Below, piece by piece: positions 1 through 64,000 of a stretch of 64,000 bases of DNA. Where the stretch lies: contig JAFGUD010000470.1 of the NCBI GenBank assembly GCA_016938685.1, forward strand, positions 1-64,000. The letters are read 5' to 3'. The notes beneath the pieces were generated by a model. That model saw only the letters and a list, made by a program, of their open reading frames with translations. It was not told the DNA's origin and ran no database searches. The translations under genes and the position numbers were made by a program. Positions within the stretch are counted from its first letter, which is position 1; each line of letters opens with the position of its first letter. Source of the stretch: Bacteroidales bacterium. GTDB taxonomy: Bacteria; Bacteroidota; Bacteroidia; Bacteroidales; JAFGUD01.

Positions 1-124
1 ACTTTACAAACTTTAAGAACTTTACAAACTTTAAGAACTTTACAAACTTTAAGAACTTTACAAACTTTAAGAACTTTACAAACTTTACAAACTTTAAGAA
101 CTTAAAGAACTTTCAACTAAAATT
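1..124. repeat. AACTTTACA/AACTTTAAG tandem repeat (family A)
   Basis: A nearly perfect tandem array of two alternating 9-mers, AACTTTACA and AACTTTAAG (18-bp period), running from the window edge to the start codon of the next gene and ending in AACTTTCAACTAAA. Shorter relatives of the same word lie before the genes at 4027, 4643, 6677 and 10886 and after frr (45556-45600). It has no open frame of its own. Confidence 0.9.
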
Positions 125-970
125 ATGAAAACATTTTTAGATTGCATACCCTGTTTTATGAATCAGGCGCTAAAAACATCTCTTTTTGCAACAGATGATG
201 ATGTTAAAATTAAAAAAGTGCTTGATGAAGTAGGAGATATGGTGAAAAATATACCTATGAGCTATTCGCCGGTGCAAAATGGAGAAATAGTGTATAAAAA
301 AATTAGGGAAATTACCGGAGTTTACGACCCATACAAGGAAATTAAACAAAAAAGCATTGCCGAAGCAAAGTCGATGTATGATGATTTGAAACAAAAAATT
401 GAAGAATCTGAAAATCCCCTTGAAACTGCCATTCGTGTTGCTATAGCTGGAAATGTAATTGATTTTGGTGTTGAATTAAAGTTCAATTTAAAAGAAGATG
501 TTGAAAAAATATTAAAACAAGAGTTTGCTGTTTTTGATGTTGAAAGTTTCAAAAAAAGCATTGAAAATGCTAACGAAATATTATATATTGGCGATAATGC
601 CGGCGAATCAGTTTTTGATAAACTTTTGATTGAAACAATTGGCAAAAAAACAATCTATGCCGTTCGTGAAATACCCGTAATTAACGATGTTATTGTTCAA
701 GATGCAATAGATTCTGGTATTGACGAAGTTGCGGAGATAGTGTCATCTGGTTGTTCTGCACCAGGAACTATTATTGAGAAATGTAATGCAGAGTTTAAAA
801 AGTTATACAACAATGCTGATGTTGTAATAAGTAAGGGACAAGGTAATTACGAAGGACTTTCAGATGAAAATAGACAAATATTTTTTATGTTAAAAGCTAA
901 ATGTCCAATAATTGCAAGAGATATGAATGTTCCAATGGGAAGTATTATTTTGAAAGAAATTAATAAATAA
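125..970 (+). CDS. DUF89 (ARMT1-like) family protein, probable metal-dependent damage-control phosphatase
   Basis: 281 residues. The N-terminus carries a CxxC pair (CIPC, residues 7-10), typical of the stand-alone prokaryotic DUF89 branch. The conserved family blocks are present: DNAGE near residue 158, a VREIPVINDV segment near 180, GCSAPGT near 205 and KGQGNYEGL near 240. DUF89 proteins bind a divalent metal through the Asp/Asn of these blocks and hydrolyse phosphate from damaged or side-product metabolites; the substrate of this branch is not certain. The CGGC protein follows after 10 bp, so the two genes are probably co-transcribed. No signal peptide, so cytoplasmic. The start is the first ATG after the family A repeat. 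Family assignment is firm; the substrate is unknown. Confidence 0.88.
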   Translation: MKTFLDCIPCFMNQALKTSLFATDDDVKIKKVLDEVGDMVKNIPMSYSPVQNGEIVYKKIREITGVYDPYKEIKQKSIAEAKSMYDDLKQKIEESENPLETAIRVAIAGNVIDFGVELKFNLKEDVEKILKQEFAVFDVESFKKSIENANEILYIGDNAGESVFDKLLIETIGKKTIYAVREIPVINDVIVQDAIDSGIDEVAEIVSSGCSAPGTIIEKCNAEFKKLYNNADVVISKGQGNYEGLSDENRQIFFMLKAKCPIIARDMNVPMGSIILKEINK

Positions 971-980
971 AAATCAGATT

Positions 981-1430
981 ATGAAAAGTTCCAAAAAAAT
1001 AGGAATTATTATTTGTGATAGATACAAAAATTGTGCTGGTGGAAAATGTTTTCGTTCAATGAAAGAGCGGGTAGGTGGTTTTAGTATTTATGATAAAGAC
1101 GAAGAATTAGAATTAGTGGGATACACTACTTGTGGTGGTTGTCCGGGCGGAAATATTGAATACGCACCGGAAGAAATGATTAAAAACGGAGCAGAAGCAA
1201 TTCATTTTGCAACAGGTTTTGTTGTTGGTTATCCGCCCTGTCCTCACATAAATCAATTTAAAGAATTTATCGAAACAAGATACAAAGTTGATGTCGTTAT
1301 TGGAACTCACCCAATACCTGAAAAATATTTACTAATCCATGAAAAATTGGGAACTTGGAACACTCCTGAATGGCAAGAACATTTAAAATTGTTACTTCCA
1401 AAACAACAAATTAGATTGGATTATGATTAA
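981..1430 (+). CDS. CGGC domain-containing putative metal-binding protein
   Basis: 149 residues, rich in cysteine: a CDRYKNCAGGKC segment near residues 12-23, the name-giving TTCGGCPGG block near 50-58 and YPPCPH near 89. This matches the small CGGC family, predicted to bind a metal or iron-sulfur centre; no reaction is established. It starts 10 bp after the DUF89 gene on the same strand. That gene also has an N-terminal CxxC, so the pair may share a metal-dependent role, which is inference. No membrane segment or signal peptide. The 180-bp repeat array begins almost at its stop codon. Confidence 0.8.
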   Translation: MKSSKKIGIIICDRYKNCAGGKCFRSMKERVGGFSIYDKDEELELVGYTTCGGCPGGNIEYAPEEMIKNGAEAIHFATGFVVGYPPCPHINQFKEFIETRYKVDVVIGTHPIPEKYLLIHEKLGTWNTPEWQEHLKLLLPKQQIRLDYD

Positions 1431-1439
1431 AAAGTAATA

Positions 1440-2035
1440 AAATGGAGTAAACCTGCCTGACCATGTTAGTTTTACGTTTTTATTCTGAAAAAGAATAACT
1501 TTCTTTTTGGTTTCTGCATTCAGAAAACGAGACAAGGGTATTTTTTGGTTATGCGATTTTAATCGCTCTGGTTAAGTTGCTTTAGCAACATTTTTTCGCA
1601 ACAAAGGATTCAGAACTGAGGTAAGTAAATTTGCATGACCATGTTCGTTTTAGTTGTTTAATTCTGAAAAAGAACAACTTTCTTTAATGGTTTCTGCATT
1701 CAGAAAACGAGACATGGGTGTTTTTTGGTTATGCGATTTTAATCGCTCTGGTTAAGTTGCTTTAGCAACATTTTTTCGCAACAAAGGATTCAGAACCGAG
1801 GTAAGTAAATTTGCATGACCATGTTCGTTTTAGTTGTTTAATTCTGAAAAAGAACAACTTTCTTTAATGGTTTCTGCAGTCAGAAAACGAGTCAAGGGTA
1901 TTTTTTGGTTATGCGATTTTAATCGCTTTGGTTAAGTTGCTTTAGCAACAGTTTTCAGCAACTGAAGTTGCGGAACCGAAGCAAGTAAACTTGCATGAAC
2001 ATGTCTGTTTTAGTTGTTTTTCCCAGTAACTTATC
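1440..2035. repeat. 180-bp tandem repeat array with mini-hairpins (3.3 copies)
   Basis: Three copies begin near 1441, 1621 and 1801, with a partial fourth from 1981; copies 2 and 3 differ at only a few bases. Each unit holds GCGAT-TTTA-ATCGC and GTTGC-TTTA-GCAAC (5-bp stems, same loop) and a TTCTGAA...TTCAGAA pair about 35 bases apart. At the unit junction, copy 4 has GCAAG-TAAA-CTTGC, while copies 2 and 3 keep this stem with G-U pairs. All six frames are closed. The remainder to 2179 shows nothing further recognisable. Function unknown. Confidence 0.85.
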
Positions 2036-2179
2036 AACTTTCGTGGGTGATTTCTGCCGGCAGGTGACAATACCTGTCTGAGGAATGGTTTTGGCTTACA
2101 AAATCAAAATAGTATGTGTTAGAAGTAATTTTAGACGCAAAATTTCGTTTTGTATTAAATTAATTCAAATTTAGCTCGC

Positions 2180-2722
2180 ATGAAAATTTATATTCTTTTT
2201 CTTTTTACCATGTTGTTATTTTCTAACATAGCTGCTCAGAATTATGAAGTATATGATCCTTATGTTGAGGTTGTTGATTATGAGTTTAAGCTCGATAAAA
2301 AATTAGTAAAAGAGTCAGTTAAGCGTCTTTATTTGCAAAACGACAAAGATTTATACACCTACAAACATGTTGACGGATTTGTAACTATTGGAGACCACGA
2401 CAGAATGAGTATAGTAGTTTATGATGAGGACTTGAACTGGTATCAAACCCGAATTTATTTATATGAAGAGATGTACACAAATTCTAAAAAACTCAAAACT
2501 GAATACGAGCGAATTTTACCTGCCGTTGAAGAAGCTGTTTTGAAAAGTAATTCTGATGTACCTGAAGAAGAATATTATTTAACAAAAATTGAAAGTCCAA
2601 AAGGTGATTGGTATGAAATTTTGTATTTTGTTTATGTTGACACAGTCATGTATAATCGCTTAATAATTCTTAATGATAAACTCGAAGTCGTTTCGGTAAC
2701 CGATGAAGAAAATATTTTTTAA
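2180..2722 (+). CDS. hypothetical exported protein
   Basis: 180 residues with a clear signal peptide: Lys, a hydrophobic run and an AAQ-type cleavage site near residue 20. The mature part is rich in Tyr, Asp and Glu, looks mixed alpha/beta, has no cysteine and no T9SS sorting domain. It should reside in the periplasm. I do not recognise a family. It stands alone between the 180-bp repeat array and the convergent rdgB gene, with only 51 bp to the stop codon of rdgB. Confidence 0.7.
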   Translation: MKIYILFLFTMLLFSNIAAQNYEVYDPYVEVVDYEFKLDKKLVKESVKRLYLQNDKDLYTYKHVDGFVTIGDHDRMSIVVYDEDLNWYQTRIYLYEEMYTNSKKLKTEYERILPAVEEAVLKSNSDVPEEEYYLTKIESPKGDWYEILYFVYVDTVMYNRLIILNDKLEVVSVTDEENIF

Positions 2723-2773
2723 TAGGTATTAGATTTTTTTATTGTTTCTTTTGACTGTTTTTGCATTAAAACG

Positions 2774-3352
2774 CTACCGTTGCTTTTTCAAAAACTCAAC
2801 CAATTTTTGAGTTGCTAATGCTCTGTGACTCATTGCGTTTTTCTTGTCGGCTGACATTTCAGCGTAAGTAATATTATATCCGTCTGGTCTGAAAATTGGG
2901 TCGTAACCAAAACCTTTGGCGCCGTGTCTTTCTGTTGTTATTTGTCCGTTAACAATTCCTTCAAAGAAATATTCTTTGTCATTTAAAATCAAGCTAATTA
3001 CTGTAATAAATCTGGCATTGCGGTTAGTTTTGCCCTCCATTTCTAGTAATACCTTGGTAACATTATCCTCAAAAGAGCAATGTTCGCCAGCATAACGAGC
3101 AGAATAAACACCCGGAGCGCCATTTAAAGCTTCTATTTCAAGTCCTGTATCATCGGCAAAAACATTTATTTTGTATCTGTCATATATAAAATGTGATTTC
3201 TGCGAAGCATTCTCCGGAATTGTCGGATTTGTTTCCGGAATATCACCGGAAAAGCCGATATCATTTAACGATTTTAGGTCAAAATTATTACCAAGAATTG
3301 CGCTTATTTCGCTGATTTTGTGCTTGTTATTTGTTGCAAAAACTATTTCCAT
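2774..3352 (-). CDS. rdgB: RdgB/HAM1-type XTP/dITP diphosphatase
   Basis: 192 residues, normal for the family. It hydrolyses non-canonical purine nucleoside triphosphates (XTP, dITP, ITP) to the monophosphates, keeping them out of DNA and RNA. Visible signatures are FATNNKHKI at the N-terminus, [17 protein letters not shown] near residues 65-81, the SARYAG block and a C-terminal KGFGYDPIF...SHRALA region. Cytoplasmic. A -7 box reading TACTTTTG lies just upstream (3373-3380, minus strand), which supports the ATG used. Convergent with the exported protein at 2180. Confidence 0.95.
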
Positions 3353-3372
3353 TATCCTTGTTTTTTGTGCAT

Positions 3373-3380
3373 CAAAAGTA
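3373..3380 (-). promoter_or_regulatory. -7 promoter box of rdgB
   Basis: TACTTTTG on the minus strand fits the Bacteroidota TAnnTTTG consensus, about 20 bp before the rdgB start. Confidence 0.5.
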
Positions 3381-3463
3381 TAAAAAAATCTTAACTTTTA
3401 TGTCTGACTTTGAGTTGTATGTTAAAAACAGTTTCTTTGCATAATAATTTCGAATTATCAATT

Positions 3464-3958
3464 ATGAATTATCAATTGTCTATAATAGTTGCGATCGCCA
3501 ACAATAATGCAATAGGAAAAGATAACAACCTGTTGGCTTATTTGTCAAATGACTTAAAATGGTTCAAAAAAAACACACTTGACAAAACGGTTATTATGGG
3601 AAGAAAAACTTTTGATTCTTTACCCAACGGAGCTTTGCCGAAGCGCACAAATATTGTTTTGACCAGAAATAAGGATTTCAAAGCCGAAAATTGTATTGTT
3701 TTAGACGATTTTCAAAAAGTTTTTAATCACTTGAATCAAGATGCTGAAAATTTCATAATGGGCGGAGCTGAAATATACAGACATTTTTTGCCATTTGTTG
3801 ACAAATTGTATATTACACGTATTCACGCTGATTTTGACGCAGATGTGTTTTTTCCTGAAATCAACTTTGATGAATGGAATTTGATAGAAAAAATTGAAAA
3901 TAAAGTCGACGAAAAACATAAATTTGATTATGATTTTTTAATTTATTTACGAAAATAA
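3464..3958 (+). CDS. folA: dihydrofolate reductase
   Basis: 164 residues from the ATG at 3464; it reduces dihydrofolate to tetrahydrofolate with NADPH. Family signatures are SIIVAIANNNAIGKDN at the N-terminus, the SNDLKWFKKNT helix with its substrate-binding acidic residue, IMGRKTFDSLP and FIMGGAEIY. The usual LPW of the Met20 loop reads LLAYL here. An in-frame start exists at 3410, but it would add 18 residues that homologues lack. The bases around 3450-3480 are a low-complexity repeat (AATTATCAATTATGAATTATCAATT) that runs into the first codons, so the first residues MNYQLS are repeat-derived. No thymidylate synthase gene is adjacent. Confidence 0.93.
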   Translation: MNYQLSIIVAIANNNAIGKDNNLLAYLSNDLKWFKKNTLDKTVIMGRKTFDSLPNGALPKRTNIVLTRNKDFKAENCIVLDDFQKVFNHLNQDAENFIMGGAEIYRHFLPFVDKLYITRIHADFDADVFFPEINFDEWNLIEKIENKVDEKHKFDYDFLIYLRK

Positions 3959-4003
3959 TCAACTTTCAACTTGACAAGCTTTTAAACTTTCAACTAAAAA
4001 ATG

Positions 4004-4011
4004 TATCTTTG
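4004..4011 (+). promoter_or_regulatory. -7 promoter box of the DUF433 pair
   Basis: TATCTTTG, 16 bp before the start at 4027. The -33 region overlaps a family A repeat (AAACTTTCAACTAAA). Confidence 0.6.
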
Positions 4012-4026
4012 TAAAAAGCAAAATTT

Positions 4027-4251
4027 ATGGTTAATTATCATGAAATAATAACAATAGAACAGGGTAAAAGGAGTGGTAAATCATGTGTTAGAGGACTTCG
4101 AATTACTGTTTATGATGTTTTATCTTGGTTAGCTTCAGGGATGACTCATGATGAAATAATTGAGGATTTTCCGGAACTAACAAAAGAAGATATTTTAGCA
4201 TGTTTGGCTTATGCTGCCGATAAAGAGAAAAAAACCATTTTTGTTGCCTGA
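4027..4251 (+). CDS. DUF433 family protein, probable antitoxin
   Basis: 74 residues. The segment GKRSGKSCVRGLRITVYDVLSW followed by a helical part with the acidic motif DEIIEDFPELTKEDILACLAYA is the DUF433 pattern, a winged-helix domain common as the VapB-like partner of PIN-like DUF5615 proteins. The stop codon lies 7 bp before the DUF5615 start, so the two are one operon behind the TATCTTTG box at 4004. The likely role is DNA-binding autoregulation and neutralising the partner; that comes from gene pairing and is not shown here. Confidence 0.85.
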   Translation: MVNYHEIITIEQGKRSGKSCVRGLRITVYDVLSWLASGMTHDEIIEDFPELTKEDILACLAYAADKEKKTIFVA

Positions 4252-4258
4252 TTTTGCT

Positions 4259-4573
4259 ATGAAATTGCTATTTGATGAAAATATTTCTTTCCGAATTGTG
4301 AAAAAAATTTCTGATATTTTTCCTGATTCTGCTCATGTGAGTAAATTTGGGTTGCTAAAATCTAATGATTTGCAAATTTGGGATTTTGCAAAAAGAAACA
4401 GCTTTACAATTGTTACAAATGATTCCGATTTTAATGATATTTTGAGTATTTATAGTCATCTTCCAAAAGTGATTTGGTATAGAGGCGGAAACAAGACAAC
4501 CCAAATTCTTGCAGAAAAATTATTGGAGAATCAAGACGAAGTTATTAGCTTTTTACAAGATTTAGAAAAATGA
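4259..4573 (+). CDS. DUF5615 family PIN-like protein, probable toxin
   Basis: 104 residues from the ATG at 4259; a longer frame from 4211 overlaps the antitoxin gene and is unlikely. The N-terminus KLLFDENISFRIV holds the conserved DEN of DUF5615, and the middle has ATP-independent PIN-like features: a WDFAKRN block and TNDSDF near residues 62-70, probably part of the acidic metal site of a PIN-type ribonuclease. It follows the DUF433 gene directly. Assignment as a toxin is by family association. The end of the gene leads into a family A repeat. Confidence 0.82.
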   Translation: MKLLFDENISFRIVKKISDIFPDSAHVSKFGLLKSNDLQIWDFAKRNSFTIVTNDSDFNDILSIYSHLPKVIWYRGGNKTTQILAEKLLENQDEVISFLQDLEK

Positions 4574-4642
4574 TTATTGATTGTTTCCTAAAACTTTCAA
4601 CATTATAAACTATTTTACTTTTAAACTTTTCAACCAATTAAG

Positions 4643-6097
4643 ATGAGCATTTTTAAAAAATTTCCACGAACCTTTTGGGTTGCCAACACAGTAGAATTAT
4701 TTGAACGCTGGGGTTGGTATGGCTTATTTAATGTATTAGCAATTTATCTTACAGCATCAACCGATACTGGAGCACTTGGTTTTACACAAGTTCAAAAGGG
4801 TATGTTAATGGGGTCAATATCAGCAATCGTTTATTTTTTGCCTGTATTTACCGGTGCTTTTTCTGATAAATTCGGATATAAGAGAAGTCTTTTAATCGCA
4901 TTTGTACTTTATTTTGTTGGCTTTTTTCTAATGGGAAAAATGAACACTTTTGGGGCTGTCTTTTTTTCTTTTGGAATTGTTGGAATAGGGGCTGCAATTT
5001 TTAAACCTATTGTTTCGGCCACAATTTCTAAAACTACAACTGAAAAAACTGCAATTCTTGGGTTTGGTATTTTTTACATGATGGTCAACTTGGGCGCATT
5101 AATTGGTCCTGTTATTTCATCAAAATTAAGAGATGTTAACTGGGATTATGTTTTTTATTCTTCAATGATTGCAGTTGTTCTAAACTTTTTGTTGGTGCTT
5201 TTCTTTTTTAAAGAGCCGGAAAGAGAAAAAAACACAGATAAACTTTGGGAAACTGTTAAAAAAATTGCTGTAAATATTTGGACTGCTGTAAGTGACTGGA
5301 AATTTTTGATTTTTTTGGTTATAATAGCCGGTTTTTGGACAATGTACATGCAGCTTTTTTTTACGCTTCCGGTGTTTGTAGAACAATGGGTTGATACTTC
5401 AATTCTATTCAATGCTGTTAATAGTTTTTGGCCTGGTTTTGCAAACTTTTTAGGGAACGGTCATGGTGAAATAAATCCTGAAATGTTGCTTAATATGGAC
5501 GCAATGTTCATTGTTCTTTTTCAAATAATTATTTCAAGTATTGTCACCAAAATGAAGCCTGTTAATGCTATGATTGGAGGTTTTTTCATAGCTGCAATCG
5601 GTCTCGGGTTAATGTTTTTGTTCAAAAATCCTATTTATATAATGATTTCTATTTTGATATTTGCAATTGGTGAAATGACTGGTTCTCCAACAATTACAGC
5701 TTATATTGGATTAATTGCTAGTAAAGATAAAAAAGCACTCTACATGGGAATGTCATTTTTGCCTGTTGCTGTTGGTAATTTTCTTGGAGGGTATATTTCC
5801 GGAAGTGTTTATGGAAAAATGTCTGATAAATTAAATCTTCTGCAAAAAGAATTTATAAACAGAGGTTGGGATGTGCCCGAAATTACTAAAACATTTACAA
5901 AGAATGACTTTTTCAGTCTTGCTGAACAAAAACTAAATATGTCAAGTCAACAAATTACTGATTTTTTGTGGAATAGTTATCAGCCGTATCATATTTGGTA
6001 TGTTTTCACAGGAATAGGTATGCTTACTGTGGTAGCTTTATTTGCTTACGATAAATTGATCTTAAAATCTAAGAAAAACGAACAAAAACAATCTTAA
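4643..6097 (+). CDS. POT/PTR-family proton-dependent oligopeptide transporter (MFS)
   Basis: 484 residues with about 12 to 14 hydrophobic segments. The first helix carries ELFERWGWYG, the ExxERFxYYG proton-coupling motif of the POT family. The signature AFSDKFGYKRSL follows in the first cytoplasmic loop, and FYMMVNLGALIGP near residue 155 matches the PTR2 signature. It should import di- or tripeptides with protons across the inner membrane. The substrate-side Arg/Lys pattern was not traced in full, so related substrates are possible. The gene starts immediately after a family A repeat and is followed after 4 bp by the small membrane protein, probably one operon. Confidence 0.88.
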   Translation: MSIFKKFPRTFWVANTVELFERWGWYGLFNVLAIYLTASTDTGALGFTQVQKGMLMGSISAIVYFLPVFTGAFSDKFGYKRSLLIAFVLYFVGFFLMGKMNTFGAVFFSFGIVGIGAAIFKPIVSATISKTTTEKTAILGFGIFYMMVNLGALIGPVISSKLRDVNWDYVFYSSMIAVVLNFLLVLFFFKEPEREKNTDKLWETVKKIAVNIWTAVSDWKFLIFLVIIAGFWTMYMQLFFTLPVFVEQWVDTSILFNAVNSFWPGFANFLGNGHGEINPEMLLNMDAMFIVLFQIIISSIVTKMKPVNAMIGGFFIAAIGLGLMFLFKNPIYIMISILIFAIGEMTGSPTITAYIGLIASKDKKALYMGMSFLPVAVGNFLGGYISGSVYGKMSDKLNLLQKEFINRGWDVPEITKTFTKNDFFSLAEQKLNMSSQQITDFLWNSYQPYHIWYVFTGIGMLTVVALFAYDKLILKSKKNEQKQS

Positions 6098-6101
6098 AAT
6101 T

Positions 6102-6548
6102 ATGAAAAAGAACTCTTTTGTTATATTAGGCATTGTTGCTTTCATTTTTATTGGAATAGTTGTTTATGGAGTTTTCAATAGAAAAAATAAACTTGATAAA
6201 TTCCGAAAAGATGGAATAGAAGTAACAGCAACTATAAATAACTTGTACAAGGAAAAAAACAAAGAAGTTTCAGGGAGTAAAAAATATGACAGTTATCTTG
6301 AAGTTACTTTTTTTACCAAAACTGAAAATTTAGACGAAAACGAAGAGCAAAAAACCATCGGGAAAGATGAAAATGGTGAATATCAACTGAATTTAGGAGA
6401 TACTGGAAAAGACGGCAAATATGTTAATACAAAAATTTGGGTAGAATCCTCAATTTATAAAAAGTTTAAAAAAGGCGACAAAGTGCAAATATTTTACTTG
6501 CCTAATGACCCAAATCAAGCAATTTTAAAAGAGACAATAGAGAAATAA
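6102..6548 (+). CDS. DUF3592-like membrane-anchored protein
   Basis: 148 residues with one N-terminal transmembrane segment (about residues 5-26) and a soluble region ending in FKKGDKVQIFYLPNDPNQAIL. That ending resembles DUF3592 proteins, where such a block closes a small beta domain. DUF3592 often has a second membrane helix after this point, but here the chain stops. The soluble part probably faces the periplasm. It starts 4 bp after the transporter stop codon, so it is likely translated from the same message. Function unknown. Confidence 0.65.
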   Translation: MKKNSFVILGIVAFIFIGIVVYGVFNRKNKLDKFRKDGIEVTATINNLYKEKNKEVSGSKKYDSYLEVTFFTKTENLDENEEQKTIGKDENGEYQLNLGDTGKDGKYVNTKIWVESSIYKKFKKGDKVQIFYLPNDPNQAILKETIEK

Positions 6549-6637
6549 AAAGATATTGATTTTAATCATTAATAAATACGGATAAAAATTACATCTTTGG
6601 ATTTTAAAAGTGTTCTGCAACATTGTGGACATTTAAT

Positions 6638-6676
6638 TAACTTTTCAACTTTTAACTTTAAAACTTTCAACTAAGT
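6638..6676 (+). repeat. family A repeat before glpD
   Basis: AACTTTTCAACTTTTAACTTTAAAACTTTCAACTAAG ends 3 bp before the ATG at 6677. It is the same word family as at 1-124. Confidence 0.7.
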
Positions 6677-8335
6677 ATGTTATCAGCAATAAATCGTTCG
6701 GAAGAACTAAAAGCCATTGATGGCAAAACATTTGATTTAATAGTAGTTGGCGGTGGTATAACCGGTGCCGGAATAGCTCTTGATGCTGCTTCGCGCGGAT
6801 TATCTGTTGCTGTTTTTGAAAAACAGGATTTTGCCGAAGGTACTAGCAGCCGTTCAACAAAACTTGTTCATGGTGGACTTCGTTATCTTGAACATCTTGA
6901 ATTTGGAATAGTTCGTGCTGTTGGGCGCGAACGCAAAATTGTTCACGACAATGCAATGCACATTGTTTTGCCCGAAAGAATGATTCTTCCTATTATCGAA
7001 GGCGGTTCTCTTGGCGAATTTACAACAAGTATCGCTCTTAAATTATACGATTTTCTGGCAGATGTAAAAAAGACCGAACAACGTAAAATGATGAGTGTTG
7101 AAGAGGTTGTAAAAGCCGAACCTTTGTTGGAGTCTGAGTTTCTTAAAGGTGGTGCAATGTACTATGAATATAAAACCGACGATTCCCGTTTAACTATTGA
7201 AATAGCCAAAAAAGCTAATGAATTTGGTGCAAAACTTTTTAATTATGCCGAAGTCACAGAGTTTTTGTACGAAAATAACTTCAAAATAAATGGAGTTACC
7301 GTAAAAGATACAATTACCGAAAGTGAAATTTCTGTTTACGGAAAATATGTTGTTAACGCTACCGGTATTTGGGTTGACCAAATGCGTAGAAAAGACGACG
7401 AAAAAGCTCCTCAAAGATTACATATCACAAAAGGAATTCACATTGTTGTTTCTAAAACAAAACTTCCGTTGAAACATTCTGTCTATTTTGATGTTGGCGA
7501 CAATAGAATGGTTTTTGCAATCCCACGTTTTGATGTTGTTTATATTGGTACAACAGATACTAATTATGATCAAAATTACGAAAATCCAAACGTTGAACTT
7601 AAAGATGTTCAGTATCTTATTGATGCGTTTAATAATATTTCCCCAAAAGCAAATTTAAAACTCGAAGATGTTGAATCTGCTTGGTCTGGATTGCGTCCTT
7701 TGATTCACGAAGAAGGGAAAAAACCGTCGGAATTATCCAGAAAAGACGAAATCTTTTATTCCGATTCCGGCTTGATTTCAATTGCAGGCGGAAAATTAAC
7801 AGGTTATAGATTGATGGCGAAAAAAATAATTGAAATCATTAGAAAAAGAATGAAAGATGATTTTGGAAACGATATTGGAGATTGTAAAACCAAAACTATT
7901 AAACTTGCCGGTGGTGAATTTGATTTTGATTATTCTTCTGTTAAACTAATAGAATATGCTGATTCTAAATATGATGAAGCCAAACAACTCGGAATAAGTG
8001 TTGCTGATTTCAAAAAACTGTTTTATCGATATGGAAAAAATATTGATTTAGTAACAAACAAAGCGTTTGAATTTTACAATGAAAATAAAAATTTCAGACT
8101 TGCATGGTTAAAAGCAGAAGTTTGGTACACAGTTAATTACGAAAGTGTTGCCTGTCTTGGAGATTTCTTTGTTCGCCGAACTGGTATGATTCATTTTTTT
8201 GTAAAAGAAATAAAACCAATGATTGAAGATGCCGCTAATTTTATGCAGGAATTATTAGGCTGGACTGATGAAACTAAGCAAAAAGCAATAGAAACGTTTA
8301 CTTCAAAGTACAAAAAAGTAAATGAATTTGAATAG
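6677..8335 (+). CDS. glpD: FAD-dependent glycerol-3-phosphate dehydrogenase
   Basis: 552 residues, full length for GlpD/GlpA. It oxidises sn-glycerol 3-phosphate to dihydroxyacetone phosphate and passes electrons to the quinone pool at the inner membrane. The N-terminal dinucleotide fold reads VVGGGITGAGIALDAASRG (residues 22-40), followed by the family signature GTSSRSTKLVHGGLRYLE near 55-72. The region IAGGKLTGYRLMA near 365 closes the FAD domain, and a C-terminal helical DAO_C domain follows. No glpK or glpF gene is near. The gene ends in a strong hairpin terminator. Confidence 0.95.
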   Translation: MLSAINRSEELKAIDGKTFDLIVVGGGITGAGIALDAASRGLSVAVFEKQDFAEGTSSRSTKLVHGGLRYLEHLEFGIVRAVGRERKIVHDNAMHIVLPERMILPIIEGGSLGEFTTSIALKLYDFLADVKKTEQRKMMSVEEVVKAEPLLESEFLKGGAMYYEYKTDDSRLTIEIAKKANEFGAKLFNYAEVTEFLYENNFKINGVTVKDTITESEISVYGKYVVNATGIWVDQMRRKDDEKAPQRLHITKGIHIVVSKTKLPLKHSVYFDVGDNRMVFAIPRFDVVYIGTTDTNYDQNYENPNVELKDVQYLIDAFNNISPKANLKLEDVESAWSGLRPLIHEEGKKPSELSRKDEIFYSDSGLISIAGGKLTGYRLMAKKIIEIIRKRMKDDFGNDIGDCKTKTIKLAGGEFDFDYSSVKLIEYADSKYDEAKQLGISVADFKKLFYRYGKNIDLVTNKAFEFYNENKNFRLAWLKAEVWYTVNYESVACLGDFFVRRTGMIHFFVKEIKPMIEDAANFMQELLGWTDETKQKAIETFTSKYKKVNEFE

Positions 8336-8341
8336 AAATAC

Positions 8342-8369
8342 AAGGTCGGCATTTGTCGACCTTTTTTTT
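8342..8369 (+). terminator. intrinsic terminator of glpD
   Basis: AAGGTCG - 8-base loop - CGACCTT followed by a T run, starting 6 bp after the glpD stop. Confidence 0.9.
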
Positions 8370-8391
8370 GTTAATAAGAGATTTGGTGATG

Positions 8392-8547
8392 TCAATGAAG
8401 CACGAAGAAAATAATTGCCAATAAAATTAGAATTAATATAACCATAACTCCACAGCCAATTCTAATGGTTTCGCCAAAAGTATCTCCACCAAATAATGCT
8501 CCTAGAACAGCAATAATTAGTAAAATAATTAAGATTATAGATAACAT
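8392..8547 (-). CDS. small hydrophobic protein, two membrane segments (51 aa)
   Basis: The frame encodes 51 residues from an ATG at 8547 to a TGA at 8392. The chain is two hydrophobic runs, LSIILIILLIIAVLGALF and VMVILILILLAIIFFVL, separated by GGDTFGETIRIGCG. A minus-strand box TAAATTTG (8562-8569) lies 14 bp before the start and fits the Bacteroidota -7 consensus. Small inner-membrane proteins with a similar Gly-Gly...TIRxGCG turn seem familiar from this phylum, but I cannot name a family. Function unknown. Confidence 0.65.
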   Translation of the reverse strand: MLSIILIILLIIAVLGALFGGDTFGETIRIGCGVMVILILILLAIIFFVLH

Positions 8548-8551
8548 TTTG

Positions 8552-8569
8552 TATTTTTGCACAAATTTA
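8552..8569. promoter_or_regulatory. divergent -7 boxes: rbfA (+) and small membrane protein (-)
   Basis: TATTTTTG on the plus strand (8552-8559), 71 bp before rbfA, and TAAATTTG on the minus strand (8562-8569), 14 bp before the 51-residue frame. Confidence 0.5.
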
Positions 8570-8630
8570 CAAAAAAAATAGAACTTACGAGAGATTCTAA
8601 ACTCTTTGTTCTTAACTTTAACTTACAAAT

Positions 8631-8984
8631 ATGGAAAATTTACGAAACATAAGATTATCAAAACAAATTCAAAAAGATTTATCTGATATTATTGATAAAA
8701 TAGTGAGAGATAATTACAGAGGGAAAATGGTAAGCGTTACAGAAGTAAGGCTATCCAGTGATTATTCGTATGCTAAAATCTTTTTGAGCGTTTTCCCAAC
8801 CGACAATGCTCAAACAATTGTAGATGAAATAGAATTGATAAATAAACAAATTCGGTTCGATTTAGGAAACAGAATGCGCAATCAAATGCGTAAAATTCCC
8901 GAATTAAGATTCCAGTTAGACGTGTCGTTGGATGAACTTGAAAAAATCGATAAATTATTAAAAAATGATGGAATAATAGAATAA
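8631..8984 (+). CDS. rbfA: 30S ribosome-binding factor A
   Basis: 117 residues, usual length. It binds free 30S subunits and assists maturation of the 16S rRNA 5' end. The KH-like fold is recognisable from RLSKQIQKDLSDII at the N-terminus, VSVTEVRLSSDYSYAKIFLSVF in the middle and RMRNQMRKIPELRFQLDVS near the end, where the RIPEL block is the family hallmark. The last codons (GIIE, stop) already belong to an octamer repeat (GAATAATA/GAATAACT) that continues downstream to about 9040. The gene stands alone, not beside infB or truB. Confidence 0.93.
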   Translation: MENLRNIRLSKQIQKDLSDIIDKIVRDNYRGKMVSVTEVRLSSDYSYAKIFLSVFPTDNAQTIVDEIELINKQIRFDLGNRMRNQMRKIPELRFQLDVSLDELEKIDKLLKNDGIIE

Positions 8985-9035
8985 CTGAATGATAGAATAA
9001 CTGAATAATTGAATAACTGAATAATAGAATGATTG
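8972..9035. repeat. GAATAACT octamer repeat (family B)
   Basis: About eight degenerate 8-mers (GAATAATA, GAATAACT, GAATGATA, GAATAATT, GAATGATT) in tandem, overlapping the rbfA stop codon. The same words form one arm of the longer repeats at 38641 and 43031. Confidence 0.8.
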
Positions 9036-9099
9036 AATTTTTTAGAAAAACAGTAGTTTTGTTAATTTAGTTATTTTGTTAATTAAATAATAGTAAAAT

Positions 9100-9945
9100 A
9101 TGAAATACGACCCAATAAAACGCAGTTTAGGCAAAGTTTTTAATAAAAAGCCGTTTTTACGAAAATTTTTCTACCGTTTACTTGATTTACTTTTACTTAG
9201 AGCATGGTATGTTAAAAAAGCCTTGAAAAACTGGAAAAAAGAAGCTTCAAAAGAATCTCAAATTCTTGACGCCGGAGCAGGTTTTGGACAATATTCTTTT
9301 TTTATGTCAAGAATGAGCAAAAAGTTCAATATTCTTGGCGTGGAAGTGAAAGATGAACAAATTGAAGATTGTAATAATTTTTTTACTCAAATAAAAGAAA
9401 ATCAGCGTGTTAAGTTTGAATATGCAGATTTGACTGAGTTCAAAAAAGATAAACAATACGACCTGATTCTTTCAGTTGATGTAATGGAACATATCGAGGA
9501 AGATGTGACCGTTTTTGAAAACTTTTTTTCGTCACTCAAAGATGACGGAACAGTTATTATTTCTACTCCTTCGCATTTAGCCGAAGACCATGAACACGAT
9601 CACGACCATGAACATGACCACGAACACAAGGAAGGCGAAAAGCATTTTTTTGTTGATGAACATGTTCGCGATGGATATCATCCCGACGAAATAAAAGAAA
9701 AGTTGCAAAAAGCCGGATTTCAGAATGTTTCCGTAAAATATACTTATGGCACACCGGGAGCAATTGCCTGGACTTTATCAATGAAAATTCCAATAATTGT
9801 GCTTAATGTATCTCAATTATTTTTCATTTTGTTGCCATTTTATTATATCATTGTGTATCCTTTTGCTTTTTTATTAAATTGGATTGACACTCTTTTTGAA
9901 CACAAAAAAGGAGGAGCATTATTGGTAAAAGCCAAAAAGAAATAA
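9100..9945 (+). CDS. class I SAM-dependent methyltransferase with His-rich loop and C-terminal hydrophobic segments
   Basis: 281 residues. Motif I is LDAGAGFGQYS near residues 57-67, and LSVDVMEHIEED near 125-136 matches the post-I/motif II region of small-molecule methyltransferases. Between motif III (STPSH, about 156) and DEHVRDGYH (about 185) sits an acidic His-rich stretch of alternating His, Asp and Glu that could bind metal. Two hydrophobic stretches near residues 230-262 suggest membrane association. ftsX follows after 32 bp on the same strand. The methyl acceptor is unknown; the MEHI motif suggests a ubiquinone/menaquinone- or lipid-like substrate, but this is a guess. Confidence 0.82.
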   Translation: MKYDPIKRSLGKVFNKKPFLRKFFYRLLDLLLLRAWYVKKALKNWKKEASKESQILDAGAGFGQYSFFMSRMSKKFNILGVEVKDEQIEDCNNFFTQIKENQRVKFEYADLTEFKKDKQYDLILSVDVMEHIEEDVTVFENFFSSLKDDGTVIISTPSHLAEDHEHDHDHEHDHEHKEGEKHFFVDEHVRDGYHPDEIKEKLQKAGFQNVSVKYTYGTPGAIAWTLSMKIPIIVLNVSQLFFILLPFYYIIVYPFAFLLNWIDTLFEHKKGGALLVKAKKK

Positions 9946-9977
9946 TCTATTAGTCAAGGGGTTATAAAAAAACAACA

Positions 9978-10835
9978 ATGAAATTTTCCGACATAAAATT
10001 CAGAATAGCAAACTCATACATAGTTTCGTCAATTAGCATTACTTTGGTTTTACTGACGCTTGGCTTTTTTGCGCTTTTGCTTTTTAACACAAGAGATTTG
10101 TCGAATGGAGCCAAAGAAAGTATAACGGTTACTGTTATTTTAAAACCAGATGTTGAAAAAGGTGATGCAGATGCTTTGGAAAACAAAATTTCTGCTGAAA
10201 ATTTTTGTAAAAATGCGCGTTTAGTTACTCCCGACGAAGCTCTGGAAGATTTGAAAATGGATTTGGGTGACGATATTACAGACGTTCTGGATTACAATCC
10301 TTTACCTACAACTATAAATCTAAATCTCAATGCAAAATATTCAAATACGGATAGTCTGGAAATAATAAAAATGCGATTAGAGCAAAATGAAATTGTAGAT
10401 GATGTTTTTTACAATAGATCAATGGTAAATCAATTGGACAAAAACGTAAGAAAAATCACTCTTGTTATAGGATTGCTTGAATTTTTGTTACTTATAATGG
10501 CTATTTCTCTGATAAATAATACTATCCGTTTGATGGTTCATTCAAAACGTTTTGAAATTAAGACTATGCAATTAGTTGGAGCAACTGCTTTTTTTATTAC
10601 TAAGCCTTTTTTAATCAGGAGTTTAATTCATGGCCTTTTTAGTTCTCTTATTTCAATAGCAATAATTATTGCATCTATTTTATATTATCAAAATAGTGTA
10701 GATGATATTGTTAAAATATCGCATATTGAAGCTGTTTTTGGCTTAATTTTGCTTGCTGGTGTTGCCCTGACAAGTCTTTCAACTTTTATTTCGGTAAATG
10801 GTTACTTAAACTCTAAATCGGAAGAACTTTATTAA
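9978..10835 (+). CDS. ftsX: cell division protein FtsX (permease-like)
   Basis: 285 residues. FtsX and the ATPase FtsE form an ABC-like complex that activates peptidoglycan hydrolases at the septum. The layout is typical: a membrane helix near residues 18-38, a periplasmic domain of about 120 residues with the ITVTVILKPDV start, then three helices near 164-184, 210-235 and 250-272. The conserved cytoplasmic block RFEIKTMQLVGAT lies between helices 2 and 3. No ftsE gene is in the window, as is common in Bacteroidota, where the two genes are separate. Probably co-transcribed with the methyltransferase. Confidence 0.92.
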   Translation: MKFSDIKFRIANSYIVSSISITLVLLTLGFFALLLFNTRDLSNGAKESITVTVILKPDVEKGDADALENKISAENFCKNARLVTPDEALEDLKMDLGDDITDVLDYNPLPTTINLNLNAKYSNTDSLEIIKMRLEQNEIVDDVFYNRSMVNQLDKNVRKITLVIGLLEFLLLIMAISLINNTIRLMVHSKRFEIKTMQLVGATAFFITKPFLIRSLIHGLFSSLISIAIIIASILYYQNSVDDIVKISHIEAVFGLILLAGVALTSLSTFISVNGYLNSKSEELY

Positions 10836-10849
10836 TTTATTATTTTCCT

Positions 10850-10885
10850 TTTAACTTTAAAACTTTACAAACTTTCAACTTATAT
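10850..10885 (+). repeat. family A repeat before the MBL hydrolase
   Basis: TTTTAACTTTAAAACTTTACAAACTTTCAACTTATAT directly abuts the ATG at 10886. Confidence 0.7.
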
Positions 10886-11731
10886 ATGAAATTATACTCA
10901 ATAGAAACAGGAAATTTTAAGCTCGATGGAGGAGCGATGTTTGGCGTGGTGCCGAAAGTTTTATGGCAAAAAATATATCCAGCCGATGAGAACAATCAAT
11001 GTGATTGGTCGATGCGTTGCCTTTTAGTCGAAGATGGAGATCGTAAAATACTTATTGATAGCGGAGTAGGAGATAAACAAAGTGAGAAATTCCTGAAAAA
11101 TTTCGGACTTTTTGGTGATGATACAATGATTGGTTCTTTGGCTAAACATGGTTTTAAACCAGAAGATATAACCGATGTTGTTCATACTCATCTTCATTTT
11201 GATCATGCAGGTGGCACTATAAAATATGATGAAAATGGTAATCTTGTGCCTACTTTCCCAAATGCAACTTTGTGGGTAGGAAAAGAACAATGGAACGAAG
11301 CTGTAAATCCAAACGAAAGGGAACGAGCTTCTTTTTTGAAGGAAAATATTTTACCAATGCAAGAAAGCGGAAAATTAAAACTTATCGAAGAAGAATGTGA
11401 ACTTTTCCCTAATTTCTTTGTGCGTTTTTTTTACGGACATACAATTGGGCAACTAATTCCGCACATAAAATATAATGGGAAATGGTTAATTTACGGAGCA
11501 GATTTATTTCCGTCTAGTGCGCACATATACGAGCCGTATATAATGGGTTACGACATGAATGCCCGCCAGACGTTGGCAGATAAAAAACGGTTTTTTGAAG
11601 AAGCTCACAAACATGATTATACAATCTTTTTTGAACACGATATTTACAATGAATGTGGAAATCTGCTAAAAACAGATAGAGGAACAAAAATTCATGAAAC
11701 TTTTTCGTTGGAGGAGTTTATTGAAGGCTAA
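10886..11731 (+). CDS. MBL-fold metallohydrolase (AHL-lactonase-like branch)
   Basis: 281 residues. The zinc motif HTHLHFDHAGG (about residues 101-111) is the HxHxDH signature; further ligands are FYGHTIGQLIPH near 190 (His), GADLFPSSAH near 205 (Asp) and FEHD near 252 (His). The order and the N-terminal strand LLVEDGDRKILIDSGVG fit the lactonase-like branch of the superfamily. The reaction could be hydrolysis of a lactone, thioester or phosphoester and cannot be fixed from sequence. Cytoplasmic. It precedes the GxxExxY gene by 20 bp on the same strand. Confidence 0.87.
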   Translation: MKLYSIETGNFKLDGGAMFGVVPKVLWQKIYPADENNQCDWSMRCLLVEDGDRKILIDSGVGDKQSEKFLKNFGLFGDDTMIGSLAKHGFKPEDITDVVHTHLHFDHAGGTIKYDENGNLVPTFPNATLWVGKEQWNEAVNPNERERASFLKENILPMQESGKLKLIEEECELFPNFFVRFFYGHTIGQLIPHIKYNGKWLIYGADLFPSSAHIYEPYIMGYDMNARQTLADKKRFFEEAHKHDYTIFFEHDIYNECGNLLKTDRGTKIHETFSLEEFIEG

Positions 11732-11751
11732 AATATTATTAAAACATTGAA

Positions 11752-12138
11752 ATGAATAGAGAAGAGCTAAATTCATTGTCCAAAATTGTTGTTGATTCTG
11801 CTTTTTCAGTACACAAAGAAATGGGTCCTGGCTTGCTTGAAAGTATTTATGAATTATGTCTTATTAAAGAGTTTAAATTAAGAGGAGTAAATATTAGAAG
11901 TCAATATTCAATTCCTTTGATGTATAAAGGATATGAATTATCAAAAGATTTTAGAATTGATATTTTAGTGGAAGATGAAATAATAATTGAACTAAAGACT
12001 GTTGAATTTGTTTTGCCCGTCCATAAAGCTCAAATTATTTCGTATTTAAAATTGGCTGATAAAAGGCTAGGATTTCTTATCAATTTTAATGTTCCTGTAT
12101 TAAAAGAAGGCATTCAGAGATTCGTGAATAATTTTTAA
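11752..12138 (+). CDS. GxxExxY protein (PD-(D/E)XK-like fold)
   Basis: 128 residues. The name-giving motif is GLLESIYE near residues 27-34. The predicted nuclease-like core follows: FRIDILVEDEIIIELK (Asp and Glu-x-Lys, about 65-80) and HKAQIISYLKL near 91-101. That combination is the PDDEXK_3/GxxExxY family, widespread as solitary genes or repeated cassettes in environmental Bacteroidota, with no established function. It lies between the MBL hydrolase and a tandem repeat array. Confidence 0.9.
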   Translation: MNREELNSLSKIVVDSAFSVHKEMGPGLLESIYELCLIKEFKLRGVNIRSQYSIPLMYKGYELSKDFRIDILVEDEIIIELKTVEFVLPVHKAQIISYLKLADKRLGFLINFNVPVLKEGIQRFVNNF

Positions 12139-12452
12139 AAATAAAACCGAAAAGTCGCCAAAAAAAATAGCGTCTCAGCGTCTTAGCGGTGAAAACAATT
12201 AAACAGCAAAGTCACAAAGTCGTCAAAAAAATTGTGTCTCTGCGTCTTAGCGGTGAAAACAATTAAACCGCAAAGTCACAAAGTCGTCAAAAAATAGCGT
12301 CTGAGCGTCTTAGCGGTGAAAACAATTAAACCGTAAAGTCACAAAGTCGTCAAAAAATAGCGTCTGAGCGTCTTAGCGGTGAAAACAATTAAACCGCAAA
12401 GTCACAAAGTCGCAAAAAAAAATAGCGTCTCAGCGCCTTATCGGTGAAAAAA
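12139..12452. repeat. five-copy ACCGCAAAGTC...GTCTTAGCGGTGAAAAC repeat (family D)
   Basis: Five copies of a unit of about 65-68 bp. Each runs ACCGCAAAGTCACAAAGTCGTCAAAAAATAG-CGTCTNAGCGTCTTAGCGGTGAAAACAATTAA, with small changes. The ends pair (ACCGCAAAG against CTTAGCGGT, one mismatch), so each unit can fold into a long-loop hairpin. The final unit runs into the hemW start: its GGTGAAAAAA lies directly before ATGGGAATT. No gene fits in this stretch. Confidence 0.88.
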
Positions 12453-13583
12453 ATGGGAATTTATATACACATACCGTTTTGCTCTTCAAAGTGTCGATAC
12501 TGCGATTTTTTTTCAAGAGTTGTTAATAATGATGAAGTTAAGGCTAATTATGTTAACGCTTTGTGCAAAGAAATTGAACTTCAAAAAAAATATCTTGGAA
12601 CGAATAAAATCAGCACAATTTATTTAGGCGGAGGAACTCCTACTGTGTTGAAACCCAGTCAATTGAATAGAATATTTGAAGCTGTGTTTAAAGTCTTTGA
12701 TTTACAGAAAGATAATGAAATTACCATAGAAGTCAATCCAGAAGATTTAACTTTACAATATTTACAAGACCTGAAAAATTATACTCCAATAAACAGATTA
12801 AGCATTGGCTTACAGTCATTTTCTGATGAAGAATTAAGTTTTATGAACCGTAAACATTCTGTTGAAACATCTCAAAAAGCAATCGAAAATGCTCAAAAAA
12901 CAGGATTTTATAATATTACCGGAGATTTAATTTTCGGACTGCCGAGTCAAACTTTAGAGCAGTGGAATTATAATTTAAAAAAGTTTATTGAACTTAATAT
13001 TCCGCATCTTTCAGCTTACAGTTTAACGATAGAAGAGGGGACAGTCTTCGGACTTTGGAAAAAGAAAAAACGTATTACTGAAATTGACGAGGAATTAAGC
13101 TTAAAAATGTATCAAAAACTTATTGAAAAATCTGAGGAAAATAATTTTCAGCATTACGAAATTTCAAATTTTGCAAAAGAAGGTTTTATCGCCAGGCATA
13201 ATTTTTCATATTGGACAGGTGAAAAATATTTGGGAATTGGAGCTTCGGCGCATTCATTTGATGGAAAAACAAGACAGTGGAATGTTGCAAATATCGAGAA
13301 TTATATTAAATCAATTCAACAAAATTTAATTCCTGCTGAAAAGGAAACTTTAACAGAAGCAGACAAATTTAACGAGTTCATTTTAACTGGATTAAGAACG
13401 TATTTAGGCGTAAAAATCAGTAGGTTAGAAGATGAATTTGCCGATTTTTATAGACAAATCAGGAAAAATATTGAAGAATTAGAAAATAAAGGTTTTGTGG
13501 AAAAAAAAGATAATCATTTTGTATTAACAAAAAACGGAAAGTTTGTTTCGGATGCGATAATGTCTGAATTGATGGTTGTATAG
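12453..13583 (+). CDS. hemW: radical SAM family heme chaperone HemW
   Basis: 376 residues from ATG 12453. The cluster motif is CSSKCRYCDF near residues 11-20, preceded by the typical GIYIHIPF. The block TIYLGGGTPT near 55, the PEDLT block near 98 and the GDLIFGLPSQT segment are the HemN/HemW pattern. HemW lacks coproporphyrinogen oxidase activity in characterised cases and delivers heme. An in-frame GTG at 12444 would add three residues, but it belongs to the repeat unit (GGTGAAAA), so ATG is preferred. A C-terminal winged-helix HemN_C domain is present (ILTGLRTYLGVKISRLE). Confidence 0.92.
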   Translation: MGIYIHIPFCSSKCRYCDFFSRVVNNDEVKANYVNALCKEIELQKKYLGTNKISTIYLGGGTPTVLKPSQLNRIFEAVFKVFDLQKDNEITIEVNPEDLTLQYLQDLKNYTPINRLSIGLQSFSDEELSFMNRKHSVETSQKAIENAQKTGFYNITGDLIFGLPSQTLEQWNYNLKKFIELNIPHLSAYSLTIEEGTVFGLWKKKKRITEIDEELSLKMYQKLIEKSEENNFQHYEISNFAKEGFIARHNFSYWTGEKYLGIGASAHSFDGKTRQWNVANIENYIKSIQQNLIPAEKETLTEADKFNEFILTGLRTYLGVKISRLEDEFADFYRQIRKNIEELENKGFVEKKDNHFVLTKNGKFVSDAIMSELMVV

Positions 13584-13599
13584 ATTTTTAAAAAAGACT

Positions 13600-13607
13600 T
13601 ATATTTG
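13600..13607 (+). promoter_or_regulatory. -7 promoter box of the YoeB pair
   Basis: TATATTTG, 14 bp before the antitoxin start, with GTTGTA near the -33 distance. Confidence 0.6.
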
Positions 13608-13621
13608 CAAAAAATGGAATT

Positions 13622-13846
13622 ATGATAACAACATTTAAACTAAATATATCGGAATTAGATAATGATTTTATAGATGCAATCCGCAAAATCTTTAAAAATC
13701 AAGATATTGAGTTGACAATAAAAGCTTCTGGAAATTATTCTCAAAAAACACTGAAGGCAAAGGAAAATGCAGAAGTAAATGAAAATATTGTTGAATATTC
13801 TGTTCAAGATTTTGAGAAAATGGCAAAAGAATTAGAAGAAAAATGA
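13622..13846 (+). CDS. antitoxin of a Txe/YoeB-type pair
   Basis: 74 residues, acidic, with a short N-terminal beta segment, a helix DFIDAIRKIF and a C-terminal tail EDFEKMAKELEEK-like region that should wrap the toxin. It resembles the small Bacteroidota antitoxins placed before YoeB toxins rather than classic YefM/Phd. The stop codon overlaps the toxin start (ATGA, 13843-13846), so translation is coupled. The TATATTTG box at 13600 is probably the promoter, autorepressed by the complex as in known systems. Confidence 0.8.
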   Translation: MITTFKLNISELDNDFIDAIRKIFKNQDIELTIKASGNYSQKTLKAKENAEVNENIVEYSVQDFEKMAKELEEK

Positions 13847-14109
13847 AAATAATTTCTTTTGAACAATCAGCTCTTCAGGATTATATTACTTGGTCTTCAT
13901 TAGATAAAAATATTTTTAAGAAAATAAATAAGCTCATCAAAGATATTTTAAGATCTCCTTTTGAAGGTGAAGGAAAGCCTGAAGCTTTGAAATATGAAAT
14001 GTCAGGATATTGGTCGAGAAGAATATCTGATTCGGATAGGCTTGTTTATAAAGTTGAAAATGAAACCGTTCTTATTATTCAATGTAAAGGTCATTATTCA
14101 GACAAATAA
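13843..14109 (+). CDS. yoeB: Txe/YoeB family toxin, mRNA endoribonuclease
   Basis: 88 residues. YoeB binds the ribosomal A site and cleaves mRNA. The family pattern is complete: ALQDYITWSSLDKNIFKKINKLIKDI in the first half, PFEGEGKPEALKYEMSGYWSRRIS with the conserved Lys-Pro-Glu, Leu, Gly-Trp/Tyr-Ser-Arg-Arg-Ile block, and a C-terminal CKGHYSDK whose His-Tyr is part of the active centre. It overlaps its antitoxin by 4 bp, and no change suggests inactivation. Confidence 0.9.
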   Translation: MKIISFEQSALQDYITWSSLDKNIFKKINKLIKDILRSPFEGEGKPEALKYEMSGYWSRRISDSDRLVYKVENETVLIIQCKGHYSDK

Positions 14110-14135
14110 ACACTTAATTTGATAAAAAATTCACA

Positions 14136-14429
14136 ATGAAAATATTAGTAAATCACAGTTTGCCAACAGTAGAGGCAAAAAACAGAATTTTAAAATTAGC
14201 CGAAGAGTTAAAAAAAGACTACGGAAGTCAAATTAGCAATTATTCCGAAACATGGAATGGAAATGTTGCCGAAATAGCTTTAAAAGCAATGGGAATGAAC
14301 ATAAGCGGCACTCTTGAAATTTTCTCTGATAAAGTTACAATGAACGGAAAAGTTCCATTGATGGCAAAACCTTTTCAAGGGCAGATTGAAAATCTAATAA
14401 AATCTAAACTTGTTGAGTTGTTGGCTTAA
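14136..14429 (+). CDS. polyhydroxyalkanoic acid system family protein (PF09650-like)
   Basis: 97 residues. The pattern of a basic/hydrophobic N-terminal helix (VEAKNRILKLAEEL), a central SETWNGNVAEIALKAMGMNISGTLEIF and a C-terminal LMAKPFQGQIENLIKSKL matches the small PHA-granule-region family. No PHA synthase or depolymerase gene is in the window, so a polyester role is not supported here. Members also occur in bacteria that make no PHA. It is closed by a strong hairpin shared with the convergent aldo/keto reductase. Confidence 0.8.
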   Translation: MKILVNHSLPTVEAKNRILKLAEELKKDYGSQISNYSETWNGNVAEIALKAMGMNISGTLEIFSDKVTMNGKVPLMAKPFQGQIENLIKSKLVELLA

Positions 14430-14435
14430 AAGATT

Positions 14436-14468
14436 AGCTGTCTGAAATGTTTTTAGACAGCTTTTTTT
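14436..14468. terminator. bidirectional terminator
   Basis: AGCTGTCT - 11-base loop - AGACAGCT with a T run after it. It lies between the convergent genes ending at 14429 and 14474. Confidence 0.85.
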
Positions 14469-14473
14469 ATTTT

Positions 14474-15292
14474 TTAGAAGTCAAAATTATCAGGGTCAGG
14501 TCCAACTCGCATGTTTTTGTTTAAGTTGTTTATTTGTTGCATTTCTTCGGCTGTAAGTTCAAAGTTAAAAATATCAATACTTTGTGCAATTCTTTCGGGG
14601 TTAACTGATTTTGGAATCGCAACCAAACCTAATTGAATATGCCAGCGTAAAGTTACCTGAACAGCAGTTTTACCATATTTTTTGCCTATTTCCTGCAATA
14701 ATTTATCCTCAGAAACTCGTCCTTTTGCAATTGGTGACCAGGATTCAATAATAATACCGTGTTTTTTGCAAAATTCTCGTAATTCTACTTGCGTCAAATA
14801 AGGGTGGAGCTCAATTTGGTTTACGGCAGGAACAATATTCGCAGTTGTAAAAAGTTTTTCAAGATGATGTTTGTGAAAATTGCTTACACCAATGTTTTTT
14901 ACTACACCTTCTTCGTACATACGCTCAAACGCTCGCCAGGTTTCTGTCATTTTAGAGCTAAAAAATGGCCAATGAATAAGATATAAATCAAGGTAATCGG
15001 TTTGAAGTTTTTTTAGGCTTTTTTCAAAAGCTTTTAGTGTAGAATCGTAACCCTGATCGCTGTTCCATACTTTTGAAGTGATAAACAAATTTTCCCTTCT
15101 TGAGTTGAGTTTTTTTAGAGCGTCTCCAATTTCGTTTTCATTTCCATATACAGCGGCAGTGTCTATTAGTGTAAATTTACTGTCCAAAGCAGCTTTAATA
15201 GAGTTTTCAACGTCATTATTATTTGTTGTTCTGTACGTTCCTAATCCTAGCGCAGGTATTTGTTTTTCGTTATTTAGATTGAAAAAAATCAT
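14474..15292 (-). CDS. aldo/keto reductase
   Basis: 272 residues, a TIM-barrel NADPH-dependent oxidoreductase. The catalytic tetrad is intact: Asp44 and Tyr49 in LIDTAAVYGNE, Lys74 in ITSKVWN and His107 in LYLIHWP. The NADPH-binding end reads AIPKSVNPERI near residue 230. The length and the QIELHPYLTQ block place it in the AKR3/AKR5-like group (2,5-diketogluconate reductase, methylglyoxal reductase). The carbonyl substrate cannot be told. A TATCTTTG box on the minus strand at 15310-15317 lies 17 bp upstream of the start. Confidence 0.92.
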   Translation of the reverse strand: MIFFNLNNEKQIPALGLGTYRTTNNNDVENSIKAALDSKFTLIDTAAVYGNENEIGDALKKLNSRRENLFITSKVWNSDQGYDSTLKAFEKSLKKLQTDYLDLYLIHWPFFSSKMTETWRAFERMYEEGVVKNIGVSNFHKHHLEKLFTTANIVPAVNQIELHPYLTQVELREFCKKHGIIIESWSPIAKGRVSEDKLLQEIGKKYGKTAVQVTLRWHIQLGLVAIPKSVNPERIAQSIDIFNFELTAEEMQQINNLNKNMRVGPDPDNFDF

Positions 15293-15309
15293 AGTTTATT
15301 TTTCAGATA

Positions 15310-15337
15310 CAAAGATAAAATTTTTTGACTATATTTG
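15310..15337. promoter_or_regulatory. divergent -7 boxes: aldo/keto reductase (-) and zinc-ribbon gene (+)
   Basis: TATCTTTG on the minus strand (15310-15317) and TATATTTG on the plus strand (15330-15337). The plus-strand box leaves a leader of about 65 bases before the gene at 15408. Confidence 0.6.
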
Positions 15338-15407
15338 TGCAAAGAAGTTCATGGTTCTCATTTCAATTTTTATAAATATAATTACAGACTAACAGAGTGA
15401 ATAATTT

Positions 15408-15641
15408 ATGGGCGATTTTTTTGATGAAACAACTTTTTCAGACAAACCAATTAAAGCTAAACCGGATTGGAAACCTTTGAGGGATAAAAAACTTTGGCCT
15501 TGCGCTAAATGTGGTTCAGAGAATGTTGTTTGTATCCATAGCGAAGGCGGAGGTTGCATTATTGGATATTCATTCGAAAACGAGTATTTTTGTTATGATT
15601 GCAAACATTACACATTGTATGAATGGGGTTATGAATCTTAA
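15408..15641 (+). CDS. small zinc-ribbon-like protein, copy 1
   Basis: 77 residues. Two Cys pairs, CAKC near residue 31 and CYDC near 63, separated by HSEGGGCIIGYSFENEYF, should make one zinc ribbon. The C-terminus TLYEWGYES and the N-terminus MGDFF are shared with the paralogue at 15734. No other domain is present, so binding to nucleic acid or protein is possible. I know no named family. The two copies are separated by a heptamer repeat, which suggests a tandem duplication. Confidence 0.72.
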   Translation: MGDFFDETTFSDKPIKAKPDWKPLRDKKLWPCAKCGSENVVCIHSEGGGCIIGYSFENEYFCYDCKHYTLYEWGYES

Positions 15642-15654
15642 TTTGAAGCACCGA

Positions 15655-15722
15655 TACTGGCTACTGGTACTGGTTACTGGTCACTGGTTACTGTTCACTG
15701 TTCACTGTTCACTGGTTAACTG
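15655..15722. repeat. GGTTACT/GTTCACT heptamer repeat (family E)
   Basis: About nine degenerate 7-mers (GGCTACT, GGTTACT, GGTCACT, GTTCACT) in tandem between the two zinc-ribbon paralogues. Confidence 0.8.
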
Positions 15723-15733
15723 ATAATAGATTT

Positions 15734-15964
15734 ATGGGCGATTACACAGAAAATATTAGAACATCAAAACAACCAATAGAAGCTCCTCAAAATTGGGTGG
15801 TAAAGAATGACAAAAGAAAAAAATGTGCTAATTGTGATTCAGAAAACACCGAATGTATTTTATTTGAAGGAGGCGGAAGCATTATTGGCGCATGGTTTTA
15901 CGAAGAATATCATTGCAAAGATTGTGGTTTTTTTACCTTATACGAAACCGATTACGATTCCTGA
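15734..15964 (+). CDS. small zinc-ribbon-like protein, copy 2
   Basis: 76 residues, paralogue of the gene at 15408. It keeps CANC and CKDC pairs, the EGGGSIIGAWF core and the ending TLYETDYDS. The two proteins agree mainly around the Cys pairs and the Gly-rich turn and differ in the N-terminal third. An internal Cys of copy 1 (GGGC) is Ser here, so only the four paired cysteines are candidate zinc ligands. It is convergent with the histidine phosphatase gene, with one base between the stop codons. Confidence 0.72.
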   Translation: MGDYTENIRTSKQPIEAPQNWVVKNDKRKKCANCDSENTECILFEGGGSIIGAWFYEEYHCKDCGFFTLYETDYDS

Positions 15965-15965
15965 T

Positions 15966-16538
15966 TTAATCAAATGTTACAAGAATTCCGTCTAAAAAAT
16001 CTAACCAGTTTTCCGCAGAATAAACTTTTTTCGTTTTTGTGTAAATATAATAAAGTATAACGATATCATGTGAAATAAACAATGTAAGCCCTTTGGTTGT
16101 TGTGTTTTCTTTTATAAAATTATCCATTCTTTGAGCACCTTCTTCAAGACTGTAAAAACCTGGCCTTTCTCCTCCTCGAATAAGTTTGTAATAACCATCA
16201 AAAAAACTTGTTTTGGTAAAATGAGAATAAGCTAGTTTTTGGTCTTTAACAAAAGCAGAAGGGTCTCCCAACATTTTAGTTGATATTATTTCTACTTGTT
16301 TATTGTATCCATTTATGATTTGTTCGGCAGTTTGAATGCATCTTTTTATAGGACTGGTGAAGATTTTGTTTAAAATTTTATTTTGAGTGGATTTCCCATA
16401 TTCTATTGCCATTTTTTTCCCGTCAGGGGTAATGTTAATATCGTCACCTGATTCTCCGTCTTTTATAGTGTATCTTTCAGTGTGTCTTATTAAAGCAGCA
16501 TTTTTTTTGTTTGGGTCAATATTTCTTAAGTCAAGCAT
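15966..16538 (-). CDS. histidine phosphatase superfamily protein (RHT variant)
   Basis: 190 residues from the ATG at 16538. The N-terminal motif is ALIRHTERY, with the catalytic His of the RHG-type motif and Thr instead of Gly. IFTSPIKRCIQTAEQI supplies the second Arg, and the C-terminal LFISHDIVI supplies the second His. So it probably is an active phosphatase or phosphomutase-like enzyme of unknown substrate. The open frame reaches to 16589, but a -7 box TACCTTTG (16553-16560) and a -33 TTTG (16580-16583) spaced by 19 bp lie inside that extension, so translation must begin at 16538. Confidence 0.8.
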   Translation of the reverse strand: MLDLRNIDPNKKNAALIRHTERYTIKDGESGDDINITPDGKKMAIEYGKSTQNKILNKIFTSPIKRCIQTAEQIINGYNKQVEIISTKMLGDPSAFVKDQKLAYSHFTKTSFFDGYYKLIRGGERPGFYSLEEGAQRMDNFIKENTTTKGLTLFISHDIVILYYIYTKTKKVYSAENWLDFLDGILVTFD

Positions 16539-16552
16539 AAATTGTTTTTTTA

Positions 16553-16583
16553 CAAAGGTACTAATTGTTTTTTTGTCCTCAAA
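16553..16583 (-). promoter_or_regulatory. complete Bacteroidota promoter of the histidine phosphatase gene
   Basis: On the minus strand TTTG, 19 bp, then TACCTTTG. This is the textbook -33/-7 pair, ending 15 bp before the ATG at 16538. Confidence 0.75.
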
Positions 16584-16626
16584 TTTCAATTATTGTCAAT
16601 AAGTTCGATTATAAATTAAAAAAAAT

Positions 16627-16634
16627 TATATTTG
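16627..16634 (+). promoter_or_regulatory. -7 promoter box of the gene at 16660
   Basis: TATATTTG, 25 bp before the ATG at 16660; this also argues against a TTG start at 16642. Confidence 0.6.
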
Positions 16635-16659
16635 TGGGTAATTGATAAAAAATACGATT

Positions 16660-17454
16660 ATGAATACCCAGGAGTTAATTCAACGTTTGTTGAATGAAAA
16701 TAAGTCTTTTTTTACAAAAAATAAAGCGTTTTTAGGTGATGATATTCCTGCTGAAAAGTTTGAAATAATTAAAAAATCTCATCAACTTGCCGAATCTGAA
16801 AATATATTATGGGCTGTTGATCGAACACTTTCAGGAAAAGCAACTGATAGTTGTATTATTACAAATTTTGGTATCCGTTTCATCCAAACTATTCTAGGCC
16901 AGGTTACTGTTAAGTCAATACTTTGGTTTGATATTGCAGAGTTTTTTTATAACAAAAAGAAAGGTTTTGTTTTTATCAGTAAAAAAGGAGACGAAATTGT
17001 TTTTGATAGAATGGATTTCGATGTGTTTTATAAAAAAGATTCAGAGCAAATAGATACTATTGTTAAAGTAATAGGGAAGATAATTGAGGTTGTTTCGCTT
17101 AAACCACCGGAATTACCTATGTCTGAAAATGAGGAAAAATTTATGGATGATGTCAAATTTATGTTTGAAGATGACGGACAAATAATAGATGCCGAAAAAC
17201 GTATTTTAGATAACTTAAGCAATAAATACGGAATTGAAAAAAAACGTGCTGAGGAAATTATTTCTGTTGCATTTCAAAGCTTTCAATTATCAGATATGAA
17301 TGAATATATGAATGAAGTAAAAACAATTTTAGATAAAAATGGACAAATAGGAGAAGCCGAGCGTAGAGCACTTGATTTTTTTAGAGAAAAACTTGGTATT
17401 TCTGTCGAAAAAGCTAAAAAAATTGAACTATTAACCATAAAAAACACCAATTAA
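16660..17454 (+). CDS. hypothetical protein with PH-like N-terminus and duplicated helical C-terminal unit
   Basis: 264 residues from ATG 16660. Residues 40-140 (ILWAVDRTLSGKATDSCIITNFGIRF...) look like a bacterial PH-type beta domain. The C-terminus holds two copies of a helical unit: MDDVKFMFEDDGQIIDAEKR at 161 and MNEVKTILDKNGQIGEAERR at about 216, each followed by a second helix ending in a KxAEEI/KAKKIE segment. These resemble short TerB-like helical repeats with an acidic turn. No signal peptide. It lies 11 bp before the lipoprotein gene at 17466, so the two probably share a message. Function unknown. Confidence 0.68.
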   Translation: MNTQELIQRLLNENKSFFTKNKAFLGDDIPAEKFEIIKKSHQLAESENILWAVDRTLSGKATDSCIITNFGIRFIQTILGQVTVKSILWFDIAEFFYNKKKGFVFISKKGDEIVFDRMDFDVFYKKDSEQIDTIVKVIGKIIEVVSLKPPELPMSENEEKFMDDVKFMFEDDGQIIDAEKRILDNLSNKYGIEKKRAEEIISVAFQSFQLSDMNEYMNEVKTILDKNGQIGEAERRALDFFREKLGISVEKAKKIELLTIKNTN

Positions 17455-17465
17455 AACAATAAAAT

Positions 17466-18530
17466 ATGATCACACACAAAATTCTTTTAATCGTACTTAG
17501 TTTTATGTTTTTGTTCTCTTGTAAAAACAATTCTTCGGAAAAATTAGAAGTGGACAATAAATCAAATGAAAAAAAAGTAGAAAATATTAAAGAAAAAACA
17601 ACTTATAAAGGAAAATTTGATTTTGGTTTTGTTTCTTCTAACCGATACATTTTACTAGACACATTAGTATCTGATGATTTGTCGATAGGAGAGGCTAGTA
17701 ATTTAATAAACTACGCCGATGGTAGATTTACTGCTCAAAAAGATATTGATTATGATTTACTACCGGAAGAATATAAAGATTTAATAAATTCTGAAATAAA
17801 AGTTGGCGCATCAAGTGGCGAATTTTATACAGTGAAAATTAAATCTATTAAGATGATTGCCGAATGTATTCCTCATTTTGGAACGCTTCAGAATTGGTCT
17901 GGTGAATATACTGATAATGGAGAATATAATGATGCTGAAAAATCAGCTGAATTATGGGATATGGGTAGTTATTATTTAGTTGCTGAATTTGAAGAAGTTA
18001 AATATGAGCAAATTATTTTTGCTGTCCCAATGGATTCTAAAGCAAAAATATATCCAGAGGTTGAAGCTCAAGAACTAGATAATACTGATAATTATAGAAC
18101 ACAAATAATTGATAATCTATCAAGTACAGAAATATTTAAGGCAAATCAGGAAGAATACGAGAATTCAGAATCTGCAACTGATGAAAAATGGTGGAATAAT
18201 AATGAAACTTGGGAATTGTATTCATACATTCCTGGAGAAAACAATGAATTTTATGTTGCTTTATATTTAGTAGGTGGTAATCCTTGTGGAGGAGATTATT
18301 TTTTCTCAACATTTTCTGTAACTAAATTCAAAAAAGGCAGTTTGGTTGAAAATATGTATTTCGAGGAGCTAGGTTATTATTTAGTTTTGGCTATTGATTT
18401 GAATGACGATGGGGTTTTAGAATATATTGTTGAAGATTTCTTTGGAAGAAGAATTCTTTTATTCTTGGGAGATCATGATTGGGAAGAATTGTATGAATGG
18501 ACTATTCCGTATTTAGATTGTCCTTGTTGA
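17466..18530 (+). CDS. hypothetical lipoprotein with Asp-rich calcium-type loop
   Basis: 354 residues. A lipoprotein signal ends in FLFSC with the lipidated Cys at residue 19, followed by a charged linker rich in Lys, Asn and Glu. The C-terminal part contains DLNDDGVLEYIVEDF near residue 310, an EF-hand-like DxNDDG loop typical of VCBS/FG-GAP blades. An earlier segment, EYTDNGEYNDAEKSAELW, has no known counterpart to me. It is anchored in the inner or outer membrane. It is probably co-transcribed with the preceding gene and is closed by a strong terminator. Confidence 0.7.
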   Translation: MITHKILLIVLSFMFLFSCKNNSSEKLEVDNKSNEKKVENIKEKTTYKGKFDFGFVSSNRYILLDTLVSDDLSIGEASNLINYADGRFTAQKDIDYDLLPEEYKDLINSEIKVGASSGEFYTVKIKSIKMIAECIPHFGTLQNWSGEYTDNGEYNDAEKSAELWDMGSYYLVAEFEEVKYEQIIFAVPMDSKAKIYPEVEAQELDNTDNYRTQIIDNLSSTEIFKANQEEYENSESATDEKWWNNNETWELYSYIPGENNEFYVALYLVGGNPCGGDYFFSTFSVTKFKKGSLVENMYFEELGYYLVLAIDLNDDGVLEYIVEDFFGRRILLFLGDHDWEELYEWTIPYLDCPC

Positions 18531-18539
18531 AAAAAAAGA

Positions 18540-18566
18540 AAGCCTCCTTTGTGGAGGCTTTTTTAG
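18540..18566. terminator. bidirectional terminator
   Basis: AAGCCTCC-TTTG-TGGAGGCTT flanked by A and T runs, between the convergent genes ending at 18530 and 18568. Confidence 0.9.
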
Positions 18567-18567
18567 G

Positions 18568-21500
18568 TTATTGAATAATGATTTTTTTCAAAAACGTTTC
18601 ACTTTCATTTGTTAGTTTAATAAAATAAATTCCTTTTGAAAAATTGTATAAATCAATAGTTGTTTTATCAGAAATATTCGATTTAGTCATTAAAATCTTG
18701 CCACTTTCATCAATAATTTCTAAATTGATACTTCTTGTGTTGTCTTTTAAATCAATATTGATAAAGTTTATTGCAGGATTTGGATAAATATTAATAGTTA
18801 GCTTATTCAAATCAGGAATGTTCACATAGTAAGTATATACAACTTCAGAAAGCAAAGCGTTTCCGGTAAATCTTTCAAATCCATTGTTGTTTGAAGCTAA
18901 AACTCTCAGTTGTAAGTCGCCGGCATTAAGGTCGATATTTCCTACAATAATCGGTTTTTCGGTACAAATATTCCATGTGTTTCCTGCATCTAATGAAAAT
19001 TCATAATCTGCAATTTCGCCAAAATTAACATTGTTAGTCCAGTCAAAAGTATTGTTGTTATCATCAACAATCCCATTTGTTGGAGCTTCGGGTTTGTTAG
19101 GCACAACAAAATTAAGGACAGCCGAAGCAAGTTCTGTTTCTGTTGAAATAAATCTAAAATAAACATCAGTTCCGGGTGTTAATGATAAATTTGTGTTTGT
19201 ACCAATAATATTTGATGAGTAAAAATCATTGTCATAATTATATTCAATTGTAGATGGAATAGTTTCATTGGTTTGTTCAGCTATGTAATCAATTGTAAAA
19301 GAAGGAGCAGAAGGTTCTGTTAATGTTACTATTAGCCTGTTGTTGTCTGTTTTCGCTATTTCTCTTACTATTACTGTTCCTTCAATAAAATCAACAGAAT
19401 TTGTAGTTGTTTCCTCACAAGTTATCCAGTTATTATTACCTGTAAGTTCGTATTCCATTTCTGAGGTTGTGTTTGTAAGTTGTCCATTTAAAACATTATA
19501 ATCCACAAGTGATAAGTCTATCCAAGTTTTGAAATTTGCAGGATTGTTGTTCTCGGTTGAAACAAGATATTTGATTGTTGTACTACCTGAATTCTTTTCG
19601 CATACCATAACTCTATATTCTGTTCCTGCGTTTAATCCTGTAATATCAATGCCTCCATTGTGAGAAACACCGTTGAAAACACAATACCAATTATCAATAT
19701 TGCCACCCAACCCAAATTCTGTATTTGCGGTGTAATCTGTATTGTCAATTGGAGCTACTTCGCCACTAGTATTTTGAGTAATAAATACAAGTCTTTCTTC
19801 TCCGTTTCCATCTGACCAGTTTAAATTTACAGAATTTTGGGATAAATTTGTAAATACTATATTTGAGTCTTGTTCTGTTGGAGCAACAACATTTTTAATA
19901 AAATAAACCGAACCTGAATTATATCCGTTATCTCCTGAGAAATTTGCACCAACAAGACAATAATTGTTTTCAATTGCTACTGCTGATCCATAATGAGCCG
20001 CATACGAATAATCAGATGCTTTTATTTTTTGATTTTCAGTTGCATTTGCCCAGCCCGAAACAGGTTTTTCAAAAATATAGGAAGCTCCGTCTTGATAAAT
20101 AGAATTTGTTGAATAACTTGCACCGGCAATAATTATATCATTAGAAATATCTACGCTAAATCCTAAAAGAGAAGTTGTAGTCAAAGTCGTCAATTTTGCT
20201 TTTAAATTATTGTTTTCATAAACATACACAGCACCAAAATTTGATCCTTTTTCGTCATTATATGGTGCGCTGATAACAAAAGTTGTATCAGAAATACCTA
20301 TAGAAAATCCAAATTGATCTCCTTCAATTCCATCGGGAGAAGTAATTTTGTATGATTCTGTCATATCTGACCAATCTTGACTATTATAAACAAAAACAGC
20401 TCCTGTACGAACAGAACCATTTGTGGAATAATTTGCTCCAACTATTGCAATTGTATCGTTTATTGCAACTGAATATCCTAATCGTGCTAAATCTGTTCCT
20501 GTTTGAGTAAGAATTGCTTTTTGAGTCCAAGTTTCGGAAATGTTTTCATAAATAATAGCAGAACCTTTGCCGATAACACTGTTGGGAGCACCAATTATTA
20601 ATAAATTTTGTTGAATATCAACGGAATATCCAAAACTTCCGTAAGTATAAATTGAATTTGTTTTTTGGGTTTCCGTCATATCTTCCCAGCCGTTAGTAGG
20701 TTTTTTAAAAACATAAAAAGCACCTGAGTTGAAACCGTTTTCATCACAATAAGGAGATCCAACAACAACATAATCGCCTGAAATAGCAACAGAATATCCA
20801 AAATAGTCATCATCTAGTCCATCTGATGCTGTAATTCTTGCTATTGTTTCCCAGTTGTTGTTGATTTTTTGAAGAATATAGGCACAACCTGTTTGATTTT
20901 GATATCCATAAGCACCAACAACAGCGTAATCTCCATCAATATCTATGCTTGTTCCAAAATATTCATATCCATTTGTTAAGTATGTCGAAGCTGCTATTTT
21001 ATCTGAAATTTCTGTATAACCGGAAATAGGTAAAAAAGTAGAATAAACAGCTCCGCTATATTTATAATTGTATGGATCTCCGTATTTACCTATTAAAATA
21101 TTATTTCCTGAAATAGCAAAGTCGTTTCCAAAATAATCGTAAGTGTTTCTGTCTGTGGCTCTTATAGTTGCTGTATTGCTCCAAGTACCTGAAGATTCAG
21201 TAAAAGCATAAACAGCTCCAACATAACTTGATTCATAATTAGAACCTATCAAAAGTGTTGAACTTTCCATTTTCAGTGATTTGCCAAATTCAGCAGAGCT
21301 GGGAGAATCGGTTGTGGTAAGTTTTTGATCTTCGGTTGCATCAGTCCATCCTAAAACAGGTTTTTCGTATATATAAACAGCTCCGTTATTGGTTCCTGAA
21401 TCGTCATCACCGGTGGAACTAATTGCAATATAATCGCCGGAAATTGCTACTTTAAAACCAAATTTATCATTAGCTTCAATATCAGATGCGCTTAAAATGG

Positions 21501-22251
21501 CTGTTTCGGTCATGTCTTCCCAACCAGTTTCAGGTTTTTCAAAAACATAAGCAGAACCTTCATTTATACCTCCTACATAATTTGTATATGCTCCAACTAC
21601 AATAACATCGTTGTCATAAGAAATGGAAGAGCCAAAATGAGCAGAATTTGACAAATTTGTTGCTGAAAGCATAGCTGTTGGATTAGTCATATTTGCCCAA
21701 TCAGTTCCGGGTTTTTCGTATATGTTTACCCGACCTTGTACCGCTAAATTGTCTTCGCCAACAAAAATAATATCATCTGTAATTTCTACGGATCTTCCAA
21801 AATATGAGTAATAACCAGAGCCTGTATTTGACAAAACTGCAGTTTCTGTCATGTCTTCCCAACCTGTTACAGGTTTTGTGTAAACAAATACTTTCCCACT
21901 AATTAGGCTTGGATAAGTATTACAACCTACAACAATATTGTCTCCTTTAATAGCAACGCTATAACCTACATTTAATCCTTCAATCGGGTTCGATTGAGTA
22001 AGAGTAGCAATATTTGTCCAATTTGTTCCATCATAGTACAACACAAAAGCTCGTCCGGAATTGTTGTTGTATCCTGGCGCACCAACAACAGCGTAGTTTC
22101 CATCAATATCAACGCTTATTCCAAATTGTTCATTCGTAGCATTCAAATAAGGAATAGGTAAACTTTTTGAAATTTCTTCCCAATTTTGAGCATCAATACT
22201 AAAGAAAGATGCAAAAAACAGAATAAATGCAATAAAACTGTATTTTTTCAT
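18568..22251 (-). CDS. FG-GAP repeat surface protein with T9SS type A sorting domain
   Basis: 1227 residues. A signal peptide (1-21) is followed by 14 FG-GAP repeats to about residue 790, each with FGxSVAIxGDxxVVGAPY-like strands and many ending in GAVYVFEKP and GWEDMTET. Fourteen blades would make two seven-bladed propellers, and repeat 8 resembles repeat 1 most. Fibronectin III-like segments follow (about 795-890 and later), then a C-terminal T9SS sorting domain (1155-1227) starting INIYPNPAINF and ending FLKKIIIQ. It should be exported by type IX secretion and anchored or released at the surface. Binding partner unknown. Solitary, minus strand. Confidence 0.9.
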   Translation of the reverse strand: MKKYSFIAFILFFASFFSIDAQNWEEISKSLPIPYLNATNEQFGISVDIDGNYAVVGAPGYNNNSGRAFVLYYDGTNWTNIATLTQSNPIEGLNVGYSVAIKGDNIVVGCNTYPSLISGKVFVYTKPVTGWEDMTETAVLSNTGSGYYSYFGRSVEITDDIIFVGEDNLAVQGRVNIYEKPGTDWANMTNPTAMLSATNLSNSAHFGSSISYDNDVIVVGAYTNYVGGINEGSAYVFEKPETGWEDMTETAILSASDIEANDKFGFKVAISGDYIAISSTGDDDSGTNNGAVYIYEKPVLGWTDATEDQKLTTTDSPSSAEFGKSLKMESSTLLIGSNYESSYVGAVYAFTESSGTWSNTATIRATDRNTYDYFGNDFAISGNNILIGKYGDPYNYKYSGAVYSTFLPISGYTEISDKIAASTYLTNGYEYFGTSIDIDGDYAVVGAYGYQNQTGCAYILQKINNNWETIARITASDGLDDDYFGYSVAISGDYVVVGSPYCDENGFNSGAFYVFKKPTNGWEDMTETQKTNSIYTYGSFGYSVDIQQNLLIIGAPNSVIGKGSAIIYENISETWTQKAILTQTGTDLARLGYSVAINDTIAIVGANYSTNGSVRTGAVFVYNSQDWSDMTESYKITSPDGIEGDQFGFSIGISDTTFVISAPYNDEKGSNFGAVYVYENNNLKAKLTTLTTTSLLGFSVDISNDIIIAGASYSTNSIYQDGASYIFEKPVSGWANATENQKIKASDYSYAAHYGSAVAIENNYCLVGANFSGDNGYNSGSVYFIKNVVAPTEQDSNIVFTNLSQNSVNLNWSDGNGEERLVFITQNTSGEVAPIDNTDYTANTEFGLGGNIDNWYCVFNGVSHNGGIDITGLNAGTEYRVMVCEKNSGSTTIKYLVSTENNNPANFKTWIDLSLVDYNVLNGQLTNTTSEMEYELTGNNNWITCEETTTNSVDFIEGTVIVREIAKTDNNRLIVTLTEPSAPSFTIDYIAEQTNETIPSTIEYNYDNDFYSSNIIGTNTNLSLTPGTDVYFRFISTETELASAVLNFVVPNKPEAPTNGIVDDNNNTFDWTNNVNFGEIADYEFSLDAGNTWNICTEKPIIVGNIDLNAGDLQLRVLASNNNGFERFTGNALLSEVVYTYYVNIPDLNKLTINIYPNPAINFINIDLKDNTRSINLEIIDESGKILMTKSNISDKTTIDLYNFSKGIYFIKLTNESETFLKKIIIQ

Positions 22252-22282
22252 TGATTTGTTTTTAATAGTTAATAATTTTAGA

Positions 22283-22308
22283 AAAAAACCTCTCGAAAGA
22301 GGTTTTTA
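22283..22308 (-). terminator. terminator of the gene at 22331
   Basis: AAAAACCTCT-CGAA-AGAGGTTTTT, a 10-bp stem with tetraloop, between the two minus-strand genes. Confidence 0.88.
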
Positions 22309-22330
22309 ATAACATTAAAGAGAATTTTAA

Positions 22331-24325
22331 TTACTTGATTTTACTCTCAGGTACGGGAAATTCCATCGGGGTTAACATATCGCCGCTTGTGTTGTAATCC
22401 ACAACCTGACTTACATAAGGTTTTCCGTAGCTACCTGTGTAGTCTTCTTTTATCAGAACAGAGCGAGCAATTCTATAAGCACCGTTTGACGTTTTGTATA
22501 AAATATCTGCTTTGCATGTTCTGTAAACAGGTAAGTTTAAAATATCTACGGTTACTTTCCATTCTGTTTGGGCAGCAACATCTATTATCACTGAGCCACC
22601 ATTAGGAGAAATACTTGTTTTTAAGTAATTGTCAACAGAAGTCCATTCTCCTCCGGCATGTGATAGTTTTTTTGCAGACGAAGAACTAATTAGTTGTTGT
22701 CTAGCAGTTTCTGTAAGGTTAAGATTAACAGTTGTTTCAGCTATTGAATACCATTTGTTATGAAATTCGCTTGTGTTTTCAAAAGTTGCAGAGTATGGAA
22801 TACATTCAGTAGAGTATGCTTTAATTTTTAGAGTATGATTTCCGCTTTTCATTTGCCCGCTGTAAATTAAGTCGTATAATGCGTAGGGCAGGGGATTAGT
22901 AATTGAACCTCTATGAAATAAATCTTCGGAATTGAAAGTTGCTTCATTATTTTCAAAGTCTTTGTCGTTTGCCGGTAGAATTGTCAAATTGAAAGATTTT
23001 TGAGATTCATAAGCATCGTCGTCAAATTCTGTTGTCCATGCAGCAAGGAATTTTCCGTCAAGTTCTGCGTAGAAATTAAGGTTTCCGTGGTCATAATCGC
23101 ACGTATTAGCTTTGCACCAATAAATATTGTAGAATTTTGGCGGATTTGGAAGTTCAAGTTTTGATGTAATTGGGGAGCTTCCAATATTTAATGTGCTTGC
23201 AGCATAATTAAAGTTTCCAATGTCCTTGTCGTTTAAAGGTCGTAAATATTTTGGACCTCTTTTATAAAGTTCTTTTTTGTTATTATCATCCATTGAAATT
23301 GTTATTTCTCCGCTTGCGATTATTCCGGCAGGTTCTTTTGCATCACTTTCGCCTAGCCCAAATTCAACTTTAATTTTATTATTGCCGTTTTTAAGGTTAA
23401 GAATTTCAGCAATAGTAAATTGCATATTGATTGAGTTTTCTGTAAATAATTGTTGCAGCAACCAAATATCTTGTTCTTGTGATAATAAATCAGGGTTTTC
23501 TTGTAATTTTTTCCCAAAATCAGAATTAATTGTCAATGGGATATCAAAATCATTCCAAACTTTTGAGTAGTTACTGGTAAATTGATAAGGACCTGTAACA
23601 GAAACAAGTTTATCGTTTATGTAAAATTTGAAGAAACCATAAGCATTAAAAGTGCTTGACAATCCTAAGCCTTCTGAATATTCCATCATTGTTTTGCCAA
23701 GATTTATTTTAGCAAAAAGTTCGTCGCTAGCAGGTACTTTTTCAGTAAATTGAAAATCTTTGAATTTAGTATAGAAATATATTTTACCTGCTTCGTTGTC
23801 TGATGCATTATAAACTACATCATTTACTTTTGTTGAAGAATTAGAATTACATTTTTCAATTTCGCTTCTGTAATATTTTTCCTGTCCCCAGTATTCCATA
23901 ACAGCCATAACAGAATCAAGGTCAGCTTGTGCAAGTTGACAATCACCTTTTTCAATTTCATCAGAAAGTTTGGTCATGTATTGATTTTCAACATTACTTT
24001 CCATTTCCTTAACTTTTTGTGAAGCACTATAATCACCGGAATTTTTAGCAAGAGCAGCTTTATAGTATTTTAATGCTGATAAATAATCTCCTTCTCCTGC
24101 TTTTTCGGCACCTTTATTCATCAACGAGCTATAACTTCCTTTTTCGGCATTGTCTGATTTTGAGTTGTCGTCATCTTTGTCTTTGTCATTGTCCTTGTCC
24201 TTTTTGTTGTTTTTAACATTGTTTACTCCGTTTTTAACATTGTTAACGTTAATCTGAGCCGAAACGCCTACACTAAAAACAGAAAAGATTAAAAACGTTA
24301 CAATAAAAATCACTTGTTTTTTCAT
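22331..24325 (-). CDS. hypothetical exported protein with TPR-like segment
   Basis: 664 residues. A signal peptide (about 1-24) is followed by an Asn/Val/Lys stretch with repeated NVKN and then a Lys/Asp low-complexity linker (about 35-60). Residues 60-150 look like TPR helices (GAEKAGEGDYLSALKYYKAA). The remaining 500 residues are mixed beta and not recognised. No T9SS sorting domain and no lipobox, so probably periplasmic or secreted by another route. The previous gene on this strand begins 79 bp downstream, with a terminator between them. Confidence 0.68.
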   Translation of the reverse strand: MKKQVIFIVTFLIFSVFSVGVSAQINVNNVKNGVNNVKNNKKDKDNDKDKDDDNSKSDNAEKGSYSSLMNKGAEKAGEGDYLSALKYYKAALAKNSGDYSASQKVKEMESNVENQYMTKLSDEIEKGDCQLAQADLDSVMAVMEYWGQEKYYRSEIEKCNSNSSTKVNDVVYNASDNEAGKIYFYTKFKDFQFTEKVPASDELFAKINLGKTMMEYSEGLGLSSTFNAYGFFKFYINDKLVSVTGPYQFTSNYSKVWNDFDIPLTINSDFGKKLQENPDLLSQEQDIWLLQQLFTENSINMQFTIAEILNLKNGNNKIKVEFGLGESDAKEPAGIIASGEITISMDDNNKKELYKRGPKYLRPLNDKDIGNFNYAASTLNIGSSPITSKLELPNPPKFYNIYWCKANTCDYDHGNLNFYAELDGKFLAAWTTEFDDDAYESQKSFNLTILPANDKDFENNEATFNSEDLFHRGSITNPLPYALYDLIYSGQMKSGNHTLKIKAYSTECIPYSATFENTSEFHNKWYSIAETTVNLNLTETARQQLISSSSAKKLSHAGGEWTSVDNYLKTSISPNGGSVIIDVAAQTEWKVTVDILNLPVYRTCKADILYKTSNGAYRIARSVLIKEDYTGSYGKPYVSQVVDYNTSGDMLTPMEFPVPESKIK

Positions 24326-24442
24326 AGTTAAATAGATTTAGAATTTGAATAAAACTACGCACAAAACAAGTGAGCTAATTAAATAAACTTGTGAATTGGA
24401 TTTATTTGCAGGTAAGTAGCAGAAAAAATAGAGTAAGTGACT

Positions 24443-24504
24443 TTAAAGCAGTTTGAATTTTTTCATCAAATCTTCTTTGAATTTTCTGCTGATGCCGAAA
24501 AAAT
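24443..24504 (-). pseudogene. 3'-end remnant of a LytTR response regulator gene
   Basis: On the minus strand this encodes FFGISRKFKEDLMKKFKLL and a stop, the same last 19 residues as the regulator at 29460. Bases 24456-24504 are identical to 29473-29521 over 49 bp. The last codons (TTC AAA CTG CTT TAA against TTT AAG TTG TTG TAG) differ only by synonymous changes, so this is the tail of a once functional homologue rather than a recent copy. Nothing upstream of FFGIS is preserved. The rest of 24326-24560 holds no other recognisable element. Confidence 0.85.
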
Positions 24505-24560
24505 ATATAAATTGGTGTTATTTTGATAAGTTGGAACTTTTTATATGAATTAAGGTTTAA

Positions 24561-26912
24561 TTAAAATTTTAAACTGTAACTTATTGAAGGAATGATTGGG
24601 AAAAGGCTTTGTTGGTATAGTTTTTTGACTGTTTTCCCATTTTCAATATTAGTGTCAAAAAAGTAAAAGTATGGATTTTGACGATTGTAAGTATTATATA
24701 TATTTATAGACCAAATTCGCAAACATTTTTCTTTTTGTTTTTTAAAATTAACAGATAAATCAAGTCTGTGATAAGGTTTCATCCGATAAGAATTTTTTTG
24801 TGTAAAATATTCCGTATGGTTAATCCAAGTGTTATTAGATAAAATATTATAACTGTCTATGGTTTCGATATATGCACTAGGTAAACTAATAGGTCTTCCT
24901 GACTGAAAAATCCAAAATATAGAAAAATCAATATTTTCGTTTAATTTATAAGCAGCAAAGATTTTAAAGTCATGTGGTCTGTCATATTCATATAAATACT
25001 CATTCCCAAGATTTATTTCAGCAAATTGTCTTGTTGTTTTTGAATAAGTGTACGCAATCCAACCGTTTACTTTCCCATTTGTCTTTTTTAAAAATAATTC
25101 AATTCCTTTACTTATTCCAATTCCTTCTTTCACACAGTTTTCTTCCCAATTATTAGCATTGTTTTGTATTGTGCCATACTCAAAAGCTAATAAATTTGTT
25201 GTTTTTTTGAAATAAAGATCGATATTCAGACTCAGATATTGAGAAAATATTAAGTTAACACCAGAAGCCACTTGTTTCGCATTTTCAGGAGGTGTCTGGT
25301 TTGTGGCAGGCAGCCATAAAGCACTTTCACCGCCATAATCAGCATATTGAATCTTGTGAATATTTTGGGTAGTTTCGGTATATGATGATTTTAGAGACAG
25401 CCATTTACTTAATATAATATTAATATCTACTCTGGGCTGCAAAGAGTTAAAAAACTTTTTATTAAATTTATATACGTTATATCTTAATCCCAAGTTAAGG
25501 ATTAAAAATTTACCTAATTTTATATCGTTTTCTAAAAAAGCAGAATATTCTTCTGATTTATATTTTGTTGAAATAGTAGTGTCTATTGTATTACTTATTG
25601 TATTATAATCAAGAAAATAAGAATTTGCAGGTTCAAATGTATGAGAAACAATATTAAATCCAATAAAAAGTTTGTAAAAATTTGAAATAAAAATAGTAGA
25701 ATTGTTGTTAAATGACATATCGAAAATAGAAGAATAAAATCTACTTTCATACGAAGTCGTGTCATTTGATTTTATGTTTAAGTATTTATTTTCAGTGTTA
25801 TACTTGAATTTAGACATAATAAAAGTGAAATTTGAAAATGAATTTCTAAATAATTTTGTATTCCATCTAATAGAACCTAAAGAGTTTCCGATATTTAATC
25901 TGTACTTATATTTTGAATAGTTTGAGTTATCTGAGTCATTAAAATTGGATGCAGAATTATCTTTTCCTTTGTAAAAACTTATAAATAATTTATTGTTATT
26001 TGAAAATTTATAATTAAATTTTAAGTTCGCATCGTAAAAAGAAAAAGAAGAAGCATCTTTATTATTAAGTAAATATGTATAAGGTATTGTAAATAAATCA
26101 ATAAAAGAACGTCTATATCCAAAAATAAATGACAATTTTTCTTTGATAATTGGACCTTCCACAAAAAAATTAGATGTAACCGGACTAATTGTAAAATTGT
26201 AATGAAAATTTTTCATATCACCGTCTTTTGTGCGAATGTCAATCACGGAAGATAATCTTCCACCGTACCTCGCAGGATATGAAGTTTTGTACAATTCCAC
26301 ATTTTTTATTGTATTAATATTAAAAATAGACACAAAACCGCCTAAATGATTTAGATAATATACAGGAGCATCATCTATAATTATTAAATTCTGATCGCTT
26401 GAGCCACCATGTACTATCAAATCGCTTTTCCCTTCAGTGCTTTGAGTTACTCCTGAGAGCATTTGCATACCTTTTAAAATATCAACTTCTGCTCCTAACA
26501 TAGGCATAATTTTAAAATTAGAAACATCAAGGTTAATCATACCTATTGGCTTTTCTAACATATTTTCTTTAGAGTTGATCACAATCTCTTCTATTTCCAA
26601 ATCATTTTTTTGAAGCTGAAAAACAATTGATGTATCACTTGAAATATGCAAAAACAATATTTCACTTTTATACCCGATATGATGTATTCTGAAAACACAA
26701 GTGTCTGCCAAGATAGCTTTTAAATTAAAATATCCGTATCCATTTGTTTGAAAAAACAAATTGTTATATTCTACAAAAGCACCAATCAATCTTTCTTTTG
26801 AGTCTTTGTCTTCAACATAGCCGCTTATATTATATTTTTGCCCGAACAAATTAATTGTAATTAATAAGTAAAAACAAACTAAAATAGTTTTAATGATAAT
26901 TTTCGCCTTCAT
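24561..26912 (-). CDS. TonB-dependent receptor with carboxypeptidase-like regulatory domain
   Basis: 783 residues. A signal peptide (1-24) is followed by a carboxypeptidase D regulatory-like domain (about 28-110, YNISGYVEDKDSKERLIGAFVEY) and a plug with MLSGVTQSTEGKSDLIVHGG near residue 150-170. A beta-barrel of about 22 strands ends in the aromatic SYSLKF. It should import a ligand through the outer membrane using TonB energy. It overlaps the DUF4249 gene by 23 bp, so they are translated together. It is probably the pore of a SusC/D-like complex, but no SusD homologue exists. The ligand is unknown. It lies inside the cassette flanked by the 49-bp direct repeat. Confidence 0.9.
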   Translation of the reverse strand: MKAKIIIKTILVCFYLLITINLFGQKYNISGYVEDKDSKERLIGAFVEYNNLFFQTNGYGYFNLKAILADTCVFRIHHIGYKSEILFLHISSDTSIVFQLQKNDLEIEEIVINSKENMLEKPIGMINLDVSNFKIMPMLGAEVDILKGMQMLSGVTQSTEGKSDLIVHGGSSDQNLIIIDDAPVYYLNHLGGFVSIFNINTIKNVELYKTSYPARYGGRLSSVIDIRTKDGDMKNFHYNFTISPVTSNFFVEGPIIKEKLSFIFGYRRSFIDLFTIPYTYLLNNKDASSFSFYDANLKFNYKFSNNNKLFISFYKGKDNSASNFNDSDNSNYSKYKYRLNIGNSLGSIRWNTKLFRNSFSNFTFIMSKFKYNTENKYLNIKSNDTTSYESRFYSSIFDMSFNNNSTIFISNFYKLFIGFNIVSHTFEPANSYFLDYNTISNTIDTTISTKYKSEEYSAFLENDIKLGKFLILNLGLRYNVYKFNKKFFNSLQPRVDINIILSKWLSLKSSYTETTQNIHKIQYADYGGESALWLPATNQTPPENAKQVASGVNLIFSQYLSLNIDLYFKKTTNLLAFEYGTIQNNANNWEENCVKEGIGISKGIELFLKKTNGKVNGWIAYTYSKTTRQFAEINLGNEYLYEYDRPHDFKIFAAYKLNENIDFSIFWIFQSGRPISLPSAYIETIDSYNILSNNTWINHTEYFTQKNSYRMKPYHRLDLSVNFKKQKEKCLRIWSINIYNTYNRQNPYFYFFDTNIENGKTVKKLYQQSLFPIIPSISYSLKF

Positions 26913-27822
26913 AGATTAAGGTATCATAAATTGGATTAAATCCGGCAAAAATGCCTAATCCGTTAGTAATATTTGAATAAATGTAAAAATCCTGATTTGT
27001 ATTATATAAATCAGGAAGTGTATTAATTATCTCAGCTTGAATAACAGATTTTTTATATTTATAATTGGCAAAACTGATTTTATTAAGCTGTAAAATAACA
27101 ATTAGATTTGTGTCTATCGTTTCAGAATAAGCGTGAGGCAAAAATATTTTGTCAGTCTCATAGTCAATAGAAAAGCTTTGGGTTTCATTTTGAAAAAAAC
27201 TATCAGAAAAGATGACATTAGTATAAAAATTTCCAATCATATTATTTGTTTCATTTGAAATAACGTTACTTTCTGCCTGAAACCAGCAAAATGAAGTAAT
27301 AAAATTGCTGTCTATATATCCTGATCTAGTATATGGAAAACTCAAATTATAGTAATCGGAGCCGATTTTATCAGCTATATTAAAATCTAATGTTGAATAC
27401 AAGTAGCTTTCAATTTCTTTACAATAAGCTGTGTTGTTAACATAATTATAATCACTTTTTGATGGAATTGTATCAGTTGCATAAATAATTTCATATTCAG
27501 GAACATCTATCTTTATTGTATATGGAGTTTCAATATTCGCAACTACATTTGATAAATAATCTCCATTACCTACATATTTTAAATCATCAATTTTTGCAAA
27601 ACCTGACCACAATTCAATTTTAGCATTTTCTATAATCTCAGTGTTTGTATCAAGAGGATTTGCTGAAAAAGAGAGATGTACATTGAAAAGACTATCAGGA
27701 CAAAAAAGGCAATTAACAACAACTTGTTTATCAATCTGTTTAAAATCTAAATCTACTTCTTTTATGCAAGAATAATTAAGAAAAACTATTGCAAAAAAAA
27801 ACAACCAAATGATATTTTTCAT
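26890..27822 (-). CDS. DUF4249 family lipoprotein
   Basis: 310 residues. The lipobox FLNYSC places the lipidated Cys at residue 19, and the following CIKEVDLDFKQIDKQVVVNCLF segment is the usual DUF4249 start. Beta-rich throughout, like an outer-membrane lipoprotein. DUF4249 genes typically sit next to TonB-dependent receptors in Bacteroidota and probably act as their surface lid or accessory protein. The stop codon lies inside the receptor gene (26890-26912), so the pair is strictly coupled. Ligand unknown. Confidence 0.88.
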   Translation of the reverse strand: MKNIIWLFFFAIVFLNYSCIKEVDLDFKQIDKQVVVNCLFCPDSLFNVHLSFSANPLDTNTEIIENAKIELWSGFAKIDDLKYVGNGDYLSNVVANIETPYTIKIDVPEYEIIYATDTIPSKSDYNYVNNTAYCKEIESYLYSTLDFNIADKIGSDYYNLSFPYTRSGYIDSNFITSFCWFQAESNVISNETNNMIGNFYTNVIFSDSFFQNETQSFSIDYETDKIFLPHAYSETIDTNLIVILQLNKISFANYKYKKSVIQAEIINTLPDLYNTNQDFYIYSNITNGLGIFAGFNPIYDTLIYEGENYH

Positions 27823-27943
27823 ATAAAATTATTCAAAAGTTATAATTTGCTTCTTAAAAATAGAATAAATAAGCAAGTATTTCTATTGGAAAAATGAAAA
27901 CTTGCTTAAAAATTCCATAATTATAAGATAAATCAAAATTTCA

Positions 27944-29038
27944 TTACCAAATCAATGTAGTGCTTAAAGTACCTTCCTCTCCTGCTTCGAAATTAGCAGT
28001 AATTTCATTAGGTTTTACACTGAAGAAATTTGAATACATAGGGGCTGTGACCGAAAAACTATTATTGTCATGATCCCCAGTGTTGCCAGACTTCGCTCTA
28101 TATCCTAGTGGAGCATCATCACATTTGTTTTTTGTATAAACCCATCCTGATATTCCTGCGTATAAATATGTACTCCAATTTTTCCATCTCTTTCCATTCC
28201 AATAAGATGTTTTTACACTAGCTTTTAAATGATGGGTAAATAATACAGCATTATTTACAATATCTATTTTTCCTTCAATTTTTCTTTTGATACCATCTTC
28301 TATCCATGTCTCCATATCCCAGGCAGTTGAAATATTTTCTCTGCATTTTGTAGTCTTACATTCTACACAATAGGTTTCTTCATTTTCATAATCTCCATAT
28401 ACTTTAATAATGCCTTCTTTTTCCAAATTGGTCAATGAATTAATGTTTAATTTCTCTAAAATAGTAAAATCTAAATTAAATATTTCCACTGTTATTTCTT
28501 CGGTCATAAAAACAAAAATACTATTTTCAATAATTACTTCTCCATTTTTATTTAATAAAGCTCTTAACGTTACGTCGCTTATATAATAATTATCAGGATT
28601 GTATATTTCTTCTTGATCAAAAATTTTATTATATTCGTCAATTTTATCTTGAATTTCTGCTCTTAAACTTCTAAAATATAAAGAATTTTCAAAACTACTA
28701 TAAACTAAATTATAATCAATTTCTATACTTTCGGATAATTCAATTGATTCTTTATCACTTAAATTTTGAAAAATATTTGAAATTTTGGACAAATATAAAT
28801 TGTTTATAGAGTCTAGTTCCCTATATGTTTTTCTGAAACTTTCCAAATCTTTAAAGACTAATATTCCATTTCTTACTAATATTTCTTCATGCTTTGGATA
28901 AAATAACTCAGTTCCAATAGTGTTGATTTCTGTTTTTTTACTTTCTATTTTTGTAATTTCCTGTTTTTCGCAACCACTAAAAATAAATCCAAGTGTTAAA
29001 ACTGCAACCAAAAGTAGTGGTAAATTTTTTAATTTCAT
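27944..29038 (-). CDS. hypothetical lipoprotein
   Basis: 364 residues from the ATG at 29038; an upstream in-frame ATG at 29104 would put 22 polar residues before the signal and is rejected. The signal ends in GFIFSGC with the lipidated Cys at 23. A coiled-coil or helical part (about 60-150) is followed by a beta-rich half with CVECKTTKC, a Cys-rich pair, and Trp-rich segments such as SYWNGKRWKNW. I do not recognise the family. It stands 121 bp upstream of the DUF4249 gene on the same strand and within the 49-bp direct repeats, so it may belong to the same uptake unit. Confidence 0.65.
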   Translation of the reverse strand: MKLKNLPLLLVAVLTLGFIFSGCEKQEITKIESKKTEINTIGTELFYPKHEEILVRNGILVFKDLESFRKTYRELDSINNLYLSKISNIFQNLSDKESIELSESIEIDYNLVYSSFENSLYFRSLRAEIQDKIDEYNKIFDQEEIYNPDNYYISDVTLRALLNKNGEVIIENSIFVFMTEEITVEIFNLDFTILEKLNINSLTNLEKEGIIKVYGDYENEETYCVECKTTKCRENISTAWDMETWIEDGIKRKIEGKIDIVNNAVLFTHHLKASVKTSYWNGKRWKNWSTYLYAGISGWVYTKNKCDDAPLGYRAKSGNTGDHDNNSFSVTAPMYSNFFSVKPNEITANFEAGEEGTLSTTLIW

Positions 29039-29459
29039 TGTTAAAATTTTTAAAAAAGTTAATAAATTATTCCGATATGGTTTTAGTGTTCGTGATTTTT
29101 GCATAGCAAAAAATTAAAACTAAAATAATACCAGCATTACACCCGAATTACAAATAATATTCTTTGGTTTGACAGGTGTAACAAGTTGATTTTTAGCGGA
29201 TAATGTTTTCTGATAGTACGTACTTTCTGGGCGCAAAGTCAAAAAAAAAAAAAACAGAATGACCAAATTGAATTACATGTTTTACAACACTAATTTGTGT
29301 TAATTATTTGGAGCTATTGAGTTTATTGGGCTTTATAAAAATAGTTGTGTCTTATAGTTATTTTATAATTTATAGCAATAGTTTGTTAAACTTATTGGTG
29401 CATACATGTCTATTAAAGAGTCAAGGCTTTTTGTTTGGTGGTAGGAGGCTTTAAGTTTT
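29039..29459. other. gene-free stretch
   Basis: No open frame. It contains a 7-bp inverted pair, TTACACC...GGTGTAA, spaced by about 30 bases near 29138-29180, and an A14 tract near 29240. It lies between the 3' end of the response regulator and the lipoprotein start, so any promoter for the cassette genes should be here. I saw no convincing TAnnTTTG box. Confidence 0.5.
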
Positions 29460-30185
29460 CTACAACAACTTAAATTTTTTCATCAAATCTTCTTTGAATT
29501 TTCTGCTGATGCCGAAAAAATCACTTTTTATGTAAACCATGTTGTCTTCAATTTTGTCTATTTTATCAATTGCAACAGCGTGTGATTTGTGGATTCTTAC
29601 TATGTTTTCGTCATTTATTTTTTCCAAAGTTGTTCGTAGATTGGAACTTGAAAAGAATTTTCCTTTTAGCGTTTTTATAAGTGAGTAATTGTCAACTGCC
29701 TGAATCCAAAGAATATCTGATATGTCTATTTTTATAAGTTTGTTGTTGTCTTTTACAAAAATAAAATTTTTATTATCCGATTCATTTAATAAAGTATTGG
29801 GTTCGTTATTTTTGAAACGTTCAATTGCAAGTGTTATATTGTGACTTAAATCGTTGTCTTTAAAGGGTTTAGTGATATAACCCATAGGATTTGTTGGTAA
29901 GGTTTCCTTAAAAAAAGAATCATCGGTATATGCTGTTAGAAAAATTACAGGAATATTAAATTTTTCTTTTATTATTTTAGCAATGTCAATGCCCGATTTT
30001 TTTTCGTTAAGGTTGATGTCTAATATTGCAATATCTATCTGTTTTTCAGCAAGTAACATAAGAGCTTCGTTGTACGATGAAGCATTACCCACAACGTCAA
30101 AATTCATTGCGGTTAAGCGATTTTCGAGGTCGAGTGCAATTGTAAACTCATCTTCAACTATCAGTACTTTTATTTTTTCTTCCAT
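29460..30185 (-). CDS. LytTR-type response regulator
   Basis: 241 residues. The receiver domain (about 1-120) has VLIVEDEFTIALDLE with the acidic pair, AILDINLNEKKSG with the phospho-acceptor Asp near 57, and YITKPFK with the switch Lys. The LytTR DNA-binding domain (about 140-241) starts at FIFVKDNNKLIKIDISDILWIQA and ends in FFGISRKFKEDLMKKFKLL. The histidine kinase at 30208 lies 22 bp upstream on the same strand, so they are a two-component pair. The 3' end is duplicated at 24456-24504 as a 49-bp identical stretch. Confidence 0.93.
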   Translation of the reverse strand: MEEKIKVLIVEDEFTIALDLENRLTAMNFDVVGNASSYNEALMLLAEKQIDIAILDINLNEKKSGIDIAKIIKEKFNIPVIFLTAYTDDSFFKETLPTNPMGYITKPFKDNDLSHNITLAIERFKNNEPNTLLNESDNKNFIFVKDNNKLIKIDISDILWIQAVDNYSLIKTLKGKFFSSSNLRTTLEKINDENIVRIHKSHAVAIDKIDKIEDNMVYIKSDFFGISRKFKEDLMKKFKLL

Positions 30186-30207
30186 TTGTAAGTTTTATTT
30201 CCGGTGT

Positions 30208-32142
30208 TCAGGATTTTAATGGAATAACAATTTTAAATTTTACTCCAATTTCTGTTTCTTCGATTGAAAATGAACCTTTAATTTGTTTTGTCATACCTGT
30301 AATTAGATTCATTCCAAGTGAATTGGTTTTAATAATATCAAAATCAGAAGTAAGACCGGAGCCGTTGTCCGAATAAATAATTGTAGAATAATTGTTGTCA
30401 TTTTTTCCGAAAATAGAAATTTCTGGTGTGTTTTGTTTACTAAACGCGTGTTTTATACTGTTTGTTATTAGTTCGTTCAATATTAATCCAAAAGTAACCG
30501 CATTATTAACTTCAAAAAAAACGTTTTCAATTTCCAAATTTAGATTTATTCTTTTGTCCGTTTTGTTCAAAGATTTGATAATATTTAAAGCCATTTCTTC
30601 AACATATTCTGCAATGTCGATTGATTTTAAATTGACTGATTTATAGAGTTTTTCATGTATTGCAACCATCGACGAGATTCTGTTACGGCTTATCTCCAAA
30701 ATTTCTTCAACAGGTAAATCTTTTGAGTGACTTTTTTGTAAGTTAAGCAAACTTGATATTATCTGTAAATTGTTTTTAACGCGATGATGAAGTTCTTTGA
30801 GTAAAACTTCTCTTTCTGTTACTCTTAATAATAATTCTTTACTAAGTTTTGTTTTTATCCTAAATTGATAAAAAAATACAATAGCAAATAATGCTAAAAC
30901 AAATGCTGTTAAGATTACAAAAATTAGAAATATGCTTCGTTTTTCTGCTAAGGCAGTTTTTTTATCTATTTCTAGCTGTTTAATTTTGGCTGTATTTTGC
31001 AGGTCTTTTATTTGATTTTCTTTGTCTTTTAAATCATATTTAACTTGCAGATTGTTTATGTTTTTTGTTTGTTCTAAGTTGAAAATTGAGTCTTTGATTG
31101 TTTGGCTTTTTTCAAGATATTTTAAAGCTGAATCTGCGTAATTTATTGATTTATAGGTAGTATAAAGTTTTGTGTAAATGTCTAATTGTAGTTTGAAAGA
31201 GTTTACTTTTATAATATTATCTAATGCAGAATAGTAATAATTTTGGGCTAAATTAAATTTATCGGTCAAAAAATAGTAATCACCGATTCCAATCAAAGCT
31301 TGAACAATTCCGAAAGTATAATCAGTTTCTGAAAATAATTTGTAAGCTTTTGAAAAATAAAAAAGAGCTTCTTTGTTTTCGCCAAGTTTAAAAAGAGCTT
31401 CTGCTAAATTTATATAAGAATTTCCCGCATCAGTTTTCCTGTTGTCTTCTTCCCAAAGTATTGCCGATTTTTTATATGTGTTTTTTGCCTGCTCGTAGTC
31501 TTTTTGTTTAAAGTATAAGCTTGCCATATCAGTTAGAACAAAAGCCTCGCCTCGTTTTTGTCCGGTTTTTTCATAAAATTCTTTTGATATGTTGAAAAAA
31601 TGAAGTGCTTTGTCAAAATTATTTATTTCAAGATATAATTCTCCAATATTTGAATATACGTTTGCCAGATTAATAGTGTCTAAGGTGCTTTCAAAAATTT
31701 GCATTGACTCAAAATAATAAGAAAGCGATTTTTCATAGTCTCCAATTTCCTGATAAATACGTGCAATATTATTATCACACGAAGCAACACCTTCCATGTA
31801 TTCGTCTTGTCTGAAATAATTCTGAGCCTGTTTAATGTAAAAAAGAGCACTGTCGTATTTGCCTGTGTTTTTATATGTTACGCCAAGTAATAGACTAACA
31901 TAAGTTAGGTTTTCTATGTCATCAACTTTTGTGTTTTCGAGCGATTTTTGACAATAATAAATACACGAATCATAATTTTGGTAATGAATAACATAAGCTA
32001 TCTGGTAGTAAATATCTGCAATGCTGTCAGTTGTTTTTAGCAGATTTTTAAGGGAGTCTATTTCGCTTTGACTAAATACGTTTTGCGTAAAAATAAGCAG
32101 AATTAGAAAAGGGAAAATTGTTTTTTTTATCAATTGTTTCAC
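30208..32142 (-). CDS. TPR sensor histidine kinase (HisKA_2 type)
   Basis: 644 residues, GTG start. A signal peptide or N-terminal helix (1-25) precedes a periplasmic or exposed TPR array (about 40-330) with repeated ALxYY/AxNxYxKS patterns. Then come a coiled coil (360-400), a membrane helix (about 403-425), a HisKA_2 dimerisation domain with ELHHRVKNNLQII (His near 449) and an HATPase domain with NELITNSIKHAF and DNGSGL. It phosphorylates the LytTR regulator encoded 22 bp downstream. The signal sensed is unknown. A TATATTCG word about 30 bp upstream may be its -7 box. Confidence 0.9.
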   Translation of the reverse strand: MKQLIKKTIFPFLILLIFTQNVFSQSEIDSLKNLLKTTDSIADIYYQIAYVIHYQNYDSCIYYCQKSLENTKVDDIENLTYVSLLLGVTYKNTGKYDSALFYIKQAQNYFRQDEYMEGVASCDNNIARIYQEIGDYEKSLSYYFESMQIFESTLDTINLANVYSNIGELYLEINNFDKALHFFNISKEFYEKTGQKRGEAFVLTDMASLYFKQKDYEQAKNTYKKSAILWEEDNRKTDAGNSYINLAEALFKLGENKEALFYFSKAYKLFSETDYTFGIVQALIGIGDYYFLTDKFNLAQNYYYSALDNIIKVNSFKLQLDIYTKLYTTYKSINYADSALKYLEKSQTIKDSIFNLEQTKNINNLQVKYDLKDKENQIKDLQNTAKIKQLEIDKKTALAEKRSIFLIFVILTAFVLALFAIVFFYQFRIKTKLSKELLLRVTEREVLLKELHHRVKNNLQIISSLLNLQKSHSKDLPVEEILEISRNRISSMVAIHEKLYKSVNLKSIDIAEYVEEMALNIIKSLNKTDKRINLNLEIENVFFEVNNAVTFGLILNELITNSIKHAFSKQNTPEISIFGKNDNNYSTIIYSDNGSGLTSDFDIIKTNSLGMNLITGMTKQIKGSFSIEETEIGVKFKIVIPLKS

Positions 32143-32271
32143 TGTTATGAAAATATTTAAGTCGCGAATATAATAAAATTTAGAAATAAGTTATTCTTTG
32201 AATTTTGGATTTTTGTTCGATTTAATTAAAACAATTTATTATTATTTTTTTTATCTATAATTCGCACTTAA

Positions 32272-32334
32272 TTTTTTGACTTTTGACAATCGTAATAATG
32301 TCAAAATCTTTAATCTATTCTGTCAAAATGTCAA
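32272..32334. promoter_or_regulatory. inverted and direct TTTTGAC/TGTCAAAA sites, candidate operator
   Basis: TTTTGACA (32281-32288), a 10-bp spacer, then TGTCAAAA (32299-32306) is a perfect inverted repeat. A second TTTTTGAC precedes it at 32272, and TGTCAAAATGTCAATT follows at 32321. The sites lie between the divergent kinase and htpG starts, 130-225 bp from each. They do not match CIRCE (TTAGCACTC-N9-GAGTGCTAA). The regulator is unknown. Confidence 0.45.
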
Positions 32335-32405
32335 TTTGCTCTATTTATAGTTATGTTTTATTTTTATTGATGTAACTTGAAGATTATTAAGTGTTTGCAT
32401 AGCGT

Positions 32406-32450
32406 TATGATTCTTAATTCTTATTTCTTATCTCTTAACTTACTCTCGTG
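32406..32450. repeat. TTAAGAAATAAGAA-type repeat (family C)
   Basis: The minus strand reads GTTAAGAGATAAGAAATAAGAATTAAGAATC. The same words occur in frame inside the gene at 40853. Apart from this and the site at 32272, the 353 bp between the kinase and htpG hold nothing recognised. Confidence 0.6.
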
Positions 32451-32495
32451 GCATAAGGTTTGAAAATGTAAAGCAGATAATAAAAACATAGTATT

Positions 32496-34562
32496 ATGGA
32501 TGCACAAAAAGGTAAAATTGGCGTAACCGCCGAAAATATTTTTCCAATAATTAAAAAATTCTTGTATTCTGAGCAAGAAATTTTTTTACGAGAATTGGTT
32601 TCTAACGCAGTAGACGCTACTCAAAAAGCTAAAACTTTGGCTAGAACCGGCGAACTTGAAGGCGAGCTTGGCGATTTAACAATTAGAGTTTCTATTGACA
32701 AAGAAAACAAGACAATAACTATTTCTGACAGTGGAATAGGGATGGATGCAGAGGAAGTTGACAAATATATCAATCAAATTGCATTCACCGGTGCAAATGA
32801 TTTTCTTGATAAATATAAAGATAAAATTGACGCTATTATTGGTCATTTTGGTCTTGGTTTTTACTCCGCTTTTATGGTTGCCGAAAAAGTTGAACTTGTT
32901 ACAAAATCCTACAAAAAAGACTCAAAAGCTGTACGTTGGATTTGTGATGGTTCTCCTGAATTTTCACTCGAAGATGCCGAAAAAGAAACCCGTGGAACTG
33001 ATGTTATTCTTCATGTTGGCGAAGATGATAAGGAGTTTTTAGAGGATAGTCGTATTCAAGGGCTTTTGGATAGATATTGCAGGTTTTTACCTATTCCTAT
33101 TGGATTTGGTAAAGAAAAAGAATATAAAGACGGCAAACAACTTGAAACCGAAAAAGATATTATAATAAATGATACAGAACCTATTTGGAAGAAGAAACCC
33201 ACGGAATTAAAAGATGAAGATTACAAAGAGTTTTATAAAAAACTTTACCCGCAGAGCTTTGAAGATCCATTGTTTCATATTCATTTGAATGTAGATTTCC
33301 CGTTTAATTTAACCGGAATATTATATTTCCCTAAAATCAGAACTAATCTTGAAGTTCAAAAAAACAAAATTAACTTGTATTCAAACCAAGTTTTTGTAAC
33401 AGATTCTGTTGAAAATATTGTTCCTGAATTTTTGACATTGTTGCACGGAGTTCTTGATTCACCTGATATTCCGCTTAACGTATCAAGAAGTTATTTACAG
33501 TCCGATTCTAATGTTCGCAAAATCTCAAGCCATATTACTAAGAAAGTCGCTGACAAGTTGGCAGAGATTTTCAAAAATCAACGTGATGAATTTGAGAAAA
33601 AATGGGACGATTTAAAATTGTTCATTGAATATGGAATGTTATCTGACGATAAGTTCTTTGAAAAAGCAAAAGGATTTTTCTTGTACAAAAATGTCGATGC
33701 AAAATGTTTTTCTGTTGAGGAATACGAAAAGTTAATTAAAGAAAATCAAACAGATAAAGACGGAAAAGTAATTTATTTGTACGCAACCAATAAAATAGAG
33801 CAATTCAAATTTATAGAAGATGCAAAAGACAGAGGCTATGATGTTGTTATGTTTGATGGTCCTTTTGATATTCCGTTTATTAATATGTTTGAAACAAAGC
33901 TTGAAAATTCACGCTTTGCTCGCGTAGATTCTGATACAATTGATAATTTGATTAGAAAAGACGATAAAAAAGAAATCAGTATTCCAAAAGAAGATCAGGA
34001 CGACTTAACACTAGCTTATGAAACAGCTGCCCCCGAATCCGTAGGAACTTATTTTGTGCAGTTTAGCGAACTTGGCGAGAAAGAATTGCCGGTTGTTATC
34101 ACTCAAAGTGAATATATGCGCAGAATGAAAGATATTGGTCTTATGGGCGGACCAGAAGTAAGTCTGTACAATAACTTGCCTGATAATTACAATTTGGTTA
34201 TAAATGCTACGCATCCTTTGACAAAACAAGTTATTGAAGGTAAAAAAACTGATTTGGGTAAAAATCTTGAAGAGTTGAGAGGAAAAGTTAGCAAAGTTAA
34301 TGTTGAACTAGACGCCCTAAAAGAATTAACCAAAGATAAAAAAGAAGAAGAAATTTCTCAGGAAGAAAAAGATAAAAAAGAAGATTTAGAGAAAGAACGC
34401 TCAGGATACGAAGACGAAATCAGAAAAATTGTCAAAGAATGGGCAGTTACGAATAATCTTGTTAAGCAAGTTATTGATTTGGCTTTGTTGGCTAAAAATT
34501 TGTTGAAAGGAGAGGCATTGATGAATTTTGTTAGACGTTCGGTTGATTTTATCGAAAAATAA
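32496..34562 (+). CDS. htpG: molecular chaperone HtpG (Hsp90)
   Basis: 688 residues, within the bacterial Hsp90 range. The GHKL ATPase domain shows FLRELVSNAVDATQKA (about 32-47), ISDSGIGMDAEEV (about 80-92) and the lid with GHFGLGFYSAFMVA (about 120-133). The middle domain holds the conserved catalytic Arg in NVSRSYLQSD near residue 330. The C-terminal dimerisation domain has a Lys/Glu-rich insert (about 600-640), longer than in E. coli HtpG. It refolds proteins in the cytoplasm with ATP. The inverted TTTTGAC sites about 200 bp upstream may regulate it. A hairpin terminator follows. Confidence 0.95.
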   Translation: MDAQKGKIGVTAENIFPIIKKFLYSEQEIFLRELVSNAVDATQKAKTLARTGELEGELGDLTIRVSIDKENKTITISDSGIGMDAEEVDKYINQIAFTGANDFLDKYKDKIDAIIGHFGLGFYSAFMVAEKVELVTKSYKKDSKAVRWICDGSPEFSLEDAEKETRGTDVILHVGEDDKEFLEDSRIQGLLDRYCRFLPIPIGFGKEKEYKDGKQLETEKDIIINDTEPIWKKKPTELKDEDYKEFYKKLYPQSFEDPLFHIHLNVDFPFNLTGILYFPKIRTNLEVQKNKINLYSNQVFVTDSVENIVPEFLTLLHGVLDSPDIPLNVSRSYLQSDSNVRKISSHITKKVADKLAEIFKNQRDEFEKKWDDLKLFIEYGMLSDDKFFEKAKGFFLYKNVDAKCFSVEEYEKLIKENQTDKDGKVIYLYATNKIEQFKFIEDAKDRGYDVVMFDGPFDIPFINMFETKLENSRFARVDSDTIDNLIRKDDKKEISIPKEDQDDLTLAYETAAPESVGTYFVQFSELGEKELPVVITQSEYMRRMKDIGLMGGPEVSLYNNLPDNYNLVINATHPLTKQVIEGKKTDLGKNLEELRGKVSKVNVELDALKELTKDKKEEEISQEEKDKKEDLEKERSGYEDEIRKIVKEWAVTNNLVKQVIDLALLAKNLLKGEALMNFVRRSVDFIEK

Positions 34563-34577
34563 TTTTTGTTTTTTGGA

Positions 34578-34612
34578 CAAAAAAATCGTCGGTTATTAGC
34601 CGACGATTTTTT
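34578..34612. terminator. bidirectional terminator
   Basis: AAATCGTCGG-TTATTAG-CCGACGATTT with T runs on both strands, between htpG and the convergent regulator at 34613. Confidence 0.9.
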
Positions 34613-35356
34613 TTATTCTATGATATTAAGTTTTCGCATCAAATCTCTCAAGCTTCTTTTTGATACTTCTACATATTTGTTTTCTTTAAATTCAATTATT
34701 CCTTCTTTGTTTAAAGCGGTTACGTGTTTAGGATTGATTGTTAAAAACCGATTTATTTTTTCAAATTTTTTGGCTAAAAGATCTTTTTCAAAATCACCAA
34801 TACTTTTTACAGCGGTTAATTCTTTTCCTCCAATAAAATGAAATTTTGTTAATCTAAAGCCTTTAATTGTTTCTAGATACATTATCTGTTCTATATCAAT
34901 TAGTTGTGTTTTGGTTTGGGTTTGAACCGCAATTTTGTCATAATCGCTTAATTTATTTTGACTGTAAATATTTGTTCTTGTTGCAATTGTTTCTTTTATT
35001 TTTTTGATGCTTTTTTCTATTTTCTTTTTGTTCAAAGGTTTCACAAGATAATCTGTTGCAGAATATTGAATGGCATCTATAGCAAAATCTGTATGTGATG
35101 TTGTAAAAACAATAAAAGGAGAAAGGTTGTATTCTTTTATTTTGTCGAGTAAATCAAATCCTGTTTTATCAACTAACTGAACGTCTAAAAATATAACGTC
35201 TGGTTTGAAGTTTGTTATTAAGTTCACTCCGGTAGTTACTTTATCTGCGCTTCCTAAAATTCTTATTTCTTTAAAATCTTTAAGAATTTCTTTTAATAAT
35301 TCCATTTCAACATTAGAATCCTCAATTAGTACTGTATTTAATATTAGTTCTGTCAT
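34613..35356 (-). CDS. LytTR-type response regulator (AgrA/LytR-like)
   Basis: 247 residues. The receiver domain (about 1-120) has VLIEDSNVEMELLKEIL, IFLDVQLVDKTG with the acceptor Asp near 57 and TDYLVKPLNKK with the switch Lys. The LytTR domain (about 150-247) carries IEQIMYLETIKGFRLTKFHF and ends SKRSLRDLMRKLNIIE. No histidine kinase lies beside it. The gene immediately upstream on the same strand (56 bp) encodes the helical-repeat protein at 35412, so the regulator may be controlled through that protein or by an unlinked kinase. Confidence 0.9.
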   Translation of the reverse strand: MTELILNTVLIEDSNVEMELLKEILKDFKEIRILGSADKVTTGVNLITNFKPDVIFLDVQLVDKTGFDLLDKIKEYNLSPFIVFTTSHTDFAIDAIQYSATDYLVKPLNKKKIEKSIKKIKETIATRTNIYSQNKLSDYDKIAVQTQTKTQLIDIEQIMYLETIKGFRLTKFHFIGGKELTAVKSIGDFEKDLLAKKFEKINRFLTINPKHVTALNKEGIIEFKENKYVEVSKRSLRDLMRKLNIIE

Positions 35357-35411
35357 GAATAAAACTTATTTGGTTTCATAGCAAAAAACGAAAAAAAAAG
35401 AAAAATGTTTC

Positions 35412-36731
35412 CTAATAATAGATTTTAGATGTGTTATTTTCAATTTTATTGGCAAAAATAGTGTTTTTATTATTCAAAGCTATCAAATTTGCTTGCGCTG
35501 TGCTTTTTTTTAGGAAAGTGATATTTTCAGCAAAATTATTGTATTTATATATAAAATAAGCATATTCTGATAAAATGACACCATATTTCAATTCGGTTTC
35601 CTTTGAATAGTTAAATTCAAGGATTGCTTTGTAAATATTAGTGGCATCTTTTAGCATTTCATTTATAGAAATATATGAAATAATAATTTTTTTCTCAGAG
35701 TAAAATTTTGAACTTTTAATTAGAATTAAATATTTTTCGTTAAAATTGAAATTGATTGAATTTATTCTCGATGGATTGTTATTTTCAAGAGTTTTTATAT
35801 ATATTCTACTTATTTCAACAAGTAAATCTGCTTTGTCTTTTAATAAAATTACTTCTGTTTCAATATTTTCTGTGATTTTAAGAGCTTTTGAAATTTCTTC
35901 AACTGCAGAGTGATATAAACCTAATGCTTCTTCATTAATAAGGAGAGGATTTGAATTGTTTTGTGGCAAGTTAGTTGTATTGTTAAATTGGTCTAAAGAA
36001 ACAAAAGCCTTTCCCAATGCCTGTTTTATTTTGTATGAATGCAAATTTAAAATAGGCTTTCTGCTATTGTGATTTACAATACTTTCTTTTAAAAAAACTA
36101 TTGCATCTGCAAAAGCAGAATTTTTATACAAAAAATCACCAATTTTAAAGGATATGAAAGAGTGTAGATTCGCAAATTTGAATTTTTCACCGGCAATTCT
36201 TTTGTAAATAGGAAAGGCTGCTTCTAAGTCATCTGAAATTAAATCTAAAAAAAGGGCATATTTCAGTAGAATATTTTTATGATTGTTGACTTCAAGTAAC
36301 CTTGAATATATCTCTTTTGAGATATTTATTTTATTATTTAGAACATATAAATCAGCCAAAAAAAGCAGAGAGTTTATTGTCTTAATCGTTTCTTTTGAAT
36401 TATGCTTGATCATTAAAGAATTAAGCAGTTTTTCTTTGTCTAAAATTTCTATTGCGCTTTTTATTTTTTTAGATGAAAAAAACAAAAAACTTTGTTGATA
36501 ATCTTTTGAAAAAGTCTTTGCTAATTCATATTGATAAAAAATTAGTTTAACTTGAATGCTTATTTTTTCTCGGCTGAAAAAAATATTTATAGAACAAATA
36601 AAATCTGTAATCTCTTTTTCTTTAATAGTTGTTTTAAGTGAATGATTTTTGGTTGAGCTAGGAGTTAAGACAGACAAATCTTCTTTAACTGCAAAGTGCT
36701 TATTTTTTCTTCCAAACATCATCTGTTTCAA
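35412..36731 (-). CDS. hypothetical helical-repeat (TPR-like) protein
   Basis: 439 residues without signal peptide or membrane helix, so probably cytoplasmic. Predicted helices recur every 34-40 residues: SLLFLADLYVLNNKINISKEIYSRLLEV, KYALFLDLISDDLEAAFPIYKRIA and IGDFLYKNSAFADAIVFLKES are TPR-like. The C-terminal half is less regular. I recognise no catalytic domain, and no kinase core is present. It is upstream of the LytTR regulator gene with a 55-bp gap, probably in one message. A protein-protein adaptor or signal-input role is plausible but not shown. Confidence 0.65.
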   Translation of the reverse strand: MKQMMFGRKNKHFAVKEDLSVLTPSSTKNHSLKTTIKEKEITDFICSINIFFSREKISIQVKLIFYQYELAKTFSKDYQQSFLFFSSKKIKSAIEILDKEKLLNSLMIKHNSKETIKTINSLLFLADLYVLNNKINISKEIYSRLLEVNNHKNILLKYALFLDLISDDLEAAFPIYKRIAGEKFKFANLHSFISFKIGDFLYKNSAFADAIVFLKESIVNHNSRKPILNLHSYKIKQALGKAFVSLDQFNNTTNLPQNNSNPLLINEEALGLYHSAVEEISKALKITENIETEVILLKDKADLLVEISRIYIKTLENNNPSRINSINFNFNEKYLILIKSSKFYSEKKIIISYISINEMLKDATNIYKAILEFNYSKETELKYGVILSEYAYFIYKYNNFAENITFLKKSTAQANLIALNNKNTIFANKIENNTSKIYY

Positions 36732-36870
36732 ACAGCTATTTTTTTGTAAAGGTAATAACGCTAATCAAAGAGAGCAAATTTTTTGGCAAATTTGCTGTGA
36801 ATTGTTGTTTTTGATGCATGAGATGACCAAATTGATGTGCGAATGAATTAGCAGTTTGTAGCAATAAGTC

Positions 36871-36910
36871 AAAAAAAAGACCTTTTGAATATAAAAAGGT
36901 CTTTTTTTTT
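36871..36910. terminator. terminator of the gene at 36932
   Basis: AAAAGACCTTTT-GAATAT-AAAAAGGTCTTTT flanked by A and T runs; on the minus strand it ends the exported protein's transcript. The adjacent 36732-36860 holds nothing recognised. Confidence 0.85.
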
Positions 36911-36931
36911 AAGCATTTTTATTGATGAATT

Positions 36932-37357
36932 TTACTCGCTTTCAATCCAGAAAATCATAAATTTAACTTTGTATTCAGTTGAGGAGTAGTCACTGTCGTA
37001 ATTTTCAATTACAATTTTCATTTCTCGAGTAGAATATGGAGTATATTCCAATATTTCGTAATTATCTTCCGAAGATCCTTCTGCTAACAGAGTGCCATCT
37101 CCATCATAAAGATATAGGTCAATATCGTTTACGCCGTTATCTTCCGGAAAACCTATGATTGCATAATCGTTTCCTTCGTAAAATGTTTTGTAGTGGTAAG
37201 CTGTGTTTCCTTCGCTAATATAGGCATATTGCGAAGTAGAAAGTTCGTATCCGTAGCTTTCCATTATTACTTTTATTTCTTGTTCTAAGTTTGTATTTTG
37301 TGCATAAATACCGGTGAAAATACAGAAACCTAATAGTAAAAGTGTCAATTTTTTCAT
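36932..37357 (-). CDS. hypothetical exported protein
   Basis: 141 residues. A signal peptide of about 19 residues ends in IYAQ. The mature part is acidic and Tyr-rich with two beta-type halves, TAYHYKTFYEGNDYAIIGF and STREMKIVIENYDSDYS. It has the look of a small periplasmic or secreted jelly-roll-like domain. No Cys, lipobox or T9SS tail. No family recognised. It stands alone, divergent from the CYTH gene. Confidence 0.65.
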   Translation of the reverse strand: MKKLTLLLLGFCIFTGIYAQNTNLEQEIKVIMESYGYELSTSQYAYISEGNTAYHYKTFYEGNDYAIIGFPEDNGVNDIDLYLYDGDGTLLAEGSSEDNYEILEYTPYSTREMKIVIENYDSDYSSTEYKVKFMIFWIESE

Positions 37358-37490
37358 AGTTCATTTTTTTTATTTAATTTTGTATATATACGCAAATGGT
37401 TTTCCTAAAACTCAAAATATTTAGGTCAAATTGTTTCGTTTTTGACGAATTTAGTCTTTTTTTTTTGTAAATAGTTTAATTTTTCTGTAA

Positions 37491-37940
37491 ATGTCTGAAA
37501 TAGAGAGAAAATTTTTGTTGTCTAAAATTCCTGATGGAATACAAATTTTGACAAGTGTTTCAATTTCACAGTGTTATATTCTTTCAGAAGGTGATAAAAT
37601 AGTTAGAATACGACAAATTGGTGACAAATTTATACTTGGTTTTAAAAAAGGAATGGGTATTGAACGTTTGGAAAAGGAGATTGAAATTTCTGAAAGTGAT
37701 TTTAATTATTTGAAGTTTATTGATTTTTCTTCTTGTGTTTCCAAAATTAGGCACAACAGTCAGTTAGGAAATTATATTGCTGAAATTGACGAGTTTACAG
37801 GAAGACACAAAGGTTTGTTTATTGTAGAAGTTGAGTTTCCAACTTTAGAAGAGGCAAATAAATTTGTTCCGCCAAGTTGGTTTGGGAAAGAAGTTACAAA
37901 TGAAGTTGAATATACAAACGTTTATTTATCAAGGCATTAA
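37491..37940 (+). CDS. CYTH domain protein (triphosphate tunnel metalloenzyme)
   Basis: 149 residues. The N-terminal EIERKFL is the ExExK signature of the CYTH fold. Further basic and acidic strand residues follow in order: KIVRIRQI, ILGFKKG, RLEKEIEIS, SKIRHNSQ, AEIDEFTG and IVEVEFPT, giving the charged tunnel. The fold hydrolyses triphosphates such as inorganic PPPi or thiamine triphosphate, or serves as class IV adenylate cyclase; the exact substrate cannot be read from sequence. Small single-domain bacterial members are often tripolyphosphatases. Convergent with aat, with 5 bp between stop codons. Confidence 0.9.
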   Translation: MSEIERKFLLSKIPDGIQILTSVSISQCYILSEGDKIVRIRQIGDKFILGFKKGMGIERLEKEIEISESDFNYLKFIDFSSCVSKIRHNSQLGNYIAEIDEFTGRHKGLFIVEVEFPTLEEANKFVPPSWFGKEVTNEVEYTNVYLSRH

Positions 37941-37945
37941 ATAAC

Positions 37946-38638
37946 TCATCTTAATAGAAGCTCGTTCCAATTTCCTTTTAGAGTTTCTTTTTTGTTGTTT
38001 TCCGTGACTAGTTTTAGGAATTCTTTTCTTGAAATCATTTTACATCCCATTGATTCAATGTGATTTGTGTGTACTTGACAATCAATTAAATTGAACTCGT
38101 TTTTTTCTAAAATCCGACACATTGATATAAATGCAAATTTTGAGGCATTTGTTTTTAATGAAAACATAGATTCTCCAAAAAAAGCTTTTCCAAGCGAAAT
38201 TCCGTACAAACCTCCAACAAGAATATCGTTTTCCCATGTTTCAAAAGAATGAGTGAATCCTTTGTTATGTAATTTTATGTAATTGTCAATCATTGATGAG
38301 TTTATCCATGTGCCATCTTGTCCTTCTCGTGGAACGTTGCTACAATATCCAATTACTTTTTCAAAAGCGGAATCTATTTTAAGTTGATATTTTTTTTGGT
38401 TGAAATAAGAATTCATGCTTTTGTGTACCTTAACTTCAGAAGGTTTCATAACAGCTCTTGGGTCGGGCGACCACCACATAATTGGTTCTCCTTCGTTAAA
38501 CCAGGGAAATATGCCTCTTGAATAAGCCTCAATAAGCCATTCTGTGTTTAATCTGCCTCCAATAGCAACTATACCATCTTCGGTAGCTTCTTCAACCGAC
38601 GGGAAAAGAGGTTCTTTAAAAGGAGGAAGGTAAATCAT
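37946..38638 (-). CDS. aat: leucyl/phenylalanyl-tRNA-protein transferase
   Basis: 230 residues, normal. Aat transfers Leu or Phe from aminoacyl-tRNA to proteins with N-terminal Lys or Arg, creating an N-degron. The hallmark blocks are FPWFNEGEPIMWWSPDPRAV near residue 45-65, the TWINSSMIDNYIKLHNKG segment, SFETWENDILVGGLYGISLG near 135 and GESMFS. clpS, the gene for the adaptor that recognises such N-degrons, lies upstream on the same strand, separated by a repeat of about 205 bp. Confidence 0.95.
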   Translation of the reverse strand: MIYLPPFKEPLFPSVEEATEDGIVAIGGRLNTEWLIEAYSRGIFPWFNEGEPIMWWSPDPRAVMKPSEVKVHKSMNSYFNQKKYQLKIDSAFEKVIGYCSNVPREGQDGTWINSSMIDNYIKLHNKGFTHSFETWENDILVGGLYGISLGKAFFGESMFSLKTNASKFAFISMCRILEKNEFNLIDCQVHTNHIESMGCKMISRKEFLKLVTENNKKETLKGNWNELLLR

Positions 38639-38640
38639 AA

Positions 38641-38844
38641 ATTTTCAATGTGTAAATATTTTTCAATATGTAAATCATTCAATCGGAGAATGTGTAAATT
38701 TTTTTCAATATGTAAATCATTTAATCTGTGAATATGTAAATAATTAATTATTTAATCATTACTCGTAAACTCGTGAGACCGCTATCGCTAAGTTCAGTTA
38801 ATTCTATCATTCAAACATTCAATCATTCAGTTAATTCTATCATT
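38641..38844 (-). repeat. long intergenic repeat, copy 1 (octamer arm plus GCGGTCTCACGAGTTTACGAG core)
   Basis: Read on the minus strand, downstream of clpS: GAATGATAGAATTAACT-type octamers, a core GAACTTAGCGATAGCGG-TCTCACGAGTTTACGAG-TAATGATT, then TTTACATATTCA and repeated ATTTACATATTGAAAA words up to the aat start. The same order occurs on the plus strand at 43031-43200. Confidence 0.85.
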
Positions 38845-39141
38845 CTAGTTTAGTTCTCCTCGTTGAACAACAGCCGAAAGTCCACAATCAACAAGTTGGT
38901 CTTTCATTGTTCTCATTTCTTCAAATTCGCCGGTTTTTACAGTTTCCTGACCTCTCACATGAATATTCAATGCAAATTGCGAAGCTTTATCAAAAGTAAT
39001 TTTACATATTTCAATAAAGCATCTGATTACGTGTTCAAAAGTATTATGATCATCATTAAAAACAATTAGTTGAGCTTCGAATTCGCTAATTGTCTTGTTT
39101 TTTTTCTTTTCTTCGGTTTTATTTTTTGTGTCTGAATTCAT
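38845..39141 (-). CDS. clpS: ATP-dependent Clp protease adaptor ClpS
   Basis: 98 residues with a Lys-rich N-terminal tail. The family core is FNDDHNTFEHVIRCF near residues 29-43, with the Asn-Asp pair of the N-degron pocket, then ALNIHVRGQETVKTGEFEE near 58-76 containing the pocket His. ClpS binds N-terminal Leu, Phe, Tyr or Trp and hands substrates to a Clp AAA+ unfoldase; no clp gene is in the window. A -7 box TACTTTTG (39166-39173, minus strand) lies 24 bp upstream. Together with aat it indicates an N-degron pathway. Confidence 0.93.
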   Translation of the reverse strand: MNSDTKNKTEEKKKNKTISEFEAQLIVFNDDHNTFEHVIRCFIEICKITFDKASQFALNIHVRGQETVKTGEFEEMRTMKDQLVDCGLSAVVQRGELN

Positions 39142-39165
39142 GATTTATTTGCAATTTTACTTCTG

Positions 39166-39173
39166 CAAAAGTA
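39166..39173 (-). promoter_or_regulatory. -7 promoter box of clpS
   Basis: TACTTTTG on the minus strand, 24 bp before the ATG, with TTTG about 21 bp farther upstream. Confidence 0.5.
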
Positions 39174-39200
39174 CAAATAATTTGAATTTAAAATCAAAAT

Positions 39201-40688
39201 TTATTCTTCTTCCGGTTTCCAACTTGAAGTTTTTATGTAATCAGGAAAAGCATAAGGTTTAAAAATGGATTTATTTTTGAAAACACGTAAACATTCCTGA
39301 ATTCCTTCGGTTAAACTCGGGTGAGGGTGTATTGTTCTTAGAATTTGATCAAGGCTGTTTTTTTGGTTCATAATATGAGCAATTGAAACAATAAACGCAG
39401 AAGCCTGAGGTCCTGCGGCACGCATTCCTAATATTCTTTCTTCGCCGTCGTCGCTTACCAAAATCTTGACAAATCCGTCCGTGTTTCGCATCGCTATCGC
39501 TCTGTTTACTAGATTATTGGAGTAAGAAACCATTCTGTATGGGATTTGTAATTCCTGTAATGATTTTTCGTTTAATCCAACTGCCGCAACTTCCGGATTA
39601 AAGAACATTAGTGTTGGCATATTGTAATAACTCAAAGGATAAGAAATTTGGTTGTAAATGCCACGAACCGCAAAACGACCTTGCATTTCAGCAACGCTGT
39701 ATAATTGAGTTGTTCCGGTTATGTCTCCAACTCCAAAAATATTAGTATATCCGAATTTTGAGGATAAACGACTTTGGCTGTCAGTCAATAAATTACCTTG
39801 TGCATTTGGTTCTATGCCTACTTTTTCCAATCCTAAATCATCTGTATTTGGAATACGACCAATTGCTAAAAAGGCAACGTCAACTTCCAAAACCTGACTG
39901 TGACCGTCGTCATAATCAAGAACAACTTCAAGAGAGTCTTCTTGTTTGTTTATTTCCCTTAGGTTAGCAGTGTGATGAATTTTTACTCCGTTGTTTTCCA
40001 GGTTTTTAGAAACAAAATCGCTGACATCATCGTCTTCGAAAGGAATAACGCGGTGTTGGCGGTCTAAAAGATGAACTTCGGTTTGTTTAAAATTAGAAAA
40101 AATTGTGGCAAATTCGGTTCCAATAATACCGGAACCTACAATTATCATTCTTTCCGGAAATTCTTTCATTCTCATCACGTCATCAGAATTGATAATTCTA
40201 TAGTGATCTACTTCAATTCCGGGGTAGGGACGAGGCCTAGAGCCGGTAGCAATTATAATAGATTCGCCTTTGATTTGTTCTTTTGAGTCGCCGTTTTCTA
40301 TTTCGACTGTGTATTGATCAACAAATCTTGCATGTCCATGTTTTAAAGTTAAGCTGCAATTTTCAAAATGACTTTTAGTTAAAGTTTCAATTTGTGATTT
40401 AATTTGATAAATTTTAGCTTTTGCAGCAGCACGAACAGATTGTATAACTTTTTGAAAATCAACTTGTAATCCCGAGGCTCTGTAGCCTCTGTCGACTCTT
40501 GAAGCAATAGCAAAATCGCGGGATAATTGCCACATTGTTTTAGAAGTAAGTGCTCCATGAAATACACCTGCGCCCCCCAATGAGCTTTTTTCAATAATAC
40601 AAACATGTTTGTTCAAATCCACAGCACGCATAGCAGCAGCCCAACCACCCGGACCAGAACCTATTACAATCAAATCAAATTTTTCCAT
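39201..40688 (-). CDS. NAD(P)/FAD-dependent pyridine nucleotide oxidoreductase lacking the redox disulfide
   Basis: 495 residues from the ATG at 40688; an in-frame start at 40745 would add 19 residues before the flavin fold. FAD fold GSGPGGWAAAMRA (10-22), second nucleotide fold IIVGSGIIGTEFATIF near 180, and C-terminal dimer interface with IHPHPSLTEGIQE, the conserved His-Pro and Glu pair. At the place of the CxxxxC disulfide (GGTCLNVGCIPSK in dihydrolipoyl dehydrogenase) it reads GGAGVFHGALTSK, residues 38-50: both cysteines are gone. So it cannot do disulfide chemistry. A transhydrogenase-like (SthA) or other hydride-transfer role is more likely. Confidence 0.88.
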   Translation of the reverse strand: MEKFDLIVIGSGPGGWAAAMRAVDLNKHVCIIEKSSLGGAGVFHGALTSKTMWQLSRDFAIASRVDRGYRASGLQVDFQKVIQSVRAAAKAKIYQIKSQIETLTKSHFENCSLTLKHGHARFVDQYTVEIENGDSKEQIKGESIIIATGSRPRPYPGIEVDHYRIINSDDVMRMKEFPERMIIVGSGIIGTEFATIFSNFKQTEVHLLDRQHRVIPFEDDDVSDFVSKNLENNGVKIHHTANLREINKQEDSLEVVLDYDDGHSQVLEVDVAFLAIGRIPNTDDLGLEKVGIEPNAQGNLLTDSQSRLSSKFGYTNIFGVGDITGTTQLYSVAEMQGRFAVRGIYNQISYPLSYYNMPTLMFFNPEVAAVGLNEKSLQELQIPYRMVSYSNNLVNRAIAMRNTDGFVKILVSDDGEERILGMRAAGPQASAFIVSIAHIMNQKNSLDQILRTIHPHPSLTEGIQECLRVFKNKSIFKPYAFPDYIKTSSWKPEEE

Positions 40689-40827
40689 AGCGATAGAATT
40701 ATTTTTTTCAAAAATAAGATTTTTTTGTCTGAATATAAAAATCAATTTTCTAAGAAAAATAATCGTTAAAAAAATAATTTCATCGGAATTAAATTTGTAA
40801 AAGTATTTAGATAAAGTTTTTTTATTT

Positions 40828-40835
40828 TATTTTTG
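40828..40835 (+). promoter_or_regulatory. -7 promoter box of the gene at 40853
   Basis: TATTTTTG; its last base overlaps an in-frame GTG at 40835, so the transcript must begin downstream of that GTG and translation starts at the ATG at 40853. Confidence 0.55.
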
Positions 40836-40852
40836 TGGAAAATCAGAAAAGA

Positions 40853-43036
40853 ATGTCAGGAAATTCAATAAATAGACGTAAAATAACTAAGAACGATAAA
40901 CTAAGAAATAATAACGAAAAGTTAAGAGATAAGAGCAATAAATTAAGAAATAAGAACGAAGAATTAAGAGTAATAAAAGATAAATTAAACACTAAAGATT
41001 TATTGGTTTATGTTGCTGTTTTAGTAGTTGTTACATTTGGTGTTTTTTTTATAACCTTCCAAAATGACTACACAAATTGGGACGACGGAAAATATGTGGA
41101 AGAAAATCCATTGATTAAGCCGTTTGACGGAAAAACAATTTCTGAAATTTTTACTTCGGATAATCTTTCACATCGATATTGGATGGGGAATTATCACCCG
41201 CTTACAATGCTTTCTTTGAACATAAATTATGCTTTTGCAAAAAAAGACGCAGAAGGAATTCCCGATCCGTTTGGGTTTCAGTTAGTAAATATTTTATTGC
41301 ACATTATCAACACCTTACTTGTCTTTTTTATTTTGTTTAAACTGCTAAAAGACAAAAACATTGCGTTTTTTGCTGCTCTTTTGTTTGGGGTTCACACTTT
41401 GCACGTTGAAAGTGTTTCTTGGATTGCAGAGCGCAAAGATGTTTTATATACAGCGTTTTTTCTTGCTTCTCTTTATTTATATACTATTTATGTCGAAACA
41501 AAAAAAACAGGAGCTTACATTTTTGCATTTTTACTCTTTATTTTCAGTTTATTATCAAAAGGACAGGCAACTTCATTAGCAATTACAATTTTTCTTATAG
41601 ATTATTTTTACGACCGTAAAATATTGTCTGTCAAAGTAATAGCTGAGAAAATCCCTTTTTTAATTGTCGCTCTTATTTTTGGGTTAATTGCTATCGAAGC
41701 TCAAAAACAAGGAAATGCTTTGCAAGTTGTAAATACAACGCCAATTCCAAGTAGAGTAGGGATTGCCGGTTACGGATTTACTATGTACATTTTAAAACTT
41801 ATTTTACCAATAAATTTAAGTGCTATTTATCCTTATCCAGATATTTTAAACCAAACAATTCCGGCGTATTTTTGGCTAGGCTTAATAACAGTTGCCGGAG
41901 TTGGGTTTGCAGCTTTTAAAACATTTAAAACTAATAAAATAATATTCTTTGGAATAGGTTTTTTTGCAGTGAATATTTTTCTTCTTTTACAACTTTTGCC
42001 GGTAGGAAGTGCAATTTATTCAGATAGATACGCATATATTCCATCAATTGGATTTTATTTGATTGTTGCCTATGCTGTTTCAAAATTAAAAATTAAAGAT
42101 ATAAAAGCAAAATATGCTTTGATTATAGTTTACGCTATTTTGTTGTCGATTTTAACAATAAATAGAATTCAAGTTTGGCAAAACAGTCGTTCTTTGTGGG
42201 AAGACGTAATTGCAAAACAACCAAAATCGGTAATTGCCTGGAACAATCTTGGTAGTGTTTACAATTTGGTTTCAAAGAATAGTAAAAATGAGTTGGATTA
42301 TCAAAATTATGAAACTTATAAATTGAAAGCGATAGATTGTTTTGATAAAGCAATAGCTCGCAAACCAGATTATACAAGTGCTTTTTATAACAGAGGCTTC
42401 TCAAAAAGAGATTTGGGGATATTTAAAAATGACACAACAATGGTTCTTGAGGCCATTGAAGATTTTAATAGTTCAATTGCTACTGATTTAACTTTTATGC
42501 TGTCATATATCGAAAGAGGTGCGGCTTATGATTGGCTTGGCGATTTTGAAAGAGCTTTGAATGATTATAATACTGTGCTTAATTATGAGCCTAAAAATAA
42601 CGAAGTAATAATAAACCGAGGCATAACAAAAGGTAAAACTGGTGATTATAATGGTGCTATTGAAGATTTTAATTTGGCGTTGTCTATTAATCCTGATTTT
42701 GCAACGGCTTATTCAAATCGTGGTTTAGCGTATGCATTTTTAAGAGATTACGATAATGCGATTGCTGATTATACAACAGCAATAAATCTTGAAAGTGATG
42801 GAAATACGTATTTTAATAGAGGTTTAGCTTATTTTAATTTGAACGAAAACGAAAAAGCCATTGCAGATTTTAATGAAGCATTGAATGCACATTTCGATCA
42901 GCCTGATTTGTACTATTACAAAGGAATGACCGAAAAACGATTAGGAAATAAAGAACAAGCATGTGCCGATATTTTAATTGCCGCCGAAAAAGGATACCCG
43001 TATGCCATTGCAGAATATCAGAAGAATTGTCAATGA
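40853..43036 (+). CDS. polytopic membrane protein with TPR C-terminus (TMTC/GT-C-like)
   Basis: 727 residues from ATG 40853; the GTG at 40835 is too close to the promoter box. The first 45 residues are a heptad repeat (KLRxxxE, 4-5 copies) encoded by family C repeat DNA. A first helix (about 48-68) precedes a periplasmic loop with NDYTNWDDGKYVEENPLI, typical of TMTC/GT-C enzymes, with a possible catalytic Asp pair. About nine more helices follow, then a TPR array (about 460-725) with SNRGLAYAFLRDYDNAIADY-type repeats. Members transfer sugars from lipid carriers to proteins; activity here is inferred. Confidence 0.82.
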   Translation: MSGNSINRRKITKNDKLRNNNEKLRDKSNKLRNKNEELRVIKDKLNTKDLLVYVAVLVVVTFGVFFITFQNDYTNWDDGKYVEENPLIKPFDGKTISEIFTSDNLSHRYWMGNYHPLTMLSLNINYAFAKKDAEGIPDPFGFQLVNILLHIINTLLVFFILFKLLKDKNIAFFAALLFGVHTLHVESVSWIAERKDVLYTAFFLASLYLYTIYVETKKTGAYIFAFLLFIFSLLSKGQATSLAITIFLIDYFYDRKILSVKVIAEKIPFLIVALIFGLIAIEAQKQGNALQVVNTTPIPSRVGIAGYGFTMYILKLILPINLSAIYPYPDILNQTIPAYFWLGLITVAGVGFAAFKTFKTNKIIFFGIGFFAVNIFLLLQLLPVGSAIYSDRYAYIPSIGFYLIVAYAVSKLKIKDIKAKYALIIVYAILLSILTINRIQVWQNSRSLWEDVIAKQPKSVIAWNNLGSVYNLVSKNSKNELDYQNYETYKLKAIDCFDKAIARKPDYTSAFYNRGFSKRDLGIFKNDTTMVLEAIEDFNSSIATDLTFMLSYIERGAAYDWLGDFERALNDYNTVLNYEPKNNEVIINRGITKGKTGDYNGAIEDFNLALSINPDFATAYSNRGLAYAFLRDYDNAIADYTTAINLESDGNTYFNRGLAYFNLNENEKAIADFNEALNAHFDQPDLYYYKGMTEKRLGNKEQACADILIAAEKGYPYAIAEYQKNCQ
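40886..40997 (+). repeat. family C repeat inside coding sequence
   Basis: 21-bp units based on AAATTAAGAAATAAGAACGAA, in frame, encoding KLRNNNE, KLRDKSN, KLRNKNE and ELRVIKD. The words match the intergenic copy at 32406-32450. Confidence 0.75.
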
Positions 43037-43200
43037 CAGAATAACAGAATGATTGAATAATAGAATAAATTGAATGATAGAATAACTGAATTATAGAATT
43101 AACAGAACTTAGAGATAGCGGTCTCACGAGTTTACGAGTAATGATTGAATAATTATTTACATATTCACTGATTGAATGATTTAAACATTGAAAATGATTT
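43031..43200 (+). repeat. long intergenic repeat, copy 2
   Basis: Plus-strand order: GAATAACAGAATGATT octamers, GAACTTAGAGATAGCGG-TCTCACGAGTTTACGAG-TAATGATT core, TTTACATATTCA and ATTTACATATTGAAAA. It matches the reverse strand of 38641-38844 and lies downstream of the gene at 40853. The two copies therefore form a 4.3-kb spaced inverted repeat. Confidence 0.85.
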
Positions 43201-43771
43201 ACATATTGAAAACAAGTCCATTTAGTAATTCCATAACGTCTGCTTGAAAATATTCGTGTTTAGAAGTTGCAACTACCACCCGGAATGTTATTGTTTTGGT
43301 TTGCAGGGCTTTAAGATAGCCGTACGAAATTTCTGGAGTTGCGCCGAAATCTCCTTCTACTTCGTAAAAAGATACTTTTGTTCCGTTTACATCTCTTGTT
43401 TCGCTTTGGTTAACAATAAAATTGTCGAATAGGCCTTTCCAAATTTCGATATTGCTATTCAGATGTTCTTCGTCAGTTTTTTGTCCGCTGCTAATGTATA
43501 GGTTAACTTCCAGAAAATAAGGATCTTTGTGTCTGAACGAATAAGTAGAAGAATAAGGATTAGAAACTATCCACTTATTTGTGTCCACCCAAACAGAAGC
43601 ATTTACTTCGGAAATTTTACATTCGTAGTTTGCGTTTTGACTTATCGTAAAATTTTCATTATTGTTTCCGGAATTAGTAACAGAATTTCCTTTGCCTTCT
43701 TTACCGCTTCCTTGTGCAAAAGTGGCGGAATAAGCAACAAGCAGAAACACAAAAATTATAGTTTTGTACAT
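43199..43771 (-). CDS. hypothetical exported protein
   Basis: 190 residues from the ATG at 43771, where a good signal peptide begins (MYKTIIFVFLLVAYSATFAQ); the open frame continues to 43864, but that part overlaps a hairpin. The mature N-terminus is Gly/Asn/Ser-rich (GSGKEGKGNSVTNSGNNNE), then a beta-rich domain with ISQNANYECKI and FYEVEGDFGATPEISYGYLKA. One Cys only. No known family. Its tail overlaps the end of the long repeat at 43031. Probably periplasmic. Confidence 0.65.
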   Translation of the reverse strand: MYKTIIFVFLLVAYSATFAQGSGKEGKGNSVTNSGNNNENFTISQNANYECKISEVNASVWVDTNKWIVSNPYSSTYSFRHKDPYFLEVNLYISSGQKTDEEHLNSNIEIWKGLFDNFIVNQSETRDVNGTKVSFYEVEGDFGATPEISYGYLKALQTKTITFRVVVATSKHEYFQADVMELLNGLVFNM

Positions 43772-43809
43772 AGCTGAAATTTTGCTTAAAGATACGAAAT
43801 TCTTAACAA

Positions 43810-43845
43810 AAAAAACACCCCAAATATTTGGAGTGTTTTTTTTGT
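43810..43845. terminator. A/T-flanked hairpin, possible bidirectional terminator
   Basis: AACACCCCAAAT-ATTTGGAGTGTT with one mismatch and T runs on both strands. It could end leftward transcription from the region of the antitoxin at 44369. Confidence 0.5.
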
Positions 43846-43984
43846 TAGTATGCGTAATCACCATTGGCGTTTACAAATGTTTTGTATTAAATGAACTATT
43901 TTTTTTCAATATGACTCTAAAGGTTGTAAATTCAAATTTAGCCATGATTTTTGATTTTTGGGTTTTGATATTACAAAAGAAAAG

Positions 43985-44010
43985 GGTAGGAGCGACATAA
44001 CTTGTCGTAG
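43985..44010. repeat. REP-like short hairpin
   Basis: GTAGGAGCGACATAACTTGTCGTAGG contains CGACA-TAAC-TTGTCG (a 5-6 bp stem). It resembles the GTAGGAGCGA... class of bacterial extragenic palindromes. It lies in a gene-free stretch (43865-44368). Confidence 0.45.
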
Positions 44011-44139
44011 GTGAAAAAAAGAATTTTCAATTTTATTTCAGCGTTAATTTTTTTCTGAAAAGAGTAACGCTTCACGTCACTACGAGTGCAAAACAAAAAT
44101 AATTTTGCTTAAAATTTCAATGCCGGTTAACTCTGTTTG

Positions 44140-44215
44140 TCACTCCAACGAAAGGAGGAGTCTATACTGTGATAAGTTTTTAACGAATTAGAGACTCCTC
44201 CTTTCGTGGGAGTGA
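44140..44215. repeat. large REP-like palindrome
   Basis: TCACTCCAACGAAAGGAGGA (44140-44159, extended by GTCT) pairs with AGACTCCTCCTTTCGTGGGAGTGA read from the other side (44192-44215): 24-bp arms, one mismatch, 28-base loop. No gene is inside. Confidence 0.75.
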
Positions 44216-44368
44216 TAAATTTGCTAAAGTGATAATGAATTGATAATATTATTTCTGTGATTATTTTTTTATAAAAAAAAATGCTTTGCATTTGCTATGA
44301 ACTGTGTTTAAAACCAAATTTTTGACAAAAAAAAAAGTCAATTAAGCATTGAACAAGGTTTCGCTTTT

Positions 44369-44629
44369 CTACATCCATGTTTCAACTTCTTTATCTAATT
44401 CATCGGAAGTTAAATATTTCCCTTTTTTATAAGCTACTTCTGCTTCATTAATTTTATTATTATATTCAATGGTTGTCATTTTGTTAATGACATCTTTATC
44501 TGTTAGAAAATCATAGATATCATCTTTAAATTCGGCAAAAATTGATTTTCTTTCAGCAGTATTAAGTTGTCTGAAGATTTTTATAATTTGTTCTTTGTTA
44601 AAATCAACTGTTATTTTTAAATTGTCCAT
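44369..44629 (-). CDS. orphan antitoxin-like protein
   Basis: 86 residues, mostly helical and charged: KITVDFNKEQIIKIFRQL at the start and YNNKINEAEVAYKKGKYLTSDELDKEVETWM at the end, a tail typical of antitoxins that contact a RelE/ParE- or PIN-type toxin. Its upstream 53 bp, including the TATATTTG box at 44648, are nearly the same as those of the DUF2281 antitoxin gene at 45215. No toxin gene follows it; the next 500 bp are non-coding. So it is probably the survivor of a broken toxin-antitoxin unit. Family uncertain. Confidence 0.6.
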   Translation of the reverse strand: MDNLKITVDFNKEQIIKIFRQLNTAERKSIFAEFKDDIYDFLTDKDVINKMTTIEYNNKINEAEVAYKKGKYLTSDELDKEVETWM

Positions 44630-44647
44630 TTATTCTGATTTTTTTTA

Positions 44648-44655
44648 CAAATATA
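44648..44655 (-). promoter_or_regulatory. -7 promoter box of the orphan antitoxin
   Basis: TATATTTG on the minus strand, in a 53-bp segment (44628-44680) nearly identical to 45446-45498. Confidence 0.6.
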
Positions 44656-44798
44656 CATTTTTTGTCACAAAGAAGTTATACCAAATTGTTAAAATAATTC
44701 CGAGAATTATTTTTTACAAGTTGTTATGTTGATTGACTTTAAAACCGATTTTAAGAAAATGAAATCGGATTTTTTAAAGCATTTCGGTATAAAATTAG

Positions 44799-44830
44799 GC
44801 ACAAAAAAACACCTTAAATTATGAAGTGTT
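44799..44830 (-). terminator. terminator of the vapBC-like pair
   Basis: On the minus strand AAACACTTC-ATAATTT-AAGGTGTTTTTTT. Almost the same hairpin stands after frr at 45503-45540. Confidence 0.7.
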
Positions 44831-44834
44831 TAGC

Positions 44835-45221
44835 TTATTTCCAAATTTCAATATTAAGATTATTTACATTTGTTAGATGTTTGTCGCGGGTTGCTAATAT
44901 TAATCCGTTGTTTCTGCATATAGATGCAATCCAAATGTCATTTTCAGGAATTGGCTTTCCTTTTTCTTTTAATTCTATAAGTATTTCAGAATATTCTTCT
45001 GCAACAGAAGCGTTTGAATTTAAAATAATTCAGTTTGAGACAAAGTTTATTAATTTGTCAATATTTTCTTCTTTTTTAGCAGAGTTTTTCACTCCAAATA
45101 ATAATTCGCCCAAAACCGTTACGGGAATGTAAATTTTATTGTATTTGTATATTTTTTCACAAATACTTTTTTTGCCATTTAGAAAATCTATGGCAATGTT
45201 TGTGTCAATTGCTATTACCAT
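44835..45221 (-). pseudogene. vapC: PIN-domain VapC-like toxin interrupted by an in-frame TGA
   Basis: The reading frame from ATG 45221 to TAA 44835 is 129 codons with one stop, TGA at 45030-45032. Before it: MVIAIDTNIAIDFLNG with the first PIN Asp, and IPVTVLGELLFGVKNS with the Glu. After it: EEYSEILIELKEKGKPIPEN, then DIWIASIC and LATRDKHL with the other acidic residues, ending NIEIWK. No frameshift. In homologues a Cys (TGT/TGC) often stands at this point (VSNC), so a single base change probably made the stop. Other genes here use TGA as stop, so recoding is unlikely. Confidence 0.85.
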
Positions 45222-45448
45222 TCTCCTTCGATATTTTGAAATTCAGAGTTAACAATGTTTTTTATTTCTTCTGCACTTTTGTCGTCAATTATTCCGGCAA
45301 ATTTTGATAGAAAATGTTCTTGTTTGTTTTTATTTTGAGAAGAGTCTTTGTAAGATTTTTTGATAAATTGCATAAAATTATACAGCTGATCTAATATTTC
45401 AGGAGGCAAAGAATTTAATTCGATGCTAATTTGTTCTTTTATTTCCAT
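45215..45448 (-). CDS. DUF2281 family antitoxin (VapB-like)
   Basis: 77 residues. KEQISIELNSLPPEILDQLYNFMQFIKKSY is the DUF2281 pattern (ExLPEExxxEVLDFIxFL-like), and the C-terminus SEFQNIEGEW should contact the PIN toxin. It overlaps the toxin start by 7 bp, so translation is coupled. The toxin is broken by a stop codon, leaving this antitoxin without a full-length partner. A TATATTTG box stands 18 bp upstream at 45467. Confidence 0.85.
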   Translation of the reverse strand: MEIKEQISIELNSLPPEILDQLYNFMQFIKKSYKDSSQNKNKQEHFLSKFAGIIDDKSAEEIKNIVNSEFQNIEGEW

Positions 45449-45466
45449 TTATTCTGATTTTTTTTA

Positions 45467-45474
45467 CAAATATA
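45467..45474 (-). promoter_or_regulatory. -7 promoter box of the DUF2281 antitoxin
   Basis: TATATTTG on the minus strand, 18 bp before the start. Confidence 0.6.
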
Positions 45475-45502
45475 CGTTTTTTGTCAGAAAGAAGTTAAAA
45501 TC

Positions 45503-45540
45503 GAACACAAAAAAACACCTCAAATTATGAAGTGTTTTTG
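45503..45540 (-). terminator. terminator after frr
   Basis: Minus strand AAACACTTC-ATAATTT-GAGGTGTTTTTTT, about 65 bp after the frr stop and nearly identical to the hairpin at 44799. Confidence 0.7.
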
Positions 45541-45555
45541 TATTATCTTACTTTA

Positions 45556-45600
45556 TTAAATCTAACTTTACAAACTTTAAGAACTCTAAGAACTTTCAAC
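45556..45600 (+). repeat. family A repeat after frr
   Basis: AACTTTACAAACTTTAAGAACTCTAAGAACTTTCAACTCTT on the plus strand, next to the frr stop codon. This is the one copy not placed before a start codon. Confidence 0.75.
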
Positions 45601-45603
45601 TCT

Positions 45604-46167
45604 TTAAATGCTCATTATGTCTTTTTGTTTTGCTTCAATAATTTTGTCGATATTAGCAGTATAATCGTCTGTTAGTTTTTGAACTTCGTCTTGTGAATCT
45701 TTTGAAACATCTTCTGATAGTCCGTCTTTTTCAAGTTTTTTGATTTCGGTAATTGTGTCTCTTCGGATATTGCGAACAGCAATTTTACCGTTCTCGCCTT
45801 CGGTTTTAACCATTTTAGAAAGCTGTTGACGGCGTTCTTCGGTAAGTTCCGGCACAACTATTCTGATAATTTCGCCATTATTTACAGGATTGAAACCAAG
45901 ATTAGCTTTTAGAATTGCTTTTTCTACTTCGCCAATCATTTTTTTCTCCCAAGGTTGAATTACAATTGTTCTGGCATCTGCTGTTCCAACGTTTGCCATT
46001 TGTGTAAGTGGAGTAATTGTTCCATAATAGTCAACTTTTACATCTTTAAGCATCGATGGAGAAGCTTTACCTGCTCGTATTTTTGTTAATTCATCTTCGA
46101 GGTGATTTAATGCCTTGCTCATTCGCTCTTTGGCATCTTCCATATACATTTCCAGTTCTTCGTTCAT
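45604..46167 (-). CDS. frr: ribosome recycling factor
   Basis: 187 residues, usual length. RRF with EF-G splits the post-termination ribosome. The chain shows MEDAKERMSKALNHLEDELTKIRAGKASPSML at the N-terminus, the hinge region with VDYYGTITPLTQMANV near 45-60, IRIVVPELTEERRQQLSKMVK near 105-125 and a C-terminal helix with DEVQKLTDDYTANIDKI. Cytoplasmic. A TATATTTG box at 46193 (minus strand) is 25 bp upstream. pyrH, its frequent neighbour, is not present. Confidence 0.95.
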   Translation of the reverse strand: MNEELEMYMEDAKERMSKALNHLEDELTKIRAGKASPSMLKDVKVDYYGTITPLTQMANVGTADARTIVIQPWEKKMIGEVEKAILKANLGFNPVNNGEIIRIVVPELTEERRQQLSKMVKTEGENGKIAVRNIRRDTITEIKKLEKDGLSEDVSKDSQDEVQKLTDDYTANIDKIIEAKQKDIMSI

Positions 46168-46192
46168 TTTAATTTGATTTTAATTAGCACCG

Positions 46193-46200
46193 CAAATATA
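46193..46200 (-). promoter_or_regulatory. -7 promoter box of frr
   Basis: TATATTTG on the minus strand, 25 bp before the frr start. Confidence 0.6.
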
Positions 46201-46245
46201 CATAAAATTTACTTTTCTTATTATTTGTTGCTAAAATTTATCCAC

Positions 46246-46271
46246 AAAAAAAGCCGCACATTGGCGGCTTA
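46246..46271 (-). terminator. terminator of the gene at 46279
   Basis: AAGCCGC-ACATTG-GCGGCTT, followed on the minus strand by a T run. Confidence 0.85.
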
Positions 46272-46278
46272 GGAATAC

Positions 46279-46971
46279 TTATTCTATTATAAACTTTTTA
46301 AAAGTGTTTCCTGTTTTTAAAATATAAATCCCTTTTGGATAAGAACTTACGTCTATTGTCATTCTGTCCGATGAGCTGTTTGTTCTAAATTCGCTAACTT
46401 TTTTTCCAAGCATGTCAAAAATTGTAATTTGATTTGTTTCGGAATCTGTGAAAGCCACATTTATGTAGTTTGTTGCAGGATTTGGGCTGATTTCTATTTT
46501 TGTTTGAATTGTTTTTTCGGGTAGCCCAACATATAATTGTGTGTCGAAATTGATGATAGCTGTGTCGGTTACGTTATTTCTGTTTGTGATTTTAAGTTTA
46601 ATGTATGCATCTCCTTCGATACCAAAAGCTAAAAAAGTAAGATGAAGTTCTTCGGGAGAAGACACATCAAAGTCAGGGCCAACTTGCATTGTGCTTGTAA
46701 TATCAGGCACACATACACCCGGCACACAAATTTCAAAGCAAGGAGTAAATCCGCCACTTGGAGCAGGAACTGATATTTCTATAACCTCCAAACTATAGGT
46801 AACTACCGATGCTTCGGTGTTGTTTACATCAAAATATACAGCTTCTTCTATTGGAAGTCCAATAGTAAAATCATTTGAATATGGGTTTCCCATAGTGTCA
46901 GAAAAAAACACCTGTGAAAAAGAAACCAAAGAAAAGGCTATAAATGCAATTGAAAGTAAAATCTTTTTCAT
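46279..46971 (-). CDS. small exported protein with T9SS type A sorting domain
   Basis: 230 residues. A signal peptide (1-19, ending FSQ) is followed by a beta-rich domain of about 130 residues with a Pro/Cys-rich loop, GGFTPCFEICVPGVCVP near residue 75-90. The C-terminal sorting domain (about 158-230) has IEISPNPATNYINV, LGKKVSEF and YPKGIYILKTGNTFKKFIIE. It should be exported across the outer membrane by type IX secretion. The short passenger domain is of no family I recognise; the Cys pairs suggest disulfides. Confidence 0.82.
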   Translation of the reverse strand: MKKILLSIAFIAFSLVSFSQVFFSDTMGNPYSNDFTIGLPIEEAVYFDVNNTEASVVTYSLEVIEISVPAPSGGFTPCFEICVPGVCVPDITSTMQVGPDFDVSSPEELHLTFLAFGIEGDAYIKLKITNRNNVTDTAIINFDTQLYVGLPEKTIQTKIEISPNPATNYINVAFTDSETNQITIFDMLGKKVSEFRTNSSSDRMTIDVSSYPKGIYILKTGNTFKKFIIE

Positions 46972-47000
46972 TATTTATTATTTTGAGTTAAATATTAAAT

Positions 47001-48209
47001 TTATTTTATCCAGTCGTTTAAATAACTGTATTTCTCAGTTAGATTTCCATCTTTAACAATGGTTGCACGAGAAATTACACCTTCTTTATCTTCGCCAAAT
47101 AAATGGGGAAAAATATTGTCTATCAATCCTTTGCTGAAATCCTCGGAAGCATCTCTTGGTAATTCTCCCGGTAAGTTATCAATTGCCATTACAGAAATAT
47201 TTTTAGCATTGCTGAATGCCGGTTCTTCTTTTTCGGTTTCTGGATTGTAGTCATAAAATGGTTCTGCTATGGTTGAAGCTCTTAAAGTAGATGCGATTGG
47301 TTTTTTAATGTCGCATGAAACATCTGCTACAACTTTAATTTTAAATTCGGGTTTTCTAGTCATTTCAGGAGTGATAAATTCCGGAGATTTTGGGTCCCAA
47401 AAATGGCAAGCTATATACACATCTGCAACTTTGGTGTAAGGTTCAAAAGTTGATTCGTATTCAGTTGGATTTTTGAAGAAATGATTTAATTCAAATTCTT
47501 TACAGGCTTTATGTTTTGCGTAATCCCAAGGTTCTATTTTAGTAAAAACAGTTTCATTGTAATTTTTGGTTAAAATTTCAGCGGGTGTTACTTCTTTAAT
47601 TCCAAATGCATTAAGCGTTTCTATTGCTCCGAGAGCAACTCTTCCACCTCCTGTTATTATTATTTTTATTGGACTAATTTTGACGTTTTTACAATGCTCA
47701 TACATCTCATTTTTGTCGTGATATTCGTGAGCTGGTTTAATACTGTATTCGTTTGAGCGTAATCCCCATGCTCTCATTCCGTTATATGCACCAACAACAC
47801 CTGCCCATTTGCCAAAAGCCACAAGTCTCATTCCTTGTGTATTTGTTAGATATTCGTAGTCAATTAGAGCGATTTTTTTAGCAAGCATTGTTTTAAGTAA
47901 TTCTTTGTTATACGATTGCATTTTAGCAACGTGTGCAAAAAATAAGTAAGCTTTACTTGGAATAAATGTTTGTTGTTTAACCTCTTTTACGCCCAAAAGA
48001 ATGTCACAATCCGATAAGTCATCAGTAACAGTCAAACCTTTTTCTGTATATTCTTCATCTTTGAAAGCTCTGATATCACTCGATTGAACAATAAGTTCCA
48101 CATTTGGGAATTTATTTAGCATTTCAACCGCAGTTGAAGGAGTAAGAGCAGAGCGTCTGTCAGGCGGATTTTTAGTTTCTTTTAATAAACCAACTTTTAA
48201 TTTATTCAT
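47001..48209 (-). CDS. saccharopine dehydrogenase (LYS1-like) / alanine dehydrogenase family protein
   Basis: 402 residues from the ATG at 48209; a TTG three codons upstream is possible but less likely. The N-terminus KVGLLKETKNPPDRRSALTP is the AlaDh/PNT N-terminal signature with the catalytic-site Arg/Lys pair; the nucleotide-binding region is IKIIITGGGRVALGAIETLN near residue 185-205. VADVSCDIKKPIASTLRAST near 300 and AIDNLPGELPRDAS near 360 resemble the NAD-dependent lysine-forming saccharopine dehydrogenase group. So it probably acts on saccharopine or a similar amino-acid adduct; the substrate is not certain. A minus-strand TAAATTTG word stands about 40 bp upstream. Confidence 0.82.
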   Translation of the reverse strand: MNKLKVGLLKETKNPPDRRSALTPSTAVEMLNKFPNVELIVQSSDIRAFKDEEYTEKGLTVTDDLSDCDILLGVKEVKQQTFIPSKAYLFFAHVAKMQSYNKELLKTMLAKKIALIDYEYLTNTQGMRLVAFGKWAGVVGAYNGMRAWGLRSNEYSIKPAHEYHDKNEMYEHCKNVKISPIKIIITGGGRVALGAIETLNAFGIKEVTPAEILTKNYNETVFTKIEPWDYAKHKACKEFELNHFFKNPTEYESTFEPYTKVADVYIACHFWDPKSPEFITPEMTRKPEFKIKVVADVSCDIKKPIASTLRASTIAEPFYDYNPETEKEEPAFSNAKNISVMAIDNLPGELPRDASEDFSKGLIDNIFPHLFGEDKEGVISRATIVKDGNLTEKYSYLNDWIK

Positions 48210-48282
48210 ATATCTCAATTTTAGGGTTTTGCAAAAGCATCGCCTGCAAATTTACTTATAAATGACTTTTTTCAAAATAAAA

Positions 48283-51228
48283 TTACTTGCCAATTAAAAC
48301 AAAAGCACCCCAAAAATAAGGATATTTATACTTTTCTTTGATGTCTAAACGAGCTTTTCTGAATGCTTCGTATTCATCACCGGATTCTAACCAATATCTG
48401 TAAAAAGCAGACATTAGGTCTTGTGTTCCTTCGTCGCTTACTTCCCAAAGACTTGTAATAATTGATTGTGCTCCTGCAATTTGAAAAGAGCGTTGAAGTC
48501 CATAAACTCCTTCTCCTGTTTTTATGTCGCCAAGTCCTGTTTGACAAGCACTTAGAATTACAAGACGAGTATTATCAAGGTTCATGGTCATTGCTTCGTA
48601 AGCGTTTAAGATTCCGTCATCGTTTTCAGTATTGTTTTTTGTATCAATGTCTTGTATTGTTTTGTCAGCTCCTGCAAGAAGTAAACCTGAACGAAGAAGA
48701 GGATTTGTAATTGCTCTTGATGGTTCAACTCCAAAACTTCTTCCGCCAGATATGTTTTCATCTGAACTTTCTATGAAATATCCGTGTGTTGCAATGTGCA
48801 AAACAAAAGGATTGTTTACTTCTTTTAAATTTGTTTCAGTTGCTTCTTTGTTCATGAAAAGAGTAATTTTCCAACCGTATTTTTTCATTATTTCGGTAAT
48901 ATTTTCAACTTCAACTTTAGTACCTGGTAATGGTGGAATATAGCTGAAGTCTGCCGGTAAATCCATCAAATAGTCAGGAAAACCAACTAAAGTGGCATTT
49001 TTAGCATTAAGTTTAGTTGGATTATTTAGGTGTGTTTTTAGTGCAATTGCATCTTTTGTATTTGTTAAAAAATAGATTCTTTTTTCATCTATTACATAGT
49101 TTCCGTTCGGAAGAAGAATTGTATTTACGTTAATTTGATTATAAATTCCATCTAATGACAAGAAAATATTTTCTGTGTTTTTTGTTGCTACATCTATTCC
49201 TTTCCAGTAATAATCATAAAATTTATCCATGTTTTTACCGTTCATAATTGCCTTTTGATATTCTCTGGAATAAGTAGTTTCCATTTCATTACCATTTTCA
49301 AAAACAATTATTTCTGGATTTACTTTTTCTTTTGAAGCTACAACTGCCATATAGAAAATATTTGAGGAGCTTTTTAAGTTATCATATTTTTCAACTCTAA
49401 TTATTTCAATTGCGCATTCGTTTTGGTTCAGATTATTGTGTATGTCGTTGTAACCTATAATCTTTTGTTCGTTTGCAAGTTTAAAATCAGCAGATAAATC
49501 AGAAATTTCTTTTTCTAAATTTTCTGTAACTTCGATAAGAGAGTCCAAATTTATTTTTCTGTCTATTAATTCTTGATTAGTGAGAGCATACAATTTGGCT
49601 GTGTAGTTTTTTAAATCTTGCCATTTGTCGTATTTAGCAATAAGTTCTTTGTTGTTGCTATTTAAAATTCTTGCTTTAACTTTTCGTGAAGAATTTAGCA
49701 AAAGAGCTTTTGTTTGAATATGGTATGAATATAAGTCAGAAGCAATATCCGGTATTTCATTGTAGTTTTCAGCTACAAAATTGTAATATCTGATAAATTT
49801 ATGTTGAATTTTATTCCAGAAAAGTGTTTTCTCGGCATCGCTCATTGCTTCAAAATAAGTATTTACCTCAAATATGTAGTTATCTAAGGCTTTTGAGTAG
49901 TATTTTCTGGCTTCAACAGCATTTTTTTGTTGCCAGTAATTCAACGCTAGATATTCATAAGATTCAGTTAAATCGGGATGATGTTCTTCTAAATTCTTTT
50001 TTTGCACATCAATAGCTTGTTCAAATAATCCTCTCGCTCTGTCGTAATTTCCAGTAGCGTTGAAATAAACACCAAGTTCAAAAGTGGTTTTTGCAAATTG
50101 AGGATTTTCTGTTCCGAATTTCTCTCTGTAAATTATTTGTGCTTCGGTTAATAGTTCTTCTACTTCAGAATATCTTTCCATTTCCATATAAAGAGCTGCC
50201 AAATTTCTTAGTAAAACAGCATAATCAGGGTGTTTTGTTCCTATTCTATGTTTTGTTGTCTCAATCGACTTTAGGTAAATTTGCTCTGCTTCATTATATC
50301 TTTTTGTTGCTTGGTACAAAAGAGCCAGATTAACATTTAATCTTACATAAGTAGATGACTTTTCTTTTGTTTGAGTTTTGGCAATTTCTATTGCATTTGT
50401 TAGTAATTTTTCAGCTTCAGATGTTCTGTTAACTAGTTGATACATCATAGCAAGATTATTCAGAACTATTGCATATTGAATGTCATTTTCGCCAACATTT
50501 TTTTTGATAAAATTAGTCGCTTCGTTCAGGTATTTTTCAGATTCGTTATACTTGCCTTGATTTTGATACAAAACCCCTATATTATTTAGTGTAGCAGCAT
50601 ATCCGGCAGTATCTTCAAAATTTTTCTTTCTGTAATCCATTGCTTGATTCAAATATTGCTCCGAAGAAGAATATTTACCCATAGTTAAATATAATAACCC
50701 AATGTTGTTCATGGTAAGAATAGCCTCTGTCGAGTCTAGAATATTGAGTTCCTCGTAGGTTTCTAAGGCTTTGAAAAATGAAGTTTCTGCTGCTTCGTAA
50801 TGCCCTGTTACATAAAACATTTCTCCTGCAGAGTTGTAGCTTCTGGCTTTAACAATTGGTGGGGAGTTTGGGTCTAGCGCATAAATAGAAAGATTACCGA
50901 GTTCCTGAAAATTTTCTTTTGTTTCAAAAAGGGAAGAATTATCACCAAAAGTTACGGCATAATGAAAGTCTGTAACATCATAAGAGTCAATTATTTTATC
51001 TCTTGCTTCGCTAACCTTTTTATCGACACCGTATTTTAGATTTCTAACTTGTTCGTCAACAGCGTTATCAATAACATTGTTGACAACATTATCCACATTA
51101 GGATTAATGTTTACATCAGGAATTCCATTTGTGACGTCATCTACAGTTCTGTTCAATAAATTATTTAAGGTATCACAACTGTTTAGTATTAGAATTGTTG
51201 CGAAAAAAACAATAAAGAATTTTTTCAT
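48283..51228 (-). CDS. lipid-anchored TPR-CHAT domain protein
   Basis: 981 residues. The lipoprotein signal ends in LNSC with the Cys at residue 18. An Asn/Val/Asp-rich linker follows, then about nine TPRs (about 130-430) of the kinesin-light-chain-like kind, such as YAATLNNIGVLYQNQGKYNESE. A helical region (450-640) leads to a C-terminal CHAT domain, a caspase-like protease fold, with LHIATHGYF (His near 813) and LVILSACQTGLG (Cys near 894), the dyad intact. EGVYGLQRSFQIAGAQSIIT follows, as in other CHAT proteins. Placed at the envelope, it could be a surface protease or sensor. Target unknown. No obvious partner gene. Confidence 0.9.
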   Translation of the reverse strand: MKKFFIVFFATILILNSCDTLNNLLNRTVDDVTNGIPDVNINPNVDNVVNNVIDNAVDEQVRNLKYGVDKKVSEARDKIIDSYDVTDFHYAVTFGDNSSLFETKENFQELGNLSIYALDPNSPPIVKARSYNSAGEMFYVTGHYEAAETSFFKALETYEELNILDSTEAILTMNNIGLLYLTMGKYSSSEQYLNQAMDYRKKNFEDTAGYAATLNNIGVLYQNQGKYNESEKYLNEATNFIKKNVGENDIQYAIVLNNLAMMYQLVNRTSEAEKLLTNAIEIAKTQTKEKSSTYVRLNVNLALLYQATKRYNEAEQIYLKSIETTKHRIGTKHPDYAVLLRNLAALYMEMERYSEVEELLTEAQIIYREKFGTENPQFAKTTFELGVYFNATGNYDRARGLFEQAIDVQKKNLEEHHPDLTESYEYLALNYWQQKNAVEARKYYSKALDNYIFEVNTYFEAMSDAEKTLFWNKIQHKFIRYYNFVAENYNEIPDIASDLYSYHIQTKALLLNSSRKVKARILNSNNKELIAKYDKWQDLKNYTAKLYALTNQELIDRKINLDSLIEVTENLEKEISDLSADFKLANEQKIIGYNDIHNNLNQNECAIEIIRVEKYDNLKSSSNIFYMAVVASKEKVNPEIIVFENGNEMETTYSREYQKAIMNGKNMDKFYDYYWKGIDVATKNTENIFLSLDGIYNQINVNTILLPNGNYVIDEKRIYFLTNTKDAIALKTHLNNPTKLNAKNATLVGFPDYLMDLPADFSYIPPLPGTKVEVENITEIMKKYGWKITLFMNKEATETNLKEVNNPFVLHIATHGYFIESSDENISGGRSFGVEPSRAITNPLLRSGLLLAGADKTIQDIDTKNNTENDDGILNAYEAMTMNLDNTRLVILSACQTGLGDIKTGEGVYGLQRSFQIAGAQSIITSLWEVSDEGTQDLMSAFYRYWLESGDEYEAFRKARLDIKEKYKYPYFWGAFVLIGK

Positions 51229-51264
51229 GATTATTTTTTTTTAAATAAGTGTTTATTTTGTTTT

Positions 51265-51272
51265 CAAATATA
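51265..51272 (-). promoter_or_regulatory. -7 promoter box of the CHAT gene
   Basis: TATATTTG on the minus strand, 36 bp before the start. Confidence 0.55.
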
Positions 51273-51436
51273 CAACTATAATCAATTTCTTTAAAAAAGA
51301 ATTTTCTGTTGTTTACATTATTTTTTTTATCCAAAAATTTCAACAAAAGTACTTGATAAATTATGGATTGTGTAAAAATTTTTGATGAATTATCTGTTTT
51401 AATCAAAAATATTTGTTTTTATAGAAAATTAAGTTT

Positions 51437-51444
51437 TAACTTTG
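51437..51444 (+). promoter_or_regulatory. -7 promoter box of ssrA
   Basis: TAACTTTG, 21 bp before the tmRNA 5' end, with TTTG about 21 bp farther upstream. Confidence 0.65.
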
Positions 51445-51465
51445 TACACTTGAAGTTAAACTATT

Positions 51466-51862
51466 GGGGCTGATTTTGGTTTCGACAGCAGATAGGTTAA
51501 CATGTAAGCATGCCGGGCTAGGTAACAGATCCCGTTATCCTTAGTTACAAAAACATCAAATGGCGAAAATACTGAATTCGCTCTTGCTGCGTAATTGAAT
51601 TATAGTAAATTACACTTAATCTAGCGCAACGCTGGAGCAAGACATCTCGCTAACAGGTTGTTCCTGTTTCCTTTTAGCAATAGAGGTGTCACAATTACAG
51701 GATAGTTGATACAGGTCTCGATGTGTTGGCGAAAATTAAGAGAATTGGCATTAAATAAGGCTGCTTTTTGTCGTGTTAATGCTGAAAACCAATAAAAAGA
51801 TAAGCATGTAGAAAGCATTTTAGTCGTTTGTTTGGACCGGGGTTCGATTCCCCGCAGCTCCA
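51466..51862 (+). ncRNA. ssrA: transfer-messenger RNA (tmRNA)
   Basis: The 5' end GGGGCTGATTTTGGTTTCGACAG and the 3' end GGTTCGATTCCCCGCAGCTCC-A are diagnostic of a one-piece tmRNA of about 397 nt; GGGGCTG pairs with CAGCTCC as the acceptor stem. The tag frame, near 51560-51596, ends AAT GGC GAA AAT ACT GAA TTC GCT CTT GCT GCG TAA, giving NGENTEFALAA, close to other Bacteroidota tags. It rescues stalled ribosomes with SmpB and marks the chain for proteolysis. The encoded 3' end lacks a full CCA (CACAAA follows). The next gene starts 15 bp downstream. Confidence 0.97.
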
Positions 51863-51877
51863 CAAATTTTTAGTATA

Positions 51878-54454
51878 ATGAAATTACTTCTAGTTGTTTT
51901 TGCTCTTTTTTTAGTTTTGAATTTGAATTCTCAGTCGGTAGCTATTAATACATCCGGTAGCGCTCCTGATGCTAGTGCTATGCTTGATGTTGATATAGCC
52001 AATAAAGGTTTGCTTATTCCTCGCGTATCCTTGACAAGTTCAAATGATGTTACTACAATTTCTACTCCTGCAATTAGTCTTTTAATCTACAATACAAATA
52101 CAGCCGGAGATATTACTCCCGGCTTTTATTTTTATAATGGAACAAAATGGACTCCCGTTGGAGAAGATGCCTATACTTTTGAAAATGGTCTGACCGAAGG
52201 AGGTTCTCATGCTGTTGGTTTGGGAGGAACCTTGTCAAGTAATACGGTTATAAATTTTTCCTCAGGTTTTGCTAATATTCTTTATTTTAATTTGAATAAC
52301 AGTAGCCAATTCATTATTCAAAATAATGGGATTGATAATGTTATTTTTAATGATAATGGAAACGTAGAATACAAAGGCAATTTATCTTCCGGAGAATATT
52401 ATAATTTTGAAGGCTCTTTTGGAAGTGGAGGTTATGGTTTTAGAACTCGAACAGGAGATTTAGAATATAAAAACAACGGAGATTCCTGGACTGCTTTCCC
52501 GGCAAGTGTTTCCGGAACTCCATATTGGTGGTACAGACCTTCAGGCGAAGTTTTTATCCAACCTCAAAATAATGATAATGTTCGTATTTATGACGATGGA
52601 GAAACTTATGGCTTTTATTTTGACGGAGCATCAAATCAATACGGTGGATATTTTAGAACAACAGGTTCTTATACTCCGACAGCTGCAGTAGTTGGTTTTT
52701 CTGATGTTTTAGGAAATCAAACAAAAGGTTATCTTGGATACGATGGATTGTGGACGAGTGCAAGTGGTGATTTTGATATTGATGGAATGGCTGTTTTTGG
52801 TGAAGTTAAAGACAGAGGCAGAGCTTCAATTTTTGGAGTAACAACAAGAGATGCTACTTATGCTGCAATAATTGGTTATTCTGATGTTTGGATTGCAGGA
52901 TATTATTCTGTATTAGATCAGGATGACGGAACCAGATCTCATCCCGCATTATACGGACAAATGATTGTTGATTCTGAAAAATCAGGAGAACAATCAGCTG
53001 TTGAAGGTTGGTCTGAATATGTTGGTGGAGTTGGGAATAGAGGTTATACAACAGGTGGAGACTTTACTGCTTTTGGTTGGGAACAAGATTCCAAAGGTAT
53101 TAATGTTAATGCAAAATCATACGGGACAAATACTGTTTCTTATGGTGCTTTGATCGATGTGGATTCTGCAGATTACATTTATGGTGTAAAAATAACAGCC
53201 GGAACTTTAGGGATTTCTTCAAGCACTTGTTATGGTGTTCATTCAACTGCAATTACTTCTGATGGAACGGGAGTTGTGGGAATTGGAAGTAATGCCAGTA
53301 ATTATTATATTTCCGGTTATGGTGACGGAGTTGTTGGGGTTTCGGATAACGGATATGGAGTTTTTGGCCAATTTGATGATGGTTCAGGAAACTTAAATCA
53401 ATATGGAATACTTGGAAATGATGATTTAGATGCTAACTATTTTTATCATAATGAAACTTTAACTACAGATGGTCAATCTGCCGGATATTTTTATAGAACT
53501 AGATCATTAAGAAACGATGGTGTAAGTTATGCTTATGGAAAAACAAATCAGGCAGTAGAAGGATTGAATGGTAAAGGTGATTATTATTCTTTTGGAGTTA
53601 GTGGACATAGTTCTTTCGATGATTACAGAACAGGAGGTGTTTTGGGTGCAAGTTTTGGCGGAACATACTGGGGGAGCCTTGGTTATTATGCAAGTAGTGG
53701 AAATGCTTATGGGGGGTATTTTACAGTTACCACAACAGGCGCTGGAAAAGAAAACCAGAATATGGGAGTAGGTTTTGGCTCTTATGGTGATTTTATGGGA
53801 GGCTGGATTAGAGGAGAAGTTTATGGTGCTACTGTAAAAGGAGATAGATATTCTTTGTATGTTGATGGTCAGACTTATACGAACGATATTATCGTAAATT
53901 TAACAGATGTTGGAGAAAAACAGCGAGTAGCTACTTATGTTCCAACTACAACTTCTCCAACTATATACTTGAGTGGAATAGGTCAGCTTTCTTCTGGGAA
54001 AGCTTCGATACAATTTGAAGAAAAATATCAAAAACTAATTTCAGATAAACAACCAGTAATCGTAACTGTTACACCAATTGGTGAATGTAACGGATTACAT
54101 TTAGATTATACAAAATCAACTGGATTTTCTGTTGGTGAAAATGGGAAAGGAGCTTCTGAAATTCAATTTACCTGGATTGCTATTGCAACAAGAAAAGGTT
54201 ATGAAAATGTAGATTTGCCAGAAGAAATTATTTCAAAAGATTTTGACAAAAATATTGACGGTTTTATGTTTAATGAAGCTAATACCAAAAACGCTGCTCA
54301 ATCTTTATGGTGGAATGGGGAACTTCAATATTCTGTTATGCCAGAAAAAAATGATAGAAAAATATATATAGATATTCCTAAAATGGAAATAGGAGATAAA
54401 GAAAAACAAAAAGGAAATAAAACAAAAACTAAACAACAAAACACTATTAACTAA
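51878..54454 (+). CDS. hypothetical exported repetitive protein (tail-fibre-like)
   Basis: 858 residues with a signal peptide (1-19). Residues 20-105 carry the Bacteroidota surface-protein opening: VAINTSGSAPDASAMLDV, NKGLLIPRVSLTS and LLIYNTNTAGDITPGFYFYNGTKW. The long middle is Gly/Tyr/Asp-rich with irregular repeats of the GVFGQFDDGSGN and YGGYFRTTG type, as in beta-helix or fibre proteins. The C-terminal domain (about 670-858) begins TNDIIVNLTDVGEKQRVATY and has no T9SS sorting domain. It lies 15 bp after tmRNA and 17 bp before the 2021-residue protein, so the two are an operon. Probably surface-exposed; partner or ligand unknown. Confidence 0.78.
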   Translation: MKLLLVVFALFLVLNLNSQSVAINTSGSAPDASAMLDVDIANKGLLIPRVSLTSSNDVTTISTPAISLLIYNTNTAGDITPGFYFYNGTKWTPVGEDAYTFENGLTEGGSHAVGLGGTLSSNTVINFSSGFANILYFNLNNSSQFIIQNNGIDNVIFNDNGNVEYKGNLSSGEYYNFEGSFGSGGYGFRTRTGDLEYKNNGDSWTAFPASVSGTPYWWYRPSGEVFIQPQNNDNVRIYDDGETYGFYFDGASNQYGGYFRTTGSYTPTAAVVGFSDVLGNQTKGYLGYDGLWTSASGDFDIDGMAVFGEVKDRGRASIFGVTTRDATYAAIIGYSDVWIAGYYSVLDQDDGTRSHPALYGQMIVDSEKSGEQSAVEGWSEYVGGVGNRGYTTGGDFTAFGWEQDSKGINVNAKSYGTNTVSYGALIDVDSADYIYGVKITAGTLGISSSTCYGVHSTAITSDGTGVVGIGSNASNYYISGYGDGVVGVSDNGYGVFGQFDDGSGNLNQYGILGNDDLDANYFYHNETLTTDGQSAGYFYRTRSLRNDGVSYAYGKTNQAVEGLNGKGDYYSFGVSGHSSFDDYRTGGVLGASFGGTYWGSLGYYASSGNAYGGYFTVTTTGAGKENQNMGVGFGSYGDFMGGWIRGEVYGATVKGDRYSLYVDGQTYTNDIIVNLTDVGEKQRVATYVPTTTSPTIYLSGIGQLSSGKASIQFEEKYQKLISDKQPVIVTVTPIGECNGLHLDYTKSTGFSVGENGKGASEIQFTWIAIATRKGYENVDLPEEIISKDFDKNIDGFMFNEANTKNAAQSLWWNGELQYSVMPEKNDRKIYIDIPKMEIGDKEKQKGNKTKTKQQNTIN

Positions 54455-54471
54455 ACCTAAAATTTTTAATT

Positions 54472-57400
54472 ATGAGAAAAAAGTATTTCTCTTGGATGCT
54501 GATATTTTTATTATTCAGCTTTTCAGCAACAAAGAGCATAGCTCAGGAAAACAAAAGTGATTGGGGGGGCATGATGCAAGACCCTACAAGTAATGTTTAT
54601 GATGCATATAAAGTTTTCAATAATTATTGGGCTTCAAACCAAGCTTTTCAAGAATATAAAGAACTTGAAGAGGAGGGTGTTTATGAAAATGAAGCTTTTG
54701 AAGAACCTCGACATATTTTTAAAAGATGGTTTTTTGACATGGCTCCTCGGGTTTATCCTACCGGAGAGCAAGTAAATCCTACCAAAGCTCTTTACGAGTA
54801 CAAAAATTTTTCAATCAACAATCCTTCAACCAAAGGAACCTCAAATTGGGTTTCTTTAGGTCCAACAAATCCAACCGGATATACCAATAATGGTTCATAC
54901 CAGTCTCCGGGCGGAAGTGGTCGTGTTAACGCTATTGCTTTTGATCCAAACAATTCAAGTATTATTTGGGTTGGTACACCTGCAGGAGGTTTGTGGAAAT
55001 CTACAAATGGTGGAACCACATGGACTCTTAAAAATGCCGGACTTGAAGTCGCTGGTGTTTCGGCTATTGTAATTGACCCAACAAATACAAATATTATTTA
55101 TATTGGAACAGGTGACCGCGATGCTGGTGATACTCGTTCTATCGGTATTTTAAAATCTACTGATGGCGGTACTACATGGAATACAACATCGGTAACTTTT
55201 ACAACAAGTCAAGGTGCCAGATGTTCAGATATCTTAATGAACCCAAATGATCATAATGTTCTTTTGGCTTCTTTCAACGGAGTTGTTTATAAAACAACCG
55301 ATGGTTTTGCTACAAAATCAACTGTATTGTCAGAAACAATATGGGATATGGAATTTAAACCAGGCGATCCAAATACAGTGTATGCTGCAGGAACAAAGGT
55401 TTACAAATCTACAAATGGAGGAACAAGTTTTACACAAGTAACAAGTGGCGTTCCTACTTCTAATGTCCAACGACTAGAATTAGCTGTTTCTGCTGCTGCT
55501 CCTGACAATGTTTGGATGCTTTATGGAAGAACAAGCGCAAATGATTATGATTTTGGTGGAGTTTATAAATCTACTAATTCTGCTGGCAGCTTTTCAAGTA
55601 TTTATTCCGGAAATCTTGGTGGATGGGAAACAAATCCTTCTTCGAATAGTGGCGGTCAGTCTTTTTATGATATAACAATTGCTGTTAATCCAAGTAATGC
55701 TAATGAAATTTTTGTTGGAGGAGTAAATCTTTACAAATCAACTAATGGAGGTACTTCTTGGGCTTGTAATGCATATTGGCTCGACGGAAGTAGTTATGAG
55801 TATGCACATGCTGATTACCATGCAATCGAATATCAAAATTCTTCAACTTTGTTTATCGGAAATGATGGTGGAATTTTCAAATCAACAAATAACGGAGGAG
55901 CTTGGACAGATATTTCGAATAATATGAATATTGCGCAAGTTGCCAAGATTGGTTGTTCTGCTACTAATCCTAATCTGATTATGACAGGAATGCAAGATAA
56001 CGGAACTAATAAATTTAATGGTTCAACTTGGAGTATTGTATATGGAGGCGATGGTTGTGAAGCACTTGTAGATCCTACTAATGATAATATTATTTATGCC
56101 TCTTATGTTTATGGAGCATTGTATAAATCTACAAATGGAGGAAGTTCATGGTCTTCAATTAAAGCTTCTACTGAAAGTTCTGCTTGGATTACTCCTTACG
56201 TAATGGATCCAAATAATCATAATACTCTTTATGCCGGATATACTAATGTTTATAAATCAACTAATGCCGGAAGTTCTTGGACAAAAATAGGAACAGCAAC
56301 GGGTTCCGGAACAATTGTTGAACTTGAATTGGCTCCTTCTAATACAAGTTATATATATTACATCAAAGAATATTGGAATGGTTCTTCGATGTCATACACT
56401 GTTGGAAAAACCACTAATGGTGGTTCAACTTGGTCAAGTATTGGAACCGGATTGCCTTTGTCTTCTGCGGCTCCAACTTCTATAACTGTTTCAACTAACG
56501 ACCCTCAAACTCTTTGGGTTACTTTTTCCGGTTATGTTGCAGGAACAAAAGTATACAAATCTACTAATGCCGGATCTTCTTGGACTAATGTGTCCGGGAA
56601 TTTACCGAATATGCCTGTAAATGCTGTAGTTTATCAAGATGGTAGCGATGATGGCATTTATGTTGGTTGCGATGTTGGTGTTTATTACAGAGATAATTCA
56701 ATGAGTGATTGGGAAGATTATAGTGTTAATTTGCCTAAAACAGTTATAAAAGAATTAGAGATTTATTATGACGATGCTAATCCATCAAACAGTAAATTGA
56801 GAGCTGCAACTTATGGAAGAAGTGTTTGGGAAACACCTCTTGCTTCTGCTCCTTCTACTTGTAATGCTCCTACTAGTTTGCAAGCAACTGATGTAACAAC
56901 TACTACAGCCAAATTAACATGGACTGCTGCAAGTGGAGCTTTGACTTATGATGTTAGATACAAAGCTACTTCTTCCGGAACATGGAATGAACAAAACACT
57001 TCAAATACATATTTGAATATTGGTGGATTAAATACTGATGTTACACAGTACGAATTTCAAGTTAGAACAAATTGTTCCGAAGGACCTTCAGCTTATACCG
57101 AATCTGCTTATTTTGGATATACTCCTGTTACTTATTGTGAATCAAAAGGAAATAGTGCTACTGATGAATGGATTGGTGCTTTTGCATTAGGTTCAATAAA
57201 TAACACTTCCGGTAATAATGGCGGTTATGGAGACTTTACTGCAATGTCATCTGATTTGAATAGAGGAGAAAATGCAAGTTTTTCTATAACTCCAACATGG
57301 GCAGGAACAAAGTATAATGAAGGTTATGCAATTTGGATTGATTATAATCATGATGGAGATTTTGAAGATAGTGGAGAACAAGTTTTTACAAAAGCTGCAA

Positions 57401-60400
57401 GTCAAACAACTCCTGTAACCGGTTCTTTTACAGTGCCTGCTGATGCTCAAACCGGAGAAACAAGATTGCGAGTGATATTGAAATACAACGCAATTCCAGC
57501 TTCTTCTTGCGGTACTTATGATTATGGAGAAACAGAAGATTATACTGTAAACATTGTAAATGGTGGAGATAATATTGCTCCTTCTGCTCCTACAAGTTTA
57601 ACGTCAAACAATGTTACGACAACAACTGTCGATTTAAGCTGGACTGCTTCAACTGATAATGTTGGTGTTACTGGTTATGATATTTATCGTAATGGAACTA
57701 AACTTGGAACAGTTGCAGGTACTTCCTCTACTGTTAGTGGTTTAACTGCTTCTACGACATATTCATTTTATGTTATAGCTTATGATGCAGCAGGCAATCA
57801 CTCTGCCGAAAGTAATGTAATTCAGGTTACAACTAATGCAAATCCTGATACACAAGCACCTAGTGCTCCAACGGGATTGGCATATTCAAATGTAACTCAA
57901 ATTTCGTGTGATCTTTCATGGAACGTAGCTACAGATAATATTGGTGTAACAAATTACAAAGTTTATAAAGATGGCGCTTTTGTTGCTAATTCATCTACAA
58001 CTAATTATTCCGTAAATGGTTTATCTGCCGGAACTACTTATCAATTTTATGTGAAAGCAGAAGATGCGGCAGGCAATCTTTCAAATGCTAGTACAGCTGT
58101 AAGTGTTACTACTGAATCAGCAGGAATTACATATTGTACATCAAAAGGAAATAGTGTTAATGATGAATGGATTCAGAAGGTTCAAATAGGTCAAATTAAC
58201 AATAATTCTGGTGCAAATGGCGGATATGGAGATTTTACGAATCTTTCTACTCCTATATATAGAGGTAATTCAACAACAATAACAATTACTCCTGCTTGGT
58301 CAGGAACTTTATATAATGAGGGTTATGCCGTTTGGATTGACTATAATCAAGATGGAGATTTTGAAGACTCCGGAGAATTGGTTTACTCAAAAGCTGCTTC
58401 TCAGACAAATCCTGTTGTCGGAACATTTACCGTTTCAACCGGTTCTACGCTAGGCGTTACTCGTATGCGTGTTTCAATGAGATACAATGCAATTCCGCCG
58501 TCTTGTGGAAATTTTGATTATGGTGAAGTTGAAGATTACACTGTTGATATTCAGGATGCCGGTGATATTCAGGCTCCAACTGCTCCTTCAAATCTAGCTT
58601 CATCAAGTGTAACAACCACAAGCGTTCAACTTTCTTGGACAGCTTCTACTGACAATATTGGTGTTACAGGATATAAAATATACAAAAACGGAGCTTTATT
58701 GACTTCTGTTACAGGGACTTCATATAATGTTACTTCATTGACTGCTTCTACTTCTTATTCATTCTACGTAATTGCTTTTGATGCAGCCGGAAATAATTCA
58801 AGTGCAAGTAACACTGTTAATGTAACAACTAATAGCGCACCGGATACACAAGCTCCGACAGTTCCTTCTTCGTTAGTCGCTTCGGATATAACTCAAACAA
58901 CATTGAATTTATCTTGGAATGCTTCTTCTGACAATGTTGGAGTAACTGGATATGATGTTTATAAAAATGGTGCATTATTGGCTTCTACTGCTAATCTTTC
59001 TTTTACTGCTACTGGTTTAACAGCATCTACTTCATACAGTTTTTATGTGAAAGCAAAAGATGCTGCAGGAAATGTTTCTTCTGCTAGTAATACTGTAAAT
59101 GCAACTACCGAAGATGCAGGAGGAGTAACTTATTGTGACTCAAAAGGAAATAGTGTTTCTGATGAATGGATTCAAAAAGTAGTTTTAGGTACTATAAATA
59201 ATAATTCAGGAGCAAATGGCGGATATGCTGATTTTACAGCAATGTCTTCTAGCATTGTGAAAGGAAGTAATCAAACAATTACTATTACTCCGGGTTGGTC
59301 TGGAACTGTTTATGCAGAAGGCTATTCAGTTTGGATTGATTATAACCAAGATGGTGATTTTACAGACGCAGGAGAACAAGTCGTTTCTATTGCAGCAAAT
59401 AAAAACACACCAAATTCTGCTTCCTTTGTTGTTTCTTCTAGTGCTTTGAATGGAAATACCAGAATGAGAGTATCTATGTCTTATAATGCAATTCCTGCTT
59501 CCTGTGGAACTTTTAATTATGGTGAAGTTGAGGATTATACTGTTTCAATTTCAGGAGATGTTGATACGCAAGCACCGACTGCTCCAACAAGTTTGGCTTC
59601 TGGTAATGTAGCTCAGACCGAATTTGATTTGACTTGGACTGCCTCTACTGATAATATTGGAGTTGCAGGCTATAAGGTTTACAAAAACGGTTCATTGTTA
59701 AGTACTGTTACTTCTACAAGTGTTCATGTTACAGGATTAACTGCCGGAAGTACAAATTCATTTTATGTAAAAGCTTTTGATGCTGCCGGAAACGAATCTG
59801 CACAGAGCAATACTGTAAATGTAACAATGTTAACAGCAACTATTTCATATTGTGCATCTAAAGGCAGTAATGTAAGTTATGAGTGGTTAAACAGAGTTCA
59901 ATTTAATACTATCGATAAAACTTCCGGAGCAAATGGAGGTTATGCTGATTTTACAAGCATTTCAACAAGTGTTAGTAAAGGAACTTCGTATAATATTACT
60001 TTAACTCCTGGGTTTGCCGGAACTACTTATAACGAAGGTTACGGTGTTTGGATTGACTATAATCAAGATGGTGATTTTGCAGATGCCGGAGAATTGGTTT
60101 ACACCCATGCCAAAACAACTGCAGCAGTCACCGGAAGTTTTACCATTTCAAATTCAGCTGTTGATGGAAGTACACGAATGCGTATTACAATGTCTTATGA
60201 CGAAACACCAAGTAATCCTTGTGCTAGTTACACTTATGGTGAAGTTGAAGATTATACCGTTGTGATCGGTGCAAAAGGGATGGTTAATATTAATGAAGAA
60301 TTGAGATTTGTAAATGTTTATCCTAATCCTTCTTCTTCGGTTGTTACGGTTGAACTATCTGATGTTTCTGATAAAACACAAATGTATATTTATTCTGTTA

Positions 60401-60537
60401 CAGGTTCATTGGTAAAAACAGTTTCTGTTCTTTCTGAAAAAACTGTTGTTGATATTAGTGAACTTGCTGATGGTTTATATAATATTAAAGTTGTTGATGA
60501 AAAAGGCAATTACAATGCTATTTTTATTAAACAATAA
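54472..60537 (+). CDS. giant T9SS surface protein: BNR/sortilin-like propeller, FnIII and GEVED domains
   Basis: 2021 residues. After the signal peptide (1-24), residues 120-780 contain BNR/sortilin-type repeats (VYKSTNGGTSW-like motifs), probably one or two propellers. Then six fibronectin III domains (from about 800, 1036, 1126, 1366, 1460, 1697) and four GEVED domains (886-1030, 1220-1363, 1553-1693, 1793-1931) starting YCxSKGNSxxDEWI and containing WIDYNQDGDFEDSGE. Order: Fn-GEVED, Fn-Fn-GEVED, Fn-Fn-GEVED, Fn-GEVED. The C-terminal type A sorting domain starts NVYPNPSSSVV. It is exported by type IX secretion. Calcium binding by the DxNxDGD loops is likely. An adhesin or scaffold; the ligand is unknown. 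Confidence 0.92.
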   Translation: MRKKYFSWMLIFLLFSFSATKSIAQENKSDWGGMMQDPTSNVYDAYKVFNNYWASNQAFQEYKELEEEGVYENEAFEEPRHIFKRWFFDMAPRVYPTGEQVNPTKALYEYKNFSINNPSTKGTSNWVSLGPTNPTGYTNNGSYQSPGGSGRVNAIAFDPNNSSIIWVGTPAGGLWKSTNGGTTWTLKNAGLEVAGVSAIVIDPTNTNIIYIGTGDRDAGDTRSIGILKSTDGGTTWNTTSVTFTTSQGARCSDILMNPNDHNVLLASFNGVVYKTTDGFATKSTVLSETIWDMEFKPGDPNTVYAAGTKVYKSTNGGTSFTQVTSGVPTSNVQRLELAVSAAAPDNVWMLYGRTSANDYDFGGVYKSTNSAGSFSSIYSGNLGGWETNPSSNSGGQSFYDITIAVNPSNANEIFVGGVNLYKSTNGGTSWACNAYWLDGSSYEYAHADYHAIEYQNSSTLFIGNDGGIFKSTNNGGAWTDISNNMNIAQVAKIGCSATNPNLIMTGMQDNGTNKFNGSTWSIVYGGDGCEALVDPTNDNIIYASYVYGALYKSTNGGSSWSSIKASTESSAWITPYVMDPNNHNTLYAGYTNVYKSTNAGSSWTKIGTATGSGTIVELELAPSNTSYIYYIKEYWNGSSMSYTVGKTTNGGSTWSSIGTGLPLSSAAPTSITVSTNDPQTLWVTFSGYVAGTKVYKSTNAGSSWTNVSGNLPNMPVNAVVYQDGSDDGIYVGCDVGVYYRDNSMSDWEDYSVNLPKTVIKELEIYYDDANPSNSKLRAATYGRSVWETPLASAPSTCNAPTSLQATDVTTTTAKLTWTAASGALTYDVRYKATSSGTWNEQNTSNTYLNIGGLNTDVTQYEFQVRTNCSEGPSAYTESAYFGYTPVTYCESKGNSATDEWIGAFALGSINNTSGNNGGYGDFTAMSSDLNRGENASFSITPTWAGTKYNEGYAIWIDYNHDGDFEDSGEQVFTKAASQTTPVTGSFTVPADAQTGETRLRVILKYNAIPASSCGTYDYGETEDYTVNIVNGGDNIAPSAPTSLTSNNVTTTTVDLSWTASTDNVGVTGYDIYRNGTKLGTVAGTSSTVSGLTASTTYSFYVIAYDAAGNHSAESNVIQVTTNANPDTQAPSAPTGLAYSNVTQISCDLSWNVATDNIGVTNYKVYKDGAFVANSSTTNYSVNGLSAGTTYQFYVKAEDAAGNLSNASTAVSVTTESAGITYCTSKGNSVNDEWIQKVQIGQINNNSGANGGYGDFTNLSTPIYRGNSTTITITPAWSGTLYNEGYAVWIDYNQDGDFEDSGELVYSKAASQTNPVVGTFTVSTGSTLGVTRMRVSMRYNAIPPSCGNFDYGEVEDYTVDIQDAGDIQAPTAPSNLASSSVTTTSVQLSWTASTDNIGVTGYKIYKNGALLTSVTGTSYNVTSLTASTSYSFYVIAFDAAGNNSSASNTVNVTTNSAPDTQAPTVPSSLVASDITQTTLNLSWNASSDNVGVTGYDVYKNGALLASTANLSFTATGLTASTSYSFYVKAKDAAGNVSSASNTVNATTEDAGGVTYCDSKGNSVSDEWIQKVVLGTINNNSGANGGYADFTAMSSSIVKGSNQTITITPGWSGTVYAEGYSVWIDYNQDGDFTDAGEQVVSIAANKNTPNSASFVVSSSALNGNTRMRVSMSYNAIPASCGTFNYGEVEDYTVSISGDVDTQAPTAPTSLASGNVAQTEFDLTWTASTDNIGVAGYKVYKNGSLLSTVTSTSVHVTGLTAGSTNSFYVKAFDAAGNESAQSNTVNVTMLTATISYCASKGSNVSYEWLNRVQFNTIDKTSGANGGYADFTSISTSVSKGTSYNITLTPGFAGTTYNEGYGVWIDYNQDGDFADAGELVYTHAKTTAAVTGSFTISNSAVDGSTRMRITMSYDETPSNPCASYTYGEVEDYTVVIGAKGMVNINEELRFVNVYPNPSSSVVTVELSDVSDKTQMYIYSVTGSLVKTVSVLSEKTVVDISELADGLYNIKVVDEKGNYNAIFIKQ

Positions 60538-60556
60538 TATTTAAGTGAAATTTTTC

Positions 60557-60592
60557 AAAAAGCTGTTCTAATTTGAACAGCTTTTTTTGTGA
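60557..60592 (+). terminator. terminator of the giant surface protein operon
   Basis: AAAGCTGTTC-TAATTT-GAACAGCTTT plus a T run, 20 bp after the stop. Confidence 0.9.
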
Positions 60593-60930
60593 AATTTGAA
60601 CATTATCTGCGCATTATGAATTATGAGTAAAACACCATGAAAAAAAATTTTATTTTGAACAAGTTTGCAATACATTTGTTTTTTACGTTGAGTATTACCT
60701 GAAAATATTAAATAGAGAAGGAAAGGCTACAATGCGAATTTTTTACTAATATTATAGAACTGTTAATTGGCTCAAAAGTTTTTATTAAAAACGCATCTAA
60801 AATATTTGGATAAAGAAAATTATTTCTATCTTTGCACACCAAATTATTATGCATAAAAGGCTCGTAAAAGAGACAACTATTTGATTGCCAAATGTTTTCC
60901 GCCTCTATGTAACATTTAAAAATAAATGAA
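60593..60930. promoter_or_regulatory. rplU upstream region with promoter at 60827-60834
   Basis: TATTTGGA...TATCTTTG: a -7 box TATCTTTG at 60827-60834 with TTTG 18 bp upstream. It leaves a leader of about 90 bases to rplU. The leader contains ATTATTATGCATAA but no clear ribosomal-protein autoregulatory fold that I can name. The rest of the stretch (60593-60800) shows nothing recognised. Confidence 0.65.
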
Positions 60931-61305
60931 ATGTACGCAATTGTAAAAATTCAGGGACAACAATTCAAAGTGTCCAAAGACAACAAGTTGTATGTGCACC
61001 GTTTGAAAGAAGACGAAGGTGCTACTGTGGAATTTAAAGACGTTCTATTAATTGACACTGAAGGAAAAATTAAAGTTGGTTCTCCAACGGTTAGTGGAGC
61101 AAGTGTAAAAGCAAAAGTTTTGAAGCATATAAAAGGCGACAAAGTTTTAGTTTTCAAGAAAAAAAGAAGAAAAGGTTACCAAAAATTAAACGGTCACCGT
61201 CAACAATTTTCTCAAATTTTGATTGAAGATATTACTGCTTCTGCAAAAAAAGCTACTAAGAAAAAAGAAGAACCTAAAGTAGAAGAACCAAAAGTAGAAG
61301 AATAA
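60931..61305 (+). CDS. rplU: 50S ribosomal protein L21
   Basis: 124 residues: the L21 core (about 1-102) has [40 protein letters not shown] and [20 protein letters not shown], the 23S rRNA-binding motif. After it comes a Lys/Glu/Pro extension ([10 protein letters not shown]... ending VEE repeats) of about 20 residues, absent from E. coli L21; similar acidic or basic tails seem familiar from Bacteroidota. rpmA follows after 44 bp. It is preceded by a strong promoter. Confidence 0.97.
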
Positions 61306-61349
61306 AACAATCTGTAGGATTGATTAATTAACTTTAAAAACTCAGAAAA

Positions 61350-61613
61350 ATGGCACATAAAAAAGGAGCCGGTTCGTCAAGAAACGGACGGGACTCAGAA
61401 AGTAAACGTTTAGGCGTTAAAATTTACGGAGGACAAGTAGTAAAAGCAGGAAACATAATTGTAAGACAAAGAGGAACTAAACATCATCCAGGACAAAACG
61501 TAGGTATTGGTAAAGATCATACCTTGTTTGCTCTAACTCCCGGAACTGTTGAGTTTCGTAGAAGAAGAAACAATCGTTCTTATGTTTCGATTGTACCTCC
61601 TGTTGCAGAATAG
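61350..61613 (+). CDS. rpmA: 50S ribosomal protein L27
   Basis: 87 residues, complete L27: [20 protein letters not shown] at the N-terminus, then [43 protein letters not shown]27's N-terminus reaches the peptidyl-transferase centre. There is no cleavable N-terminal peptide of the Firmicutes type before MAHKKG. Co-transcribed with rplU and closed by a 12-bp stem terminator. Confidence 0.97.
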
Positions 61614-61627
61614 TGTAATTTCAAACA

Positions 61628-61662
61628 AAAAAAACGCAGAAAATATTTTCTGCGTTTTTTTT
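61628..61662 (+). terminator. terminator of rplU-rpmA
   Basis: AACGCAGAAAAT-ATTTTCTGCGTT, a perfect 24-base palindrome followed by nine T. Confidence 0.92.
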
Positions 61663-61670
61663 TATCTTTG
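61663..61670 (+). promoter_or_regulatory. -7 box after the rpmA terminator
   Basis: TATCTTTG starts in the T run of the terminator. No good -33 box was seen; it may drive a small RNA or serS. Confidence 0.45.
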
Positions 61671-61676
61671 TCGTTC

Positions 61677-61744
61677 TAATTTATTAATAGTTCTGTGGTA
61701 ATTAAATAGCATTTTCAACAATAGAAATACTGTTGTTTTTTTTT
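61677..61744 (+). ncRNA. candidate small RNA or serS leader attenuator
   Basis: Between TATCTTTG (61663) and a hairpin AACAATAG-AAATA-CTGTTGTT (8 bp, one G-U) followed by nine T at 61717-61744. The enclosed transcript would be about 68 bases, with no open frame. It could be an independent RNA or a terminated leader of serS, whose own TATATTTG box stands at 61867. The remaining 61745-61866 holds nothing recognised. Confidence 0.35.
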
Positions 61745-61866
61745 AATAGATTTTTATAGGTCACAATAGATGCTACATCAGTTTTCCAACTTTAATATCA
61801 TCACTTCTTGTTTTTTAAAATATAAAAAAAATAAATATCTAAGTTTTTTTTAAATAATCATATTGC

Positions 61867-61874
61867 TATATTTG
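61867..61874 (+). promoter_or_regulatory. -7 promoter box of serS
   Basis: TATATTTG, 49 bp before the serS start. Confidence 0.6.
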
Positions 61875-61923
61875 AACCATATTATTAGTAACCATTTTCT
61901 TTTGTAACTAACTGTAAGTAATT

Positions 61924-63198
61924 ATGTTATCAGTAAAAAACATTATCAGTAATCCTGAAAAAATTGTAGAATCTCTTAAAGTAAAGAACTTTAAAGCAGA
62001 AAAAATTGTAGAAAAAATTGTAGAATTAGACGTGTCTAAAAGAAATTTGCAGAAGCAAATAGAAGATCTTCGGTCTGAACAAAACAATGCCGCCAAAAGC
62101 ATTGGAAAATTGATGGCAGAAGGGAAAAAAGACGATGCTGAATCAGCAAAACAAAAGTCAACTGAAATTAAAGATCAAATAAAAATCTTAGAGGCAGAGT
62201 TTCTGCCAATAGATAGTGAATTAGAAAAACTTGTTTTAGAGTTGCCAAATCTACCTCACGAAAGTGTGCCGAAAGGGAAATCAGCCGATGATAATCTTGA
62301 AATTCGTACAGGTGGTCAAATACCCAAACTTCCTGAAAATAAGCTTCCACACTGGGATTTAGCAAAAAAATATAATCTTATCGACTTTGATCTAGGAAAT
62401 AAAATTACCGGTTCTGGTTTTCCTGTTTATGTTGATAAAGGAGCCAGACTTCAGCGTGCTTTAATTACATATTTCTTAGACAAGGGGAGGGAAGCGGGTT
62501 TCACAGAATATATGCCGCCTTTGATGGTTAATACAGATACTGCTTACGCAACTGGTCAACTTCCTGACAAAGAAGGACAAATGTACCACATGGAAAAAGA
62601 TGGATTCTACATGATTCCAACTGCCGAAGTTCCATTGACAAACATTTATCGTGACGTAATTCTTGAAGAAGTTCAATTGCCTATTAAGTTAACCGGTTAT
62701 ACTCCTTGTTTTCGTAGAGAAGCTGGTGCTTATGGAAAAGATGTTAGAGGCTTAAACAGATTGCATCAGTTTGACAAAGTAGAAATTGTATCTATTGAGA
62801 AACCTGAAAATTCATATAAAATGCTTGACGAAATGGTTTCTTATGTAGAATCACTCATTAAATCATTAGGTTTGCCTTACAGAATATTAAGACTTTGCGG
62901 AGGCGATTTGAGTTTTACTTCTGCTCTTACTTATGATTTTGAGGTTTTCTCAGCCGGTCAGGACAGATGGCTTGAAGTCAGTTCTGTTTCAAATTTTGAG
63001 ACTTTTCAAAGTAATCGCTTAAAATTGAGGTATAAAGTGAAAGGTGAAAAACAAAAAGAATTAGTGCATACTCTTAATGGAAGTGCACTTGCATTACCTC
63101 GAATTTTGGCGGCTTTGCTCGAAAATAATCAAACAGAAAACGGCATAAAAATACCTGATGTACTTGTCCCATATTTAGGTTTTGATGTTATTAGTTAG
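61924..63198 (+). CDS. serS: serine-tRNA ligase
   Basis: 424 residues, full length. The N-terminal coiled-coil arm (about 25-110) reads KRNLQKQIEDLRSEQNNAAKSIG and binds the long variable arm of tRNA-Ser. Class II motifs follow: motif 1 near 180-195, motif 2 TPCFRREAGAYGKDVRG near 255-272 and motif 3 GSALALPRILAALLENNQ near 385. It charges tRNA-Ser (and tRNA-Sec where present) with serine. The TonB-domain gene follows after 29 bp, perhaps in the same message. Confidence 0.96.
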   Translation: MLSVKNIISNPEKIVESLKVKNFKAEKIVEKIVELDVSKRNLQKQIEDLRSEQNNAAKSIGKLMAEGKKDDAESAKQKSTEIKDQIKILEAEFLPIDSELEKLVLELPNLPHESVPKGKSADDNLEIRTGGQIPKLPENKLPHWDLAKKYNLIDFDLGNKITGSGFPVYVDKGARLQRALITYFLDKGREAGFTEYMPPLMVNTDTAYATGQLPDKEGQMYHMEKDGFYMIPTAEVPLTNIYRDVILEEVQLPIKLTGYTPCFRREAGAYGKDVRGLNRLHQFDKVEIVSIEKPENSYKMLDEMVSYVESLIKSLGLPYRILRLCGGDLSFTSALTYDFEVFSAGQDRWLEVSSVSNFETFQSNRLKLRYKVKGEKQKELVHTLNGSALALPRILAALLENNQTENGIKIPDVLVPYLGFDVIS

Positions 63199-63227
63199 TA
63201 TACAAATCAAATTTCTAAACTATTATT

Positions 63228-63773
63228 ATGTTCAATTTACCAAGTTTTAAAACTTTATTTATTCTGATTTTTCTTTTGTTTTTAGTAGGAGCGTTTTTTT
63301 TAACAGCATTGTATCCAATGAGCAGTAATGTTGAAATGACTGATTCTTTGGCATATACAGAGCAGTCAGATGTTTATATTATTTCAGATGATAACAATAT
63401 GACTAACCTTGATAAACAAGGAGAAGCAGAAGATTTTACTTATGTTGAAGATAATAAAAGTGATTGTGAAGGTGAGTTTATAGATGCTGAATTTCAGGGT
63501 GGCGAAGCGGCTTTGAAACTATTTATTGCTGAAAATTTACAATACCCCGAAGAAGCAATCGAAAATAATATCGAAGGAACTGTTTATGTTGATTTTGTTG
63601 TTGATGAAAAAGGCAAAGTTGATGAAGTCACGGTTGGACGTAGTGCACACGAAATACTTGACGCAGAAGCAGTGAGCATAATTAAAAAAATGCCTGATTT
63701 TAGACCTGCTTTTTGCAACGGAGAAACTATAAAAACCAATATGACTATTCCTGTTGTTTTTCAGATTAATTAA
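63228..63773 (+). CDS. energy transducer TonB-domain protein
   Basis: 181 residues. One N-terminal membrane helix (about 10-30), an acidic linker of about 65 residues and a TonB C-terminal domain (about 95-181): GGEAALKLFIAENLQYPEEA, then GTVYVDFVVDEKGKVDEVTV and AVSIIKKMPDFRPAFCNGE. The linker lacks the Pro-rich stretch of classical TonB and is short for spanning the periplasm, so it may serve a specific receptor or be a TonB-like regulator. No ExbB/ExbD gene is adjacent. A hairpin terminator follows. Confidence 0.88.
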   Translation: MFNLPSFKTLFILIFLLFLVGAFFLTALYPMSSNVEMTDSLAYTEQSDVYIISDDNNMTNLDKQGEAEDFTYVEDNKSDCEGEFIDAEFQGGEAALKLFIAENLQYPEEAIENNIEGTVYVDFVVDEKGKVDEVTVGRSAHEILDAEAVSIIKKMPDFRPAFCNGETIKTNMTIPVVFQIN

Positions 63774-63825
63774 CTTAACTGAACTTAAAAAAATACAATT
63801 TAATTAACATAATAAAGTTAAAATA

Positions 63826-63866
63826 AAAAACCTAATCGACTGTGAGATAGTTGATTGGGTTTTTTG
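63826..63866 (+). terminator. terminator of the TonB-domain gene
   Basis: AAACCTAATCGACT-GTGAGAT-AGTTGATTGGGTTT with G-U pairs and a T run. The remaining bases up to 63989 show nothing recognised beyond a TATATTTA word near 63938. Confidence 0.8.
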
Positions 63867-63989
63867 TTTTTGTGTTTTTAACAAAATCAGCGACCTTAAA
63901 AAACATTAAAACTCCTTTCATGTTAGGGTGTTATGTGCGTATATTTACATAAAAACTCAAATCAATTCTAACTTTTAAAAACAATTATT

Positions 63990-64000
63990 ATGGAACAAAA
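63990..64000 (+). CDS. possible start of a further gene, cut by the window edge
   Basis: ATGGAACAAAA begins a frame MEQ... in a plausible position after a 40-bp leader. Too short to identify. Confidence 0.3.

Follow-up and report, generated by a model that had tools for sequence, protein, structure and literature searches.

A tandem hairpin array in a Bacteroidales genome very probably represents a REPIN cluster of a RAYT/REP system

Introduction

REP elements are small mobile DNA hairpins that are copied by domesticated transposases, the RAYTs. How these enzymes choose their hairpins has been established in vitro for three systems (PMC8266576). In the Marinomonas REP, a GTAG tag and two bases precede a perfect 5-bp stem that is closed by a TTTA loop. 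The Marinomonas TnpA-REP required loop bases 1, 2 and 4 (T, T and A) in vitro and left base 3 free, a swap of the stem was only moderately harmful, and the tag helped to choose the cut (PMC8266576). In Pseudomonas fluorescens SBW25, ordered clusters repeat a REPIN in tandem, together with its flanks (PMC3116915). For Bacteroidetes, RAYTs of subclass 2.6 have been described with atypical weak structures that lack GT[AG]G (PMC6006769), and another study assigns GTAG repeats to Chloroflexi and Planctomycetes and, in the available text, mentions Bacteroidetes under CGTC repeats only (PMC3733652). We found no description of TTNA-loop REPs in these phyla in the titles, abstract openings and text passages that were covered, which come mostly from outside the subscription journals.

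Here, we describe a tandem array close to the beginning of a 64,000-nucleotide stretch of Bacteroidales DNA (hereafter, the window), which is the start of contig C230 in a 4.75-Mb draft genome of 555 contigs (G000). The array is very probably a tandem REPIN cluster of a single RAYT/REP system, that is, a set of single-stranded DNA (ssDNA) transposase substrates whose cognate enzyme is broken in this genome. It shares with REPtron Mb of Marinomonas sp. MWYL1, which has a group 3 TnpA-REP, the 5-bp perfect stem, the TTTA loop and a tetranucleotide tag placed two bases from the foot of the stem, and the TTNA loop requirement of that system equals the loop rule that we observe around 80 RAYT loci; the tag differs, being GTAG there and GGTT/GGTY here (PMC8266576). 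With the REPINs of SBW25 it has in common the inverted REP pair as the unit, the ordered tandem clusters with flanks and the position of clusters beside RAYTs, but each side of the pair is here a head-to-tail double hairpin, which gives four hairpins per unit (PMC3116915). The GTAG-1 REPs of Pseudomonas and Thauera likewise have two unpaired bases between tag and stem, and those of Thauera also have 5-bp stems and clustered elements, although the tag is GTAG (PMC3733652). RAYT subclass 2.6 (Bertels group 5) is similar in its occurrence in Bacteroidetes, its flanking structures without GT[AG]G, its weak stems and its copies in the host genome, whereas its motifs YIH[QN]NP and W-Q differ from the YIKMNP/YIKLNP and W-L found here, the REPs themselves being compared by description only (PMC6006769). 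What is new in the present variant is the GGTY tag, the four-hairpin unit, and the combination, over a wide range of RAYTs, of a TTNA loop with stems that are free to vary.

Results

The array extends over 1446-2019 with a period of 180 bp, 3.2 copies and 91% matches (TRF), and two successive 180-bp copies are 98% identical (direct-repeat families). An earlier sequence-only reading of the window had noticed this repeat and had called it non-coding, and both observations hold, as there is no ORF of at least 50 aa between 1431 and 2179. On either side lies a plus-strand gene: upstream one for a CGGC-domain protein (981-1430; Pfam PF08821, E 6.2e-29), and downstream one for a 180-aa protein that has no Pfam match and belongs to no known family (2180-2722). 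Each 180-bp unit is composed of four hairpins and approximately 90 bp of carried flank. In each REP, a 5-bp stem with a TTTA or TTCA loop is preceded on its 5' side by a GGTT or GGTC tag and two further bases. Two REPs placed head to tail, 23 bp apart, form a 43-nt module that reads, in one orientation, GGTYAT, stem-TTYA-stem, TYNGGTTNN, stem-TTYA-stem, and a second module faces it in inverted orientation. Every unit therefore carries one plus-strand module (starting at 1547, 1727 and 1907) and one minus-strand module (1598, 1778 and 1958), with the tags on the outside. Two inverted REPs with outward tags, such as 1547-1589 (+) with 1598-1640 (-), are what constitutes a REPIN. The stems are also short and bear a tetranucleotide tag on the 5' side of their foot, as do the hairpins of REPtrons, in which the stem may be perfect or bulged.

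The first two plus-strand modules (1547-1589 and 1727-1769; 65.5 bits each under our covariance model, R1) have the same sequence, GGTTAT-[GCGAT-TTTA-ATCGC]-TCTGGTTAA-[GTTGC-TTTA-GCAAC], and the third (1907-1949; 64.4 bits) is nearly identical. Among the minus-strand modules, the last alone is intact (1958-2000; GTTCAT-[GCAAG-TTTA-CTTGC]-TTCGGTTCC-[GCAAC-TTCA-GTTGC]; 63.8 bits and DNA fold), whereas those of copy 1 (1598-1640; 20.8 bits) and copy 2 (1778-1820; 24.8 bits and DNA fold) are decayed in the same way, with hairpin 3 broken and hairpin 4 paired by wobble on the plus strand only. At the left edge of the array, a minus-strand REP hairpin remnant with a broken stem can be read at 1444-1456. 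The spacer of the unit, its non-REP part, lies at 1641-1726 and is repeated at 1821-1906; the right end of the former, beside the tag, resembles the stretch that precedes a module on contig C14.

The hairpins GCGAT-TTTA-ATCGC (1553, 1733 and 1913) and GTTGC-TTTA-GCAAC (1576, 1756 and 1936) are present in all three copies with the same loop, as had been read from the sequence. The window contains eight perfect 5-bp hairpins with a TTYA loop, all eight inside the array. A first-order Markov null for 64 kb predicts 6.75 such hairpins of any composition but only 1.2 (sd 0.9) with at least two G/C in the stem, and all eight observed hairpins qualify for the latter class. When the three copies are compared column by column, hairpins 1 and 2 are strictly kept (0/14 varying columns each), while hairpins 3 and 4 (5/14 each) vary more than the rest of the unit (19/122). 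The notion that the stems are kept within the array thus applies to the first two hairpins and not to the other two. The six hairpins of the inverted halves comprise two that are intact, two that are wobble-paired on one strand only and two that are broken.

The sequence-only reading had further proposed a third stem, kept by wobble pairs in two of the copies, and had taken this as a sign of maintained pairing. The wobble form GTAAG-TAAA-TTTGC (G-U) does exist, at 1621 and 1801; the perfect stem GCAAG-TAAA-CTTGC occurs a single time (1981-1994), its left-edge counterpart at 1444-1456 being broken, and a fourth hairpin had been overlooked, namely GCAAC-TGAA-GTTGC at 1958-1971, whose equivalent place in the other two copies reads GCAACAAAGGATTC and cannot pair. 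The argument for maintained pairing fails, because only one strand pairs: both wobble changes are C to T on the plus strand and leave two A.C mismatches on the tag-bearing strand. In addition, the wobble form occurs in tandem duplicates of identical sequence, and its two copies hence count as one event, not two. Folded as single-stranded DNA, the intact unit forms all four hairpins (z -3.02), and the decayed unit with its wobble copy loses hairpins 3 and 4 and forms hairpins 1 and 2 only (z -0.06).

The module is not unique to this array. At E <= 0.01, our covariance model matches 26 places in the genome, spread over 10 contigs. Of these places, 15 are rows from which the model was built; no such row comes from contigs C89, C547, C506 and C344, which the model itself picked out. 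The true copy number is probably higher than 26, with several copies lying at contig ends (C14, C38, C369 and C502). Many dispersed intergenic copies are another REPtron feature, and they are seen here in moderate number, with one cluster being intragenic. Altogether, we count 20 distinct module sequences across 32 places. In 18 distinct modules from this genome and a sister genome, 96.7% of the pair cells are standard, and sliding the pair partners by 1-3 columns lowers pairing to 24-50%. Six of the 10 pairs change on both sides, the cells with both sides changed number 36 (13.9 in shuffles), and the covariation score is 0.520 against a shuffled mean of 0.228, with 0 of 500 shuffles as high, although kinship among the sequences inflates the contrast with the shuffles, and in several stems the difference spans a whole block instead of single compensatory changes. 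The suggestion of selection on RNA structure is borne out in part: structure is conserved across the family, and the evidence points to ssDNA hairpins for a RAYT instead of RNA.

Beyond this genome, one module recurs in tandem as a series of 49-bp copies in a same-genus genome (G002; 22 matches), a genome from another family of the order (G071) contains nine module matches, and a neighbour of the latter (G174) contains an inverted pair. A DNA search of 60 relatives matched two, G000 and G002. The covariance model had matches in 11 of 198 genomes of the order, of which we rely on G000, G001, G002, G071 and G174 only. Weak matches in G170 and G017 look like chance on inspection and were set aside, and those in G008, G038, G054 and G139 are weak as well. 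A scan with Rfam identified no RNA family in the array, the sole match in the window being a tmRNA at 51466-51865.

One hairpin cluster lies within a gene. A 373-aa reverse transcriptase gene (G000:C506:715-1833; Pfam RVT_1, E 1.5e-26) carries the REP hairpin cluster in frame, which lengthens the protein by roughly 40-45 residues ahead of GLPIGNLTSQ; a relative (L193), with 48% identity over residues 6-169, lacks this addition. The relatives of this reverse transcriptase are only 30-48% identical, too distant for an empty site with exact ends, and we saw neither an empty site nor an excision of the module. Further palindromes, GTTCGGGATTTGCAATCCCGAAC and CTGACAGCTGTCAG, lie beside REP modules at G000:C369:1-250, and the first ~80 bases of that contig are common to the end of C38.

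A search of the genome with the RAYT protein of G071 identified the cognate RAYT in two parts. The N-terminal part (C344:30346-30813; E 1.3e-47) contains one in-frame TAA and the HUH motif NHVH. The C-terminal part lies at a contig end (C41:12829-13023; E 4.0e-22) and matches NCBIfam NF047646 (REP-associated tyrosine transposase; E 3.5e-15) and TnpArep in PDB entry 4er8 (E 2.5e-6), with the RAYT fragments of this genome scoring below the NF047646 cut-off of 80 bits. Both contigs break off in the inverted 14-bp ends, CAGCAATTCCGCAA, of an insertion sequence (on C344 at 30806) that has duplicated 9 bp of its target, GTTCTCATG, from which we conclude that the cognate RAYT is interrupted. The insertion sequence is multi-copy, its 85-bp end recurring identically on C545 and C72. 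TTYA hairpins flank both RAYT parts, and on C344 hairpins of the family lie directly upstream.

The RAYT of G071 (contig C433) is complete. It has 214 aa, is 52% identical to the N-terminal part described above, and exceeds the NF047646 cut-off (88.2 bits). It is flanked on both sides by tandem units of ~157 bp made of TTYA hairpins, in which GCAAC-TTCA-GTTGC and GCAGA-TTTA-TCTGC form inverted pairs. In a REPtron, cognate hairpins lie on either side of the Y1/HUH RAYT gene, and this arrangement is seen both here and in the C344/C41 halves. The best PDB match of its predicted structure (pLDDT 90) is 4er8, TnpA-REP bound to a REP hairpin (E 1.2e-7; TM 0.61 by target length, rmsd 4.2), and the RAYT tree joins it with the RAYT of our genome (SH-aLRT 100).

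In their motifs, the RAYTs considered here (NHVH...W[LQ]...YI[KL]xNP) differ from the DH[LF]H...YI[VI]ANP given for group 3 (PMC6006769, Table 1). The pieces from our genome carry NHVH, W-L and YIKMNP; they have neither DH[LF]H nor YI[VI]ANP of group 3 (subclass 2.5), and of the subclass 2.6 motifs (NH[LIV]H, WQ and YIH[QN]NP), NHVH fits while W-L and YIKMNP do not. No cognate RAYT was detected at E <= 0.001 in the same-genus draft genomes G001 and G002. In our genome, a Pfam Y1_Tnp search found RAYT-like genes on C198 and C491 and missed the cognate RAYT, whose gene is in two pieces; the search with the G071 protein recovered, besides the cognate RAYT, RAYT-like genes on C114 and C455. None of these four RAYT-like genes has a TTYA array within 1.5 kb, and one AT-rich hairpin is present at C491 only. 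Long palindromes of their own lie near the genes on C198 (GAGACACGCCGCGGCGTGTCTC) and C455 (TGTCTGACA..TGTCAGACA), which suggests several REP systems in one genome.

We then consider RAYT loci more broadly. The GTDB genome collection was scanned with five RAYTs of the clade, yielding 459 relatives of which the best 80 were kept; four of the five RAYTs in the query alignment (A3) already had TTYA hairpins, so that the protein sample leans to that clade, whereas the flanks are not affected. These best 80 of 459 come from Bacteroidota (many Saprospiraceae, Spirosoma and Larkinella), Chloroflexota (Anaerolineales), Planctomycetota, KSB1 and others, and are not independent, several being from one genome or from close kin. 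NF047646 was matched at E <= 0.001 by all 37 relatives scanned (37 of the 80 loci). Within 500 bp of the 80 RAYTs, we counted 217 TTYA hairpins in 77,107 bases, as compared to 25 in 204,084 bases beyond 1 kb, a 23-fold difference in density. At least two TTYA hairpins occurred near 44 of the 80 loci, as compared to 3 of the 60 loci that were long enough for a control window of equal size at a distance of 1-1.5 kb (the other 20 were too short), and 29 of the 80 loci had them on both sides. At 31 of the 80, no TTYA hairpin lay within 500 bp, and some of these loci carry other hairpins. The enrichment near RAYTs depended on the loop, being 23-fold for TTTA and for TTCA, 12-fold for TTAA (a palindromic loop, counted on both strands), 6-fold for TTGA and 3-fold for TCNA, and the TTYA hairpins of the RAYT loci had 38 different stems.

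At these loci, the tag at positions -6 to -4 is dominated by G (0.87), T (0.76) and A (0.73). The tags of the relatives are mostly GTAN, with GTAG in 17 of 123 distinct hairpins, and the window's family, with mostly GGTT, GGTC or GGTA, falls outside the GTAG super-family as defined by a GTAG tag or a near variant of it. Bases -1/+1 can pair in 104 of the 123 distinct hairpins of the relatives and bases -2/+2 in 73, which places the tag at the hairpin foot in most of them; unlike most relatives, the window's family has two mostly unpaired bases between tag and stem. Complementarity between the tag and the 3' flank, as a guide to a target, showed no offset at p < 0.05 for two dinucleotide models. 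No fewer than 14 changes in the presence of TTYA hairpins are needed on the RAYT tree, which was built by a quick method with SH-aLRT support only, has unsettled deep branches and does not place the outgroup on one side; owing to these deep branches and the outgroup placement, we make no claim that TTYA hairpins are a trait of a single clade. At one locus (L103; G335:C231), the RAYT lies in frame inside a 1496-aa open frame, other parts of which presumably belong to a DNA methyltransferase/restriction gene.

Discussion

The hairpins flank RAYTs in this and many other genomes, have the TTNA loop of a TnpA-REP substrate and come with half of the unit inverted, and we therefore consider them most likely to be ssDNA hairpins rather than an RNA element. 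Going by published work on TnpA-REP, a Y1/HUH nuclease would recognize the TTNA loop and the tag on a strand that is single-stranded, while tolerating differing stems. It would then cut beside the hairpin with the tag as guide, and the REP pair would be moved or amplified. The 180-bp tandem copies may have arisen secondarily, by slippage or recombination that duplicated one inserted unit together with its flank, as in the ordered REPIN clusters of Pseudomonas. Given that the cognate RAYT is broken by an internal TAA and an insertion sequence, the cluster is probably no longer mobilized and its inverted halves are probably decaying. The tag speaks against the REPIN reading, as it is GGTT/GGTY here and not GT[AG]G. 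Also counting against it are the lack of a cognate RAYT in the same-genus drafts G001 and G002, the 31 of 80 RAYT loci that have no TTYA hairpin nearby, the 14 or more changes of this trait on the RAYT tree, the failure to see an empty site or an excision, and the missing complementarity between tag and 3' flank.

The first alternative is that the hairpins act as RNA and end, stabilize or regulate the transcript of the upstream gene, which we regard as quite improbable. Hairpins in both orientations, beside RAYT genes and in frame within a reverse transcriptase gene do not fit such a role, even though this particular array lies between two plus-strand genes and has three terminator-like sites where 0.4 are expected, two of them GTTGCTTTAGCAAC followed by six T. 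Compared with its shuffles, the 596-nt RNA has the better fold (z -2.76), part of which is expected from repeats that pair with one another, but the stems are just 5 bp long, pairing survives the wobble changes on a single strand, two of the three copies have a broken hairpin 3, and no Rfam family matches. Since REPs elsewhere affect mRNA ends (PMC6006769), a secondary role of this kind is possible.

It is about as improbable that a host factor (a nucleoid protein, gyrase or an IHF-like protein) binds the hairpins and that the link to RAYTs is historical. IHF, DNA polymerase I and gyrase bind E. coli REPs (PMC6006769), and the two plus-strand hairpins of each unit are fully conserved despite the broken cognate RAYT, but three recent tandem copies say little about conservation, and stems that share nothing sequence-specific beyond loop and tag suit a reader of ssDNA hairpins better than a duplex-binding protein. 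A passive satellite, amplified by chance and unlinked to any transposase, is the least credible explanation, since it fits only the 180-bp tandem step, with its 98% identical successive copies as in recent slippage and ~90 bp without REP features, and not the dispersal of the module over 10 contigs in other contexts, its position around the RAYT halves, or a layout of loop and tag that is common to REPs around RAYTs of other phyla.

The reading as a REPIN cluster, by comparison, explains an otherwise puzzling repeat. We consider it evenly balanced whether its rule extends further, such that the RAYTs of a large clade spanning Bacteroidota, Chloroflexota and Planctomycetota read the TTNA loop of the REP and the tag, and not the stem; stems would then drift or be swapped freely, one enzyme could serve several stem types per genome, and composites of four different hairpins could move together. 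If this is true, the natural loops around such RAYTs would mirror in vivo the SELEX result for one Marinomonas enzyme. The loop constraint of one in-vitro system appears here as a 23-fold signal beside RAYTs of other phyla, with the stems free. This makes recognition by loop rather than by stem testable in cultured bacteria such as Spirosoma, and the simple signature of a tag, a 5-bp stem and TTNA can find REPs that searches by stem sequence would miss.

The window has other repeats and gene arrangements. At 12151-12454, a 63-bp unit that is unrelated to the REP module is repeated 4.8 times and contains AGCGTCTCAGCGTCTTAGCGGTG. An 18-bp microsatellite, ACTTTACAAACTTTAAGA, at 1-113 lies directly 5' of an ARMT1-like gene, and a similar 15-bp repeat is present at 6637-6672. 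At 4027-4573, genes for DUF433 and DUF5615 proteins overlap, a pairing that is typical of toxin-antitoxin loci.

Follow-up and report, generated by a model that had tools for sequence, protein, structure and literature searches.

A TonB receptor operon that looks like a small mobile islet at the 3' end of a response regulator gene in a Bacteroidales bacterium

Introduction

IMEs with tyrosine recombinases recombine at direct repeats of 8-60 bp, often at gene 3' ends, and do so without disrupting the gene (PMC5704250). A CIME is a cis-mobilizable element that has lost its integration and transfer genes and has kept attL and attR (PMC5704250). The e14 element of E. coli supplies the 3' end of icd (PMC6379469). 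The pairing of DUF4249 with a TonB receptor is a known conserved operon of the BT2172/BT2173 type (PMC11003636).

We analyzed a locus in a 64,000-nucleotide stretch of a Bacteroidales genome (the whole stretch is called the window here) that resembles a small mobile islet lacking its own mobility enzyme. A nutrient-uptake operon appears to have been caught joining a bacterial chromosome with the target gene unharmed, and codon choice together with the order of the neighbouring genes reveals the direction of the event. This group has many and variable surface TonB/lipoprotein operons, whose spread from chromosome to chromosome is rarely seen at base level.

Results

Contents of the cassette and its surroundings

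The earlier note on this DNA had placed a TonB receptor, a DUF4249 protein and a lipoprotein between two copies of a 49-bp repeat, and our gene list agreed with it for all three. The features of the locus are as follows.

22331-24325, minus strand: gene for a 664-aa protein, the native downstream neighbour of the regulator, with relatives in only five of the order's 392 other genomes (G350, G162, G130, G324 and G064)
24443-24455, minus strand: putatively native regulator tail (FKLL, stop TAA) beside the 664-aa gene and 117 bp from it, synonymous to the present tail
24456-24504, minus strand: the stranded 49-bp block, a putative attR-like site that matches 29473-29521 exactly
24561-26912, minus strand: cargo, TonB-dependent receptor of 783 aa (Pfam PF13715, PF07715, PF00593), with 34-41% identical paralogues in the genus
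26890-27822, minus strand: cargo, DUF4249 protein of 310 aa (Pfam PF14054)
27944-29038, minus strand: cargo, lipoprotein of 364 aa from the second ATG, genus-specific and in no Pfam or NCBIfam family
29185-29297, minus strand: promoter-like upstream element of the cassette, with a TTTGG box and a T14 tract (29241-29254), in a context common to other cassettes
29460-29472, minus strand: putatively imported regulator tail (FKLL, stop TAG), every codon synonymously different from the stranded tail
29473-29521, minus strand: the 49-bp block within the regulator 3' end, putative attL-like site, exact match to the stranded copy
29460-30185, minus strand: target gene, LytTR response regulator of 241 aa (Pfam Response_reg and LytTR), relatives 46-51% identical
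30208-32142, minus strand: TPR/HisKA_2 histidine kinase (Pfam), the regulator's partner, which also adjoins the regulator in G350 and G130

The three cassette genes were all open and on one strand. The receptor stop was 56 bp from the stranded block, while the lipoprotein start was about 420 bp from the regulator stop. The DUF4249 and receptor genes overlapped (26890 versus 26912), as in an operon with a receptor-adjacent DUF4249 gene. As TonB receptor/DUF4249 operons go the cargo is ordinary, apart from an unusual poly-T region upstream, and by its sequence the cassette seems to carry an upstream region of its own that resembles a promoter. The ORF list and Pfam revealed no integrase, transposase or relaxase among the genes between the repeats, as the earlier note had observed for an integrase; since the insert has no integrase of its own, we rejected an autonomous integrative element (ICE, IME or prophage). 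Base composition was not decisive as evidence of foreign origin, since the cassette genes were AT-rich (26-27% GC) but the kinase and regulator genes were AT-rich too (28-30%). The 664-aa protein belonged to no known Pfam or NCBIfam family.

The duplicated block and the two tails

The sequences at 24456-24504 and 29473-29521 were 100% identical over 49 bp, both on the minus strand, confirming the identity that had been claimed. When we searched the 4.75-Mb draft genome for the block, only these two copies were found even with up to 3 mismatches allowed, and the proposed search for other cassettes with the same repeat thus returned no third copy. In 20 simulated windows with the same dinucleotide make-up, the longest exact repeat ranged from 16 to 20 bp, as compared to 49 bp in the real one. 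Folding of the block into a hairpin or att-like structure was unremarkable (z about -1.6).

The regulator tail reads AAA AAA TTT AAG TTG TTG TAG, with its stop at 29460-29462 on the minus strand, while the stranded tail reads AAA AAA TTC AAA CTG CTT TAA, with its stop at 24443-24445. Both encode KKFKLL and keep the reading frame to the stop. Beyond the block there were 6 base differences, confined to the last 5 codons including the stop, and all 6 were synonymous (rough chance 3e-5), just as had been asserted for the first copy. The two copies therefore share 16 identical codons and then abruptly differ in 5; clustering of the 5 changed codons at the end of 21 would occur once in 20,349 if they were scattered. 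Upstream of the 24504/29521 boundary the similarity to the regulator ended abruptly, and no residue of the regulator body was detected at 24.5 kb. The mosaic identity and the synonymous tails indicate that two diverged versions of the same gene contributed these ends, and they place a recombination boundary at the block edge.

Gene order in relatives

A wider search identified relatives of the regulator at 47-50% identity in G350, G162, G130 and G324. The regulator relative is followed directly by the 664-aa relative on the same strand in G350, G130 and G064, with 160, 162 and 209 bp, respectively, between the regulator end and the first ATG of the next gene. Two small ORFs (about 1.1 kb) separate the two genes in G162, which we considered as a second insertion at the same place and rejected since no duplicated tail was found; the two relatives in G324 are on separate contigs. 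The receptor cassette was absent from all four contigs that carry both genes (G350, G130, G064 and G162), and none of these four had a second regulator tail downstream, with the window serving as a positive control. When 24456-29472 (5,017 bp) was removed in silico, the regulator ended in TTCAAACTGCTTTAA, followed by 117 bp and then the 664-aa gene, which is the order in the relatives. The proposed comparison with relatives lacking the three genes thus yielded an empty arrangement at the level of gene order, though not of bases (relatives 44-51% identical in protein, three genomes of other families).

Since the order in the relatives is free of the cassette, the cassette was most likely gained, with the stranded tail native and the present tail of the regulator imported. 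The earlier note had proposed insertion at a gene's 3' end, with the tail restored at one junction and stranded at the other. The mosaic repeat and the gene order support that proposal with one refinement, namely that the cassette supplied the present tail and the stranded one is the original. The regulator tail was poorly conserved among these relatives, yet the two tails in the window encode the same amino acids with different codons, from which we infer that the donor of the imported tail may have been a closely related species. The tail expected in such a donor would be TTTAAGTTGTTGTAG.

Other sources were less helpful. The genus-mates G001 and G002 have neither a close relative of the regulator nor the 664-aa gene, and so were unusable as empty-site references, and synteny around HtpG was of no help in finding an empty site. 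Intergenic DNA compared with the relatives gave no further information. Neither an empty site in the same species nor a circular form of the cassette was found, and a contig scan with the kinase gave one unrelated match only. Nothing close was detected in viral contigs with the site as query, in phage records with the regulator or in plasmid records with the lipoprotein.

Five of the six genomes of the order that carry the 664-aa gene (4 of the 5 others) also have this type of regulator with at least 47% identity; in G064, the remaining genome, the regulator relative next to the 664-aa gene is 35% identical. Judged from sequence, the 664-aa protein may be a conserved partner of the two-component system.

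Poly-T upstream elements and other repeats

Tracts of T12-T16, mostly after a TTTGG box, were located upstream of the first gene in several lipoprotein/TonB operons. They occur at 29241-29254 of the window, at G000:C170:158-169, at G000:C230:72914-72963, at the end of G000:C522, where the tract is longer than 12-16 nt, and at 2587-2813 of L112 (G000:C426). Runs of A or T of at least 11 nt numbered 11 in 1.15 Mb, and 7 of these were at four such operon-upstream places. The tracts suggest promoters that would be prone to slippage and hence phase-variable.

A 133-bp non-coding stretch was 96% identical between G000:C170:90-330 and G001:C81:1-133, and it matched 29185-29297 of the window at 76%. 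The HtpG proteins of G000 and G001 were 78% identical. The non-coding identity set against that of HtpG suggests that the cassette upstream element may have been transferred recently between the two species. Two further repeats were noted in the window: AACTTTACAAACTTTAAGAACT, in tandem at its start (18-102) and again at 45564-45585, and a 32-bp direct repeat at 44625-44656 and 45444-45475.

Related cassettes in the genus

Related TonB receptors gave 10 matches in G000, 7 in G001 and 11 in G002, and many TonB receptors of the genus sit in lipoprotein-DUF4249-TonB operons. The ends of several are nearly identical, even where the genes they enclose are dissimilar. Two tandem TonB genes in L112 (G000:C426), about 40% identical to the window receptor and unlike each other upstream, have identical 42-bp 3' ends including the stop (2545-2586 and 7088-7129), such that a lipoprotein-DUF4249-TonB unit is bracketed by a TonB gene tail in the layout of the window cassette. 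An identical 42-bp lipoprotein leader lies before and after one complete cassette in L126 (G001:C206; 145-186 and 5231-5272, 5.1 kb apart), and its second copy has lost the ATG. TonB cassettes in L108, L116 and L117 (G002) and L069 (G001) occupy contigs of about 5 kb whose ends break in shared sequence, and the TonB stop is followed by the end of one multi-copy gene in convergent orientation, its product terminating in ...EWILEDV.K. Together with the poly-T tracts and the upstream element, these features are consistent with a family of operons undergoing exchange and shuffling, but they are no proof of the mechanism at the window locus. It is conceivable, but in our estimate improbable, that the poly-T-headed lipoprotein-DUF4249-TonB operons form a pool of self-contained mobile single-operon cassettes in the genus, which a recombinase encoded outside them would shift from one gene 3' end to another, like large integron-like cassettes.

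Discussion

That the cassette was gained at the regulator 3' end is, in our judgment, very likely. The ancestral order would have been kinase, regulator, a 117-bp gap and the 664-aa gene. The incoming DNA would have been a circle of about 5,017 bp with the upstream element, the lipoprotein, DUF4249 and TonB receptor genes and its own version of the regulator 3' end, and it would have recombined with the target gene within the 49-bp block. The regulator would thereby have acquired the incoming tail with the same amino acids, so that the gene was not broken, and the native tail would have remained beside the 664-aa gene. A circular intermediate is favoured because mosaic tail duplication does not result from linear insertion but does result when a circle recombines at a short segment common to both molecules.

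If the cassette was inserted, a site-specific route is the likelier one, by an integrase that presumably acted in trans or was lost. Given the repeats described for IMEs and CIMEs, and e14 at icd, we favor an integrase-less, CIME-like islet at the regulator 3' end whose recombinase was lost or is trans-acting, with a rough probability of 0.6. Tyrosine-recombinase domains gave nine matches elsewhere in the genome, none tied to the 49-bp site, and some of them are probably housekeeping Xer enzymes. When about 1.15 Mb of the genome was scanned by peptide tails, no other duplicated gene tail bracketing genes was found; only this half of the scan was informative, since a strict low-complexity filter dropped the 49-mer itself from the DNA repeat list. 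With no further case in the sampled part of the genome and no third copy of the site, dedicated mobility is a possibility rather than a finding.

Nearly the same anatomy is predicted by a RecA-type single crossover (Campbell integration) of a circular or tandem donor bearing the cassette and the regulator end of a related species; the block would then be the tract of crossover or conversion, and dedicated mobility would not exist. Such an event agrees with an insert devoid of an integrase, with the one case found in the genome site search and the tail scan, and with the short near-identical ends of the related cassettes of the genus, which look as if homologous recombination acts on them. The homology, however, stops abruptly within the gene at 29521, the donor's share of the regulator would be only its last 64 bp, and 49 bp is short for efficient RecA recombination; we regard this route as rather unlikely, though it is the main rival of the site-specific one.

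The main alternative named in the earlier note was a decayed second regulator. On this reading a kinase-regulator-cassette unit was duplicated, or a paralogue was present at 24.5 kb, and deletion then removed all of the second regulator but its last 21 codons. In favour of decay, the stranded copy is a genuine gene end: it has a stop of its own and its codons are synonymous. Decay of uniform age would not yield 16 identical and then 5 different codons, no trace of a regulator body was seen at 24.5 kb, and in the relatives the 664-aa gene is immediately preceded by one regulator and no second one is there, all of which makes decay very improbable. An artefact of assembly at a short repeat might be suspected because the draft consists of 555 contigs, its contamination is estimated at 5.4% and the repeat is about as long as an assembler k-mer. 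A misjoin of two linear loci, however, makes both junctions only if one of them already has the block at both cassette ends or in circular form, and that amounts to the same biological claim; we consider an artefact the most improbable of these explanations.

The CIME-like islet can be compared with several described systems. In a diversity-generating retroelement, a gene 3' end carries template and variable repeats, and the window likewise has a short repeat of a gene 3' end some kilobases off. We rejected this since the differences between the tails are C/T, A/G and T/G, all synonymous and not adenine-specific, and Pfam found no reverse transcriptase domain in the genes at 16.6-32.1 kb. If a trans-acting recombinase is found, receptor turnover would be tied to a site-specific system.

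The cargo, like operons of the BT2172/BT2173 type, pairs a receptor with a DUF4249 gene, but it is preceded by a genus-only lipoprotein gene and the T14 tract. As in e14 at icd, the insert gives an alternative 3' end, and a fragment with the displaced end remains at the far junction. However, e14 is a prophage of 15 kb that encodes its integrase while the islet has none, and the displaced icd end is about 163 bp as compared to 62 bp here, including the stop. The islet resembles a CIME in that direct repeats within the 8-60 bp range flank it, one of them being the target gene 3' end, with frame and amino acids preserved and an empty site seen at the level of gene order, and in that only the lipoprotein, DUF4249 and TonB receptor genes lie between the repeats, with integration and transfer genes absent. 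It differs from a CIME in that no related ICE/IME or cognate integrase was identified for it, in that it consists of one 5-kb transport operon and in its target, a LytTR regulator. The islet is most likely a variant of an already known kind of element, CIME-like and similar to e14 at icd.
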